From assembly GCA_001972305.1 (NCBI GenBank), contig BDDD01000086.1, positions 236,663 to 300,662 of the forward strand: 64,000 nucleotides of DNA, written 5' to 3'. A program made the position numbers and the translations under genes. The notes under the pieces are model-generated. The model saw only the letters and a list, made by a program, of their open reading frames with translations. It had not been told where the DNA came from and searched no databases. This document shows positions 1 to 64,000 of this stretch, one piece after another. Every line of letters starts with the position of its first letter. Position 1 is the stretch's first letter. The DNA is from Cephalotus follicularis. Taxonomy: Eukaryota; Streptophyta; Magnoliopsida; Oxalidales; Cephalotaceae.

Positions 1-57
1 CTCAAGACATGATTTTAGGTCTTGTCGAACAAGTTCCCATGGTATTGCCGACCAGAG

Positions 58-405
58 TGTGCTCCTTGGGGAGTCTTATTGCTTCCTTGGAAGTCTTTCT
101 AGAACTGCCCCCTGGGGGGTCTTTCTGTGCTCCCCTGGATGAGGCTTTGTTGAGTGCTCCCCTGGAGGAGTCTTTGTTGAATGCTCCCCTGGAGGAGTCT
201 CTAAGTGCTCCCCTGGAGGAGGCTTTGTTGAATGCTCTCCTGGAGGAGTCTTTGTGTGCTCCCTTGGATGAGGCTTTTTGGTGCTCCCCTAGGGGAGGCT
301 TTTTGGAATGCCCCCTGGGGGGTCTTTTTGTAGTGCCCCCTGGGGGGTCTTTTTGTGCTCCCCTGGAGGAGGTTTTGTTGAGTGCTCCCCTGGGGGTGGC
401 TATGT
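58..405. repeat. Tandem array of about 27-bp units in the Gy1 3' region (block 1)
   Basis: Roughly 13 degenerate units of the form GTGCTCCCCTGGAGGAGTCT followed by TTGTTGAA occur head to tail, many with the small palindrome CCCCTGGGG. Most units are 27 bp, a multiple of three, so the array carries spurious open frames on both strands. The outer edge (from about position 20) matches the Gy4 sequence near 36660-36740, which has only about three units. Confidence 0.9.
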
Positions 406-789
406 TCATGGTTAGTCAAACCTTAGGTTGACTTCGCAGTTCGGATTGGTTAACCCTAAGCTGAGGTCTGGTGGCGTCCCTGGGTGTTTGTCCCCGGGCC
501 TGGTCGCAGACGTTAAGGGAGAGTAAGAAGTTTTCCTTAGTTTTGCCCGTCCTCCCGACCTCGGACCAGCTTGGTCCCTGAAGATGTTTTATCATGTGAG
601 CCCTGGTGGATCCCTTGGGTACCTGGCTGGGGTGAGATTCCATCTCCTTAGTGTACGTTGAGCATTTGGGGGACCTCGGGTGGTTGTCCCTTGCTTGGCG
701 TTTGTCCCCGGGCCCTTGTGCTCTTGTACTGAAAGACTCTGCCCTCAGAGACGTATCAATCTCTGACCGCCTTGGAGGATGTCTTGCCC
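406..789 (-). other. Gy1 3' region, unique spacer between the two tandem blocks
   Basis: About 380 bp without the repeat unit and without a convincing coding frame. Two short stretches (around 485-505 and 695-715) share the words TGTCCCCGGGCC and CTTGG, suggesting older duplications. It is treated as untranslated sequence of Gy1. Confidence 0.6.
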
Positions 790-1098
790 CCCTTAGCAGG
801 TTTTGCGCCCCTTAGCGGGTTTCACCCCCCTTGGGGATCTTTTTGGAATGCCCTCCGGGGGACTTTTTGTAATACCCCCTGAGGGCTCTTTTTGGAATGC
901 CCCCTAGGGGGTCTTTTTGTGCTCCCCTGGAGGAGGCTTTGTTGAGTGCTCCCCTAAAGGAGTCTCTAAGTACTCCCCTGGAGGGGTCTTTTTGTCATGT
1001 CCCCTGGGGGGTCTTTTTGGTGCTCCCCCGGGGGAGGCTTTTTGGTGCTCCCCTAGGGGAGGCTTTTTGGAATGCCCCCTTGGGGGTCTTTTCGTGAC
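790..1098. repeat. Tandem array of about 27-bp units in the Gy1 3' region (block 2)
   Basis: About 11 further units of the same family as block 1, with both the GGAGGAGGCTTTGTTGAG type and the CCCCTGGGGGGTCTTTTTG type. The unit order differs from block 1, so the block is not a simple recent duplication of it. Confidence 0.9.
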
Positions 1099-1274
1099 TT
1101 GAGGGAGTTGATCGGTGGCTATTCAGAGGTTTAAAGACATGAACATTGGTCCTCCGGTCCCTTGCAAACTTGGAACTATGATCTTGAACAAGTATTTTGA
1201 AAAAAATCAACTTTATTGCTATCTTGAATTTTTACAACTTACACCAAATCACTGATAAAATTTTCTCAAATGCT

Positions 1275-2345
1275 CGGCATTCCAAGCTCTGGCAATCTCC
1301 CTTTCCCCCAGAGTTTCAAGTTTGAATGTTCTTGGGCGGAGCAATCTCTTGATCTTGTATTGTCCTTCCCAGGCGGGAGAAAGTTTTCATCTGGTATCGG
1401 TTGGGTCTGCGATAGCTGAGTTGTGTAGGACTAGGTCTCCTTGTCTTAGTGGTTTGGGGCTTACCCTTTTGTTATAATAATGGCTTACCCTCTGTTGGTA
1501 GGCTATAACTCTGATAGTGGCCTTATCTCTGAGCTCTTCGACTAGATCAAGGAGGCATGTGAGTCCTTCGTCATTGTTCTCTTGAGTGAAATGCACAACC
1601 CTTGGCGATTGTACACCAATCTCCACCGGTATCATAGCTTCAGCTCCAAAGCAAAGGCTGTATGGGACTCACCAGTTGTGGTCCAAGGAATGGTTCTATA
1701 CGCCTATAGTACACTTGGTAGCTCCTCTGTCCATCTTCCTTTGCTGTCCTCAAGGCGTTTCTTCAAGCTCGAGATAATTTCTCTATTTATCACATCCGCT
1801 TGACCGTTGCTCTGGGGGTAGGCTACTGAAGCAATCCTATGCTCTATTTTCCACTCTTTGCAAAAGTCACAGAAGGCCTGGCAGTCAAACTGTTTACCAT
1901 TATCTGAGACAACTATTGTCCTCGGGACTCCGAATCTATAGATAATGGATTTCCATACAAAGCTTTTCGTGTTATTCTCTGTAATCATGGCCAAGGGCTC
2001 CGCTTCCACCCATTTGGTAAAATAGTCCACTACTACAATAAGAAACTTTCTCTGGCCTGTCGCCATAAGCAGTGGTCCGACGAAGTCCATTCCCCATTGT
2101 GCAAAGGGCCAGGGGGCCATGATAGACGTCAGAAGTTGAGAGGGTCGACTGCTTATATTTGCGTTTCTCTGGCATATATCACATTTCCTCGCCAAGTCTA
2201 TAGCATCTTGATGCATGGTTGGCCAGTAGTAGCCCTACCTTAATAACTTGTGTGACAACGTCCTGCCCCCTGTGTGGTTGCCACAAACTCCTTCGTGGAC
2301 TTTCCTTAGAGCATAATCGGCCTCTAAGGGAGTCAAGCATCTCAG
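1275..2345 (-). pseudogene. Gy1 pol: integrase (zinc-binding region, catalytic core, C-terminal part)
   Basis: The minus strand encodes the HHCC-type region (HEGVCGNH ... CDICQ), the rve core (MDFVGPL, SDNGKQFD, PQSNGQAD) and the basic C-terminal part ending near 1275. Stops lie just before the conserved GYYWPTM-like segment (about 2234), near 1704 and at 1387. The third catalytic residue, normally Glu in the motif GQAE, is Asp here (codon at 1794-1796); the close relative in Gy4 keeps Glu. An extra codon sits before the second catalytic Asp. The function would be cDNA integration, but this copy cannot make an intact protein. Confidence 0.92.
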
Positions 2346-3200
2346 CCAAGGAAAAGAGAAAGATCTTTTGTAGAGGATTCCATCTTGGAGCCGGAATTTG
2401 TTTGCCCTGTACATAAGTTTCCTTGCTTCCGCGGAGTCCTCGGGTAGAATGCCATTCCTCAGCCAATTGATGAAAGGGGTCATCCAGTTTGGCTCCTCTG
2501 GTATGTCTATGTCCATCACGTCTACTTCAAAAATAGTGGGCCTGTCTAGGTAGTCTACTAGCACGGTTTGATTTTTTTCTAACTCCTCTGCAGTGGCTAG
2601 TTTTGACAACTGGTCTGCTCGGGCGTTTTCTGCTCTGGATACTTTCAAAACTCTTAGAACTTCGAAGGCTGACTTCAAACTCTGGAAGTGTGATAAATAT
2701 TTTGCCATTGAGTCTTCTCGTGCTTCATGCTCTCCACTTGCCAGGCTAACCACTAGTTGAGAATCACCGGAGGCTTCTATCCTTTGTACCTCCAAGTGCT
2801 TTGCAATTGTCAGCCCGACTATCAGAGCTTCCCACTCAGCTTCATTGTTTGTAGCTTTAAATCCGAATCTCAGAGCATACTCCAACGTCCACCCACTCGG
2901 ACTCATTAATACTAGCCCTGCTCCACTGCTAATGATGCAGGAAGAGCCATCCACAGACAACTTCCACACCTCCCTCTCGCTCTCGGAGGGATCCTCCTCC
3001 ATACACTCTGTAGGTGTATTATCTCCAACAAAGTCAGCCAAGACCTGTGATTTGATTGCTGGTCTGGCTTCAAACTTCACATCATACTCGCCTAGTTCGA
3101 CTGACCACTTGATTAATCTACCTGAGGTGTCAGGCTTCGCAAGAACTTGTTTGAGTGGTTTGTCAGTCAGAACCTTGATTGCATGGCCTTGAAAATATGG
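2346..3200 (-). pseudogene. Gy1 pol: second RNase H domain (RVT_3 type) and linker to integrase
   Basis: An open stretch shows the RNase H signature in order: VDGSS, GAGLVL, NNEAEWEAL, GDSQLVV and NARADQLSKLA, with the acidic residues present. This is the additional archaeal-like RNase H that Tat elements carry downstream of the ordinary RT-RNase H. A linker of about 100 residues leads into the integrase zinc-binding region. Two stops separate it from the first RNase H near 3200. The segment itself is the best preserved part of Gy1 pol. Confidence 0.88.
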
Positions 3201-4430
3201 CCTTCATTTTCAGGCCGCTATGATCAGAGCATAGGCGAACTTCTCCACCTCTGGGTACCTCCCCTCTGCATCGTTCAAAACTTTGCTCACATAGTACACT
3301 GGCTTTTGAACTTTTTCCTCCTCCCTGACTAGAACTGTACTCACTGCACCCGAGGTGGCCGCAAGGTAAAAATACAAGTCTTCCCCGTCCTTAGGTTTTG
3401 AGATCAGAGGAGGGGAAGCCAGGTATTCCTTCAACTTTTCGAAGGCTACTTGGCATTTGTCCGACCAAGAAAATCCCTTGGGATCCCTCAACACCTTAAA
3501 GAATGGGAAGCACTTCTCTGCTGACTTCGAAACAAACCTGCTCAGGGCTGCTATCTTTCCATTTAGCTTCTGTACATCCCTGATGGTTTGGGGAGGTCTC
3601 ATACTTTGAACTGCTAAGATCTTCTCTGGATTGGCCTCTATTCCTCTGCTGGAGACCATGAATCCAAGGAACTTGCCAGAGGTGACCCCAAAAGTTCACT
3701 TGGAAGGATTGAGTTTCATTATATATCTCCTCAAAACCTCAAATGTTTCCTCCAAGTCTTTGATGTGGGGGCTCCTGGCCGGGGTTTTGACCAGCATGTT
3801 GTCGATGTAGACTTCCATGTTTCTACCAATATGAGGCTCAAAGATTTTGTTGACCAGTCATTGGTAGGTGGCCCCTGCGTTCTTCAAACCAAAAGGCATG
3901 ACTTTATAGCAATACATCCCCCGGTCTGTAATGAAGGCTGTCTTGTTCTCGTCGGGCCCATACATGGGGATTTGATTATACCACGAGTAGGCATCCAAGA
4001 AGCTCAATATTCTGTAGCCCGAGGTCGCATCCACCAACAGATCTATCTTTGGGAGAGGGAAGTGATCCTTGGGACAAGATTTGTTGAGGTCTGTGAAGTC
4101 AATGCACATCCTCCACTTGCCATTTTCTTTTTTGACTAGGACTGGGTTCACCAGCCAGTCTGAGTAATGCACTTCCCTTATGAACCCTGCCTGCATGAGC
4201 TTGCTCACCTCCTAGGATATTGCTTGCTGCTGCTCAGGAGCAAAGTTCCTCTTCTTCTGCCTGGTCGGGGGCCTCATTGGATCCACACTTAGCTTGTGAA
4301 CCATTACATTTGTTCTAATCCTAGGGACCTCCTCTGCCGACCAGGCAAACACGTCTCTGTTGTTTTGGAGGAATGTTATTAATTCCCCCTTCTCCACCTC
4401 TCCAAGCTGTGAGCCAACTTGGAAGACTCT
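3201..4430 (-). pseudogene. Gy1 pol: reverse transcriptase and first RNase H
   Basis: RT blocks are recognisable: KENGKWRMCIDFTDLNKSC, FPLPKID, FLDAYSWYNQI, MPFGLKNAGATYQ, then the connection and RNase H-like part (FSWSDKCQ, PLISKP, YYVSKVL). The polymerase box reads YIDN (3798-3809) instead of YxDD, so the second catalytic Asp is Asn, a change expected to abolish polymerase activity. In-frame stops occur at about 4209-4211 and 3855-3857 and again near 3700 and 3207. The stop after ATYQ is explained by CGA to TGA. Confidence 0.92.
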
Positions 4431-5010
4431 CTCAGAGTTGCCCTCCTTGAGGGGCACTTGGATCACGTATTCAATAGGCCATGGACGCTCAGGTTCCACG
4501 TCCCCCTTGAGGTCCACGTTTGCAATTGGAAGTACCTTGTCCTTCCCTTTGTCCATAACGGTAGTCTTGTAGCACTGCCTGACCACCTGTTGATCTCCTC
4601 TGGCTTCCCCCACACCAAACCTCGTGGGGAACTTCATCAGCAAGTGTCTTGTTGACATTATTGCCTCCATTAGGTTGAGCCCTAGTCGCCCGATTATTCC
4701 ATTGTATGGGCTTGGTGTATCAACCACCAGGAACGTCATCTGCACCTGGGTCTGGCGTGGAGCCGTGCCTGCAACCACGGACAGGTCGATGGATCCTTGA
4801 GGATGGACCATCTCCCCTGCAAAGCCAACCAGTGGGGTCTTCACGGGTTTTAGCTAGTCGGTCGGCATCCTCAGCTGATCAAATGCATGTTTGTATAGGA
4901 TATCGGTCGAGCTCCTGCTATCAATGAGAATCCTCTTCATGGTGAAAAGCTCCACTAGAAGAGTTACCACCACTGGGTCATGATGAGGGAGACGTGCTCC
5001 CTCGTAGTCT
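4431..5010 (-). pseudogene. Gy1 pol: aspartic protease region
   Basis: The active-site segment reads ILIDSRSSTDILY. The expected Asp-Ser-Gly triad is Asp-Ser-Arg (codons at 4914-4922). A few codons later the frame ends at a stop (4854), and the downstream half (NGIIGRLGLN, the usual flap/second-loop region) continues in the same frame up to the RT. Protease would mature Gag-Pol; this copy is inactive by sequence. Confidence 0.85.
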
Positions 5011-6458
5011 GCCTCCAAGAAGGATATTACCTCCTCATCTCCACATGTTCTCAGCTTTTTGCTGTGGTGAACTTGTTGCACATCAAGAGATTGCCTTCCA
5101 TAGGCTTTTCTAGCATTTTTGTGGTCGCCACCAGATGCGACCACCCCAGAGATGGTGTGGATCACACCCCTGGGCTGCTGTTGTTGTTGCTCCTCCTGTT
5201 GTCGAGGAGCCTCTTGCCTCTGCTCCCTTCTTCCCTGGGAAGCATCTCTATCTACATACTTATGCAGGTGCCCCTTTCGAATCAGGTCCTTGATCTTATT
5301 CTTCAATTGCTGACACTCCTCAGTATTGTGCCCGTGGTCACGATGGTACCGATAGTACGTTTCTGTGTCCCTCTTCTCTACTGGGGACCTTATCTTCTCG
5401 GGCCACTGGATGGGGACTTTATCCTGCTCCACAACAAGTATTCTGGTGCGTGTATCCAGGAGGGGGGCAAAGTTATTGTAGGTCGGGATAGGCGTCCCTC
5501 TCCTGGGTGAATCACCCCTCTTGGAGAGCTTGTGTCTGAGGTCGTCCTTTGTCAGGTCTGACCTCTCTTTCCTCTTCTCCTTCTTCCTGGGAGCATTTCG
5601 TGAATGCTCCCCTCTCTCCTCCTGATGGCTTGACCAGGGTGATTTCTGTTTCCTGGCCGCTATCTCCTCCTCGGCGTTGACATATTTTTCTGCTCTCCTC
5701 AGCAGGTTTGCCATATCCACCGCGGGTTTCATCAAAAGAGAGAAGGTGAAGGACGAGTTGCTCCTTAGCCCACTGTTCAATGCTGCCAGGGCAAAAGACG
5801 GCTCAAGGTCCTTCACTGTAAGAGACTCCCTGTTGAACCTGGTGAGGTAGTCCCTTAGTGACTCATCTCTCCCCTGCACCACATTGATCAGGTGGGTGGA
5901 GTTTCTCCTCTGTGTGGTGCTGTTGAGAAATTTGGTGACGAACAGCTCCGTAAGCTGGTCGAAGTCCTTCACTGACCTCTGAGCCAGGGTTGAGAACCAC
6001 GATTGGGCAGCTCCAGTCAATGTTGCCGAGAACCCTTGGCAAAGTGTGGCGTCTGAGGCCTGGTGCACCAACATGGTTTGAATGTAGGTGCGCACATGTT
6101 GGATGGGGTTTATGGACCCGTCATATTTGTCAAGGCTAGGGAGCCGAAATCCGCTGGGGAGACGCTCCGTCATGATCTTGGATGTGAAGGGGTGGGCGCT
6201 AAGGTTGCGCACCTCTGACAGATACCCCTTTGGCTTCTCGGCTCTTTGGAGCCTTCTCTCCACTTCGGCAAGCCTCCCGTTCATTGCTTTCTCCACATCC
6301 TCGATGTTCCTAGCCCTGCTAGAAACATGCGATTCCCCAGCCAATGTGTCTGGGCGATCAATCCTGCTTCCCTGCACCGTTCCAGCCCCGCGCGGGGCAT
6401 TGGAGCGCACTTGTGCCTCCTCTGCACCCCTGGCTTCCCCTTGGGGATCCACCTCCAT
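5011..6458 (-). pseudogene. Gy1 gag (capsid and nucleocapsid region)
   Basis: This is the longest open frame of Gy1, starting at the ATG at 6456-6458 and continuing without a stop into protease. After a polar N-terminus come the retrotransposon gag signature (YDGSINPIQHVRTY, GAAQSWFSTL, FVTKFLNS, ESLRDYLTRFN) and a basic linker. The nucleocapsid motif has the Tat-type form H-x3-GH-x4-C (YHRDHGHNTEEC), but the first Cys is replaced by Tyr. A Gln-rich stretch precedes the protease. Gag would form the particle shell and bind RNA. The frame is intact, but the zinc knuckle is probably impaired. Confidence 0.9.
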
Positions 6459-6919
6459 TGCTTGATGCCTGGAGTGCTCTGGTCGGGGATCATTGGCTGA
6501 TCCCGGGCAGTTGAGGACTCTGCCCTCTAAGATCCATGGATCCCAGGTCTCCTCCCCAAGGGAATATTATCCCCTGACCGCATCGGGGGAAGTTCGTCTC
6601 CCTTCAGCGGGTTTCGCCTGGCACCTCAGGGGCGCCCCATCTCCACCACTGGTCTGCTAGGACCAGAAACTCCTCGAACAACAGGCGGAGCAAGTCCGGC
6701 ATGTTGTTGGGTGGGCAAACTAGTGACCAGCAAATCGGTGAGGTGGTCCACCCCTTGAATCAGCTGATTGAACTGCTCCCCGTAACGGGAGCCTGCTTGG
6801 CGATGGCGGCAACTTGGTTGGTTTGGGCTAGGTCGTTTCTAGTGGCAAGTTGGCTTCCATCGGCTGTGGAGTGGTCTTTGATGATCTTTCTTAGAGGCAT
6901 GATTCTGTATGGCTTTTCG
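6459..6919 (-). other. Gy1 5' untranslated leader
   Basis: About 460 bp between the primer-binding region and the gag ATG, without a convincing coding frame. A stretch near 6520-6620 is similar in wording to 740-830 in the 3' region (GGATCCATGG/CCCTTCAGCGGGTTTCGC type phrases). Confidence 0.6.
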
Positions 6920-6945
6920 TTGCGGTTCCCACAGACTGCACCAAC
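6920..6945 (-). promoter_or_regulatory. Gy1 primer-binding region
   Basis: Directly after the LTR 3' end (minus strand ..CAACA) comes TTGGTGCAGTCTGTGGGAA. Its position and the TGGTGCxGTCTGTGGGAA pattern fit the tRNA primer-binding site seen in many plant Tat-type elements. The tRNA was not identified by comparison. Confidence 0.7.
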
Positions 6946-7499
6946 TGTTGATGCAAAAATCCTTCCTTCAATAGTACCGCACGTGTAAGGGCTTGATTTG
7001 TTTAGGAAAATGCTAGAATCTGTCCGAGAAAGGTCGTTTCGTGGTTGATGATCCCTGCACAATAAGAGCACAAAGGTTGAAGGTCCAGGAGGTTGTTCTC
7101 CTGGGGACACTCCGACGCTCAAGTTAGTAATTGCACAGAGAATACTAAGTTCTTTTGAGTGCTAAAGTGGCTGACCTGGTTGAAGTCGTTTGATTTTGTA
7201 TTTCTAGACCTCCAATATAACTGTTGAGCGTAGAAATAAGAGTTTATGGTTGCCCCTAAGGAAAATGCCCGAGGAGCCAGGCATTTCCCCTGATCTTCAC
7301 CAGATTTGGTGGCATTTTCCCTTTTGGACGTGGTACCGCGCACGTCTCTGGTTATGGGCTGGCAACGCCCGAGAATAACGGCGCACTAATGGTTTGAATT
7401 CATAACGTCTGGCCACGTGTCCAGGCCTGGAAAAGACATCTGGCATCTTCTCCTGAGGGCACGTAGCACTATGCTTTAAATTGAAATTTCTCCACATCA
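6946..7499 (-). repeat. Gy1 5' LTR (about 554 bp)
   Basis: On the minus strand the LTR starts TGATGTGGAGAAATTTC and ends GCATCAACA. The last 250 bp are clearly homologous to the Gy4 LTRs (shared CTTACACGTG, GGAGTGTCCCC.GGAGAAC). The TATA region corresponding to TATAAATA in Gy4 is degenerate here. A second copy of the start word (GACGTGGAGAAATTTC) sits at 7503-7519, so the outer edge is uncertain by about 20 bp. Confidence 0.8.
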
Positions 7500-7524
7500 A
7501 TTAGAAATTTCTCCACGTCAATTA

Positions 7525-7745
7525 GTAATATATATATTATATACTACATACTATATACTATATACTATTATACATACTACATACTATATATACACACACA
7601 GCAGATTATACACACACACACACACACACACACACTGATTTTATATATATATTTATAGATTATAATTTACATATATATATAAAACAGTAAATTAATACAC
7701 ACACATACACACTAATTATATATATATATATATATATATACACAA
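7525..7745. repeat. AT-rich microsatellite cluster with (CA)n
   Basis: The stretch consists of TATATA and ACTATATACT runs, a (CA)n tract at about 7608-7635 and a (TA)n tract at about 7718-7740. No gene is visible. Confidence 0.95.
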
Positions 7746-7817
7746 ATTAATACATGCAATCCAAGCTTGGAGGTTGGCCGGAGGAGAAGATAAGGACGAC
7801 GGTGACTCTGACTGGAG

Positions 7818-7819
7818 GT

Positions 7820-7851
<32 letters not shown>
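7818..7851. repeat. (GA)n microsatellite
   Basis: An uninterrupted GA run followed by GACAGAGAGAG. It creates spurious Ser/Leu-rich frames on the minus strand. Confidence 0.95.
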
Positions 7852-7853
<2 letters not shown>

Positions 7854-7924
7854 GGAACTGAGAAAGAAGAGATGAAGAAAAAACGCGTGAGAAAGAAAAA
7901 AATGAAGTGCATGGTAGAAGTAGG

Positions 7925-8061
7925 TTTAGGGCATTCTGCGAGGGCATTTAATGCCCTCGCTATATATTGAAGGCATGGCGAGTTTCAAAAAAAATTAAAA
8001 AAACAGTACAACGGCGAGGGGATTACTTTGCCCTCGCCGTTTGCCCTGTTTTTTAGTAGTG
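7925..8061 (-). mobile_element. Terminus of a CACTA-type DNA transposon
   Basis: Read on the minus strand from 8061, the sequence begins CACTACTAAAAAACAGGG, the CACTA-type terminal signature. It is followed by subterminal palindromes: CGGCGAGGG/CCCTCGCCG (8012-8039) and GCGAGGGCAT/ATGCCCTCGC (7938-7960). The element extends to the left; its other end was not found and may have been lost beside Gy1. No transposase is visible. Confidence 0.7.
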
Positions 8062-8125
8062 TCATACCCTTACGATAACAAGTAATTGCATAAATTTTAA
8101 TAGCTTTTATTAAGAAAATATTAAC

Positions 8126-9330
8126 CTTCAAGCAGTAGATGAGATCCTCGTTGTCATGTGAAGATAGTGCAAGATTTTCGAGAGCCAGGGTGATGAAGTA
8201 CTTAATTTTGTGCCAGATGCACAGGTAGCTGATCAAGAATAACGAATTACATTGAAAATTTGGGTGCAGGAACACAAACAACTTGCATACCTCTGATCCG
8301 GTGTTACTCAATTCCTCATATCCACTTTCAATAGCTGTCCTCACAGTAGAGTCAAGGGCAATGTCCAAAAACAACAGGTCCTTCAGGCGATCCGTAGACT
8401 TCAACAGCAATGGCCGAAGGTCTTGTACATAAAATGGTTAGGTTATACTTATAGAGTAATAATGATAATTGTAATGATAAGTTTTTACACCAAAGTTTCA
8501 CACACCTCAAGAAGGGGTTCTACATTTTTATCTTCAACATGTTCCAAAACAAATTGAAGTAGTTCCTGTAAATATGAAATCTCAGTTACATCAAATATAT
8601 CAAAAGGTCCACAAAACTGAAATACAGGTGACATTTTGAATGGCATGTCAAACAAAAGTTGAAACATTACTGGAAATCCAGTTGGCAAACCCGATACAGG
8701 ATTTAGATGAACACCAACCATGAATCCTTGACCCCGAAGAGAATAAATTCTTATCAGATGCTAAGAATCAGACACAGTGTTGTGAATCTAAATCAACCTT
8801 TGATAGTACCTCAGATTTATACCCCATGCAATTTGAAACAGCAGACTCAAGATCTGCACCCGAATGAACTGCCTACATATAAATCACAGTGGGCTGAGAT
8901 TGTTATAAAACAACACAAGCTCTGAGAAAAGTAATGGAAAGCAAAGGAAGTTCACTAAGGAACACAAAAGAACATTTGAAAACAAAGAGGGGAGATCTAT
9001 CACCAAAAAATCCAATGCACATGTGACTCATTTTTGCTGTTCTCAGACGTCCATACCTATTATGTAAGGAAATCTGACATAATTCATTGATATAGGGCAC
9101 CATTTTTTACTATAATAAGAATGCACAACCCATATAAGAACTATCGTCCATTGAAATTCTCCAATAAATGACAACACTCCATTTGCAGCTTTTATGTCAA
9201 ACAAGAATGTTTTTTAGTTACAAAAAATAAGCGAAGTCATAAAGGTAAGAAACCAACCTTCAAAGTCCTCATATAGTTTCCAAGGTCATGCAAAAGACCA
9301 TCCTTCTGATCTCTCGTGAAACTTGGTTCA
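8126..9330 (-). pseudogene. GWD1: Fragment of alpha-glucan water dikinase (GWD/R1/SEX1), six exons
   Basis: Six minus-strand exons match GWD, the plastid enzyme that phosphorylates starch: 9258-9330 (SFTRDQKDGLLHDLGNYMR), 8810-8872 (AVHSGADLESAVSNCMGY), 8671-8733 (GQGFMVGVHLNPVSGLPTG), 8506-8565 (ELLQFVLEHVEDKNVEPLL), 8291-8421 (RLKDLLFLDIALDSTVRTA) and 8126-8209 (ENLALSSHDNEDLIYCLK). Introns mostly keep GT donors. The acceptor before the third exon reads GG instead of AG and that before the sixth reads AC, and about seven codons are missing at the start of the fifth. Exons for the N-terminal starch-binding domains and the C-terminal dikinase domain are absent. It is therefore a broken gene piece, either a relic or a transposon-captured fragment. 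Confidence 0.88.
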
Positions 9331-9712
9331 CTATGTATGGTACCAAAAGATAAAAATTTAAAAATAAGGTAAAAAATCCCGGTATATATAACACACCTGA
9401 AATTCAAAGAATCTTCTAAGCTTGGGGCAACAAGGGATCGCGGCGGTGTGACGGTTTTGCTCTCAATCGTCCGCTATCGACTATTGAGTCGAGAGTGAGA
9501 GAGATAGGAGATGAGCCGTTGAGGGTGAGAGGAGAGGAGAAGGAGAGGTCGTTGCCGACTTGCCGTTGGTGTTGAGAGCGAGAGAGACAGAAATTGGAGA
9601 CGTAGATATGTAAGAAAGTGAGAGAGACAGAGATTGGAGAAGGAGAGAGAGACAGATTGTGAAATAGTAACTGAGATTGTAAGTTCGATCTAATAAATTG
9701 CACATTTGAAAC
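9331..9712. other. Intron remnant of the GWD fragment and purine-rich stretch
   Basis: 9331-9415 looks like intron sequence. 9480-9670 is strongly purine-rich (GAGAGTGAGAGAGA, GAGAGACAGAGATTGG repeated), resembling the 5' UTR-like GA tracts in solo LTRs S1 and S2. No gene is recognised. Confidence 0.55.
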
Positions 9713-9888
9713 GGTTGAGAATCACCGTTTCAAAAGGTGCACCTTTTGAAACGGTAGACACCCACTATTTCAAAAAGGTGCGCCTTTTGAAATGGAACAC
9801 GCGGCCGTTTCAAAAGGCTACCCTTTTGAAACGGCCACGTGTTCCGTTTCAAAAGGCTGCGTTTCAAAAAACACTTTTTCTTGTAGTG
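9713..9888 (-). mobile_element. Terminus of a second CACTA-type DNA transposon
   Basis: From 9888 the minus strand begins CACTACAAGAAAAAGTG, a textbook plant CACTA terminal inverted repeat. At least seven subterminal copies of CGTTTCAAAAGG, in both orientations, fill 9713-9870. The subterminal repeat differs from that of the terminus at 8061, so these are two different elements. Both termini face the same way. The partner end was not found, so whether the GWD fragment lies inside this element is open. Confidence 0.75.
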
Positions 9889-9892
9889 ACCA

Positions 9893-10165
9893 CCGTCGAA
9901 CAATCACAAGAAAACGCATAAGCATCGACGCTTTTGAGAAAAGCATCGACGCTTATGCGCTAAAACGTTGTCGCTTTTAAGAAAAGCATCGACGCTCTGA
10001 CACTTTTGAGAAAAGCGTCGACGCTTTTGAGAAAAGCGTCAAGCACCAACGCTTTTGAGAAAAGCGTCGACGCTTACGTAGTTAAGCGCGGATAAACTGC
10101 GCTAAGCGTCAACGCTTAACGCATGAACGTCGACGCTTTGTCTTAAAGCGTCGACGGTTTGGCGT
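9893..10165. repeat. Array of CpG-rich palindromes, consensus AAAGCGTCGACGCTTT
   Basis: About ten copies of the near-perfect palindrome AAAGCGTCGACGCTTTTGAG, some with ATC for GTC, lie in tandem or with short spacers. Similar arrays with the same layout occur inside both solo LTRs (18790-18965 and 54905-55250). Here no LTR boundary is visible, so the array may be a remnant of such an LTR or a transposon subterminal repeat. Confidence 0.85.
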
Positions 10166-10807
10166 CAAAGTACGGAAAAAGAGTTTTTCTAAATAACCCA
10201 ATTAATTGTCTGTGTTTATAGAAGCATATTTATCAAGATTATTAGTTAATTTAATGAGATTGAATATGCATGACGGTATGGCTATGGACTTGACTTAGTT
10301 TTGTCTTATTTTATTCAAGTGTTGAATGCATGTTTTTATTTTTCATAATTTTTGGATTGTAATAATTTTTTGAGACTTGCATGTCTCTCTTCACTCTCTT
10401 AATTTGTATCTACAATTCTTCTTCACCTCCTTGTAACCCCCCTTGATTCATTTTAAGGTTTCTGTAGTTTATAGTTGATATATGTAATTGAAGAGCGAGA
10501 GTCGCAGCGAAAGCAAGTTAGAGAAGAAAGAAGATATTACAAGACCCATGCAAGTAGGGGAGCGAATGTATGATTGTAATGACATACCTAGGAATGAGAC
10601 CAGCAGCTTGTTTGAGAGTCAAACAAGTTGTAGTAGAAAAGTCCATAACCCGTCATTAGTTTATAATATGTATGTGATGCATGTCTAAATTATGCTCTAG
10701 AGGTTCTAACGGCCTCTCCATAATATGCCATCTACCTGTAATTTGATTAATAACGGAACGACTAATAATAATAATAAAAGTTATATTATTATTCCTCAAT
10801 TATACCA
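10166..10807. other. Region upstream of the Cp1 leader; possible diverged 5' LTR
   Basis: AT-rich sequence with no convincing gene. A copia 5' LTR is expected here, but I could not align it to the Cp1 3' LTR (15417-17184) beyond short words such as AGGTTCTAAC near 10700. Either the LTR was lost or replaced, or it has diverged beyond recognition by eye. Confidence 0.5.
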
Positions 10808-10819
10808 TGATATCAAGTT
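10807..10819 (+). promoter_or_regulatory. Possible Cp1 primer-binding site
   Basis: CCATGATATCAAG resembles the initiator tRNA-Met site TGGTATCAGAGC with several mismatches, and lies where the leader would begin. Weak evidence. Confidence 0.35.
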
Positions 10820-10827
10820 GAAGTGAA

Positions 10828-10947
10828 ATGGCACAAGAAAGTGTTCAGTCATTGCCTTTTGCCATTGCAACTGATATAGATGCTCTTGGAAATTGTGAGT
10901 GTTTTGGCCCCCGTCAAGACTTACCTTTTCTAGGAACATCTATATAA
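10828..10947 (+). CDS. Small upstream ORF in the Cp1 leader (39 codons)
   Basis: An ATG (AAATGG context) opens a 39-codon frame that starts MAQESVQSLPF and ends SI before TAA. It is the first ATG after the presumed primer-binding site and runs straight through stem-loop 1, so ribosomes translating it would have to open that hairpin. No family is recognised. It could equally be chance; the downstream leader holds other ATGs before the gag start at 11430. Confidence 0.35.
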   Translation: MAQESVQSLPFAIATDIDALGNCECFGPRQDLPFLGTSI

Positions 10948-11208
10948 GTTGAACATGAGATGTACATGTATATGAATTGTGAAGGTGAATATTTTGGCCC
11001 CCGTCAAGATTCACACTAATTCATCGTGTGTTTAATGGTAGGTTAAACTTGACTAGAATACATATGGCGTTTTGGCCCCCGTCAATGTCATGTGTAGACT
11101 AGAGGCAAAAGCGATGATCGGGAATCATGCTATTATATGGTTGGCAAAAGTTTGCCTAACTGCCAGATTTAGTATAGCGTTTTGGCCCCCGTCAATGTTA
11201 TACTAAAT
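10884..11208 (+). promoter_or_regulatory. Four stem-loops with identical 16-nt apical sequence in the Cp1 leader
   Basis: The sequence TTTTGGCCCCCGTCAA occurs exactly four times (10902-10917, 10992-11007, 11070-11085, 11180-11195). Each copy is flanked by sequences that differ between copies but pair within each copy. SL4: 11167-11179 with 11196-11208, 13 pairs. SL3: 11059-11069 with 11086-11096, 11 pairs, then a further 4. SL1: 10895-10900 with 10919-10924, continuing to 10884/10935. SL2: 10985-10990 with 11009-11014, plus 10974-10978 with 11018-11022. The conserved segment can itself fold as UUGGC/GUCAA closing a CCCC tetraloop above a UU bulge. Fixed apical sequence with varying paired flanks indicates a selected RNA structure. 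Its position before gag suggests packaging, dimerisation or translational control. Confidence 0.8.
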
Positions 11209-11429
11209 ATGTTGTAGGACACCGATCCCCACTCGGAAATAAGATCCATGAGACTTGGATTGTTATCTCTCGTCTTCCACAATATTGGAGGGATATGGGA
11301 TTCGCGAAAAACAGTGGGAGCCTGAGAGGAAAAACACCTAAAAGATTAAAGACCAAATCTTTATGGTTATAAACATTAAAATTGAATTTATTTGATTATT
11401 GTCGTTATTTTATATCAACAGACATCGCA
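11209..11429 (+). other. Rest of the Cp1 leader
   Basis: Noncoding sequence before the gag ATG. It contains GTGGGAGCCTGAG (about 11312) and a pyrimidine/T-rich tract ending TATATCAACAG at about 11411-11421, just before gag, which looks like a splice acceptor. A leader intron is possible but not demonstrable. Confidence 0.5.
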
Positions 11430-12270
11430 ATGACAAACCTCATCGATGTAATTCTTGAGAAGAATCAGCTGACATGTCCAAATTATGTGGACTGGCTACG
11501 GAATGTCAAAATAGTTTTGAATTTCTAGGATATAGATTATGTCCTAGAGGCCCCTATGCCAACACTGCCTGCTGAAGATGCTTCAACCGAAGATCATGCC
11601 ATTTATAGGAAATGGGTGGCTGATGAAAAGAAAGTCGGAAGCTACCTAATGACATCGATGAGCAATGCCCTACAAGTCCAGCATGAATCGATGCGAGACT
11701 CTAGGGAAGTCCTGCTACATCTTCGCGAGTTATACGGAGAAAATAGTAGGAACGCTCAGTTTCAGCTCACTGTTGAGCTGCATGGCACTAAAATGACTGA
11801 AAGATCTTTTGTTAATGATCATGTGCTTAAGATGATCAATGCGATTGAACGTCTTGCTGCTCTTGGCATCGTTCAGGATGCTGAATTAAGCACAGATCTG
11901 ATCCTTCATTCGCTTCCACCTTCCTTCTCTGGTTTCATCACCAATTTTAACATGAATAGGATATAGCTCCTCTGCCTAACCTTCTAAACATGCCGAGGGA
12001 AGCCAAAGTGAACATGAATAAGGGCAAGGCGCCAGTCATGATGGTAGGGCAGTCCCGTAGGCCTAAGAGGAAGGGCAAGTCCAAACTTGAGAAGGGGAAG
12101 ACTAAAAATGGGATGATAGCACGACGATCGGCATCTTTCAAACCAGGGAAAGCCAGACCACCTAATCAGACAAACCAGTAAGCTGTTGCTGTGCCGGATA
12201 CTATCGCAAGAGTTTCACCTTCCACTATGGAAAACCAAGACATTGGAAAAAGAATTGTGTGACGTTCCTT
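11430..12270 (+). pseudogene. Cp1 gag (Ty1/copia, UBN2-type) with broken zinc knuckle
   Basis: The frame starts at ATG 11430, stops at 11527-11529 (TAG) and continues open to 11966 as a typical copia gag (YVDWLRNVK, REVLLHLRELYG, VNDHVLKMINAIE, LPPSFSGF). After a frame change it resumes as a Lys-rich linker (GKAPVMMVGQSRRPKRKGKS) to a stop at 12181. The CCHC nucleocapsid motif (FHYGKPRHWKKNC, about 12218-12261) has lost its first Cys residues. Gag would form the particle and bind element RNA, presumably including the upstream stem-loops. Confidence 0.88.
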
Positions 12271-13458
12271 AGATCAATTGGCAAATGTATGCCCTATTTG
12301 TCTTATATAGAGGCGAATATGAATATTTCTGATTCATCTACTTGGATTTTAGACAGCGGATGTGGTACTCACATATGTTCTAATTTACAGGCCCTCACGG
12401 ACAGAAGAAACCTTGAGAAGGGTGAGGGAGATCTACGACTTGTGGGTGGTTCCGTTATTGAAGCTATAGCTATAGGATCAATTTATATTTTGTTGCATTC
12501 GAGCCAGAGTTTAGAACTCAAACATTGTGTTTATTCGCCTCGCATTTTGTGTAATATTATTTCTATTCCAGCATTAGATGCTGAAGGTTTTCATATTATT
12601 TTTAAAGACAAGTGTTGTTCTATTTTATTTAATAATATGATTTATGCAAAATGTTTCCTTCATGATGGATTATATATATTAAGTAAACATAAGATTGTTT
12701 TCAATATGCAAAAAGATAATAAAAGAAAGAGAGATCAAGTTAATCAATCCTACCTATGGCACTGCAGACTTGGTCATATAAGTGAGAAAAGAGTCCGCAG
12801 GTTGTTCTTGGATGGATACTTTGATTTTTCAACGTATCAACCACTTCCAACTTGTGAACCCTGTCCTAAAGGTAAAATGACCAAATCTCCCTTCACAGGG
12901 AAAGGTAAAAGGACCCTAGAACTGCTAGGTCTAGTACATACTGATGTATGTGGACCGATGACAGTTGATGCCAGAGGTGGATATGCCTACTTCATAACCT
13001 TTACAGATGATCATTCTCATTTCTGTTATTTGTACCTTATGCGGCATAAATCTGAAGCCTTTGAAAAGTTTAAAGAATTCAGACAAGAAGTAGAGAAACA
13101 GACTGGTAAAATTCTAAAGACTCTTCGATCAGATCGAGGTGGTGAGTAACTCTCCACCGAGTTTTTAACTTATCTTAGGGATAATGGGATTATCTCTCAG
13201 TGGACCCCTCCGAGAACACCACAGCATAATGGTGTGTTTGAAAGGAGAAATCGTACCTTGCTTGACATGGTGCGTATTATGATGAGTGATGCTGGATTTG
13301 CACTGTCTTTCAGGAGTTATGCTTTGGAGACTGCTATTCTCTTATTAAAAAGGACTCCAACGAAATCTGTTCTCAAAACCCCATATGAGATATGGAACGG
13401 GAAGAAACTCAATATTAGTTATCCAAGGATATGTGGCTGTCCTGCATATGTTAAGTAG
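12259..13458 (+). pseudogene. Cp1 pol: protease and integrase
   Basis: In copia order, protease comes first (STWILDSGCGTHIC, catalytic DSG intact), then the pre-integrase zinc region (LWHCRLGH ... CEPCPKGK) and the integrase core (HTDVCGPM, LRSDRGGE, TPQHNGVFERRN) with D, D and E all present. A single TAA at 13147-13149 replaces the codon after GGE, and another stop (13456-13458) falls after CPAYVK. Apart from these stops the reading is clean, so Cp1 is only moderately old. Confidence 0.92.
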
Positions 13459-13473
13459 ACAACAACAGATAAA

Positions 13474-14619
13474 TTGGAATCTAGGTCCATTAAATGTAAA
13501 CTTATGGGATATCCTAAAGAAACAAGAGGATATTACTTCTATTACCCACCTGACAACAAAGTGTTTGTAGTCAGGTATGCTACTTTTCTTGAGAAGGACT
13601 TCCTGTTGGAAGACAGTAGTGAGAGCGTGATAGAGCTAGATGAACGATCTACAAAATCACAAGTTGAGGTCCTGTTCAATCCTGTTCAAATTGATGTTCC
13701 TGAAATGTCAACTACCACATATACACAACCTCTACGTAGAACTATCCGAATACCCAGGGAACCTGAGAGATACTATGATAATTTTCTCATTGAAGGTACC
13801 CAAGAGGTAAATTTCATGAATGATGATCCGGTAAGCTATAAAGAAGCCATATGCAATATGGACTCGGAGAAATTGCTCAAAGCCATGAATTTTGAAATAG
13901 AATCCATGTACTCCAATAAAGTTTGGGATCTAGTGGATGCACCCGAAGGGATTAAACCCTTAGGTTGCAAATGGATTTTCAACAGGAAACTTGGGGATGA
14001 TGGAAAGGTGAAGACCTTCAAAGCTAGGCTCGTAGCCAAAGGTTACAATCAACGGGAAGGGATTGATTATGAGGAAACTTTCTCTCCCATAGCCATGCTT
14101 AAATCCATTAGGATTTTACTTGCTATAGTTGCACATTTTGACTATGAGATATGGAAAATGGATGTGAAGACTGCTTTTCTCAATGGAAACATTGATGATG
14201 ACATATATATGACTAAACCTGAGGGATTCATATCCATTGGTGAGGACCAGAAAATGTGTATGCTTCAGAAGTCCATTTATGGACTAAAGCAAGCTTCGAG
14301 AAGTTGGAACATCCGATTCGATAAGACAATCAAAGAGTTTGATTTCATTAAGAATCGAGATGAACCATGTGTGTATAAAAAGGTCAGTGGGAGCTCAATG
14401 ACTTTTCTAGTCTTGTATGTTGACGACATACTCCTTATAGAAAATGATGTGATCATGTTATCGAATGTAAAGGCTTGGTTATCCATAATTTTTTCCATGA
14501 AAGACTTGGGAGAAGCTTCCTATATCTTGGGAATAAAGGTCTATAGAGATAGATCAAAAAGGATGATGGGGTTATCCAGTCTTTGTACAATGACAGAGTG
14601 CTTAAGCGGTTTAGAATGA
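13474..14619 (+). pseudogene. Cp1 pol: integrase tail and reverse transcriptase
   Basis: Open for 381 codons: integrase C-terminal part (KLMGYPKETRGYYFY), then RT with VWDLVDAPEGIKPLGCKWI, KARLVAKGY, DVKTAFLNG, SIYGLKQASRSWN and the polymerase box YVDD intact (LVLYVDDILL). The frame is lost at about 14600, where the IQKSLY-like segment shifts frame. RT copies the element RNA into cDNA. Confidence 0.93.
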
Positions 14620-15401
14620 AAAATTCCAAGAGAGGTTACCTGCCTCTATGTCATGGGATTTCACTTTCTAAGCAGATGTCTCCCAAGACAACTGAAGAAA
14701 GATAGAGGATGATGTGCATTCCATATGCTTTGGCAATTGGAAGCGTCATGTATGCTATGCTTTGCACTAGACCAGATATCGCATATGCTGTAAGTGTTAC
14801 AAGCAGTTATCAGTCAGATCCTGGTAAGCAACATTGGAAGGCTGTCAAAGATATCCTCAAGTACCTTAACATGACTAAGGATTTATTCTTAATGTATGGA
14901 GGAAAGGGTTTGAAAATTGAGGGTTTTACTTACTCTAATTGTCAGACAGATGTAGATGATTCAAAATCAATATCGGGGTTTGTGTTCACCTTGAATGGTG
15001 GAGAAGTGAGCTGGAAGAGTTCTAAGCAACTTACCACTGCGGATTCAGTGACAGAAGCTGAATACATTACGGCATCGGAAGCTGCCAAGGAAGGTGTATG
15101 GATGAAGAAGTTCATCGAAGATTTGCTTGTAGTTCCTGACATTGATGATCCGGTATCTTTATACTATGATAATAATGGAGCGATAGCACAGTCCAAGGAG
15201 CCTAGATCTCACTCAAAGTCTAAACACATTCTTAGGTATTTTCATCATATATGTGAGATCATTGATCGTGGAGATATAAAAGTGGAAAGAGTTCCAAGTG
15301 AAGACAACATTGCAGACTCGCTTACTAAGGCACTATCAAAGACAGTCTTTGACAGACACCTTGATGCTATGGGTGTGAGACACTATGGCAACTGGCTTTA
15401 G
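14620..15401 (+). pseudogene. Cp1 pol: C-terminal RT and RNase H
   Basis: From 14709 an open frame of 230 codons gives the copia RNase H region: MYAMLCTRPDIAYAVS, a degenerate YSDxD box (YSNCQTDVDD, first Asp now Asn), SGFVFTLNGGEVSWKSSKQ, SVTEAEYITASEAAKE, YYDNNGAIA, HILRYFHHI and LTKALSK, then a stop just before the polypurine tract. The change in the first acidic position would weaken RNase H. Confidence 0.9.
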
Positions 15402-15416
15402 CACTTAGTGGGAGAT
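15402..15416 (+). promoter_or_regulatory. Cp1 polypurine tract
   Basis: The purine-rich AGTGGGAGAT immediately precedes the TGTT that opens the 3' LTR, the standard position for plus-strand priming. Confidence 0.75.
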
Positions 15417-17184
15417 TGTTAGAGATAAAGTGTTGCAAGCTAGTACAGAGCTTGTATTTACTATATCTTGTATAAACGATTTATAAATTCAATAGAGATG
15501 TTTATGTTTTATTAATGGCTATGAGTTCGTTTCATTAATACATGCTTAATTAATTGTAAATGAATGTCCTGGAATAAAGTTAGAGAACCAAGTTCATGAT
15601 GAGATCATGATGTGAAAGTTGAAATCTTGGTATACTTTATTTCGAATCTTCCTGGTCATAGGATTGACACTCAGGGCATGATCAATCCGGATAGACCAGC
15701 ACGTACTATCAGATCGGTAAGCAGTGGGTGACTGATCTCACATTCACTCGCATGGGCGATGCTATGACAACTACGTGGGTGCTTATTTGATGAGTTCACT
15801 GAAGGTGACTATTGATAGAATATCTGTATGGAGTTTTACTTACATGTCAGACAGAATTCTAATTTTACAGCAGTGCATGTGGTCCTTGCACATGAGCCGT
15901 CACTGGATGTTTTATGCATAAGGTGCTGTGTTTTGATGATGCTTAAATACATATTCTATGATGTATAAACAAGCATTAGTTGGACATGGTACGCTTATGT
16001 ATGGAGGCATGTGAACTGGAAAAAATGAATCCAGTGCTTCTAGTAAAAGAAGATTATGCTTAAGAGGATTTTTCGTTAGCGATTAAGCACTTGGTCAGGC
16101 TAATCAAGAGTGTGATATCATTAGTTTAATATTAGAGGGGCACCTCTAATATTATTTAGGCTAATGAAAGATAGTCACGAGGCTGAAGATTAAATTATTG
16201 AGGTCTGACATAATCCGTATCCAAGATTTAATCAGAGCATTGTTAATGGAGGGACTATACGTGCATGTACCTGTAAATAGTGTTCACAAATTATTCATAT
16301 TACCTGGGGGTCGTTATGCATTGCTAGATGTCGATGTCGACCAGTGGGATGCCCGAGATTAAATTGATAAATTAATCTTGGAAGAAAAGAATTAAAATTG
16401 TTTTAATTCGATATGTCCAAGAGAATATTTTTTATATGATAATAAATATTTAATTGGATAATTGTGAATGTCATGATTTAATCCTACGGCTAGCGTAATA
16501 GTGAACCCATAGGTTCACACACAATACGGGCTGCTATTTCCAACAAGGTTATGAGAGAAAAATTAGGATAATAATTTTCTAATTATAATTAATGAGATTA
16601 ATTATCCTTAATGAGATTAAGGTAAATTAGAATTCTAGAAGAAAAAGAAGACTTCTCCTAGAAGGAATAGGAGACTTCTACTAGAAGGAATGTGAGACTT
16701 CTCCTAGAAACAAAATAGTTTGTGTTCTAATATGATTGTCTAGCAGCAACTATATATATAGAGCACCAGCCCTATAATGTACATGTTTTTGTGTTCTTTT
16801 GGAGTCTTCTCTCTTTTCTCTCTCAAGAACATAATCAAGAGTTGAAGGTTTGAGAAACCGGGTGTTGGAAATTGAAGCTTGGTGTGGATACCTTGGAGGC
16901 CTTCTACACTTTGAGGCTAGAACCGTTTCATAGAAACAAGGAATCTGCGCTTTTGGAAGCAAGAAAACTCAAAGGAAGAAGGAAGGAGATGCTCCATTAA
17001 TATGAGTAATTTCGCATGCTCCTCCTTATTATATATATATATATATAAAACTGTATATGTATGCTCAAAAGATCCTGCGTATGAATCATATGGCTAGATA
17101 TTCATGAGATGATAACATAATATATATATTAGGGTTTTATGCATCTAGATATTTTATTGTTTAAATCGTCATAAGGTTCCAACA
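15417..17184 (+). repeat. Cp1 3' LTR (about 1.77 kb)
   Basis: Starts TGTTAGAGAT right after the polypurine tract and ends TTCCAACA, where Gy2 pol sequence resumes. It contains AT-rich patches, an imperfect triplet near 16625-16710 (ACTTCTCCTAGAAGGAATAGG type, three copies) and TATATATA tracts at 16750 and 17030. No matching 5' LTR was recognised, so a target duplication cannot be tested. Confidence 0.75.
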
Positions 17185-17439
17185 GTACCAACTAGAGTCA
17201 TCTAACATATCAAGCATATCTTCTAATTGAGGAATGGGAAACCTATATTTAACAGTGATCTTATTGATGGCTTGACTATCAATACACATCCTCCAAAAAC
17301 CATCCTTATTTGGGGTCAGCAGAACAAGCACAACACATGGACTCAGGCTATGCTTTACAAAAAATTTCCCTAAAAGCTCATTCACTTGTCTATTTAGTCC
17401 AGCACGCTTTTTAGGATTTAGTCGATAATACGTGATTGG
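17185..17439 (-). pseudogene. Gy2 pol fragment: N-terminal reverse transcriptase
   Basis: The minus strand encodes YYRLNPKKRAGLNRQV, LLTPNKDGFWRMCIDS, NKITVKYRFPIPQLEDMLD, the start of a Ty3/gypsy RT. At the left it is cut at the Cp1 LTR (17184), and at the right it is interrupted by solo LTR S1. The gag and protease lie at 20723-22668. Confidence 0.9.
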
Positions 17440-17780
17440 TGTAACACCCGAGTTTTTCACAAAATGAAATATTATTATGGAATTAATGAGAATAGTGAAA
17501 TTCTCGACTTTGATGACGTTTTCCCTTTTATAATGTCGAGTTTTGAAAGAGGAATGATAAGGAGATATTCAAGGCATTACGCATTTGAAGCCGCAATTAT
17601 GTTGCTCACAATGGCTAATAAAGTCTATTTCTAATGTGCGCTTGTAAGGCCCAGCGTTCGCATTATTTTTATGATTATTTTTTGTTGCCGTTTGGATAAT
17701 TTCTGTCGTAATTTGCGGATTAATCAAGACCCAGACTTTAGTATTTTTGGGGGTAAATGCTAAAGAAGAAGCAAAAGTTA

Positions 17781-17900
17781 AAAGGAGAGAGAGAGAGGGA
17801 CCACGGGCGCGCAGGAAGCGGGCGCGCTAAGCCCCCGTAACAGAGAGACGGGGAGAGAGAGCAGGAGAGAGCGCGGGAGAGAAAGGGAGAGAGGGCGCCG
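17781..17900. repeat. Purine (GA) tracts in S1
   Basis: GAGAGAGAGAGAGG, GAGAGACGGGGAGAGAGAG and similar runs. S2 has the equivalent at about 55705-55760 (opposite orientation). Confidence 0.85.
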
Positions 17901-18789
17901 GAGACGACGCCGGAGCCAGCCACCGGACTAGGAGAGGACGGCGAGCAACCCAGGCACGCCTACCGCCGGTAACTCTTCCCCCTTCTTCTCTTTTTCTCTT
18001 TTCTTATTTTCTTCCCCGCCACTGTTCGCGCCTATGTCGTGCGTTTTCCGATGCCGTTAGCATCGTTGATGGAAGAGGTTTTCATCTAGAAGGCCCGCTC
18101 TGTCCATTAAGACCACCGTTGAGGCATTTCTCGGCCAGAATCAGCTGGGATGTGTTGACTGAGTCGACCCGGCAAGTCGACTCACTGCTGCCTGAGATCG
18201 TGCCTTTGGCGCCTAGTCTCGACGAGTCTTGGACAGTAGTGGGTAGGACTGATGGTTGTGTGGCGTTTTTGTGTGGTGGCCAAAGTGGTGGAAGTTGGAC
18301 TAGTCGACTCAGTGAGTCGCACCGGTGACACGGCGTTCGGCGCCGATTCACGGAGAGTCTTGAGTGGTTTTGAGTAGATCGCTCAATGTGGAACCTGTTT
18401 ATGGGCGTTTCACAAACTGGGTGAGTTGGCCGGAATCTGGCCGACACTCCGGTGACGGCAATGGTTGTTTATGTGCCTTGATCGTAATGGAAATGTATTG
18501 TATGTGCAATGAGCGAGTTCGTAATTCGGTTCGACGGTGAAGGGAAGTGATAATCGATAGTTGGCAGCAACTTGGAAATGTTCGGCGGTTGAACCTGCAA
18601 CTCGAATGTACTGTTGCTATTGTTAACATGTAGGGTGTGTGATATGTTTATGAACATATAGCATGCATATTGTGTTTGATAAATTCTATGCGTGTGTGTC
18701 TTGGACTGAACCGCGTGTATTGTTGTGTTGGTTTACTGTTGGGTGTGGTTTCGATGAAGAAACCATGTTCTGGTTTCATACACGTCAAC

Positions 18790-18965
18790 GCCTTCAGTGC
18801 AAATGACGACGCTTTAAGAACCAATGTAATATTGACTTTGGAGGAGACCTATAAAGCGGCGACGCTTCAATCTCAAACGCCAGCGCTTTAGCCTGCGTAT
18901 CCATTGAAGAACCTTTGATAAGCCCGTAAGCGGCGACGCTTCAAAGAAAAGCGCCGGCGCTTTGC
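18790..18965. repeat. CpG-rich palindromes in S1, AAAGCGxCGxCGCTTT type
   Basis: At least five sites such as AAGCGGCGACGCTTCAA and AAAGCGCCGGCGCTTT, spaced 20-50 bp, partly in inverted pairs. They resemble the arrays at 9893-10165 and 54905-55250. Confidence 0.8.
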
Positions 18966-19339
18966 CCTGCAGATCAAGGACATGTGCTATCATCTTGGAG
19001 GTGGAGAATAGAGCACATGGACAAGTGTCAGGGAGAGAAAGAGATTAAAACAAGGTAAGGGTTCCTGATCACCTTTCCAGAGTATTTTATGGTGGTAAGG
19101 AAAATGCTATTTTTATGCAAAAGTAACGTAAGGATTCCTAATCTTTTCCCAAAGTATTTTATGTCAGTAAGGATTCTGCTCTTTTCCTAAAGTATCAAAT
19201 ATTCTGTTTTATTCTGTTATATTTTGTATGTTTCAAAATTCTGTCAACTTATTGACGAAAGACTATGTTCAAAATTATTTTTAAGTTTTCTCTGGAAATG
19301 ATTATTTCTATATGAAATACCAGTTTTAGAAATGTTATG

Positions 19340-19515
19340 CAAAGCTGTTTTATGAATGCATTTGAGTTAACTACTCAAATGAAAATAAATGTTTTATGAA
19401 TACATTTGAGTTAACTACTCAAATGAAGAGAAATGTTTTATGAATGCATTTGAGTTAACTACTCAAATGAAGAGAAATGTTTTATGAATGCTTTGAGCAG
19501 ATCACTCAAAGTATT
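19340..19515. repeat. About 50-bp tandem repeat (3.5 units) with internal palindrome in S1
   Basis: Each unit reads TGTTTTATGAATGCATTTGA then GTTAACTACTCAAATGAAGA; CATTTGAGT and ACTCAAATG pair within the unit. The fourth unit is degenerate (GCTTTGAGCAGATCACTCAAAG) but keeps the inverted repeat. Confidence 0.9.
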
Positions 19516-20722
19516 AAGAAATGTTTTATGAGAATGAACCACCATTGGATTGCGATCCAAGGGGAATGAATCCGAGATGGATTAATATTAATGGAGCAAA
19601 GCGTGCTCACGGACATGCATGTGATGTAAGGATAGTAATCGGGGAGTGCACAATGCCCTGGTGAAGCGGTGTAAAAGGGTTCATTAAGTTTTTACGAAAT
19701 GATTTGAATCATGAGATATGATCAGATAAAGAAAATGAATGTACAATGTTCTGGTTTTACAAAATATACCGGAAAATGATTTTAATGATGTTTTCAAGTG
19801 TGGCTGTGATACAAGCCATACGAATGTATGATTGAAAAACGTTTTTGATTGTTTTCAAGTATGGCTGGGTTATATACCAGAAAATGTATGATTTTGGAAA
19901 GGTTCTGATTTTATGAAAGCTATCCGAAAAATGGATTTCGAAAGTGAAATGTTCTAGTTTTATAAAACTATAAGAAGATTTTCAATGATGTTTTGAAATG
20001 TATGAATGCAAACGTTTTGATAAAGATTATCAATAACAACGGATTTCAATGATGTTTTATGACTAAGATCCTTACTGGGCTATTTCAGCTCACTCCTTTC
20101 AATGTCTTGTTTTTAAATGAATTTCCAGGAAATGTCGAGCGTGAAGATTGCGAGCTTTAAAGAAAGTTCGTAAACAAAGTATCGAAAATGAAGTATGATA
20201 TGCTTTGAAGTTATATTTTAATGTCATGTGTTAATATTTTCCACCATGTAACGTTTTATGATAGATGAGGTATAGATGTTAAAGTAAGGAAATGAATGTT
20301 ATAGGTTATGATGTTTTCAAATAAGATGATGATGTCAAAAGTTTTAGAACATACTTGAGAGTATAAGAAGTTTATGGTAAAAGAGAGTAATGTATATGAC
20401 TATTTTATGATGTAATAAGTTTATGTTTTTACACTGTGTAAGGTTATATGCTAAGTGATGTACAAATGCAAAAATATTAGAAACGATCATGATAATGAGA
20501 ATATGATGTTTTAAAATTTGGTGTTCAAAGATGTAAGCATATGTGATCCTGTGAAGCTATTGAATAATGATGTTAGGTTTTAAATCTAAGTTAAGACTAA
20601 ATGGTTAATAGATCGTTAAATGATTTAAACGATTTGATGGTTAATGGTTTCACCCCACGTAACGCATCGATTCCTTGAGGCTCGCTTTTAGCATAAAGCG
20701 GACTCGGGTCGGGGGCGTTACA

Positions 20723-22668
20723 TTAGGTAACTGGGAACCGGACACCAAATCTATGGCATAATGAATACCTCTCATTGGTGAGAGCTTACTAGGAAGCTCG
20801 TTGGGCATAACATCGAAGTAATCTCCCAACAGGCTAGCTATCTCAGGGGTAAGATCAGCAATGGGAGTGGAAATATCTGACGGACTATCTCGTGTCATAA
20901 GGGCAAACATGCATCGAGTCTCTTGGCTATTGTTTTCGAATGCCCTTTGATCCAAGATATGAAGGCTCTTTTTAATTGGCACTCATGTATTACCTTCGAT
21001 TGTGATCCATGGTCTTTTGGACAAGGCTTAGCTGGATTAAGAATGATATTCTTGTCCTTGTACCTAAAAGCAAAAGTATTTGCTCTACCATGGCTAATCA
21101 CTTCTAAATCTTAGAGCCAAGGAAGACCTAACAAAACATGAGTTACTTCCATAGGTAGTACATCACAATATACCCTGTCATCATAATCACCTCATCATAA
21201 TCACCCATTTTTATCGACACTAAGCATCTTTCTGAAACAGGGAAAGAAGTTTTGTTTACCCAGGAAACTCGGAATGGCTTTGGGAGTGGCTCTACTTTCA
21301 GGTTCAAGCGGCAATGGTGGTCTTAGACACAATATTCATGCAACTCCCATTGTTTATGACCAACTTGCATGATCGCTCCCCATATTGAATGAAGGTATGA
21401 AAAATGGTAGTCCGTTTTCACTCATTATCATCTCGGATTCTGGGAAAATTGCACCGGATTATGCCAAATTGCTCATTTTCCTCTTCGAATTCATCTTCCT
21501 CTCTAAAGTATTCAACCACATTCAAAACTTGATCCTCACTCTTTGGTGGGTCAACAGTCTTTACTGGATGGATAAAGCTATCTAAGGGAAACGTGCCACA
21601 ATGTGTCCTCTAGTATGACAGTTATGACATTGTATCGAGGGACTACCTAAAAAGGTAATGCTAGAAAAACCATTAGGGCTAGTAACAAATTAGGATACCA
21701 CAATTTTGGAGGTATTGGTGGTACCTTCTTTGGGAGCAGTTTGAGGGGTGGTTTGAGACAAAGGAAAAGGTCTAGACAAAGAGAAAGACCTAGATTGACG
21801 TGACTTATTCATCACATACTGATGCGGGGTCTTAATGAAATAACACTACGTAGCAAGAGCTTTTTGGCAGGTTGTCGTAAAAGATTCGAGAGCATACATC
21901 TTTACCTCTTTCTGAATGTCCTATTTAAGGCCATTAACAAATCTTGAGACACTCTGACAAGTCTCATCAGATAGGTTGCACTTATTCTCTAACTCCTCAA
22001 AATTCTATATGTAGTCATTGACTGTAGAGGACTGTCTAAGATTGATGAGTTAGAGATATAAGTCATTCCTATAGGTCGCAGGCAAGTACAACTCCTTGAG
22101 CTTCTGTATCATAATGGTCCATAGAGTAATGGGTGGTTCACCTATACGCTCTTGATGCATCTGTACATTGTACCAATACTTCTTAATAGACCTTATCAAT
22201 ATCATCTTAGCAAACAAAACTCGCTCAGGGTCTCAAACATGGTACTATTGGAAGTAATCTTCCATCTCGTCTAGCGAATCTAGGAAAGTGGTAGGATCTA
22301 AGATGCCATCATAAGAATGTACATCTACCTTAACTCTATTGGCCATTTCAAAGTAGGCATCTTGCGCATACCTAGGTGGTGCAGGAGAATGTCTATCCTA
22401 CTGCTAAGGATGATGCTGAAAATTATCAAACCTACATGGAGGCAGAGACTGTCTAGGTGGTGCTGGAGAAAGTCTATCCTGATGCCTAAGATGACGTTGG
22501 AATTCCTCAAACCTATCCTCAAGATTTTCTTGCGATTCCGTAAACTAAAGGGTTATATGCAAATTCCTATGGGGTGGATTTGATTGTGGTACGCTAGGAG
22601 TTCGTGAGATTCCCTGAATTGACCCAGATGAGTAGGGTGAGGCATTTTGGGGTCTAACCGGCTCTTCT
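20723..22668 (-). pseudogene. Gy2 gag-protease-RT start, heavily decayed
   Basis: Minus-strand pieces are recognisable despite many stops: gag (DVHSYDGILDPTTFLDSLDE, ITLWTIMIQKLKELYLP, NFEELENKCNLSDE), a zinc knuckle CHNCHTRGHIVARF with the last Cys now Phe (about 21600-21640), a protease-like segment VINNGSCMNIV (Asp changed to Asn, about 21330), and the pre-RT segment DYFDVMPNELPSKLSPMRG and GIHYAIDLVSGSQLPN up to S1. It is the oldest element of the nest. Its gag is cut at 22668 by Gy3 and resumes at 32947. Confidence 0.85.
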
Positions 22669-23229
22669 TGTCACGTCTCGAACCGTGGGATGGGCCCCAA
22701 GACTCGACACGTGACAATCCGTACAATCATTATCATTATTACTCATAAAATTTAAAACTTAATTAAATCATAAACATAATCCTTAAATTAACGTGTGGAT
22801 ATACAGACCCAGTTCATTACATAAAGAAATACATTACTACAAACCAGCAGTTAAAAAAATACATATTTATTTCCTGCAATTTCGTCCATAAAAGTGTACT
22901 GTCGAGAAGGAAGAACTTACTGTACTCTTTATCCTTGTCGCTGCTGCGATGTGCCTCCACTACCTGTTCCTGTACCTGGCCCATTCAAAGGAATGGGTCA
23001 GCAACCCTGAGGGTTGTGTAGGTTACCACATACACGGGCACATACCAGGGGAACAACAATACAAGCAGAGGAGAAAATCATAACAAATATGCATGCCTAT
23101 AAGAATACAGATCACAATCCATATCATAAACTTTATCATCCTTTTGTCATTGGACTGCTCTACTCAAACCATACATATTACATACAGAGGAGTCTAGTCC
23201 GGTCATCCTATGGTCTGGTCAACATATAA

Positions 23230-23470
23230 GGTTCACCTCTAGGCTCACCAGCCCGCGGAATTCTCCTCCAGGTTCACCTGCTGAGCGGAATTCACCATTT
23301 GCTCACCTGCTCTGCGGTTCACCCTTTGGATCACCAGCTTTGGCGGAATTCACCTTTAGGTTCACCATTAGCGGATTCGCCCGAGGATCACCTGCCTCTC
23401 AGAGTTCACCCCTTGGGTTCATCTGCTAGGCAGAATTCTTCCCAGTTGGCTCACCTGCCTGGGACCATCT
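23230..23470. repeat. Degenerate GGTTCACCTGCT/GCGGAATTC repeats in the Gy3 3' LTR
   Basis: Eight or more units mixing GGTTCACC, GCTCACCTGC and GCGGAATTC with 20-30 bp spacing. The same block occurs at 30826-31060 in the other LTR. Confidence 0.8.
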
Positions 23471-24097
23471 ATCTAAGTCTTTTCCCTTTACATTCCATTT
23501 CCTAATTCCATTTCCTTCCCTGGATAATTTCCCTTTTCATTCCTTTAGCATTCATAATTTACTTCTTAAGCCAGACCAGGATTCACCATTGTGCATGGCA
23601 CTTCCCATGCACGAGGTAAACCTCAAGGAGTGCATGGCGCATGCAGGCCATTATTCACTATATGGATGCATGCCAGGGACTCCCTCATGCAAATTTTCCT
23701 TTTTCTTCCCTTGTGTGTACATGCAGGGGTCATGATCCATTACTTAAGTGCATGCCAGGGAACATTGGTAGCTTCTTTGGAATGATTCCCATGCAGAGGA
23801 CGTGGGTAGGCGCCCACTCAATGTCCATCTCTTCACAGCACGTACAAGGAGCGCCAGGCCGGGAACAAAGTGCATGCATGGGGAAGGAGAGCCAAGGACG
23901 GCTCTTTGGGTGCTTGGTAGAGAACCATAACGCATGCATGGCGAAAGAGAGCCAGCAATGGCTCCTCTGGCAATGGCGCAAAGCCCCGCTGGGTTCCTCT
24001 GGCCCTATGATAGCTCGGCATGGGAGCTCGGCAAGCATTGGAGGGAAACTTGTGCCTTGCATGGAGCTCGCGTTGAGCTTAGGCATGGTTGGAGCTC

Positions 24098-24335
24098 GGC
24101 GTTGGCCTCGGCAGCTCGGACATGCACCTCGACAGCTCGGGCATGGACCTTGGCAGCTAGGGCATGGAGCTCGGGCGTTGGCCTCGGCAGCTCGGGCATG
24201 CACCTCGGCAGCTCGGTTATGCACCTTGGCAGCTCGGGCATGGACCTTGGCAGCTCAGGCATGCACCTCGGCAGCTCAGGCATGGACCTTGGCAGCTCGG
24301 GCATGCAGCTCGGCAGCTCGGGCATGGACATCTCC
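24098..24335. repeat. 21-bp tandem repeat in the Gy3 3' LTR
   Basis: Ten to eleven units of GGCAGCTCGGGCATGGACCT type. Because 21 is a multiple of three, the array makes spurious long frames on both strands. The order of unit variants differs from that in the 5' LTR (31685-31915). Confidence 0.92.
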
Positions 24336-25349
24336 TCGGGCACTTCACCTCCTCGACATCCCTAGCATCATGGCAACTTGGGACCCGACCTTCTTGGGGA
24401 TGGATGCTTGTGCTCTGTATATGACTACTTGGTGAGAAGCCGCGCTCGGACGCACCAGCAGGGGAGCTCGGGTGCTCCTCGTGGCGTCTCTGCAACTCTC
24501 CCAACGTGCTAGGCGCACAGTCAGGTACAGGGACGAAATGCCAGGGATGCAACACAGTATTACTTAACTTCACTTACATAAAACGCACCATTGCGCCCTT
24601 GTCCCCCAATGTCCAAGAAATACTCACGTACTCTAGTTTTACTTCTCTAAGGTAATACATATAAATTCAATAACACCCAGACAAGCAATAAAAGAAATAA
24701 CACATAATCACACAGACAAAAGAACAATCACACACACACATACGCTGGTAGGCGCTCGGACATGAAGCAACCTACCTGGGGTAAGGTTGAAAACGAAGAT
24801 CTTCTTCCTCCTCCTTAATCTGGACTTCCTTCCAATAGGGGTCTGCTACACACCTTTCGCCTTGCTAATTTCTCCTTCCTTGCACAATTTCCTTCACTTC
24901 CAGGAAATGGTATATATATAGATATATATACCTTATTCCAGTGTATGGCCCCATCTCCCATCATTCTTGCCTTTCTCTCGATTTTTCTGGAGCAAAACGT
25001 GAAAAGAAAGGCTAAAAGTGTAGCTCCTAGATCCATTTCTCCTTTTATAATCATAATGGAAGTATCCAGAATTATGTAGTCAATTCTTACGGGTGCAGGC
25101 CAACTATATGTCTTGTGCCATCCTCTCACTTGGGCCTTTCTTTCATTCCTTTCCCTTTTAAAGCCCAATTGCTATACATATTAAATTTGGTCCAAAGAGA
25201 ATAAAACAATTTCTTAAGCCCAAGGTCATAAATTATATTCCATTAAGCCCAAATAAATACATCATAATTATCGGGCCCAACCCAAAAAGGAAGGAAAATA
25301 ATTACAAAGCCCAATAATAAAATTTAATAATATTTAGGGCTCTTACATC

Positions 25350-25366
25350 CTCCCCTCCTTACAGAA
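25350..25366 (-). promoter_or_regulatory. Gy3 polypurine tract
   Basis: The minus strand reads GTAAGGAGGGGAGGA directly before the 3' LTR (TGTAAGAGCCC). Confidence 0.85.
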
Positions 25367-25384
25367 ATCTCGTCCCGAGATTTC

Positions 25385-26470
25385 CTAGGATAAAAATAAC
25401 TGGGGGTACTTGGCCTGCATATCATCTTCTCTTTCCCAGGTAGCTTCTTCCACTTCGTGGTATTGCCATAATACCTTTACTAACGGAATGGTCTTGTTTC
25501 TTAACTGTTTAATTCGTCGGTCGAGAATCTGGATAGGTATCTCTTCGAAGCTCAAATCCGTTCTCCACTCCAGTGGCTCCCATCGTAAAACGTGAGAAGG
25601 GTTGGGATGGTACTTCCGCAACATCAAAACATGGAACACATTATGTACATCCTCCAGGTTGGGTGGTAAGGCAAGTCGATAAGAAACAGCACCTACCCTC
25701 TCAAGGATCTCAAAAGGTCCTATAAACCGAGGGGTCAACTTTCCTTTCTTGCCGAACCTCATAGTTCCTTTAGTCGGAGAGACTTTAAGGAATACATGAT
25801 CGCCCACAGCGAACTCCAACTCTCTCCTGCAGTGGTCTGTATAACTTTTCTGTCTACTTTGTGCTGTATGGAGTCTTTCCTGGATAACCTTTACCTTCTC
25901 AACTGTGTCTTACACACTTCTAGGTCTCACGAGACTCTGTTCTCCCACTTCGAACCAACAGATCGGGGTTCTGCATTTCCTTCCATAGAGAGCCTCGAAC
26001 CGTGCCATTCCAATATTGGCGTGAAAACTGTTGTTGCATGAGAACTCCACTAAGGGTAGATGGTCTTCCTAGCTACCTCCCCAATCTAAAACACATGCAC
26101 GTAGCATGTCTTCTAGAGTCTGTATAGTCCTCTCAGACTATCCATCAGTCTGGGGATGGAAAGTTGTGCTAAAGTTCAGCTGAGTACCAAAAGCTTCTTG
26201 TAGTTTCCTCCAAAACCGTGATGTAAAACGGGGGTCTCTGTCAGACACCACACTGATTGGTACTCCATGTAGCCTCACAATTTCAGCAATATACATATTT
26301 GCCAGCCGTGTAAAAGAAAAGTTCATCTTGATCACAAGGAAAAGTGCAGACCTAGTAAAGCGATCGACGATTACCCATATAGCATCACGGACGTTCCTTG
26401 TTCCGGGCAATCCTGTCACAAAATCCATCGTTATGTGTTCCCACTTCCATTGTGCCACAGGCAACGGCTG
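25385..26470 (-). pseudogene. Gy3 pol: integrase with C-terminal chromodomain
   Basis: The integrase core (WEHITMDFVTGLPGT, VIVDRFTRSALF, SVVSDRDPRFTSRFW, FHPQTDG) runs from 26464 to a stop at 26138-26140, where SERTIQTLEDM-like sequence continues. After further frame breaks a clean frame (25819-25385) encodes the C-terminal part (FAVGDHVFLKVSP, LTPRFIGPFEIL) and a chromodomain (PIQILDRRIKQLRNK, VKVLWQYHEVEEATWERE). Chromodomains of this group direct integration to chromatin marked by histone modification. The protein is broken by stops but the domain order is complete. Confidence 0.93.
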
Positions 26471-27013
26471 TAATAATCTCGCTGGTCTTTGATGTTCTGC
26501 TTTAACCTACTGACATGTCAAACAGGAAGCAACATATTCAGCTATCTCTCTCTTCATGCTATTCCACCAATAGTCCAGCTTTAGATCCCGGTACATCTTG
26601 GTACTTCCCGGATGTACGGAGAAACTAGAGCGATGCGCTTGTGACAACAGTTCATCCTTCAGCTCTTTGTCATTAGGAACACATATTCTGCCCTGATATC
26701 GGATTAATCCATCACCTTGTACAGAGAAATCCGGTTTCAAACCTCCATCTTCGCTCAAAGCAATCTTAAGCAAATCTCCATCGTTGCTTTGAGCTTCACG
26801 TAATCGGTCCATTAACCATGGACATGTCTTAATATGAGCAATGGTTAGGCAAGCTAATCGACGACTAAGGGCGTCTGCAACGACATTAGCTTTGCCTGGA
26901 TGGTACTATATTTCACAGTTATAGTCATTGAGTAACTCCATCCATCTTCGTTGTCTCATATTCAGGTCCTTCTGTGAAAACAGGTACTTTAGGCTCTTGT
27001 GATCAGTGTACGC
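26471..27013 (-). pseudogene. Gy3 pol: RNase H end and integrase zinc-binding region
   Basis: Open part 26507-26812 encodes the H2C2 region (HRSSFSVHPGSTKMYRDLK, YWWNSMKREIAEYVASCLTC). Upstream lie [20 protein letters not shown] and YHPGKANVVADALSRR, the end of RNase H, interrupted by stops at about 27011, 26908 and 26507. Confidence 0.88.
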
Positions 27014-28723
27014 CTAGAACTTGGTACCATATAGATAATGCCTCCATTTACGCAGGGCGAACACTATCGCAGCTAACTCAAGATCATGAGTAGGATAGTT
27101 CTCTTCATGGGGCTTTAACTTCCTTGAGGCGTATGCGATCACTCTTCCATTCTGCATCAGAACACATCCCAAACCACTGCCTGATGCGTCACTGTATACC
27201 ACAAAGCCTTCGTTGCCCTCTGGTAAGGCTAGGACTGGCGCAGTAGTCAGGCGATGCTTTAATTCCTGGAAACTCCGTTCACAAGAATCATCCCACACAA
27301 AAGCCACATTCTTCTGCGTCAATCTATTCAGGGGTGTTACTATATTTGAAAAGCCTTCTACAAACCGACGGTAATATCCTGCCAAGACAAGAAAGCTCCG
27401 GACCTCCGTCACATTCGTTGGTCGCTTCCAGCTTTTCACTGATTTGATTTTTGTAGGATCTACTGACAATCCTGCGCTGGATATAACATGACCAAGGAAT
27501 GTTACCTCTGACAACCAGAATTCACACTTGCTAAACTTGGCATATAGACTGTGGTCTCTGAGAGTCTGTAATGCCAACTGCAGGTGTTCACCATGTTCTT
27601 CCATGGACTTCGAATATATCAGAATGTCATCTATGAACACTACTATAAACTGATCAAGATATGGACTGAATATCTTGTTCATTAAGCTCATGAATGCTGC
27701 TGGGGCGTTGGTCACCCCGAAAGGCATCACTACGAATTCGTAGTGTCCATATCGTGATCTGAAAGCAGTCTTGGGAATATTTTTCACTCTAACTCTGAGC
27801 TGGTGATATCCCGATCTCAAATCCAACTTAGAGAATACTGAAGATCCCTTTAGCTGATCAAACAGATCGTCAATGTGCGGTAGTGGATACTTGTTCTCAA
27901 TTGTCACTTTGTTTAACTGTCGGTAATCGATACACATTCTCAGGGATCCATCTTTCTTTTTCACGAATAAGACTAGTGCTCCCCAGGGGGATACACTGGG
28001 TCTGATGAAGCCCTTGTCCAACAACTCTTGTAGTTGTACTTTCAATTCCTTTAACTCAGGAGGGGCCATCCGGTAAGGGGCTGTCGACACTGGAGCTGTT
28101 CCTGGTAGGAGATCTATGGCAAACTCCACATCTCTCTCAGGAGGTAAGGATGACAGCTCTTCCGGAAACACATCCGGGTATTCACAAACTACAGGAACAT
28201 CCTCCAACTTTGGTATCCATTTGCTGTCGTCCGTAACATGTGCCAGGTAAGCAACACATCCCTGTCTCAAGAGTCTGTCAGCCTGAACAGCAGATATCAT
28301 AGAAACTGGCTGACGCTCTAACGTCCCGATAAACTGGAACGGAGACTGTCCTGGCAAATGGAAGGTTACAACCTTCCTGTTACAATCCACGTATGCATTA
28401 TATACTGACAGCCAATCCATACCGAGAATCATATCAAGTTCTCCCATCGGCAGTACTATAAGGTCTGCCAGAAGGATATGCCCACAAATCTCTATGGCAC
28501 AAGATCTACACACCCATCGGGATGTAACCGGCCTTCCTACTGGTGCGCTGACTTCTATTATAAAAGGTAAAGGCTCGGGCTCCATACTCATACGACTTAT
28601 AAAATGAGAAGCAACATATGAATGGGACGATCCCGGATCAATCAAAGTCCATGCCAAAAGCTGAGATACATGAATCATACCTCCGATCACTGAGGGTGAT
28701 CCAGCTGCAGCACGCCGATCCAT
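27014..28723 (-). pseudogene. Gy3 pol: protease, reverse transcriptase and RNase H (569-codon open frame)
   Basis: The frame opens at an internal Met (28721-28723) and is the longest uninterrupted frame in the window. Order: protease ([15 protein letters not shown], with DPGS as in related plant elements), RT ([52 protein letters not shown] with both Asp intact), the RT connection, and RNase H ([36 protein letters not shown]). A stop replaces the Glu-like codon after YGTKF. The enzymatic core therefore still looks catalytically sound although it is cut off from integrase. Confidence 0.94.
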
Positions 28724-30150
28724 AGCATAAACTCTTCCTTGTACCGTAGGTGCAGATCCTATCGGCTGTTTGCCATGATCTCCACGTGAACTAGTGCTAG
28801 GGCGGCCTTGATGGAAACTTCCCTATGGTCGGTTTGAACCTTGTCCTGTTTGTCCTCCTGGGTTGAACTGATTCTATGGGCATTGAGTAGATATATGATC
28901 TGAAGCTCCACAAGTCCAACACCTACCATCTTTCCACCAGCAATCCTCAGAAGCATGGATGGTACGACCACAATGCATATAGGGTTCAACAGACACCTGT
29001 TCATCATCGACAGGTCTAGAGGAACCTCCTTGCGAAGCTGTCCTTTGCTGACGCCTCTGTCATGCATCACGACCGGGTCTTCTCTGTTGAGAACCATGAG
29101 ATTGTCTTCCCAACCTCGAAGGTCCTGCGGGGCTACCAATACTGCAGGGAAATTCTCCCTGCCTCGAACTGCTGTGATATCCCGACCTTTGGGATTTATT
29201 GCTACTTCCAGAACTCCTTCCTGACTGATCATCAGGAGGGGCAGGCCTCCGTTGGCCGGTCTGGATCTCTAAACTCTGGAATCGCTGAGCCAAGGCTTCC
29301 ACTTCACATGCCCTATTAGATAACTCAAAGAAGGATCGTAAATGTAGGGGCACTAACTTTTCTTGAATGTCAGGTCAAAGTCCTGCAAGGAACTTCTTAG
29401 CCTTTCGCGACTCAGTAATCACCAGGTACGGAGCTATCCTTGATAGCTCGATGAACTTGGCCTCGTATTGGGCCACTGTCATGTCTCCCTGAGTCAAGCC
29501 CAAAAATTCAGTTTTCCTTTTATCGATTTCCACCTCGGGATAGAATCGGTCATTGAACTCTGATTCAAAAGTATCCCAAGAATATGTCATTCCAGATATC
29601 TCCCACTAGGATTCAATCATCTTCCACCAGTATTCCGCTTCACTTTGTAGCATATACGTTGTGAACACAACCTTCTGAGAGTCAGAACAGTCCATGACCC
29701 GAAAGACCTTATCCATTTGCATTAACCACCTCTCCGCCGATATACCATCAGGATCTCCCGTGAAGGCTGGAGGGTTTAACTTTGAAATTCGATCAAAGGG
29801 TTCTCTCGTCGCGAAGGTTAGTCGACTGATCTCCTTGCAGCTATAGCCTGCCTAGATGGTCGAGCGGTTGATGTCTGTTCGGAAGCCTCTGTTGCACGTC
29901 TAGCTGGTACAGCAGTAGGTGGTTGTTCATCTTCATCCGGTTGTCCTTGGAGAAATTCATGCATTTGACTTATCATGGCCCGCATTCTCCTTATGAATCC
30001 TCTTCGTTCCTCTCTGGCAGGAGTAGCAGGCTCTACTTCTTGAGGTGCATTAACTTCTCCTTGTTCTTCGGTAACTCTATTTGAACGGGTACGCCTAGAT
30101 GACGGCCCTGTCCTCTCTCCTCGTACGCTTCTACTTTGTCGTCCTTCCAT
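28724..30150 (-). pseudogene. Gy3 gag with zinc knuckle
   Basis: Starts at ATG 30148-30150 with an Arg/Ser-rich N-terminus (open to 29818), followed by the gag core (MTYSWDTFESEFNDRFYPE, MTVAQYEAKFIELSRIAPYL, 29375-29590), a second basic part (29060-29353) and a nucleocapsid motif CWTCGASDHISTQC (about 28893-28935) with canonical C-x2-C-x4-H-x4-C. Stops lie at about 29818, 29594, 29375, 29058, 28880 and 28822. Gag packages element RNA. Confidence 0.9.
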
Positions 30151-30242
30151 TCTGATTCATATAAAAGAATGGGTCACTATCCACACATATATCTTAATTC
30201 CACTTTGCCAAGGGTCCTATCCCGGCGTATCCAGAATAGTAT

Positions 30243-30255
30243 GGCTCTGATACCA
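30243..30255 (-). promoter_or_regulatory. Gy3 primer-binding site, initiator tRNA-Met
   Basis: The minus strand reads TGGTATCAGAGCC five bases inside the 5' LTR end, the classic complement to the 3' end of initiator tRNA-Met. Confidence 0.92.
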
Positions 30256-30260
30256 AAACT

Positions 30261-32946
30261 TGTCACGCCCCGAACCGTGGGATGGGCCTCATGACTCGAC
30301 ATGTGGCAATCTGCACAATCATTATCATTATTACTCATAAAATTTAAAACTTAATTAAATCATAAACATAATCCTTAAATTAATGTGTGGATATACAGAC
30401 CCAGTTCACTACATAAAGAAATACACTGCTACAAACCAGTAGTTAAAAATAAATAAATACATATTTATTTCCTGCAATTTCATCCATAAAAGCGTACTGT
30501 CGATGAGGAAGAACTTACTGTACTCTTTATCCTTGTCGCTGCTGCGATGTGCCTCTACTACCTATTCCAGTACCTGGCCCATTCAAAGGAATGGGTCAGC
30601 AACCCTGAGGGTTGTGTAGGTTGCCACATACACGGGCACATACCAGGGGAACAACAATATAAGCAGAGGAGAAAATCATAATAAATATGCATGCCTACAA
30701 GAATACAGATCACAATCCATATCATAAAATTTATCATCCTTTGTCCTCGGACTGCTCTACTCAAACCATACATATTACATACAGAGGAGTCTAGTCCGGT
30801 CATCCTGTGGTTTAGTCAACATATAAGGTTCACCTCTAGGCTCACCAGCCTGCAGAATTCTCCTCCAGGTTCACCTGCTGAGCGGAATTCGCCCTTTGCT
30901 CACCTGCTCTACGGTTCACCCTTTGGATCACCAGCTTTGGCGGAATTCACCTTTAGGTTCACCATTAGAGGATTCGCCCGAGGATCACCTGCCTCGCGGA
31001 GTTCACCCCTTGGGTTCACCTGCTAGGCGGAATTCTCACCAGTTTGCTCACCTGCCTGGGACCATCTATCTAAGTCTTTTCCCTTTACATTCCATTTCCT
31101 AATTCCATTTCCTTCCCTGGATAATTTCCCTTTTCATTCCTTTAGCATTCTTAATTTACTTCTTAAGCCAGACCAGGGCTCACCATTGTGCATGGCACTT
31201 CCTATGCACAAGGTACACCTCAAGGCGTGCATGGCGCATGCAGGCCATTATTCACTATATGGATGCATGCCAGCGACTCCCTCATGCAAATTTTCCTTTT
31301 TCTTCCCTTGTGTGTGCATGCAGGGGTCATGATCCATTACTTAAGTGCATGCCAGGGAACATTGGTAGCTTCATTGGAATGATTCCCATGCAGAGGACGT
31401 GGGTAGGCTCCCACTTAGTGGCCATCTCTTCACAGCACGTACCAGGAGCGCCAGGCCGGGAACAAAGCGCATGCATGGGGAAGGAGAGCCAAGGACGGCT
31501 CTTTGGGTGCTTGGCAGAGAACCATAATGCATGCATGGCAGGAGAGAGCCCGCAATGGCTCCTCTGGAGATGGCGCAAAGCCTCACTGGGTTCCTCTGGC
31601 CCTATGACAGCTCGGCAAGCATTGGAGGGAAGCTTGTGCCTTACATGGAGCTCGCGTTGAGCTCAGGCATCTTAGGAGCTCGGCTTTGGCCTCGGCAGCT
31701 CGGACATGGACCTCGGCAGGTCGGGCATGCACCTCGGCAGCTTGGGCATGGACCTTGGCAGCTCAGGCATGGAGCTCGGGCGTTGGCCTCGGTAGCTCGG
31801 GCGTTGGCCTCGGCAGCTCGGGCATGGACCTCTGCAGCTCGGGCATGGACCTTGGCAGCTAGGGCATGCACCTTGGCAGCTCGGGTATGCACCTCGGCAG
31901 CTCGGGCATGGACATCTCCTCGGGCACTTCACCTCCTCGACATCCCTGGCATCCTGGAAACTTGGCACCCGACCTTCTCGGGGATGGATGCTTGTGCTCT
32001 GTATATGACTACTTGGTGAGAAGCCGCGCTCGGACGCACTAGCAGGGGAGCTCGGGTGCTCCTCGTGGCATCTCTGCAACTCTCCCAACGTGCTAGGCGC
32101 ACAGTCAGGTACATGGACGAAATGCCAGGGATGCAACACAGTATTACTTAACTTCACTTACATAAAAGGCACCGTTGCGCCCTTGTCCCCCAATGTCAAA
32201 GAAACACTCACGTACTCTAGTTTTACTTCTCTAAGGTAATACATATAAATTAAATAACTCCTATATAAGCAATAAAAGAAATAACACATAATCACACAGA
32301 CAAAAGAACAATCACACACACACATACGTTGGTAGGCGCTCGGACATGAAGCAACCTACCTGGGGTAAGGTTGAAAACAGAGATCTTCTTCCTCCTCCTT
32401 AATCTGGACTTCCTTCCAACAGGGGTCTGCTACACACCTTTCACCTTGCTAATTTCTCCTTCCTTGCACAATTTCCTTCACTTCCAGGAAATGGTGTATA
32501 TATGTATATGTGTGTGGGCAGGGACTCTTCCGAGGAAGGCCCCTGCTTGTCTTCTTCTTCCTTATTCCAGCGTCTAGCCCCATCTCCTATCATTCTTGCC
32601 TTTCTGTCAATTTTTTTGGAGCAAAACGTGAAAAGAATGGCTAAAAGTGTAGCTCCCAGATCCCTTTCTCCTTTTATAGTCATAATGGAAGTATCCAGAA
32701 TTATGTAGTCAATTCTTACGGGTGCAGGCCAACTCTATCCCTTGGGCCATCCTCTCACTTGGGCCTTTCTCTCATTCCTTTCCCTTTTAAAGCCAAATTG
32801 CTATACATATTAAATTTGGTCCAAAGAGAATAAAACAATTTCTCAAGCCCAAGGTCATAAATTATATTCCATTACCCAACCCAAAAAGGAAGGAAAATGA
32901 TTACAAAGCCCAATAATAAAATTTAATAATATTTAGGGCTCTTACA
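30261..32946 (-). repeat. Gy3 5' LTR (2.69 kb)
   Basis: Starts TGTCACGCCCCGAACC and ends GGGCTCTTACA on the plus strand. It contains the same internal repeats as the 3' LTR: GGTTCACC/GCGGAATTC block (30826-31060), CATGCA-rich segment (31185-31560) and 21-bp array (31685-31915). Confidence 0.95.
31685..31915. repeat. 21-bp tandem repeat in the Gy3 5' LTR
   Basis: About ten units of the GGCAGCTCGGGCATGGACCT type, with two adjacent GGGCGTTGGCCTCGG variants where the other LTR has one. Confidence 0.92.
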
Positions 32947-33140
32947 CTTCTACATGGTCATCGACACGTCTTCCATCTAAAAGACTGAAGTTTTTTGCAA
33001 ACTATGCATCCATATGGTTAAACCTTTGGTCTACTGACTCCTGGTATGTGTCAAGGCATAAAGAGATAGCTTTCGAATCAATGGGTGATGGTGAAGATGA
33101 ACCAATCACTTCAGTTTTATCTTGTTTTTATTTTTTTTAT
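32947..33140 (-). pseudogene. Gy2 gag N-terminal fragment
   Basis: Continues the Gy2 gag frame to the right of Gy3: SSSPSPIDSKAISLCLDTY, SVDQRFNHMDA, FSLLDGRRVDDHVEEP, joining directly to 22668 across the CTTCT duplication. One stop (TAG) after HMDA. Confidence 0.8.
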
Positions 33141-33440
33141 ATGGTAAAGGGTGAGAGAAAAATAAAGACTAATGCTGAGGTTGACGCAAACTAAAACAAA
33201 TAATGTAAATTAAACTAATATGATGCTCTACGTAAAACAAAAAACTTAATGTAAACGATATGTTAAGATTCCAAAGGATGCAACTCTAAAGTATGCAAAA
33301 TGATTAATAAAGGCTAACAATGAAGCAAAATAAGACTAAAAAAATAAGAAATATTGGGATTTTTTTTTGTTTTTGTTTTTGGACAGACAAATAGGCAAAC
33401 TTGGACACTAACACAAATTAACTAATTTAACTAAACAAAT
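33141..33440. other. AT-rich leader or flank of Gy2
   Basis: No gene. AT-rich with A-runs and a T-run near 33360-33378. It lies between the Gy2 gag start and the Gy4 insertion; probably the Gy2 5' untranslated region. No Gy2 LTR was recognised. Confidence 0.5.
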
Positions 33441-33640
33441 TGATATGGGGAAAATCTATTTATATTAAGACCTCCTCGGATGACGCCATGTGTCCAGAGG
33501 GTTCTTTTTAAAGCTAACATGGACGTGGGTCAGAGAAGGCTTAGTAAGGCGAGTCAGAGAAGCAAGCGAGCAGACCCTCGCCAAACACCAGAGCCGAGGA
33601 GTGCTAACTTGACCAAGAGCGCCCCACACGACATCCGTGC
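33441..33640 (+). repeat. Gy4 5' LTR, first part
   Basis: Matches the first 210 bp of the 3' LTR (40296-40505), with a 12-bp deletion near the AAGGACACGTGTC segment. Ends at CATCCGTGC, where the inverted segment begins. Confidence 0.9.
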
Positions 33641-33653
33641 CGACGGCGCTAAC
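33641..33653 (-). promoter_or_regulatory. Primer-binding-site start attached to the inverted LTR
   Basis: The minus strand reads GTTAGCGCCGTCG directly after the LTR end CAACA, resembling the TTGGCGCCGTC start of a Tat primer-binding region. The inverted segment thus carries sequence from inside the 5' end of an element. Confidence 0.6.
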
Positions 33654-34572
33654 TGTTGATACAGAAATCTTTCCCTCAACAGTACCCCACGTGTAAGGGC
33701 TTGATTTGTTTAGGGAAACGCTGTGTCAATGCTCCGAGATGAAGGCAGAAGGAAGCTGCGAATGTTTTCCCTGGACAGAAGAGCAAACACGTTGAAGGTC
33801 CAGGAGGATGTTCTCCTGGGGACACTCCGACGCTCAAATTCGGCCTTTGTAAAGAGAAAATTAGGTTCTTTTGAGAGTAAAAATGGCTGACCTTCGTTCT
33901 GACTGTTGAACTAGTATTTATAGGGTAGGAGCCTAACTATTTGAGCGTGTGTTTAGGAGCTGATATGTATCCCCTAAGGAAATACCGAGGATCTCGGTCA
34001 TTTTCCTTGATCTCCGCCTGATGTGTAGCCACTTTCCTTGTAGGTAGTTTATTATATATCAACTTCCTTATTTGGATGAAGGCGAATCCCTGATAAGTAG
34101 GCTGATTTTAAGGATTCATTCCATAGATAAAGAGTAGGTCCTCTGCAATAGGGCTGCCGAGGAGGAGAATTGTGTTACTGCTGCCAAGGTAATGAGCCTC
34201 TTGCTTCTCTTTCGCTGCAGGGTCTTCGATGTCTGGAATTTGTGCTTGGGACACTGGGTTCATTACCATAATGTCGAGGAGGAGGTCCTCGACACAGGTG
34301 CTTTAAGGGACGGCTTATGCCCTGTACCCGAAGAGAGCTTCTCGGGCCGAGGAGGTCCTCGGCACGGATGTCGTGTGGGGCACTCTTGGTCAAGTTAGCA
34401 CTCCTCGGCTCTGGTGTCTGGCGAGGGTCTGCTCGCTTGCTTCTCTGACTCGCCTTACTAAGCCTCCTCTGACCCACGTCCATGTGAGCTTCAAAAAGAA
34501 CCCTCTGGACACATGGCTTCATCCGAGGAGGACAAGTGTCCTTCTTAATATAAATAGATTTTTCCTATATCA
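33654..34572 (-). repeat. Complete Gy4-family LTR in inverted orientation inside the 5' LTR
   Basis: On the minus strand it starts TGATATAGGAAAAATC (34572) and ends ATTTCTGTATCAACA (33654), about 919 bp. It carries the TATA box as TATTTATA at 33915-33922. It is followed on the minus-strand upstream side by a polypurine tract and 3' internal sequence (34573-34727), so it is an LTR with both polypurine-side and primer-side neighbours. Confidence 0.92.
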
Positions 34573-34727
34573 TATGCCCCCTGGTCCTTCTTCTTTGACC
34601 TTGGTCAGAGGAGGAGGATCAGAGTTGAGAGTCGCGGCTCAGGCCGTACTCCTCTGCAGAGCTTCACACTAGCTTTCCCATGTGCGAGTGAGCCGAGGTT
34701 GAAGGTATTGCTTTTGATGATCCTCTG
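34573..34727 (-). other. Inverted 3' internal sequence with polypurine tract
   Basis: The minus strand corresponds to 40140-40295 upstream of the 3' LTR, including AGAAGAAGGACCAGGGGGCA. It forms the spacer of the foldback. Confidence 0.88.
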
Positions 34728-35400
34728 AAGCTCTCTTCGGGTACAGGGCAGAAGCCGTCCCTCAAAGCACCTCTGCCGAGGACCTCCTCCTCGGCATTAT
34801 GGTAATGAACCCAGTGTCCCAAGCACAAATTCCAGACATTGAAGACCCTGCAATGAAAGAGAAGAAAGAGGCTCATTACCTTGGCAGAAGTAACACAATT
34901 CTCCTCCTCGGCAGCCCTATTGCAGAGGACCTACTCTTTATCTATGGAATGAGGCCTTAAAATCAGCCTACTTATCAAGGATTCACCTTCATCCAAATAA
35001 GGAAGTTGATATATAATAAACTACCTACAAGGAAAGTGGCTACACATCAGGCGGAGATTAAGGGAAATGACCGAGATCCACAGTATTTCCTTAGGGGATA
35101 CATATCAGCTCCTAAACACACACTCAGACAGTTAGGCTCCTACCCTATAAATACTAGTTCAATAGTCAGAACAAAGGTCAGCCATTTTTACTCTCAAAAG
35201 AACCTAATTTTCTCTGTGCAAAGGCCTAATTTGAGCTTCGGAGTGTCCCCGGGAGAACATCCTCCTGAGCCTTCAACGTGTTTGCTCTTCTGTGCAGGGA
35301 AAACATTCGCAGCTTCCTTCTACCTTCATCTCGGAGCATTGACACAGCGTTTCCCTAAACAAATCAAGCCCTTACACGTGGGGTACTGTTGAGGGAAGGA
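34728..35400 (+). repeat. Gy4 5' LTR, second part, fused to pol
   Basis: Resumes at GAAGCTCTCTTCGGG (about 20 bp of LTR lost at the junction) and runs to GAGGGAAGGAT, lacking the last 16 bp. The junction to integrase shares AT(G) with both parents, suggesting a microhomology deletion. The TATA box TATAAATA is at 35146-35153. Confidence 0.9.
35146..35153 (+). promoter_or_regulatory. LTR TATA box upstream of the integrase frame
   Basis: TATAAATA in GCTCCTACCC..CTAGTTC context; the same box is at 40933-40940 in the 3' LTR. It lies about 250 bp before the integrase ATG. Confidence 0.7.
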
Positions 35401-36350
35401 TGCATCAAGATGCTATAGACTTGGTGAGGACGTGTGACAAGTGTCAGAAGAATGCAAACATAAGTAGAAAACCTTCTCAACCTCTGACATCTATCACGGC
35501 CCCATGGCCCTTTGCACAATGGGGAATGGACTTCATCGGACCATTACCCATGGGGATAAGCCAGAGGAAGTTTCTCATTGTTGCAGTAGACTACTTTACC
35601 AAGTGGGTGGAAGCAGAACCTCTAGCCAGAATTACAGAGAAGAACACGAAGAGCTTCATATGGAAGTCAATCATCTGTAGATTCGGAGTCCCGAGGACAA
35701 TTGTCACAGACAACGGTAAACAGTTTGATTGCCAAGCCTTCCGTGACTTTTGTAAAGAGTGGAGGATAGAGCATAGGCTTGCCTCAGTAGCCTACCCCCA
35801 AAGTAATGGTCAAGCCGAGGTGATCAATAGAGAAATCATCTCGGGCTTGAAGAAGCACCTAGAAGATAGCAAAGGAAGATGGACAGAGGAGCTACCAAGC
35901 GTGCTATGGGCATACAGAACAACTCCTCGGACTACAACCGGTGAATCCCCATACAGTCTATGTTTCAGGGCAGAGGCTATGATACCAGTGGAGATTGGAG
36001 TACAATCACCAAGAGTTGTACATTTCACTGAAGACAACAATGAAGAAGGTCTTAGATGCATCCTCGACCTAGTGGAAGAACTAAGAAATAAGGTTGCGAT
36101 CAGAGTTGCAGCCTACCAGCAGAGGGTGAGCCGCTACTATAACAAAAGGGTAAGCCCCAGACCACTAAGACAAGGAGATCTAGTCCTACGCAACTCAGCT
36201 GTTGCAGACCCAACCGGTAACAGAGGAAAACTAGCCCCTGCCTGGGAGGGGCCATACAAAATCAAAAGAGTCCTCCACCCAGGAACATTCAAACTTGAAA
36301 CTTTGGGGGGGATAAGGAGATTGCCAGAGCTTGGAATGCCGAGCATCTGA
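35400..36350 (+). CDS. Gy4 integrase, uninterrupted 316-codon frame
   Basis: Begins MHQDAIDLVRTCDKCQ and contains the full rve core: MDFIGPL, VTDNGKQFD and SNGQAEVINRE, so the D, D, E triad is present. The Tat C-terminal part follows (YNKRVSPRPLRQGDLVL, WEGPYKIKRVL, FKLETLGGIRRLP). The His pair of the zinc-binding domain is missing because the deletion joins the LTR to pol just before the Cys pair. Only about 250 bp of LTR leader separates it from a TATA box, so it could be expressed as a stand-alone protein. Gy1 carries the same segment with stops and a changed Glu. Whether the frame is selected or simply young is unknown. Confidence 0.88.
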   Translation: MHQDAIDLVRTCDKCQKNANISRKPSQPLTSITAPWPFAQWGMDFIGPLPMGISQRKFLIVAVDYFTKWVEAEPLARITEKNTKSFIWKSIICRFGVPRTIVTDNGKQFDCQAFRDFCKEWRIEHRLASVAYPQSNGQAEVINREIISGLKKHLEDSKGRWTEELPSVLWAYRTTPRTTTGESPYSLCFRAEAMIPVEIGVQSPRVVHFTEDNNEEGLRCILDLVEELRNKVAIRVAAYQQRVSRYYNKRVSPRPLRQGDLVLRNSAVADPTGNRGKLAPAWEGPYKIKRVLHPGTFKLETLGGIRRLPELGMPSI

Positions 36351-37207
36351 GGAAGTACTATCAATGAATGTAAGTTGTACAAATTCAGATATCAATGAAA
36401 AAGAATTTTTCAAAACTTGTGTTCGATATCATAGTTTCAAGTTTTCAAGGGACCGGAGGTCCAATGTTCATGTTCTCAAACCTCTGACAGCCACCGATCA
36501 ACTCCCTCAATTTTCACTTCAAGCATGTCTGACCCAGCCCCAAAAAGAAAGCGAAGAGAAGCCGATGTCTCGAACAGACTGAGGTAACAAACGTCCGAGA
36601 AAACACTCAAGGACGAGCATACAAAAGACTCCTTCCGAGGAGCATCTATATACTTATCAACTAAGACTCCTTCCGAGGAGCACCCAAAGACTCCCAGGGA
36701 GCAAACACTGGTCGGCAATACCATAGGAACTTGACCAACCAGACCTAAAATCGTGACTTGAAAGGTGAATCCATGGGAACTCACAACGATCAAGCTCGTC
36801 GGACTAATCACTTTAATACAAGTGTCCCTATGTGGACTGCAAGCTCAACCGACCTATCCTAAAACCTAATGGGTCAGACGATACTCTGCTCGGCAAACCC
36901 ATAGGAACTTGTCCGAGCAGACCAAGAGTTTAGTCTATGAAGACAACAAAACTCATAAAGACTAAGTTACGATTACTTAAGCACTTTTGAAATGAAGTGT
37001 CCTACGAAGACTATTAAGCTTAAGTGTTCGCTTCTTCAAGAAGTCAATAACTTGGGTAGAGTTAGAATTCCTAAGGGAATTGTTAACATATACATACATG
37101 CAGAGCTTAAGCACACAATACAAAAAATTAATCAAAGGCAAAATCCGAGAATGCGAAAATAGTCTTTCTTTATTTATAGATTAAAGAAATTACAAGTTCA
37201 TCAAAGA
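36351..37207 (+). other. Gy4 3' region after integrase, with three short repeat units
   Basis: Noncoding. About three units of AGACTCCTTCCGAGGAGCA type occur at 36627-36703, followed by GGTCGGCAATACCATAGGAA, which matches Gy1 around 20-65. This is the short form of the array that is expanded in Gy1. Confidence 0.75.
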
Positions 37208-37445
37208 TTGAAGACTCTTACAAGACTAAAGCAAATAAACACTAGGACTCAGAAGGATCTTCATGCTCGGGCAGAAGCGAAGAAGGCTTCGGTGGAAGGC
37301 AGAGGAGGAACTTCGAGCCCAGAGGAAGGGTCCACAGAAGTCGATGTAGAAGGAATGATGGAAGAGTCCAAAGTAGGGTCCGAGGTTAATGCAGGATCCG
37401 CAGGAAGGATAACCAAGTCTGGCGAACCGGTTATCGTCAGCTCGT

Positions 37446-39678
37446 CTACCATGGCAGATGAGCCCCCTTCTCCAATTCGAGGCAGAGCTTTTCTTCCTCC
37501 GCATCAATTCCCTCTGGGTAGAAGTCAAATGTTTTGGTCGAGGGACCATATACTACTCCACCCAGAGGAACGTCGGGACGAAGGGAGGAGATCCAGTTCC
37601 TGTAGGCATAGAAGCCCCGACGGAAGTACTCGGCCGCCTCCTCAAACACCACCTCCTCAAACTCATCCAAGGCCTTGAACTCCTCCACGGAGGATCTCAT
37701 CAGCTCCTTGAACTCATCCGAGGATTTGAAGTCTGTCACGGCTCTGTTCCGTTCCCTCCTCAGCTGTTCCTCATCCTTCCTCTGCTGGCGTTCAAGTTTC
37801 GCCTCCAGGTCAAGGCACTTCTTCCTGGTGTGATCCAGCTCTGCCTCCAGCTCCTTCCTATCAGCCCTCTCCTCCTCCAAATCCTCAACTTCTTGCTTCT
37901 TCTCCCCAACCAAGGACTCCTGAACTTTGAGAACCTCGTTCAGTTGAGCTTGGTCAGAGCGGGTGGTCTCCTCCAAAGTTGCCATGCTTGCCCTCAGCTC
38001 CCTGTCCCTGGCCACAACGGCAGAGAAGTTGTCGACCAGCAATTGAGTGTTGTTCAGGGCCTGTCAGAGGAGCATATATGTCAGTAAGTGTGAAGAGAAA
38101 AGACATAAGAAAAATTTGGGTAGCAGAGGAAGAAGTTACGTACCCTCAGGTTGCTTCGGAGACAATGGGTTACCAACTGCTCGTTGGACCATTTCTCCCT
38201 CGCCTCCATCTCCAAGGGAAAGAAGACCAGACGACTGGTCGCCTGAGGGACCCCAGAGCATTCAGGTGCAGTTTGGAGCAGTCCATGTCCTCAAAGTCGT
38301 TGAGCAAGTCCTCTGCCTCCCGAGTTGGAGGTATGATGATTGGATCTTGAGAACTCGCTCCGAGGGCAGCGACATCCTCGACCTCCTTCCCCTTTCTGGC
38401 TCCCTTAGCCCCTTCCCCTTCCTGCTCTTCTTCATCAGAGGAATGTGCTCATCAGCGGGGGATGTATAGTCTGCAGTCCTCTTGCCTGCCTCTCTCCTCT
38501 TCTCGGCAGCAGCAGCAGGAGCTCTAACGGGTAGAGGAGTCTTGGCCTGCGGCCTGGATCCCTCAGCCGCGATGCTTTTCCCCTTCGGTTTTGACCCACC
38601 TGCAGTAGGGGCCTTCCTCTTGTCAGTAGTCTTCAGGATGACAGAGAAGTCACGGCGAGGAACCATTGCTGAAAGGAAACATAAAGAATAAGGTCAGAGA
38701 TTCAAAATACAAGAAAAATGAGAATAAAACTAAACTAAGCAGTGGAGGAGACAAAGGCTTTATACCGCTTTCCTCCGACACTAGGGGCATAGGACTATCT
38801 TGACCTCCCTCTCCCCCCGAGATATCCTTCTCAGCTTCGTCCGAGTGGGATCCTTGGCCGAGGACCACGCTCAGCCCCGCCTGGAGCAGACGATCCTCGT
38901 GAACAGTGAAGTTCACCTACTTTGGCTCAAGGGCCAGAAGCTTATTGAAGCTTATCTTCTCAGCCAAGGTCAGGCGGGACCTCTTGTTCAGAAACGTCCT
39001 GTCCAGAGAATCGCACCAGGGAGATGGAGTGAACCCTTCAAAGTCCTTTATTAAGAAATACCTCCTCCTCCAATTTTTGATGGACTTGGTAGAGTTGAGG
39101 AGGAGCTTTTTTACGCCAGAGCGGGACTTGAAAAAGTACCCACTCTTCTTGGGCGTAGCTGAGAGGACGTGGAACTCTTTGAAAAGGTTCACTGTCACGT
39201 CCACCTCTGACTCAATACATTTGACGAGGAAGCCGATTATGAAGCTCCAAGACTGAGGTTGAAGGAGTGAAGGATGGAGACTAAAGTTTTCTAAGATCGA
39301 GATGGAAAATGAGGGAATTGGAACCCTCAAACCATGAGAGAGTGCCCCTTCGAAGATCGCAAAAAGACATTCTCTACTCATGGTAACCATCTGAGGATCC
39401 AAGGGAAGACAGTACGTTAGCCCACAGGGAAAGTTATACTTCTCAGAGAGTTTTTTCACCTCAACACGGCTAAGGGTGCTCGCCCCGAAACAATTCTCAG
39501 AAGGTGGGGGTTTAGCCCCGGCGGTGGGAGCAACAGGGTCACCCACCGTAGCCCCTAGGCTACCTTCGACACCAAGTGGTCTCTCGGCGGTGGGAACCAC
39601 CATGGCCAAGGGCTCGACCGCTAAGGGAGAAGAAGAAGAAGAAGAAGAAGACCCACTGGACTGTTCTTGACTAGCCAT
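37446..39678 (-). CDS. Antisense gene of Gy4: Transposase_28-type domain plus coiled coil, three exons
   Basis: Opposite to the element. Exon 1 (39678-38766) begins MASQEQSSGSSSS and contains a region typical of the 'putative gypsy type transposon' domain (YNFPCGLTYCLPLDPQ, FAIFEGALSHGLRVP, WSFIIGFLVKC, GVKKLLLNSTKSIKNWRRR). Exon 2 (38668-38144) is basic then acidic. Exon 3 (38060-37446) is a coiled coil rich in Glu, Lys and Leu ending YRNWISSLRPDVPLGGVVYG. Borders fit GT..AG (GTATAA/TTTCAG, GTACGT/TGACAG). A TAG at 38917-38919 in exon 1 and a frame change within exon 2 suggest the copy is damaged. Antisense genes of this type are known from Tat elements; their role is unsettled. Confidence 0.75.
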
Positions 39679-40295
39679 TAGCTTAAGGCGAAGAAGAAGA
39701 AACTGCCAAAGAAATCTTAGAACAACCTATAACGGCAAGAAGATGATGAAAACTTACCAAAAGTTTTGATGAGAAGTGATGAAACAGGGTTCTGAAGGCA
39801 CAGCGAACTTGGAAAGCTCTCAACGACGATATGAATACTGGAGATTGAAGGAGCGAAAGGTTTGCTTTGAGAAGAATATAACCTTTTATAGACTTGTAGC
39901 TCGGATCCTAGCCCCCCACTTCACACAGATCCAACGGCTGAGGAACAAACCATCAAATCAAACGCGGGAGACGAAGAGACAGGGGCGGGAAACACTCGGT
40001 TAATGCCACGTGTAAATCGTGTTCAATACGCAACTTAAATGCAATGATTTGTGCTCGCGACACGAGACCCGTTAGCAGAGATAGATATAGACAATAGGGC
40101 AAGCTTCGATCCTCTGCTAAGGCAGACTTAGTTTTATGTCAGAGGATCATCAAAAGCAATACCTTCAACCTCGGCTCGCTCGCACATGGGAAAGCTAGTG
40201 TGAAGCTCTACAGAGGAGTCTGGCCTGAGCCACGGCTCTCAACTCTGATCCTCCTCCTCTGACCAAGGTCAGAGAAGAAGGACCAGGGGGGCATA
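39679..40295 (+). other. Gy4 3' untranslated region and polypurine tract
   Basis: No plus-strand gene. It probably holds the promoter of the antisense gene. The polypurine tract (AGAAGAAGGACCAGGGGGG) ends just before the LTR at 40296. Confidence 0.7.
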
Positions 40296-41201
40296 TGATA
40301 TGGGAAAAATCTATTTATATTAAGAAGGACACGTGTCCTCCTCAGATGAAGCCATGTGTCCAGAGGGTTCTTTTTGAAGCTCACTTGGACATGGGTCAGA
40401 GGAGGCTTAGTAAGGCGAGTCAGAGAAGCAAGCGAGCAGACCCTCGCCAGACACCAGAGTCTTGGAGTGCTAACTTGACCAAGAGCGCCCCACACGACAT
40501 CCGTGCTGAGGACCTCCTCGGCCCGAGAAGCTCTCTTCGGGTACAGGACAGAAGCCGTCCCTCAAAGCACTTGTGCCGAGGACCTCCTTCTCGGCATTAC
40601 GGTAATGAACCCAGTGTCCCAAGCACAAATTCCAGACATTGAAGACCCTGCAGTGAAAGAGAAGCAAGAGGCTCATTACCTTGGCAGCAGTAACACAATT
40701 CTCCTCCTCGGCAGCCCTATTGCAGAGGACCTACTCTTTATCTATGGAATGAGGCCTTAAAATCAGCCTACTTCTTCATCCAAATAAGGAAGTTGATATA
40801 TAATAAACTACCTACAAGGAAAGTGGCTACATATCAGGCAGAGATCAAGGGAAATGACCGAGATCCTCGGCATTTCCTTAGGGGATACATATCAGCTCCT
40901 AAACACACACTCAGACAGTTAGGCTCCTACTCTATAAATACTAGTTCAATACTCAGAACAAAGGTCAGCCATTTTTACTCTCAAAAGAACCTAATTTTCT
41001 CTATGCAAAGGCCTAATTTGAGCGTCGGAGTGTCCCCGGGAGAACATCCTCCTGGGCCTTCAATGTGTTTGCTCTTCTGTGTAGGGGAAACATTCGCAGC
41101 TTCCTTCTACCTTCATCTCGGAGCATTGACACAGCATTTCCCTAAACAAATCAAGCCCTTACACGTGGGGTACTGTTGAGAGAAGGATTTCTGTATCAAC
41201 A
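40296..41201 (+). repeat. Gy4 3' LTR (906 bp)
   Basis: Starts TGATATGGGAAAAATC and ends TTTCTGTATCAACA, followed by the duplicated CAAAT. TATA box TATAAATA at 40933-40940. It serves as reference for the rearranged 5' end. Confidence 0.95.
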
Positions 41202-41213
41202 CAAATAAATACT

Positions 41214-42490
41214 AATCTAGTCGCAATAGAAGAAAACTAAAACAATACGTTAGTACGAAACCAGTGTGCACTATGTCTGCTTGTCCCTAACCTCAACCCA
41301 TATCGTCAAAAATAAATGATCACGAATAATCAGCTATGAGTTTAGAAACTAATAATAATTTCTTCTTGATATTAGGAACTATCAAGACTTGTTTAAGTGG
41401 TATATCAGTAAGATTAGATGCTATTTTTCCTTGGGCAATATGAGTAATAGGAAAATATTCACCATTACCTACCATCATCGTGTCAGTGCCAGTGTAAGGT
41501 TTAATATTACCAAGATTACATATTGCGTCACTGATGTGTGCATTAGCACCTGCATCTGGAAACTAATCGTTGTCTTGATTATCTCTGAGATGCATTGCAG
41601 CAAGATCCTGAGTAACATCATCAGGTTGAAAACTTTTGTCAAAACGATTCCAACATTTTAGAGCACCATGACCATTTGAGCCATAAATCTGACATTTGAT
41701 TATACTTCTATTACTGTTATTGCGTGACTGTTTTTCTCGGTTACCCCTTCCCCCATAACTTTTCTCCTCTTCTTTTTGTTGACTGGTTTGTTAATTTTGT
41801 GAAGCCTGTACCCCGAGAAGAAAAAGAACCAATATTACTACCCCCGCATTTCTGGCGCTTTGAATTGGTGTGTGAATAGAAGGCCATTGTTAAATTTGGT
41901 GTCTCTAATCTATAACTTCTTTTGCGCTAGTCATGGCTTTGAAGTAAATGGATTATTTTGTTGTAGCTTGGAAATGGCGGTTTGAGCATGGTGGTTGCAA
42001 AAGATTCATATGCTGCACCAAGGTTGGTTAGAAGAACAAAAACTTTCTTTTGATCATTGATAGGCTTGCCAATGGCATTGAGTTGTTAAAATATGGCTTT
42101 GAAGCCATATAGGTAATCTATGATGGTCATGGATGTGGTCTTGAAGTGTATTGCATTTGGGAATGAAGCTCAAACTATCAAGCTATAAATGCTTGTGAGA
42201 ATGCCTCATTGAGCAATCCCATAAATCCTGAGCAGTCTCGGTTCCAACAGCTAAGCCGAGAACTTCTTCAGAGAGTGTGCCAATGATCCATGCTTTGACG
42301 AGATGATCAGTTTTTCTCCATAATGTGTAGTCTGGATTCTTCGTTGCTACCATTCACCTCACGGTCAGGGGTTGGTGTTTGCCCATCAAGAAATCCAAGG
42401 AGGTCTTGGATTTCAATCAATGAAGTTTTTTGAGTTTCCCAAAGAAAGAAATTGCTATGAGTCAATTTGAGGGTAACAAACTTTCCAACA
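41214..42490 (-). pseudogene. Cp2: copia gag-protease remnant
   Basis: Minus-strand traces of a Ty1/copia gag (LIEIQDLLGFLDGQTPTP, HLVKAWIIGTLSEEVLGLAV, HSHKH), a knuckle-like CQIYGSNGHGALKCWNRF (about 41655-41710) and a protease region (DAGANAHISDAICNLGNI, MMVGNGEYFPITHIAQGK, LIVPNIKKKLLLVSKL) with DSG changed to DAG. Stops and frame changes are frequent. It ends near the Gy4 edge. LTRs were not seen. Confidence 0.82.
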
Positions 42491-43508
42491 TTTAAGTGGT
42501 GGGATATGGATAATAAATAAGTGCTACCATTTGTATTGCTTGAAAGATTCCCTTGGTAGTTCGTTTTGATACCATAAAGAATTTTAGGGCAAGAGCAAAT
42601 GGTGAAAAACTCTCATTGATACCTGGTTGCTTTTTAATAAACAAAAATATTGAACAATAACAATATGCTATAAATAAGGAGATAAAGACTAGATAAGGTA
42701 TATCAGACCTATTACATTTGAATTTTTTATTTAACAGTATCATAATCTATATATATTTGAAACACTTCTAACTAACCACTGTTAAGAAGATTCCTCTGAG
42801 CAGGATGTACCAGACTTATGATGTATTTCAATAGAAATAGTTTTTTTTTATACCAAAAAACTAGCGTGGTATTTAACTATTTTGTGAGTTTGACATAAAC
42901 TTTAAATCTTCCAATGTTGTGACATTTACATTCCATGTATCAAGCAAACTTTTTACCATCACAACCAAGGGTTGATAGGTTACATGCAAGACTTACTCTC
43001 CAACTTCCTGAAGATTTTTGCCAGATTCTAATTAAATCCTCTCTGTGAAGGACAAGGTGTCCTTACACTGTATAATCTATAGCTAAATATTTTTATAACT
43101 GAGTTTGAATTGACTCCTTAAGTTTAATTATTGAAGTTCTAGAAAGACAAAAAATAACAAGCAAATGTTACTTCTTACTTTCAAATTTTAGCCTTCATGA
43201 CATTCCTAAATCTTTACCCCACAAAATTAGTGAAACCTCGTAAACAAATTATCAAGAGATAAATTATAGCATATTTGAATATTATCAGTATATGTATTAG
43301 GCTCACTTTCAAACAGCCCCTAAGGTAAGCCCATTATTATAACCCAAAAGCAAAACAAAGTTAATAAACATCTACTATTATTTAAACAAAGCCCAGGCCC
43401 ATAATCTCTGCCGTCTTCTTCACTTGACCACTTGGGAGTTAAAAACACAGATGATTTGATTTCATAAACAATTTGCGCGCCTTTCACCTTCCATGACCGA
43501 ACCACTAA
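42491..43508. other. Intergenic region and TYW1 promoter side
   Basis: AT-rich, no gene recognised. The last 200 bp become less AT-rich toward the TYW1 start and should contain its promoter and 5' UTR; no clear TATA box could be singled out. Confidence 0.6.
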
Positions 43509-46500
43509 ATGACAAAATCAATCCTCACCATGTCCTCACCCTCACTCACCACGCGCCTCACTCTACTCGCTCTACTCTCCGCTTCCACTTTCTACTTCCT
43601 CTTCAAGTCTCGCCGTCTAAAGCTCCTCAAAACCCTCTTAAACCCTAACCCTAATTTCACTCTCTCTTCTTCAAATCCCAAAATCTTCTTCCTCTCCCAA
43701 ACTGGCACCGCCAAAACCCTAGCCCACCGCCTCCACACCTACCTCTCGCTCAACAATTTCTTTTTCGATCTCGTCGATACTCACAACTACGAGCCCGAAG
43801 ATCTCGCCAAGGAAACCCTCGTCCTGATAGTCGCTTCCACTTGGGAGGATGGAAAACCGCCGCAGAGTTCGAGGTTCTTCACCAGCTGGCTCGTAGAGAG
43901 TGCCCACGATTTTAGGGTTGGTTCGTTGCTGCTCTCCAAATGTCGGTTCGCGGTATTCGGCTTGGGGAGTAGATCGTACGGAGATACTTACAATGCCGTG
44001 GCGAAGGATTTGTCGGTGAAAATGAGGGAACTGGGAGGGGTGGAGATGTTGAATGTCGGCGAGGGGGATGTGGATGGTGGTGATTTGGATGGGGAATTTG
44101 AGGATTGGTGTAAACAAGTGGTGGCGGTTTTGAAGAGAGACAATGATAGTCATAACAGTAATAATATGGTGGAGAATGGTGTGGCTTTGGAGAACGGGAT
44201 TGAGGAGAGCGATTATGAATTGGTGGACGAGGATGAACAGAATGGGCTCCAATCGGAAGTTGTTGATCTGGAGGATATCGCGGGAAAAGCCCCCCCTAGG
44301 ACGAGGAGCACTGTGACGGGGTTGGTGGCTGAAACCAATGGGAAAATGAATGGAAAGAGAGATATGGTCACGCCGGTGATTAGAGCTAGTTTAGAGAAGC
44401 AGGTAATTTTGTTGTTTGGTATAATTATGAACTTCTTTCAGCAGCATTTTAACATGTTGTCTTCTTTTTGTTTTGTTTTTGTCATTATCTGCTTATTTGT
44501 TACACTTATTGTACTAATTGGTTGATTTGATGATCTGAAATCGCAGGGATATAAAATAATTGGTTCACATAGTGGTGTTAAAATCTGTAGATGGACCAAA
44601 TCTCAGCTTAGAGGCCGAGGAGGTTGCTACAAGCACTCATTCTATGGCATAGAGAGTCATAGGTGATTGTGACTGCTTATGCTTTTATCTGCAGTAAGTC
44701 TAGGACTATGGGTCATCGAAATTTGTAATGATCTTATTTTCGATTGAGTGAATTGCAAAACCTTGTTGTTACACCTAAGAAAAAACATAACCTCCTTCTT
44801 GTCTTACTGGTTTAGAAATTTGCAATGACCACAATTTTGATTGACTGTAGTTTTATAGTTCATAAGGTGAATGCTTCCTAGATACTAAGTTTTTAATTTT
44901 GCTCAGACTAGCATTTTAATATGGTTAATCTTCAAATGAAACAGATGCATGGAAGCTACCCCTAGTTTGGCATGTGCTAACAAATGTGTCTTCTGCTGGA
45001 GGCATCACACAAATCCTGTCGGAAAGAGTTGGCAGTGGAAGATGGATGATCCATTGGATATTGTGAATTCTGCCATTGATCTCCATACGAAGATGATTAA
45101 GCAAATGAAAGGAGTTCCTGGTAATTTTTGTGTTTCTGCCTAGTTTGATCCTGTGAAATTGTGAGTTCTGCTATAGTCAGGTAGACATATTTTCAAGGGT
45201 GGTCATGAAAAAAGTTCTGTGTAGGCGTATGTCTATAATGTGTGTGAGTTTGTTACAGTCAATGTGTACTTGATGGTTTCATAGTCATTCAGTTGTTCTT
45301 TTATTATGTCTTTTAAATAGCTACTTCATGATTGGATTTGATTTATCTTTACAAGTACTTCTGTGAGCTAAGTTAATATTTAATATCATTAGCAGGCCTG
45401 AGGTCACATTTTTTCATTTAACAAGACTAATGCTGGAAATGAACCCTGGAATTGAGTTTTTAAGGTGCACTGAAAGATGATATTAACCTTGTTATCTCAT
45501 ATTTTTTAGGCGACTCCATTATTATATGTGGTGATTTAAATTTGGGTCATAACTAATTTTAGTTTCATTTATATGAGGTTTAATAGTTATGCCTGTTAAA
45601 ACCCGTTTCATTAATTATGCATATTCATCTGCATGTGGAATGATCTTGACACATATAATCAGGATTAGTATGTCTTAAGTTTCATTTGTTACGATTTGCT
45701 CTGGGTTTTGGCTTGCGAATTCTTGGGTGGTCAATTTGCAGAATGACCTTTTTTGTTGCATTGAGCAGAGGTTTTTTTTCCCTGTAGGTGTCACACTGGA
45801 GCGATTGAATGAAGGTCTCTCACCCAGGCATTGTGCCCTGTCACTTGTTGGAGAACCAATCATGTATCCAGAAATTAACGCACTTGTGGATGAGCTACAC
45901 TGTAGGCGGATTTCTACATTTCTTGTGACAAATGCACAGTTCCCTGAAAAGATTGAAAATCTGAAGCCTGTCACTCAGGTTTGCAGGCTCCTGTTTGATA
46001 AATCCAACACTAGGTTTAGTCAGTTTCCAAAAAAAAAAGGAGGAATAACTTTAGATGTCAAAGATTTGTTTTAATCTTGATTATATGCAGCCAAATTTTT
46101 TTTTTTACACTTGCAGTTATATGTCAGTGTAGATGCTGCAACAAAGGAGAGCTTGAAGGCAATTGATAGGCCACTCTTTGGGGATTTTTGGGAGAGGTTC
46201 ATTGTGAGTACTTTTTATTGGTATATAGGAGTATATTGCGGAAACTATATTATATTAAATATTTTCGCACATAATTAACGAATTATACCAAGGAAAATGA
46301 GTCAAGTCTTGTTGTCTGTACACAACGGCTTTTGGTGGCCTTTAACATGTTATAAAGCTCATTAAAGCAATATTTAGATCCAAACTTAAGGTTTACTAGC
46401 ATATATTGCAGTGAGATGCTGTGTTATTCATTAAAAAAGAAAACGGAACTGAAAATTTTAGAGAGAAGATCTTTTTCATTTAAACCGCGTCTTCTAGAGG

Positions 46501-47461
46501 TTTGTAGGCGTAAATTATATCATTACTTTTTAAATTTAGCCTTTTATGCCATTTTGTTAACAGATATAGTGCCTATTGACTTCCTTAGCCCTGTGAAGAA
46601 TTTACTATGTAAATTTAAAAGAGATATCATTTAAAAGAGATATCATAGGGCTCATTTTGGGACACATTGTATGCACACTGAGAGGAGAAAAGCATAGTTA
46701 GCTTGGTGATTCCTCCATTTTCTCTTGTAAGTTGATATGAAATTCTGCAACTTACGTGCTTCTTTTTTGCAATCTTCTGGAAAATTATTGTCAGGATTCC
46801 CTAAAAGCTCTCAAGGCGAAACAGCAAAGAACGGTTTATCGCTTGACACTGGTGAAAGGATGGAATACAGAAGACATAGATGCTTACTTTAACCTCTTTA
46901 GCATTGGGAATCCTGAGTTTGTCGAAATCAAAGGCGTTACATATTGTGGATCGTAAGTGTTTTGTCATATCTTGTCTTGTTATCTGCCATGTTCTACTTG
47001 CCTAATCATGGCAATCCTTTACAGCTCTGCTACATCAAAATTGACTATGGAGAATGTACCTTGGCATTCTGATGTGAAAGCTTTCTCAGAAGCCTTAGCT
47101 TTAAAAAGCAATGGGGAGTATGAGGTTGCATGTGAGCATGCTCACTCATGTTGTGTCCTCTTGGCAAGAACTGAGAAGTTCAAGGTCAATGGCCAGTGGT
47201 TCACATGGATAGACTATGAAAAGTTCCATGACCTGGTTGGTAACAACTCCATTTTTGTTCTTTTAGAGGGGCAATAGAACTTATTGTAGGAGTTTCATTT
47301 GGTTCTCATTGACTGTGCAGGTTGCTTCTGGAAGACCATTCAGCAGCAGGGATTACATGGCTGCCACACCACCATGGGCTGTGTATGGAGCAGAGGAAGG
47401 TGGATTTGATCCTGATCAGTCTCGATATAAGAAAGAGCGGCATCACAAATCAAACCATTGA
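43509..47461 (+). CDS. TYW1: tRNA 4-demethylwyosine synthase TYW1, intact eight-exon gene (657 codons)
   Basis: Exons: 43509-44402, 44547-44662, 44945-45120, 45788-45978, 46117-46203, 46795-46952, 47025-47235 and 47321-47461. All introns are GT..AG and the joined frame has no stop. TYW1 is a radical-SAM enzyme that joins two carbons from pyruvate to m1G37 of tRNA-Phe, giving the wyosine tricycle. Visible parts: a hydrophobic segment (residues about 15-33), a flavodoxin domain with the FMN loop SQTGTAKT (63-70), an acidic linker (about 205-265), the cluster motif CANKCVFC (Cys 347, 351, 354) and the SLVGEPIMYP segment. The ending is RYKKERHHKSNH. A second ATG at 43530 has a better context (ACCATGT) and may be the real start; both keep the hydrophobic segment. 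This is the clearest host gene in the window. Confidence 0.95.
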
Positions 47462-48041
47462 CCCAACACACTAGGAATTTGATTGCATATCAAGGTGTGA
47501 AAACTGCCTCTGCCTTTTGTTTTCATGTTTTAGGTTATATGGTTTTTTCCCCCCTTATTTCTGTATGATGTGGCTAAAGATGAGGCCACAAATCCTGGCC
47601 AAAATGATAGTTTCCTTCCATGTATCTTGGCATTGATAATTTTTTTTGACTTTATAGTGTTTAATACTTTAAGGTTATAATTATCTTCAGACAAACTGAA
47701 TAAAATTTTGCCTGGCTTTCTCAGCAGTTGTTTATGTCTTCATAAAAGTAAATTGTTTGTTTACTTGCTCTCTCTATTCATCATGATTTTTGAAGCATAA
47801 TGTGAATTGAAAATGTGGTAATCTATTGAGAATTCATCAGCAATTCTGGTCAAATCCCAAAATTAATATAAAAAGGCGCCCCCTTGAGAACCTTAGCATG
47901 AGTTGGTTTTTCACAAAGAAGAATCTATCTCGAAATTCGTTCTTATTATATTTGTCCAATCCATTGATAGCTGATTGCTTACAACCTTCAAGTTAGTGGC
48001 TTTCGCAGCAGTTTGTTTCTTCATAAAAGTAAATTGTTATG
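47462..48041 (+). repeat. TYW1 3' flank and first copy of a tandem duplication of about 300 bp
   Basis: A polyadenylation-like AATAAA lies near 47698. From about 47725 (CAGCAGTTGTTTATGTCTTC) a segment runs to about 48005 and starts again at 48006 (CGCAGCAGTTTGTTTCTTC). The second copy is split by Cp3 and S2 and continues at 53188-53356 and 55954-56062. Confidence 0.8.
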
Positions 48042-48189
48042 TGTAACTTGATAATGAATTACTTAATTTTATTAATAGGATATCATCACTATACATAGGC
48101 ATCAGTTAGGGCTTTTACACAGATATAGGCTTATCCTATATTAGGCCCAAACTTGCAACTAAATAATAAATAAATATATAAATGCAACA
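48042..48189 (-). repeat. Cp3 3' LTR
   Basis: On the minus strand it starts TGTTGCATTTATATA and ends ATCAAGTTACA. It is preceded by the purine tract CAACTTGGGGAGTGTA. Confidence 0.9.
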
Positions 48190-48394
48190 TACACTCCCCA
48201 AGTTGGGGCATACATATCAAAAAGGCCTAAGTTATTGCAAATATATGAAACACGACCACGTCGAAGAGGTTTTGTAAATATATCAGCTAATTGTTTTTCA
48301 GATCGTGTATGAACTAGCTAAACATCTCCACACTCCCTCACGAACAAAATGACAATCTACTTCAATATGTTTTGTTCGCTCATGAAAGACAAGA

Positions 48395-49574
48395 TTATAT
48401 GCATAGCTGACTGATATCACAATGGAGGACACATGACCCTTTCATGGGCAGTCCAATCTCAGTCAAAAACATTTGTATCCACTGTAATTCTCCTGTTACA
48501 TTTACCATGGACCTATATTCAGCCTCAACACTTGAACGAGAGACTATAGACTGTTTCTTGCTCTTCCACGATACAAGATTTCCTAGTAGAAAAACACAAT
48601 AACCTGAAGTAGAATGACGATCAATAGGACACCTTACCCAATTAGCATTCGAGTAACCTACAACCTCCAAAGAATCTAGATCAGAATATCAAGATATGAT
48701 AAGATGCCCTCAATCTCGAAATACTAGGCCTTGGTCAGGAGCTCTTTTCAAATATCTTATAATATAAAGAACTGTCTGCCAATGAGGAGTACGAGGAGCA
48801 CACATGCACCGACTCACCACACTAACAACAAAAGAAATTTCTGGACGAGTAATAATAAGATAATTCAATTTACCAACTAATCGCCGATATTTCTCAGGAT
48901 CATGTAGGAGATCACCTTGCTCATTATCAAGTTTCACAAGAGGGTCCATAGGAGTGTCACTAGGCTTACAATCACGAAGCCCTACATCCCCTAAAATGTC
49001 AGGAGCATACTTTCTTTGAGAAAGAGCAATACCAACACTAGAATATGCAACCTCATTGCCCAGAAAATAGCATAACTGACCTAGATCTTTAGTACTAAAC
49101 TCACGTTGTAAAAATTGTTTGAGTCTATGTATACCTCCAACATCACTTCCAGTAACGATAATATCATCTACATAGACCAGTAGAAGAACACACCTAGTAG
49201 AGGATGACATACTAAATACTAAGTGATCCACACTACATCGACTCATACCAAAGTTAACCACAACATCACTAAATCTCCCAAACCAAGCACGGGGAGATTG
49301 TTTCAAGCCATATAAAGCCTTCCGCAATTTGCAAACCAGCTCCCCCCTGAGCAACAAATCTGGGTGGTTGCTTCATATAAACTTCCTCATGAAGATCACC
49401 ATGTAAGAAGGCATTTTTCACATCCAACTGGTGTAACGGCCAATGAAATCGAGCCGCAAATGATATAAGAATACGAACAGAGGGAATTTTAGCCATTGGA
49501 GAGGTCTCGTCGTAATAAACCCCATATGTTTGAGTGTATCCTTTAGCAACAAGATGAGCCTTTAATCGTTCCAC
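48395..49574 (-). pseudogene. Cp3 pol: reverse transcriptase and RNase H
   Basis: RT segments: [52 protein letters not shown] and YVDDIIVTGSD (polymerase box intact). The RNase H follows (NANWVRCPIDRHSTSGYCVF, NLVSWKSKKQ, SVEAEYRSM), where the first acidic motif YSDAD has become YSNAN. Breaks: frame change at about 49270-49350, stops at about 48707 and 48395. Confidence 0.9.
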
Positions 49575-51060
49575 TGTTCAATCAGGATGATGCATGACCA
49601 CAAAAACCTAACGACACCCAACTAACTGCTTGCCAGATGGTAAATGGACAAGATCCCAAGTTTTATTTGTTTGTAATGTGACCATTTCATCTTCCATAGC
49701 ACGGCTCCATCCAGGATGAGCTAAAGCTTCTTGCACACTATTAGGCATAGACATAGAGGAAATGGACGACACAAAGGCTGACATATCGGGAGACAGATTA
49801 TTATAATAAACAAAGTGCGAAAGAGGATATCGGGTACTTGTATGTGAGCAATAGGTGACTCGGGAGCAGGTGGATTGGAGACGATAGCCAATGGTGGTGG
49901 GTCGTACTGCTGCGGAGGATCAGTTGACTCTGGAACTGACTAGAGTCTACAAGAGTACACTTTCAGAGGCATGGGTTATGGCTGAGAAACAGCGTGAAGA
50001 AGAAAAAGATCCACCGTTGAAGGTTCTGGCTGAGACTCTGCATTGTAATAGGTTGTCTTAAAAAAATGTCACATTAGCAGACGCAGACAGCTGACGTCGA
50101 CTTGAACTGTAACAGATATATCCTTTTTGAACAAATACACATTTTTCTGCACGAGGGGATAACTTATCATCACCAGGGCCCAAGGAATGAACAAAGCAAA
50201 CACACCCAAATACTCGGGGACGAACTGACTAGAGAGGCAGACCTGGATGAAGAAGAGTATAAGGAACAACTCCCTTCAATATAAAGGATAGAAGACGGTT
50301 TATGAGATGACAGGAAGTAAGAAGAGCATATCCCCAGAAAGATTTAGGCATATTTGTGTGAAGAAACAAACACCTGGCAACATCAAGTAAATGTCTATTC
50401 TTGCGCTTAGCTACCCCATTTTATTGTGGGGTGTGAACACATGAACTTTGGTGAAGAATTCCACATGATTCAAGAAAAGGTGTAAACTGAGAAGCAGAGA
50501 AATATTCACGTGCATTGTCAGTGCATAGACATTTAACAGATACACCATACTGATTAAGAATATAATAGAAAGTACAAAAAGACTTGAAAACTTCAATACA
50601 ATCTTTTATTAAATATAACTAAGTTGTACGACTATAATCGTCAATAAATGTAACAAAATACTTAACTCCAAATGAAGACTCATGAGTAGGACTCCAAACA
50701 TCTGAGTGAACTAACTCAAATGGTTGAGACACACGCCTCACATCTCGAGGAGGGAAAGACACACGATGATGTTTACCTAACTGGCACGTTTCACAATTAA
50801 ATTGAAGACTCGACACTGGTAAAGGAGTAAGTACATTTGTTGATGGGTGACCAAGACGATAATGAAGTTTGTAGGCATCATCTGTCTGTTGAACAGAAAC
50901 AACAGTAGTTATAATATCTTGATCCAACAGATAAAGACCACTGGACTCACGCCCACCACCGATCCGACATCCAGTTTTCCGATCCTAAAAAATACAAGAG
51001 GTAGCAGAAAACAAAACAGTACAATTGATCACGGGTAAGACTGCTAATAGACAACAACCT
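49575..51060 (-). pseudogene. Cp3 pol: integrase
   Basis: The best part (50619-50927) shows the pre-integrase region YKLHYRLGHPS ... CETCQLGKHHRV and the core start LVHSDVWSP, YFVTFIDDYS. The rest to 49575 contains the later core and the C-terminal linker in several frames with stops. Confidence 0.8.
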
Positions 51061-51345
51061 ATAAGGAAAGTTTGGAATGTGATAAAATAAAAGGTAGGGA
51101 TATGGATGGACTTAATGATACATCATAACCTGTACTTGCCACCTTGGACTTAGAACCATCAACCAAGGTTACAGTGGTGGAGGGACTTGTAGTCGCATTA
51201 GAAAGAAGACGTTGATCACCAGTCATATGATGGGTAGCTCAGGAATCAATAACCCAAAGGCGAGGAGTAGTGGATAACAAACAGGCTGACTCAGGCTGAC
51301 TATGCTGTGCCAATGTAACTGCAGGACCAGAAGAACCACTATGGT
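51061..51345 (-). pseudogene. Cp3 protease
   Basis: The minus strand reads WVIDS, then a stop, then ATHHMTGD: the Gly of the DSG active site is replaced by TGA (about 51239-51241). The region up to KVASTGYD follows in frame. Confidence 0.8.
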
Positions 51346-52368
51346 GCTAAGATCGAATCATCTCATCATACTCAACACGAGCTAAGGTCAAAGTCATCAT
51401 ATTGTGGCAAGAAGATGGAGAATCTGAAGATGAAAACCCACTACTAGAATCAAGCGAGACATGCAAACTACGCAACTCAGGATAAAGATCGTAGCAATAA
51501 TCCACAGTATGTCGATTACGTTGACAATGAGTACAAAACCGGCTAGACTTGGTTCCACCACGAGAATCACTAATATTTCCTCCTCCACAAGGGACACCAC
51601 GACCACCTCCAATGAAACTACGACCACGATCACGATTATCAAAACCCCAACTACTACGGGCATTCCCAAGACCACCACGTGCTACCATACACTATTTTCA
51701 GACATCATAGGGGACAAAGCCTGTAGAGTGAAACGACTAACTCGAAAATATACCTCCTCCATAGTAGGTAAAGAACCTGTAGAGATAATCTGCTGTCTAA
51801 AAGCATTTCGTGTCGGATTAAGGCCACGAAGAAATAAAAGTGAAACCAAATTAGTCTGTCGCTGTTTCATCTCAGCAATGGTAGCAGCAAGAGGAAAATA
51901 GGATTGAAGGCGTTGATAGGTAGATGAGAACCTTGCATAGTAGTCAGCAATACCAGAATCACCTTCACTGATATCAAACAAAGACAACCAAGCATCACAC
52001 ACTCGACTCATAGTATTGTGACCAGAATAAAGTACAACATATTTTTCCCAAATAGCATGAGCCATAGAACACGTAATAAACAGGTGGCGAATAGACTCGG
52101 TCATACAACTCCATAACAATGTTCTCAAAGCAGCATCTGTTGCCTTCCACTCACCCAAAACGTTGGCATCTATTGGAGGATCAGAATCAAGCCAACTCGA
52201 CTGTCGATTGGCTTCAATATACGTAGATATAGCAAGAGATCAAGTTGGATAATTTGTACCATCCAACTTCATTAAAGTAGTATGTAACCATGTCATACCA
52301 TGAAGGCTACTCTGTGAGATACCAATAGAATTTGAAGGCATTGTGACGGACTCGGATGTAGAAGACAT
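51346..52368 (-). pseudogene. Cp3 gag
   Basis: Starts at ATG 52366-52368 (MSSTSESVTMPS). Typical copia gag features follow (AHAIWEKYVVLYS, DYYARFSSTYQRL, LLFLRGLNPTRNAFRQQI), with a stop early in the frame (near 52240) and a frame end at 51682. A Gly/Arg-rich part and CTHCQRNRHTVDYCYD (knuckle-like) come after a frame change. Confidence 0.85.
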
Positions 52369-53030
52369 CGTATCTCACTCACGACGATAAATCACACAAA
52401 ATATAAACGAACCATAGCAACCGATTCACCAAATACACTAAACCAAGCAACCACACCACACAATCACAACACAACACAAAGTAACAATCACCACACACTG
52501 AAAATTAGGGCTCACCAATAGTTACAATGAACTAGAAGACAACACCATCAACACCAAATTACCATCGGTACACTAGCATCCTACAACACCACACACAAAA
52601 TACAGCCATGGCAGAAAGCTTCACGACATGACACATCAATACTTACAATCATAGACGACGAAACCAAAAATCACCAAATTAAAGAGGTGAAACATTAACA
52701 AACCCGAGATCGGCGCAAAACAGAGATGACCGGAGATAATAATCGCTTGGAAACGATGATCGGTGGAGAAGAAGACAGAGATCGGCGCTAAACAAAAACA
52801 CGAACGCTGGAGAAGGTGATTGTTTGCCGGAAAAGATGACCGGCCAGAGAGAACGATCGGTCCGAGAGGCGATCGATGGAGGCCATAACTGGTCGGAGAT
52901 GATTGGTGACGAGGGTGAGGGAAGAAGGAGAGGAAGTGCGGCGCAGTTCGGGTTTCATGTGTTTTGTTTTGTTTTGGTTTTTTTTTTTTCCGTTTCAGAT
53001 GGCTTGTTTTTTTAATCTCCTAATTTTCTA

Positions 53031-53043
53031 GGCTCTGATACCA
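53031..53043 (-). promoter_or_regulatory. Cp3 primer-binding site, initiator tRNA-Met
   Basis: TGGTATCAGAGCC on the minus strand, directly adjoining the 5' LTR end. Confidence 0.93.
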
Positions 53044-53187
53044 TGTAACTTGATAATGAATTACTTAATTTTATTAATGGGATATCATCACTATATGTAG
53101 GCTTCGGTTATGGCCTTTACATAGATATAGGCTTATCTTATATTTGACCCAAACTTGCAACTAAATAATAAATAAATACAACTAACA
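53044..53187 (-). repeat. Cp3 5' LTR
   Basis: Minus strand TGTTAGTTGTATTTATT ... AAGTTACA; pairs with 48042-48189. Confidence 0.9.
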
Positions 53188-54009
53188 GTTTGTTTACTTG
53201 CTCTCTTTTCATAATGATTTCTGAAGCATAATGTGAATGGAAAATGTTGTAATCAATTGAAGAGTCATCAGCAATTCTGGTAGAAAATTGACTGACATGG
53301 ATAACAAATCCCAAAATTAATATAAAAGGGCGCGCCCTTGAGAATCTTAGCATGAGTGAAACACCCCGCGCCCGCAGGGCGGACACGTGGCATTACTCTC
53401 AATCCAATACATAATACAATGGTCGGGACTAGCAATATAAAAATGCGAAAAACTTTAAAACTTTGCAATACATATCAATATGCGGAAGATACAAGACGAT
53501 ACAAGACGAATGTCCATCCATACGATGCAATACAATACAAACCCTTTACAATATCAATCTTTTTCAATATCATTTATCAATCTTTCAATACAGCATTTCA
53601 ATACAATACATAACAAAACAATCCTTTCGCTACAATGTCTCAATCAGCTCTGTGATGCCCTAGCAGTCTTGCGATCAACGGGTCTTCAGTCCTTCTGTCC
53701 ACTGCTACCTGCTGCTCTACCTATGCCGTACACAAAGGTACAACACCGCCCCACCCCGAAGGATGGGGTTAGCCACACTGGCTAAGTAGAAACCCCATGC
53801 AGCATATATGCATGTACAATGTGCAATATCGGTGACAATCTATACAATATCAATGTGCGGTGTACAATATCAATGCATGACATGACAAATGCATATGTAC
53901 AATTGGCGATCAGACTACCCGTATGACAGTGGCCCATAACAGAGCATACGGATAAGATCTATAACAATCAATCAATTAATCAATAGCAGACACTCAATGG
54001 CGGTGTATG

Positions 54010-54042
54010 CAACACCCAATCAATCAATCAATCAATCAATAT
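54010..54042. repeat. (AATC)n microsatellite in S2
   Basis: Seven units of CAAT/AATC in a row; looser CAATAC and AATCAATC repeats occur throughout 53400-54700. Confidence 0.9.
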
Positions 54043-54439
54043 CCTATAGAGCATGCGACCGGTATCAATACAATGTCAATCAGTTAGCAGTGATTGATCC
54101 CACGGAAGGTAGTCCTTCAAAAAGGGTGGGAGATCTATCTACGGTTCTTAGACTGATCAGGTCTGGAACTCATAGATCTTTCAGTCTATGGTTGGGTCAA
54201 TACAGTCTCGATGAGTTACAACCGAGGGAGCTACTGATACTGTTAGGGAGCTACGGCCTCAAGGGAGCATCAATCGACAATCAATCGGTACCGCTCGTCA
54301 GCGGGTCAATACAATACAATGAATGAAACGATCGACGGAATAGGTGGACAAAATCAACAACCTAACCTGCCGACACGAATCATAAGGTCGCTCTATAGGA
54401 TCCATACAATACAATCAATCAATCAAGTCAATACAATGT

Positions 54440-54665
54440 TAAATAAAGTCAATAAGTGGTGGTGTCGAATGGAGAAATGGGAACGTGCGTCCGACTTAGG
54501 CTCGCAACAACACTCGTGACTCAAGCAATCGATCAATGTATCAATACAACGTCGAAGCAAAGTCAATAAGTGGTGGTGCCTAATGGAGGGATGGGAACGT
54601 GCATCCATTTTACCGACTTAGACTCACAACAACACCTATCACTCAAACAATCAATTAACCAATCA
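54440..54665. repeat. Tandem duplication of about 115 bp in S2
   Basis: AAGTCAATAAGTGGTGGTG ... GGGAACGTGC ... ACTTAG.CTC.CAACAACAC occurs twice (from 54446 and from 54561) with scattered substitutions and one insertion (ATTTTACC). Confidence 0.85.
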
Positions 54666-54904
54666 ATAGCCGCTAGGCGGTGACAATCGAATTGACGGAA
54701 TAGGAATGAACATCTATTTAGTCAATGAGTCACTGAGTCGTCGCCTATGGCCCAAGCTGTCACTCTATCAATCTATCAATTCGATCTTTAAAAACCATTG
54801 AAAACTTTGTTTTAAACGCTTGAATACCTCAAGTGAGGTTCCGGCCAAGCGGCAATGTGAAAAGGGTTGAAAAACCAGCTTTAACAGTTAAAAACTCCAT
54901 TCAG

Positions 54905-55250
54905 CCCGAAAGGCGTCGATGTCGTTGGCCAAAGACATCGATGCGTATCAGGGCATGCCTTTAAAAACGGTAGAAAGACGTCGATGTCTTTCAAAGACGT
55001 CGATGTCTTTCTCAATTTGGCTGAAGACGTCGATGTCCTTGGACAAAGACGTCGACGCGTTTCAATGAAAATGGCCTGGAGATGCGCATCGATGTCTCGC
55101 GTCGATGTCTTTTCTGAGGAAAGGCATCTCAAGCAAAAGACGTCGACGCCTTTCAAAGACGTCGATGTCTTTGCTGCGAAAACAAGGAGGCTGCATCCCA
55201 AAGCGAAAGACATCGATGCCTATGGGCAAAGGGATCGACGTCTTTGCTGA
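54905..55250. repeat. CpG-rich palindromes in S2, AAAGACGTCGATGTCTTT type
   Basis: About ten sites such as AAAGACGTCGATGTCTTT, AAAGACGTCGACGCGTTT and AAAGACATCGATGCCTAT, some abutting. Same design as in S1 and at 9893-10165, with the core CGTCGA(C/T)G. Confidence 0.88.
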
Positions 55251-55965
55251 GAATGGCCGATTTTTCTACAGAATACCAGCAATTTTCAAGCCAAAACCCA
55301 ATCAAATCCATTTTTTTTTTAGAAACCAAGGGTTAAAAATCATTCTTTAAGGTTAGTAAAACTAGTTACAACCTTCAATTTAACATTTCAATCTTTCTAT
55401 TAACAACTAGGTCAATGATTTACTTAAAAACCCTAAAAACCCCAATTTCACTCAATACATTCAATTCAATCATTCAATCAATCATTCAATTCAGTCAATA
55501 AATCAATCAAGCAATAGGTAATTCAGTAAAGAAGTCCTACCTTTCACTGAAGCTTCAAAAGTTGAGCTAACGATCGATCAATCGGCTGAAATCGCCCAAT
55601 AATCCGCTACTTTCTTGTTCAATCGGTAAGCCACTACTTGTAATCACTGTCCTTGTCGATGGAGATGCAATTCCGGCTGCAAGGGAGGAAGATGGAGGCT
55701 CCAGCTAGAGAGAGAGAGGGAGAAGGATAAAGAGAAGGAGAAGAGTGAAGAATGAGGAGGTGAGAGTGAGAAATTGACTTATATAGTCAATTCGACCAAC
55801 TCTCCGAAACTCAGCCCAGAATCCCGACTATACATGCACATAACCAATACAATCACAATACGTATGAAAATACCTCAATTCAATACAGTTCAGTACGGTC
55901 CAATACGGTACGATGTATGCATGAACAGTACAAATGGAATTCGGGTCGTCACAATGATTGGGTTT

Positions 55966-56155
55966 TTCACAATGAAGAATCTATCTCAAATTTCATTCTT
56001 ATTATGTTTTTTCAATTCATTCATAACTGATTACTTATAACCTTCAAGTTAGTGGCTTTTCACAATGAAGAATCTATCTCAAAATTCGTTCTTATTATGT
56101 TTTTTCAATTCATTCATAACTGATTGCTTATAACCTTCAAGTTAGTGGCTTTTGA
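55966..56155. repeat. About 93-bp tandem duplication in the TYW1 3' flank
   Basis: The unit TTTTTCACAATGAAGAATC ... ACCTTCAAGTTAGTGGC occurs twice here and a third, more diverged time in copy 1 (about 47915-48000). Confidence 0.88.
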
Positions 56156-58567
56156 ATCATTTTTCGGCCATTATAATCATAATAACGTAAATAACACACA
56201 AAATCTCTTCTTGCATCTCCTCCCCAGCGTTTCCAATCCTGAGATTGTTTTACTGTGTTTCTAAATATCTATGCAATATTTTACAGCGCCTTCTTCCTTT
56301 AGTTTGTGATAAATGCTTTACATGACTGGATGAGGGTGGTTTTTTATTCTAGCTACTTTGAGAAATAAGGTGGTGACCCGGACAGCTGTTATCATATCCG
56401 GATATGGCGTCTAAAGCAGCAGGTAGCAATACTTTACAATGTCTAAAGGCTTATCACATCTTCAGGAACTTTTGTCTACATTGTCACCGTCAATGCTGTA
56501 GCAAAGTATGTGCATTGTTTTTTAGCTTGAGCACTGTCAGCATTCATAGTGATAAATTTTAATGTTGACTAATGACTGGAGTAGATGATTGATAATGACA
56601 TTCTAGGAAGCATGTCGCTTTACAATTCTTGACTTGTAAACTGGGTAATGCCATATGTAGAATTTCCACTATATTGTTATACTGAAATGTAGTTTCCTTC
56701 AAACCCACTAGGCAATTAAAGCCTTGTGCATATATGAGTTCCACTGTCAACATGTAAAATGTTTTCCTTTTCAAGTCTTTTTTTTCTTTTTTATTTCGAT
56801 TCTTAAATCCTGTCTTCTTTTTCATGTCCTTTCAGATTAACCCTGCAATATATTTTTACTCGTGCTCTGCATGTTGATCCTAGAATAAGACTGTAAGAGA
56901 AATGAAATGAAGGGATTAGTTAAATGACAATAATCAGCAACTAATTTGGCCTCGCCAATCTTTTGGGAAAACAAAATTCCCTGATTGCTTTTAAAGAATA
57001 TTTCAATTTTAACTTTGGTTCTCTGTTTTACTTTTAGATTTTAAGGTATTTATTTTTAATTAAAATTTGAATTTATATGGTTCCTATGACTAATAAAACA
57101 TATAAATTAGAAGTTTTAAGTTTTGTGTCTTTTGTTTTTAGCTGAAAAAATTATAAAAAAAAAAACTAGAATAAAAATGAAAAGCACAATCCATGGCAAT
57201 TGGCATGAAGTTTATAATCGAGTGATAGTCAAAAAAAGGTTGGCGAAGGCAAGCAGGCAACTCAGTAAATCTTCTCTCACCTCCGCTGTTGTAACCGAGT
57301 TTAGGCCTATAGCGTCTTTACTAGCTTTTACGGGTTTTTGTTTTGAATTGAATTTGCAACTAAATTATCTCAAAAAGAATTTTAGAGGCATAAAGTTTCA
57401 TGATTAATCTATCCGACCTTATATGTTATAGTTTTTACTTTATACATTTGTCATCTAAAAATGAGTTAAACTCATTATTTGTATTTTATAAATTTAATAA
57501 TTATTTTTGTAGATGTGGTAATTTTAAAATTTATTATCTCTCTAGTTGATTGTATCTATACATACCAATTTTAATAGTTATATAATTATTATTTTTATAT
57601 AGTTACAAAATAATTTATTTAATAAAAAAGTGATTGAACTTTAAATTTGATATGCTTGATCGAACGCTAACAGTTGTATTATAAATTTAGTGTACATGAT
57701 TAGATATATGGGGTGGAATAACAACCACGACAAATGTAAATTTTTGGGTTTGAAGCAAAATGCTATTTAAATTTCCAAGGAGTCAGTGTAGTAGTCGGCT
57801 CAATCAAACAGCAGGCAGTTTATCAGGCGGGACAAGACTCAGCAGATCAGTGTTGTGTTAGGATACCGATGGGACCCATCACCTATCACTGCAAATGAAG
57901 TCATCATCGTCCGTGTCTTGCAAGTTGCAAGCAGGATGGTACCTTTTTCTTACACTAAATTGAAAAACTGCCGTGGAATGGAAGCAGATTTGTCCTCTAA
58001 TGTAACATGTGCAAGATGGCTGTTTTGTTTGTCCTCTGATGTAAGATGTAAGATGGCTGTTGTGTTTTATTGATTTATAGATTTCTAGTTACGATAATGT
58101 TATCCTCCAAAGAATACTGCTAAAGTTTTCAGTATTAATAAAGACTCCATTGCACGACACCGTCTCAGTTAGCAAACCTCACCTCCGCTCGCACGTGAAA
58201 ACATCGGGATCCCACCTTCTTTTATATTTATTTAACTATTTTATTTTATTTTATTTTATAACAATTGTAATCATAATTATAATTAAATTAACAATCAAAA
58301 TTTTTATAAAATAATTAAAAATATCTAATAACTTGAAAATTTACGTAATCATTAAATTTATAAAACAAGTAATTCAAATACGAATTTGAGAAAAAAAAAA
58401 TACAAAAACCAATCCCGACTGGACACTATCAAAATCATTATTATATCACGCATTTGCTTTAAAGGGAAGGCTAAGCATTGATAGGGTATGTTGATAATTG
58501 CAGCTTGAGACTCACGTGCTTGGGGTGATGAATTGGCATCCATCCATCCAATTACCTAAAGTAATTA
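56156..58567. other. Intergenic region without recognised genes
   Basis: AT-rich. Short open frames at 56559-56825 (minus) and 57123-57407 (plus) have low-complexity Lys-rich or intron-like composition and no recognised motif. 57780-58080 is less AT-rich and contains a near duplicate (TTGTCCTCTGATGTAAGATG / TTGTCCTCTAATGTAACATG), perhaps part of an untranslated region. No promoter or terminator could be supported. Confidence 0.5.
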
Positions 58568-58816
58568 CTATAATTGAAGCACCTCCTCTTTTAGAAAAAG
58601 CCCATTCCTGGCACTGACATCCAACAAATACCATTCATATTTTTTTCCCCAGTCCCCATTTTTCAATCTCCACAGCTCATTCAATGGCTGCATTGTAAGA
58701 CCCAAGAAACCGCCTACTTTTATTTTTTGCCATGAATCTCCAGAAAACCAAAAAAAAAAATAAGTGTGTACAGGAACATGTATACTAATATAGGAACAGT
58801 TTATAATTTTAGTCAA
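58568..58816 (-). other. Possible exon or gene fragment, unassigned
   Basis: The minus-strand frame reads DSWQKIKVGGFLGLTMQPLN, then ELWRLKNGDWGKKYEWYLLD and VSARNGLFLKEEV. The composition is protein-like and less biased than the surroundings. I do not recognise the family, and there is no clear start or splice context. It could be a relic of a gene or a chance frame. Confidence 0.3.
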
Positions 58817-59324
58817 TGTAATATGAGTTTTTTGCTAACTAAGTGTCCCAGAAGTGCCCTTATAGAGTAATTGTTAGCAAAATCACATAATATTTAGAAG
58901 AAAAAAGAATACAATTATTGCAAGTGTACTACTCACCCTAAGCTTCTCTTGTACAGAAAACTATTCAGGAATAAATGGAAGATGATAAAGCACAACCATT
59001 GCAATCAACAGAAAACACATGATCATTCCTTTTTTGTTCCTAATTTATTTTTATTTATTTTTTATTTGGATAAGACAAGTTAACACCTTTCTTTCTCTCT
59101 CTCTCTTTCATGGTTTTTCATTTGCAAGAGAGTATCAAATGATGAAACCCCCACATGCTTCAACATAAAACCTAAAGCTTAATAGAATTATATAAATAAA
59201 AGCAACATGAGATATCTAAAAGGGAAATCAGTTGATTTTCATTCATTTGGGTTGCCAGATGAAATAAAGGAAGTAAATCCCATAGTTAATCATTGATTGA
59301 TTAATTAATTAATTAATTACCAGT
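58817..59324. other. Intergenic; 3' flank of the AT-hook gene
   Basis: AT-rich, with a (TC)n run at about 59092-59108 and (TTAA)n at 59300-59320. No gene seen. Confidence 0.6.
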
Positions 59325-59759
59325 TTAGCTACTCTTTCGAGGTTTGCCTTTTCTCCTAGCTCTCCTTCCTGGAGGCTCACTTGATGATTGTCCCTCCCCC
59401 TTCTTTGTGCCAACTATGGAAGCCAATGATCCCTCTTCCTTCACTTCCTGATGAAGCTGTTGCTTATGTTGTTGTTGTTGTTCTTCTTCTTCCTCCTCCT
59501 CCTCCTCTTCTTCTTCTTCTTCCTTATCATTGGTTTTGGCTTTCTGATATTGACTCTCTGTATCTTCTTCTTCTTCTTCTTTAGCTAATTCTTGTCCCTT
59601 CTTCTCTTCAGTTTCAACTATCTTGCGAGGCCGACCTCTCTTTCTGGGAGTCTGAGGTTGAGGCTGTGGCTGTGGCTGTTGCTGCATCTCATCTCCTGTT
59701 GATGAAGCTTCTGCTATTGCTAATAAAAGCTCCTTTGTTTTTTGAGGCTTCTTACCCAT
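59325..59759 (-). CDS. Small AT-hook, acidic-rich nuclear protein (144 codons)
   Basis: Single-exon frame starting MGKKPQKTKELLLAIAEASS. A Gln-Pro run (residues about 26-37) is followed by a canonical AT-hook, PRKRGRPRK (38-46), which binds the minor groove of AT-rich DNA. A long acidic region holds an uninterrupted Glu run of about 14 (80-93), then Gln/His-rich sequence. The C-terminus RRARRKGKPRKSS is basic and resembles a second, imperfect hook and a nuclear localisation signal. The Glu run is encoded by mixed GAA/GAG codons (a trinucleotide tract likely to vary in length). The exact orthologue is not known to me; a role in chromatin binding is inferred from the hook alone. Confidence 0.72.
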   Translation of the reverse strand: MGKKPQKTKELLLAIAEASSTGDEMQQQPQPQPQPQTPRKRGRPRKIVETEEKKGQELAKEEEEEDTESQYQKAKTNDKEEEEEEEEEEEEEEQQQQHKQQLHQEVKEEGSLASIVGTKKGEGQSSSEPPGRRARRKGKPRKSS

Positions 59760-61010
59760 AAAATCTTTGAGAAGCTATCCACCAATACTCAAGATTTTAT
59801 CCTAGACCTACACCAATCATCTATTTCCAATCTTTGATGAGTTCTTTTTACTAATGTTATTTTTTTTAACCCTTTGTTTCTCTCAAACTTTCACTGACTA
59901 ATATTACAAGGTAGCACTTTTTTATCCACTAATATTCAGATTATCCTAAGCTCAAAAACATCATAAAAATCAATTCCTTAATGAACTCTTAATTTTTTTT
60001 TGAAACCCCTTTTGCTTCTCTCTTGAATCCTCAAAATCATATACCAGTGCACTTTCTCTCAAAGATTTAAAGTAACTGAACTAGTATCTTTGACCAATAT
60101 GCAGATTCTCGAAATTAACTCCATTAAATCCATCTCTCTCCCTCTCCCTCTCCCACATAAAATACTAATAAACAATGCTAGAAGGCTCAAATTAAAGCCA
60201 CTAAAATCATCTTGCCTTTTCTATGTCAATAATCTCCAAAGATATCCCATTCTTTGTTACAGAAGAAAAGACAACAAAGACTTAAGAGGAAATGAGGTCG
60301 AAAGCTAGTGTTATAGAGTAGAAGAAATATCTTCTCCATTTCCTTTAATGAGGAGGGAGTTACAAAGCAAACCATGGTTAACTCGTTATGGTTATACGAG
60401 CCATCCCATGAGTCGTTTCTTTCTATGAATAGAGTGCATGTGGTATGCGGATGTCGATGTGGGTTTGATTTTACGTTGGTTGGGTAACGTTGACATAATC
60501 AACGACTGGGAGCACACAGTCTTAGTCTGTCTTCACGGGTTTTGACTCCGTTGCAATGACAAGTTCATGCATATATGCTTCATGAAAAACTGACCGTCGG
60601 ATTAATAATCAGATTTGGTGAGATAAGGTTTTAGGCTATCCTGTGGTGGACATTGCGTGTGATCATTATAACCCCTAGATTGGATTTTTGCATGCGCTTT
60701 CTGTATTGGCGTTGGATTAAATATTTAATGTACAAATAATTGGTGACTGATTTATCATTTGGATAAACCTGTCTGTGTTAACGTCATTCGTAATGGGTAT
60801 ATATGTATATAAGTTTACATGTGAGAATAAAAGAATAGAATGTGATGTATCATGTAATTTGTGTAGACAAGTTTGTTGAATTCATTTAATTTGTTTCTGC
60901 TCTTAGCTACATCGTGTCCCATTGCTTGACTTTGGTTCCCTTTCGAGTCACCGAAGGAAATCGCATGGAAAGGAGAAAGACCAAAAATGCTAAATATCAG
61001 ATATATGGTC
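59760..61010. other. Upstream region of the AT-hook gene and intergenic DNA
   Basis: 59760-60360 probably contains the promoter and 5' UTR of the minus-strand gene, with a (CTCTCC)n tract at about 60132-60155. The rest shows no gene. The 5-bp word AGTCT at 61011-61015 is the left target duplication of Cp4. Confidence 0.5.
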
Positions 61011-61015
61011 AGTCT

Positions 61016-61224
61016 TGTTATAAACTTCTGGAAATATTAACTCACAAAAGAAAATTATACTAGAGAGAAATTGAGAGAAAAAGTAAGAGAGAATAAGTGA
61101 TTTCTTATTATGAATTCCTTAATTTCTTCTTAACATTGCATTCCTATTTATAGGAGTTTGTTGAAATAGTGTTTAGAATAGTAATTCACTATGTTGGCGG
61201 CTGCGACGGCTGCTTTACAATACT
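61016..61224 (-). repeat. Cp4 3' LTR
   Basis: Minus strand TATTGTAAAGCAGCCG ... AGTTTATAACA; preceded by the polypurine tract AAGGGGGAG. Differs from the 5' LTR by a few bases and by fewer GGCGGCTGC units. Confidence 0.92.
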
Positions 61225-61654
61225 CCCCCTTGAATTGCTATTCCATATCACTATGACTGCCTCGTTAAAACCTTGCTAAGAAAAACCCATTGGGATAAAA
61301 ACCTTTGCGAAGGAAAAAGAGCACAGTCTCCCCCTGAAACAAAACTTCACAATTTCTTGAACTGTATTAATGAAGATCTTTAATCTGACGCATCCCAATA
61401 TCATGTATGAGCTTCTTGAATGTAGTACCCGGTAATGCCTTCGTAAATAAATCCGCTAAATTATCACTTGATCGGATTTGTTGTACATCAATATCACCAT
61501 TTTTCTGAAGCTCATGGGTGTAGTAGAATTTTGGTGAAATATGTTTCGTTCGATCACCCTTGATATATCCTCCTCTGAGTTGTGTGATGAAAGCAGCATT
61601 ATCTTCATATATTACAGTGGGATTATTTCTGATCGAGGATAGTCCACATGATTC

Positions 61655-62671
61655 TTATATATGTTGAATCATTGATCTCAACCATATACATTCTCGACTT
61701 GCTTCATGAATTGCAAGGATCTCTGAATGATTCGAGGAAGTTGCTGTCATTGTCTGTTTTGTTGATCGCCATGATATAGCAGTGTCACAAAATGTAAAGA
61801 GATAACCGGTTTGTGATCTTGCTTTATGTGGATCAGACAAGTATCCAGCATCAGCATATCCAATCAATGTTGATTTTGTGCCCCTTGGATAAAATAGACC
61901 CATATCAGTTCTTCCACGCAGATAGCGCATTATATGCTTAATTCCATTCCAGTGCATTCTCGTTGGTGTAGAGCTATATCTTGCTAGTAAATTGACAGAG
62001 AATGCAATATCAGGTCTTGTGCAATTTGCAAGATACAATAGTGCTCCAATTGCGCTAAGATAAGGAACTTCAGGTCCAAGGATTTATTCCCCTTCTTCTT
62101 GAGGACGAAATGGATCCTTATTGACATCAAGAGATCGGACTACCATTGGAGTGCTTAGAGGATATGCTTTGTCCATGTTGAATCGACTAAGAACCTTTTC
62201 AGTGTATGTGGATTGATGGATGAAGATCCCAGATGATATGTGCTCCACCTGTATACCAAGACAAAACTTTGTTTTTCCAAGATCTTTCATTTCAAACTCG
62301 CCTTTTAAATAGGTTGCTGTCTTTGTAAGTTCTTCAGAAGTACCTACAAGATTTAAATCATCCACATATACTGCAATAATAGCAAATCCATCGTTAGATT
62401 TTTTGATAAAAATACATGGACATATTTGATCATTTGAATACCTTTCTTTGATCAAGTATTCACTTAGTCGATTGTACCACATTCGACCAGATTGTTTCAA
62501 TCCATACAACGAACGTTGTAGTTTAATTGAATACATGTGGCGAGATTTGTTCGATTCAGGAATTTTAAATCCATCAGGAATTCTCATATATATGTCACTA
62601 TCAAGTGATCCATATAGGTATGCTGTTACTACGTCCATAAGACGAGTTTCAAGTCCGTTCGAAGCAGCCAT
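61655..62671 (-). pseudogene. Cp4 internal region: partial RT and RNase H
   Basis: From the ATG at 62669-62671 the frame runs LMDVVTAYLYGSLDSDIYM, SLYGLKQSGRMWYNRL, VYVDDLNLVGTS (polymerase box intact) and ends at a stop (62084). It resumes as RNase H (YLANCTRPDIAFSVNLLARY, GYADAGYLSDPHKARSQTGY, SWRSTKQTMTATSSNHSEI) to 61655. The N-terminal half of RT and all upstream domains are missing; the deletion joins the leader to RT. It cannot be self-sufficient. Confidence 0.9.
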
Positions 62672-62679
62672 AGTTGGGT

Positions 62680-62699
62680 AGAGTCTCGTGCTGATAACG
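62680..62699 (-). promoter_or_regulatory. Cp4 primer-binding candidate
   Basis: Directly after the 5' LTR end (..TATAACA) the minus strand reads CGTTATCAGCACGAGACTC. The TTATCAGCACGA phrase is commonly seen in this position in plant copia elements; the tRNA was not determined. Confidence 0.65.
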
Positions 62700-62917
62700 T
62701 GTTATAAACTTCTGGAAATATTAACTCACAAAAGAAAATTATACTAGAGAGAAATTGAGAGAGAAAGTAAGAGAGAGAATAAGAGATTTCTTATTATGAA
62801 TTCCTTAATTTCTTCTTAACATTGCATTCCTATTTATAGGAGTTTGTTGAAATAGTGTTTAGAATAGTAATTCACTATGTTGGCGGCTGCGGCGGCTGCG
62901 GCGGCTGCTTTACAATA
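62700..62917 (-). repeat. Cp4 5' LTR
   Basis: As the 3' LTR, with the trinucleotide-rich segment GGCGGCTGC present three times instead of about twice, and GAGAGAGAATAAGAG in place of GAGAGAATAAGTG. Confidence 0.92.
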
Positions 62918-62922
62918 AGTCT

Positions 62923-63409
62923 AATGTTATATCAACTTGTATTAAATTTAAATTATTTTCCTTCGAGTTTAGTCTTTCTCGTTTTTGTTGTTTCCCTTAG
63001 CTCATGAAAATGGAAATATACGTGCAAGAATTTTAAGTTTAATTGAAGCCATGAAGTAATTAATATAATTAAATGAAGTGAGCATTAAATTCACCATACG
63101 CGATCCAGAGGTATAGAGTCCATCCAAAGTGAAGAGGACCAGGTTTTCTAGTCTTCATCATGAACCTCGGTAGGATTAGTTGTAAGTAAGCGTTGCACAA
63201 TTATAGGACTTATTTTTTTGTTGTGTTAATTGTTTTATCATAAATATTTAAAATAAAATTCACCGATTATTTCATTGCCAATAAATTATCTCCGTTCAGT
63301 AGTCCAATCCTACGTGTATGTAAATTAACTATCTTATTTTATCAATAAAAGTTAATCCACGACTCGACAAGTGTTTTAAGTTGATTTGTGATACATTAAT
63401 TTCGTCATA
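62923..63409. other. Intergenic, no feature recognised
   Basis: AT-rich sequence without open frames of note or clear repeats. Confidence 0.6.
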
Positions 63410-63715
63410 AATAGATCGATTCCACCATAAATCGAGCTTTGTAACAGAATTTATCTGTTACAGAAATTTGCGACATAAAATATTTTACTCCGTCACAAGC
63501 TGCGTAGTCCGTCACAAATTTGTGTTGTGATGGGCTACACAGTCTGTGACAAATCAGTGATAAACACAATTTGTCACAAAATTTGTGACGGACTACTAAA
63601 ATCCGACACAAATTTTCTTTATGATGGAGTTAGTCTGTCACAAATCCAGTTATATGTCAAAAAATTGTCCAAAGTCATGTTTGTGACAAAAATATCCGTC
63701 ACAAATTGAAATATT
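63410..63715. repeat. Palindromic TCCGTCACAAAT repeats, probable end of a DNA transposon
   Basis: At least eight copies of TCCGTCACAAAT or its reverse complement ATTTGTGACGGA, several in back-to-back pairs (for example 63508-63525 and 63580-63596). This resembles the subterminal repeats of plant CACTA or related elements, but no CACTA terminus was found nearby. Confidence 0.6.
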
Positions 63716-64000
63716 TTTTTAAAAATATGATTTAATTTTTAAATTACACTCATGTTGTACAAATTCAATCAAAAACTCAGATATCAATCAACAAAATAAT
63801 CAAACAAAAGCTTATGCATTCAAATAAACAATTTATACTATCAGTATAACAAATTCAATACTTAAATAAAACATTGAAAGACCGTCAAAAACATACAAGG
63901 CAATCTAATTAATGTAGCTACAAAGTTTAACGTTCAAAGAGTACTATACACAATATAAAACTATCGCCAGTCTGTCGGCGTTGGCGGTGGAGGAGTACCA
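63716..64000. other. AT-rich sequence to the window end
   Basis: No gene seen. The last 30 bases (CTGTCGGCGTTGGCGGTGGA) are GC-rich and could be the edge of a gene or element lying outside. Confidence 0.5.

What the first reader, a model, noticed from the sequence alone, without database searches (positions are those of the whole stretch)
10884..11208. Four stem-loops with an invariant UUGGC-CCCC-GUCAA cap and unrelated, self-complementary lower stems
The 16-nt sequence TTTTGGCCCCCGTCAA is repeated exactly four times, at starts 10902, 10992, 11070 and 11180. Flanking sequences differ but pair within each copy: 13 pairs in SL4, 11 in SL3, 6 plus 9 in SL1, 6 plus 5 in SL2, including G-U pairs. 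The constant part can itself form five pairs closed by CCCC, above a UU bulge. Keeping the cap while changing both stem arms together is what selection on RNA structure looks like. It lies in the copia leader just before gag, as retroviral packaging and dimerisation signals do. Its palindromic GGCC could also mediate loop-loop contacts. I know of no described element with this cap.
Basis: partly seen in the sequence, partly recalled or inferred. Interest (0 to 1): 0.88.

Follow-up and report, generated by a model that had tools for sequence, protein, structure and literature searches.

The report
Four matching hairpins before retrotransposon gag
A common plant jumping gene carries, just before its first protein gene, four RNA hairpins with the same tip on four unrelated stems, which looks like a repeated docking site on its RNA, perhaps the tag by which the element packs its own genome.

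Summary
The 16-mer occurs exactly four times, each copy at the tip of a self-complementary stem. The element is a decayed, 5'-truncated Ty1/copia retrotransposon, probably from the pitcher plant Cephalotus follicularis, whose genome could be searched. The extended 18-mer GTTTTGGCCCCCGTCAAG occurs 2,582 times there against 2 for the reversed pattern; the 20 places that I read all lie in this leader. In relatives the hairpins lie about 1 kb after the primer-binding site and 0.2-0.56 kb before gag. One geometry fits all four: 2-nt GU bulge, helix UUUGGC/GUCAAG, CCCC loop, on stems of unrelated sequence. Stem variants shared by many copies keep pairing (11 of 12, 6.4 expected; in 17 more divergent copies 13 of 14, 8.4 expected), whereas variants in 1-3 copies keep it at the neutral rate (25 of 121, 26.4 expected). 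A/T sites of the cap vary about five times less than elsewhere. So the hairpins were selected as RNA while copies were active. Function is inferred: I favour a multi-site Gag-recognition (packaging) signal, formally like the gammaretroviral GACG hairpin pair. GGCC kissing is not supported. Twenty other copia leaders sampled here lack the motif.

The parts
9889..17184 (+). 5'-truncated, decayed Ty1/copia element that holds the leader; homology to family copies starts at 9889, so the 5' LTR and primer-binding site are missing here
   Evidence: blastn of 30 family loci; Pfam matches
10868..10951 (+). SL1: long hairpin, apical cap at 10902-10917
   Evidence: fold, z -7.9; inverted repeat I5
10973..11023 (+). 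SL2: hairpin, cap at 10992-11007; 3' arm damaged by a 4-nt deletion in this copy; extent taken from relatives
   Evidence: deletion absent from the 29 other copies of A2
11054..11101 (+). SL3: hairpin, cap at 11070-11085
   Evidence: fold, z -5.0; 0 of 1000 flank shuffles
11167..11208 (+). SL4: hairpin, cap at 11180-11195; holds the one pair with a frequent change on both sides, 11172/11203
   Evidence: fold, z -5.1; pair types GC 30, AT 24, GT 7 of 68 copies
10902..10917 (+). cap, copy 1 (18-mer in relatives, 10901-10918)
10992..11007 (+). cap, copy 2
11070..11085 (+). cap, copy 3
11180..11195 (+). cap, copy 4
11430..11966 (+). gag: ATG at 11430, in-frame stop at 11526-11528, then open from 11529 to 11966 (Retrotran_gag_2); broken here
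12166..14619 (+). zinc-knuckle-like stretch (by eye), protease-region barrel, integrase and RT in three open pieces (12166-13149, 13150-13458, 13459-14619); broken
14706..15401 (+). open piece at the place of RNase H
   Evidence: assigned by position only, no Pfam match
15417..17184 (+). 3' LTR (TGTTAG ... TCCAACA)
   Evidence: relatives carry a 5' LTR that ends at the equivalent of 17184 and is followed by a primer-binding site

Best explanation
The four hairpins are one repeated cis-acting RNA module in the genomic RNA of a high-copy copia family. The recognised part is the cap: a 2-nt GU bulge, the helix UUUGGC/GUCAAG and a CCCC loop. The stems only have to pair, to hold the cap out, so their sequences drift. 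Four equal caps in about 300 nt give several docking sites (avidity) for one ligand. I think the ligand is most likely the element's own Gag (nucleocapsid part), so that the cluster marks the full-length RNA for packaging, in the place where retroviral packaging signals lie. Shown: repetition, common geometry, place in the leader, low variation of A/T sites in the cap, pairing kept in shared variants. Inferred: that the ligand is Gag and that the step is packaging.
For: Four exact caps. Outside the cap, 30-nt flanks are unrelated between hairpins: in 36 comparisons from 3 copies, only the left arms of SL1 and SL2 fall under 0.05 (0.042 and 0.038, in 2 of 3 copies) and the next lowest are 0.054 and 0.062. 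One 16-pair structure fits 92.9% of cells of 31 hairpins, covariation score 0.569 against 0.221 shuffled and at most 0.202 slid (the rows are 4 paralogues in 8 copies, so not 31 independent cases). Four model hits in each of 40 copies and in each of 30 further loci, two of which repeat earlier copies. Lower-stem variants carried by at least 8 of 68 copies keep pairing in 11 of 12 cases (6.4 expected, P 0.0005); in 17 more divergent copies, variants with at least 4 carriers in 13 of 14 (8.4 expected, P 0.0005); variants with 1-3 carriers are at the null in both sets, 25 of 121 (26.4) and 24 of 80 (25.4). Over all stem pairs, cap helix included: carriers >=12 keep 11 of 13, carriers 4-9 keep 12 of 25, carriers 1-3 keep 40 of 160 (high against rare P 3e-5; transitions only 11 of 12 against 40 of 67, P 0.047). 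A/T-majority cap sites: 6 changes against 29.4 expected, reached in 3e-5 of permutations. Relatives have an LTR end and primer-binding site upstream and gag downstream. The leader from 9889 to gag holds 41 ATGs, so ordinary scanning through it to gag is unlikely, which fits a genomic-RNA signal (inference).
Against: I found no binding or packaging data for this family. Retroviral nucleocapsids usually prefer exposed G (recalled); here the exposed loop is CCCC. Over 30 copies covariation is at chance (2 pairs changed on both sides, 2.3 shuffled), and all distinct stem variants together keep pairing only at the null rate (45 of 150, 42.3 expected). Only one pair has a frequent double change, and both changes could be deaminations. 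Two of 13 high-frequency variants break pairs, one of them in the cap helix. The lack of high-frequency variants in the caps is not significant by itself (1 of 72 against 23 of 403 sites, P 0.15), and the G/C sites of the caps vary almost as elsewhere (5.9% against 8.9%). The frequency cut-offs were chosen by me after seeing the counts; with at least 3, 4 or 6 carriers in the 68 copies P is 0.049, 0.026 and 0.026. Twenty sampled leaders of other copia gags lack the module, so it is not a general copia signal.
Confidence: 0.45

Rival explanations
1. Host-factor or translation signal: the C-rich loops bind a host KH-domain, PCBP-like protein, or the cluster controls translation or splicing of a 1.6-kb leader full of upstream ATGs.
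For: A loop with CCC forms at each cap in 25 to 28 of 30 individual folds, and is exactly CCCC in 16 to 21 of 30. 41 upstream ATGs; an acceptor-like site at 11421 (24 of 30 copies) and a donor-like site at 11038 (26 of 30) by a simple consensus score. BARE of barley makes separate RNA pools for translation and packaging, and a spliced one (PMC3735527, passages).
Against: No transcript data. The donor-like site lies between SL2 and SL3, so splicing from there would remove only two hairpins. A PCBP site needs no elaborate bulged cap helix (recalled).
Confidence: 0.22
2. Dimerisation signal: the caps, or loop-loop contacts between them and other loops, join two genomic RNAs.
For: Place in the leader; dimerisation and packaging are coupled in retroviruses and proposed so for Ty1 (PMC5874298 and PMC5454406, passages).
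Against: The loop CCCC is not self-complementary and GGC is in the stem. The CGGGA of the hairpin at about 11115-11129 varies among copies, and a GGG loop there appears in only 1 of 30 folds.
Confidence: 0.12
3. Dead relic: a short motif spread by duplication or gene conversion, and the stems are old inverted duplications without function.
For: Covariation at chance over 30 copies; all distinct stem variants together at the null rate. In the window copy SL3/SL4 match at 93% over 29 nt and SL1/SL2 at 87% over 30 nt, cap included.
Against: Shared variants preserve pairing. Cap A/T sites vary little. Flanks outside the cap are unrelated between hairpins, yet pair within each of SL1, SL3 and SL4 and within SL2 of relatives.
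Confidence: 0.13
4. Small-RNA source or decoy: the hairpins feed Dicer-like enzymes or trap small RNAs.
For: SL1 has 35 pairs.
Against: SL3 and SL4 are short; a fixed cap on changing stems is the opposite of what a miRNA precursor conserves (inference).
Confidence: 0.04

Closest known systems
GACG hairpin pair (SL-C/SL-D) in the leader of gammaretroviruses; Konings et al. 1992 is seen only as a citation in PMC5874298 (passages)
   Same: Leader hairpins with an identical apical loop, in the dimer-linkage and packaging region upstream of gag.
   Different: Two hairpins with a 4-nt GACG loop that contact each other; here four hairpins with an 18-nt bulged cap and a CCCC loop that cannot self-pair, in a plant copia element.
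Ty1 SL1a/SL3a kissing hairpins and PAL sequences (PMC5454406, passages)
   Same: Ty1/copia-type element; 5' RNA structure proposed for dimerisation and packaging.
   Different: Ty1 uses complementary loop motifs and palindromes at the 5' terminus; the passages show no repeated identical cap.
BARE1/BARE2 of barley (PMC3735527, passages)
   Same: Plant copia; the paper refers to conserved dimerisation and packaging signals.
   Different: The passages seen contain no hairpin ('stem-loop' occurs 0 times in the text). BARE1 splices within gag.
Motif TTTTGGCGCCGTTGCCGGGGA of plant Gypsy leaders (recalled; one printed instance seen in PMC5904367, passage)
   Same: Begins TTTTGGC; short conserved leader motif before gag (recalled).
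   Different: Single copy and another superfamily (recalled); the pattern is not in this window with up to 3 mismatches.

Membership tests
Ty1/copia LTR retrotransposon | copia-type domains with integrase before RT | tested here: met
   In order PF14223, PF22936, PF13976, PF00665 (below its cut-off), PF25597, PF07727
Ty1/copia LTR retrotransposon | LTR end followed by a tRNA-iMet-type primer-binding site (sequence recalled) | tested here: met
   In relatives only: GGTATCAGAG directly after the LTR end in 4 of 8 loci read, changed by one or two bases in the other 4; the 10-mer is found upstream in 10 of 30 loci. The window copy is truncated at 9889
GACG hairpin pair of gammaretroviruses | GACG apical tetraloops | tested here: not met
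   The loop is CCCC
GACG hairpin pair of gammaretroviruses | leader hairpins near each other with an identical apex | tested here: met
Ty1-type kissing hairpins | complementary or palindromic apical loops | tested here: not met
   CCCC loops; GGG loop near 11120 in 1 of 30 folds
Packaging signal | specific Gag binding and need for packaging | not testable with these tools
Any Rfam family | match at the gathering score | tested here: not met
   0 matches in the window

The most novel reading that the evidence does not exclude
A plant Ty1/copia family evolved a modular packaging code: one 18-nt bulged RNA cap, used four times on interchangeable stems, read by its own Gag. It would be a defined multi-site packaging signal of a plant LTR retrotransposon, of which I found none in print, and a convergent counterpart of the gammaretroviral GACG hairpin pair.
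Probability: 0.38. Interest if true: 0.78.

Novelty: new variant of a known kind. Interest (0 to 1): 0.62.

Why it matters
How plant LTR retrotransposons, the bulk of many plant genomes, choose their own RNA for packaging is poorly defined (recalled). Here is a compact, testable module: a fixed cap, free stems and four copies per element, in a family with 2,582 exact caps in one genome. It gives a direct binding assay, and the decayed caps (in the first 40 copies only 73 of 160 18-mers are intact) are a natural mutational series.

Tried and rejected
Rfam: no match in the window. Two caps 40-70 nt apart in IMG/VR: 0. 18-mer in the prokaryote genome collection: 3 hits; about 7 expected by chance on my own estimate from the collection size. 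Gag and RT in IMG/VR: none. Paper search with pieces of the cap: 50 papers, 20 listed, whose titles mostly point to bacterial isolates, microbiomes and 16S work; none was opened. Kissing with a GGG loop: not supported. Covariation over 30 copies: negative.

Samples and dropped rows. One search tested the window copy only. A1 holds 31 of 32 hairpins from 8 copies chosen by me; one with a deletion in the cap was left out. Both family searches scored only the 40 best of 2,431 and 2,451 candidates, so copies are biased towards similar ones. Searches used 68 of 70 loci (two duplicates dropped). One search added 20 loci chosen because they hold an exact cap (19 places with one exact cap, one with three; picked by eye from 100 listed places, not at random). 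Three of these (L222, L232, L234) match the leader only in part and put unrelated letters into that alignment; with them, variants with at least 4 carriers kept pairing in 16 of 22 (12.5 expected, P 0.024), without them 13 of 14 (8.4, P 0.0005). One search used 20 of the 150 gag places scored; by mutual similarity they form seven or eight groups, and 14 of the 20 fall in two of these. In the minimum-energy fold of SL2 of a relative the 2-nt bulge sits 2 nt earlier, so the common geometry is a structure that I imposed and counted.

Full report
What is there. The 16-mer is present four times, as stated, and nowhere else in the window with up to two mismatches. Each copy sits at the apex of a predicted hairpin. 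SL1, SL3 and SL4 beat flank shuffles (11, 0 and 1 of 1000); SL2 of this copy does not (390 of 1000), because it lacks 4 nt of its 3' arm that the 29 other copies of alignment A2 have.

Which element. Open pieces downstream match copia gag, the protease-region barrel, gag-pre-integrase, integrase (below its cut-off), SH3 and RT domains. The RT has relatives in many plants (38-64% identity among the 120 listed of 7,658). The window copy is broken: gag stops at 11526-11528, pol is in pieces, and homology to other copies begins at 9889. In other copies an LTR end equivalent to 17184 is followed by a tRNA-iMet-type primer-binding site (8 loci read; exact 10-mer in 10 of 30), then about 1 kb, the hairpins, and gag. 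So 'copia leader just before gag' is right, although the window itself shows no 5' LTR.

How common and how specific. The 18-mer GTTTTGGCCCCCGTCAAG occurs 1,285 + 1,297 times in the genome; the same letters read backwards occur 0 + 2 times. Of the 100 places listed I read 20, 19 of them with a single exact cap, looking for other contexts: all 20 caps lie in this same leader at 82-90% identity. A covariance model made from 31 hairpins gives 161 matches in 40 copies, four in each plus one weak match (E 0.29), and 120 in 30 further loci, four in each, with none at E 0.5 in the 20 kb beside the window. Upstream of 20 other copia gags from this genome there is none (best 11.5 bits, E 1.2); 14 of these 20 belong to two groups. 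Two other copia elements in the window also lack it. I did not reach families of intermediate distance.

The common architecture. In relatives the constant unit is 18 nt. With a GU bulge, helix UUUGGC/GUCAAG (one U-G pair) and CCCC loop imposed on 31 hairpins from 8 copies, 92.9% of cells pair. Individual folds give the same for SL1, SL3 and SL4 and a bulge 2 nt earlier for SL2. Lower stems: 6 pairs and three further helices in SL1, about 16 in SL2, 10 plus 4 in SL3, 12 in SL4. Outside the 18 nt, 30-nt flanks compared between hairpins are near the level of shuffled sequence (36 comparisons, two under 0.05, both SL1-SL2 left arms).

Is it selection? (a) Covariation across the four paralogues is high (0.569 against 0.221 shuffled; 106 cells changed on both sides against 45), but the rows are four lineages in eight copies, and the number of pairs changed on both sides, 9, is reached by 38 of 500 shuffles. 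(b) Across 30 copies covariation is not above shuffles. Most differences in the caps are C-to-T and G-to-A, as expected of methylated dead copies. (c) Separating shared from private variants resolves this. Against a null of the same base changes placed at random lower-stem sites, variants carried by at least 8 of 68 copies keep pairing in 11 of 12 (6.4 expected, P 0.0005) and those in 1-3 copies in 25 of 121 (26.4 expected). In 17 more divergent copies the figures are 13 of 14 (8.4, P 0.0005; at least 4 carriers) and 24 of 80 (25.4). Lower cut-offs in the 68 copies give P 0.049 (at least 3 carriers), 0.026 (4) and 0.026 (6); in all 85 copies, 0.077, 0.023 and 0.007; all variants together are at the null, 45 of 150 and 37 of 94. 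The contrast also holds with a different count that includes the cap helix (11 of 13 high, 12 of 25 middle, 40 of 160 rare; transitions only 11 of 12 against 40 of 67, P 0.047). One pair, SL4 11172/11203, exists as G-C (30), A-T (24) and G-T (7) in 68 copies; both changes could be deaminations. In the caps, A/T-majority sites show 6 changes in 28 sites over 40 copies, 0.5% against 2.6% elsewhere, but G/C sites 5.9% against 8.9%. Together this says that the active source copies were held to the structure and dead copies are not. Shared descent makes variants non-independent and I chose the cut-offs, so the P values are guides.

How it may work. The cap is the likely recognition surface; the stems are spacers. 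Four repeats suggest avidity for one ligand. Place (after the primer-binding site, before gag, in the genomic RNA) points to packaging by Gag. The C-rich loop is unusual for a nucleocapsid site (recalled) and leaves a host KH protein as the main rival. With 41 ATGs between 9889 and gag, this leader is unlikely to be scanned through, so Gag may come from another RNA form; a donor-like and an acceptor-like site exist, but nothing shows that they are used. Dimerisation through GGCC is not supported, since GGC is in the helix and no partner loop is kept.

Comparison. The nearest formal parallel is the GACG hairpin pair in gammaretroviral leaders (passages of PMC5874298; the original paper was not read). 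The present module fails membership on loop sequence and on loop-loop contact. Ty1 uses complementary loop motifs (PMC5454406, passages). For plant copia, BARE is said to have conserved dimerisation and packaging signals, without hairpins of this kind in the passages that I saw (PMC3735527). No paper in the held library contains the 16-mer, and searches on leader structures of plant copia elements listed nothing like it (listings only, apart from the passages named).

Noticed in passing
9909-10165: Array of AAGCGTCGACGCTTTTGAG-like palindromic units in the leader after the primer-binding site; exact GCGTCGACGC cores vary from 0 to 4 among 30 copies. L212, upstream of another copia gag, has a similar array, so it may be a dispersed repeat.
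   Followed up: partly
11408-11421 and 11038: Acceptor-like site ending 8 nt before the gag ATG (24 of 30 copies) and donor-like site between SL2 and SL3 (26 of 30 copies), by a simple consensus score.
   Followed up: partly
9705-9857: Several inverted and direct copies of CCGTTTCAAAAGG just upstream of the point where copia homology starts; possibly another insertion that marks the truncation.
   Followed up: no
48464-50939 and 61385-62692 (minus strand): Two other copia elements, RT 35-39% identical to this one, without cap hairpins.
   Followed up: partly
22667-25347 and 30259-32946: Pair of 2.7-kb direct repeats, 90.6% identical, perhaps the LTRs of a 10-kb element.
   Followed up: no
10981/11014 in SL2: A G-to-C change carried by 18 of 68 copies breaks this pair although it is frequent, against the general trend.
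   Followed up: no
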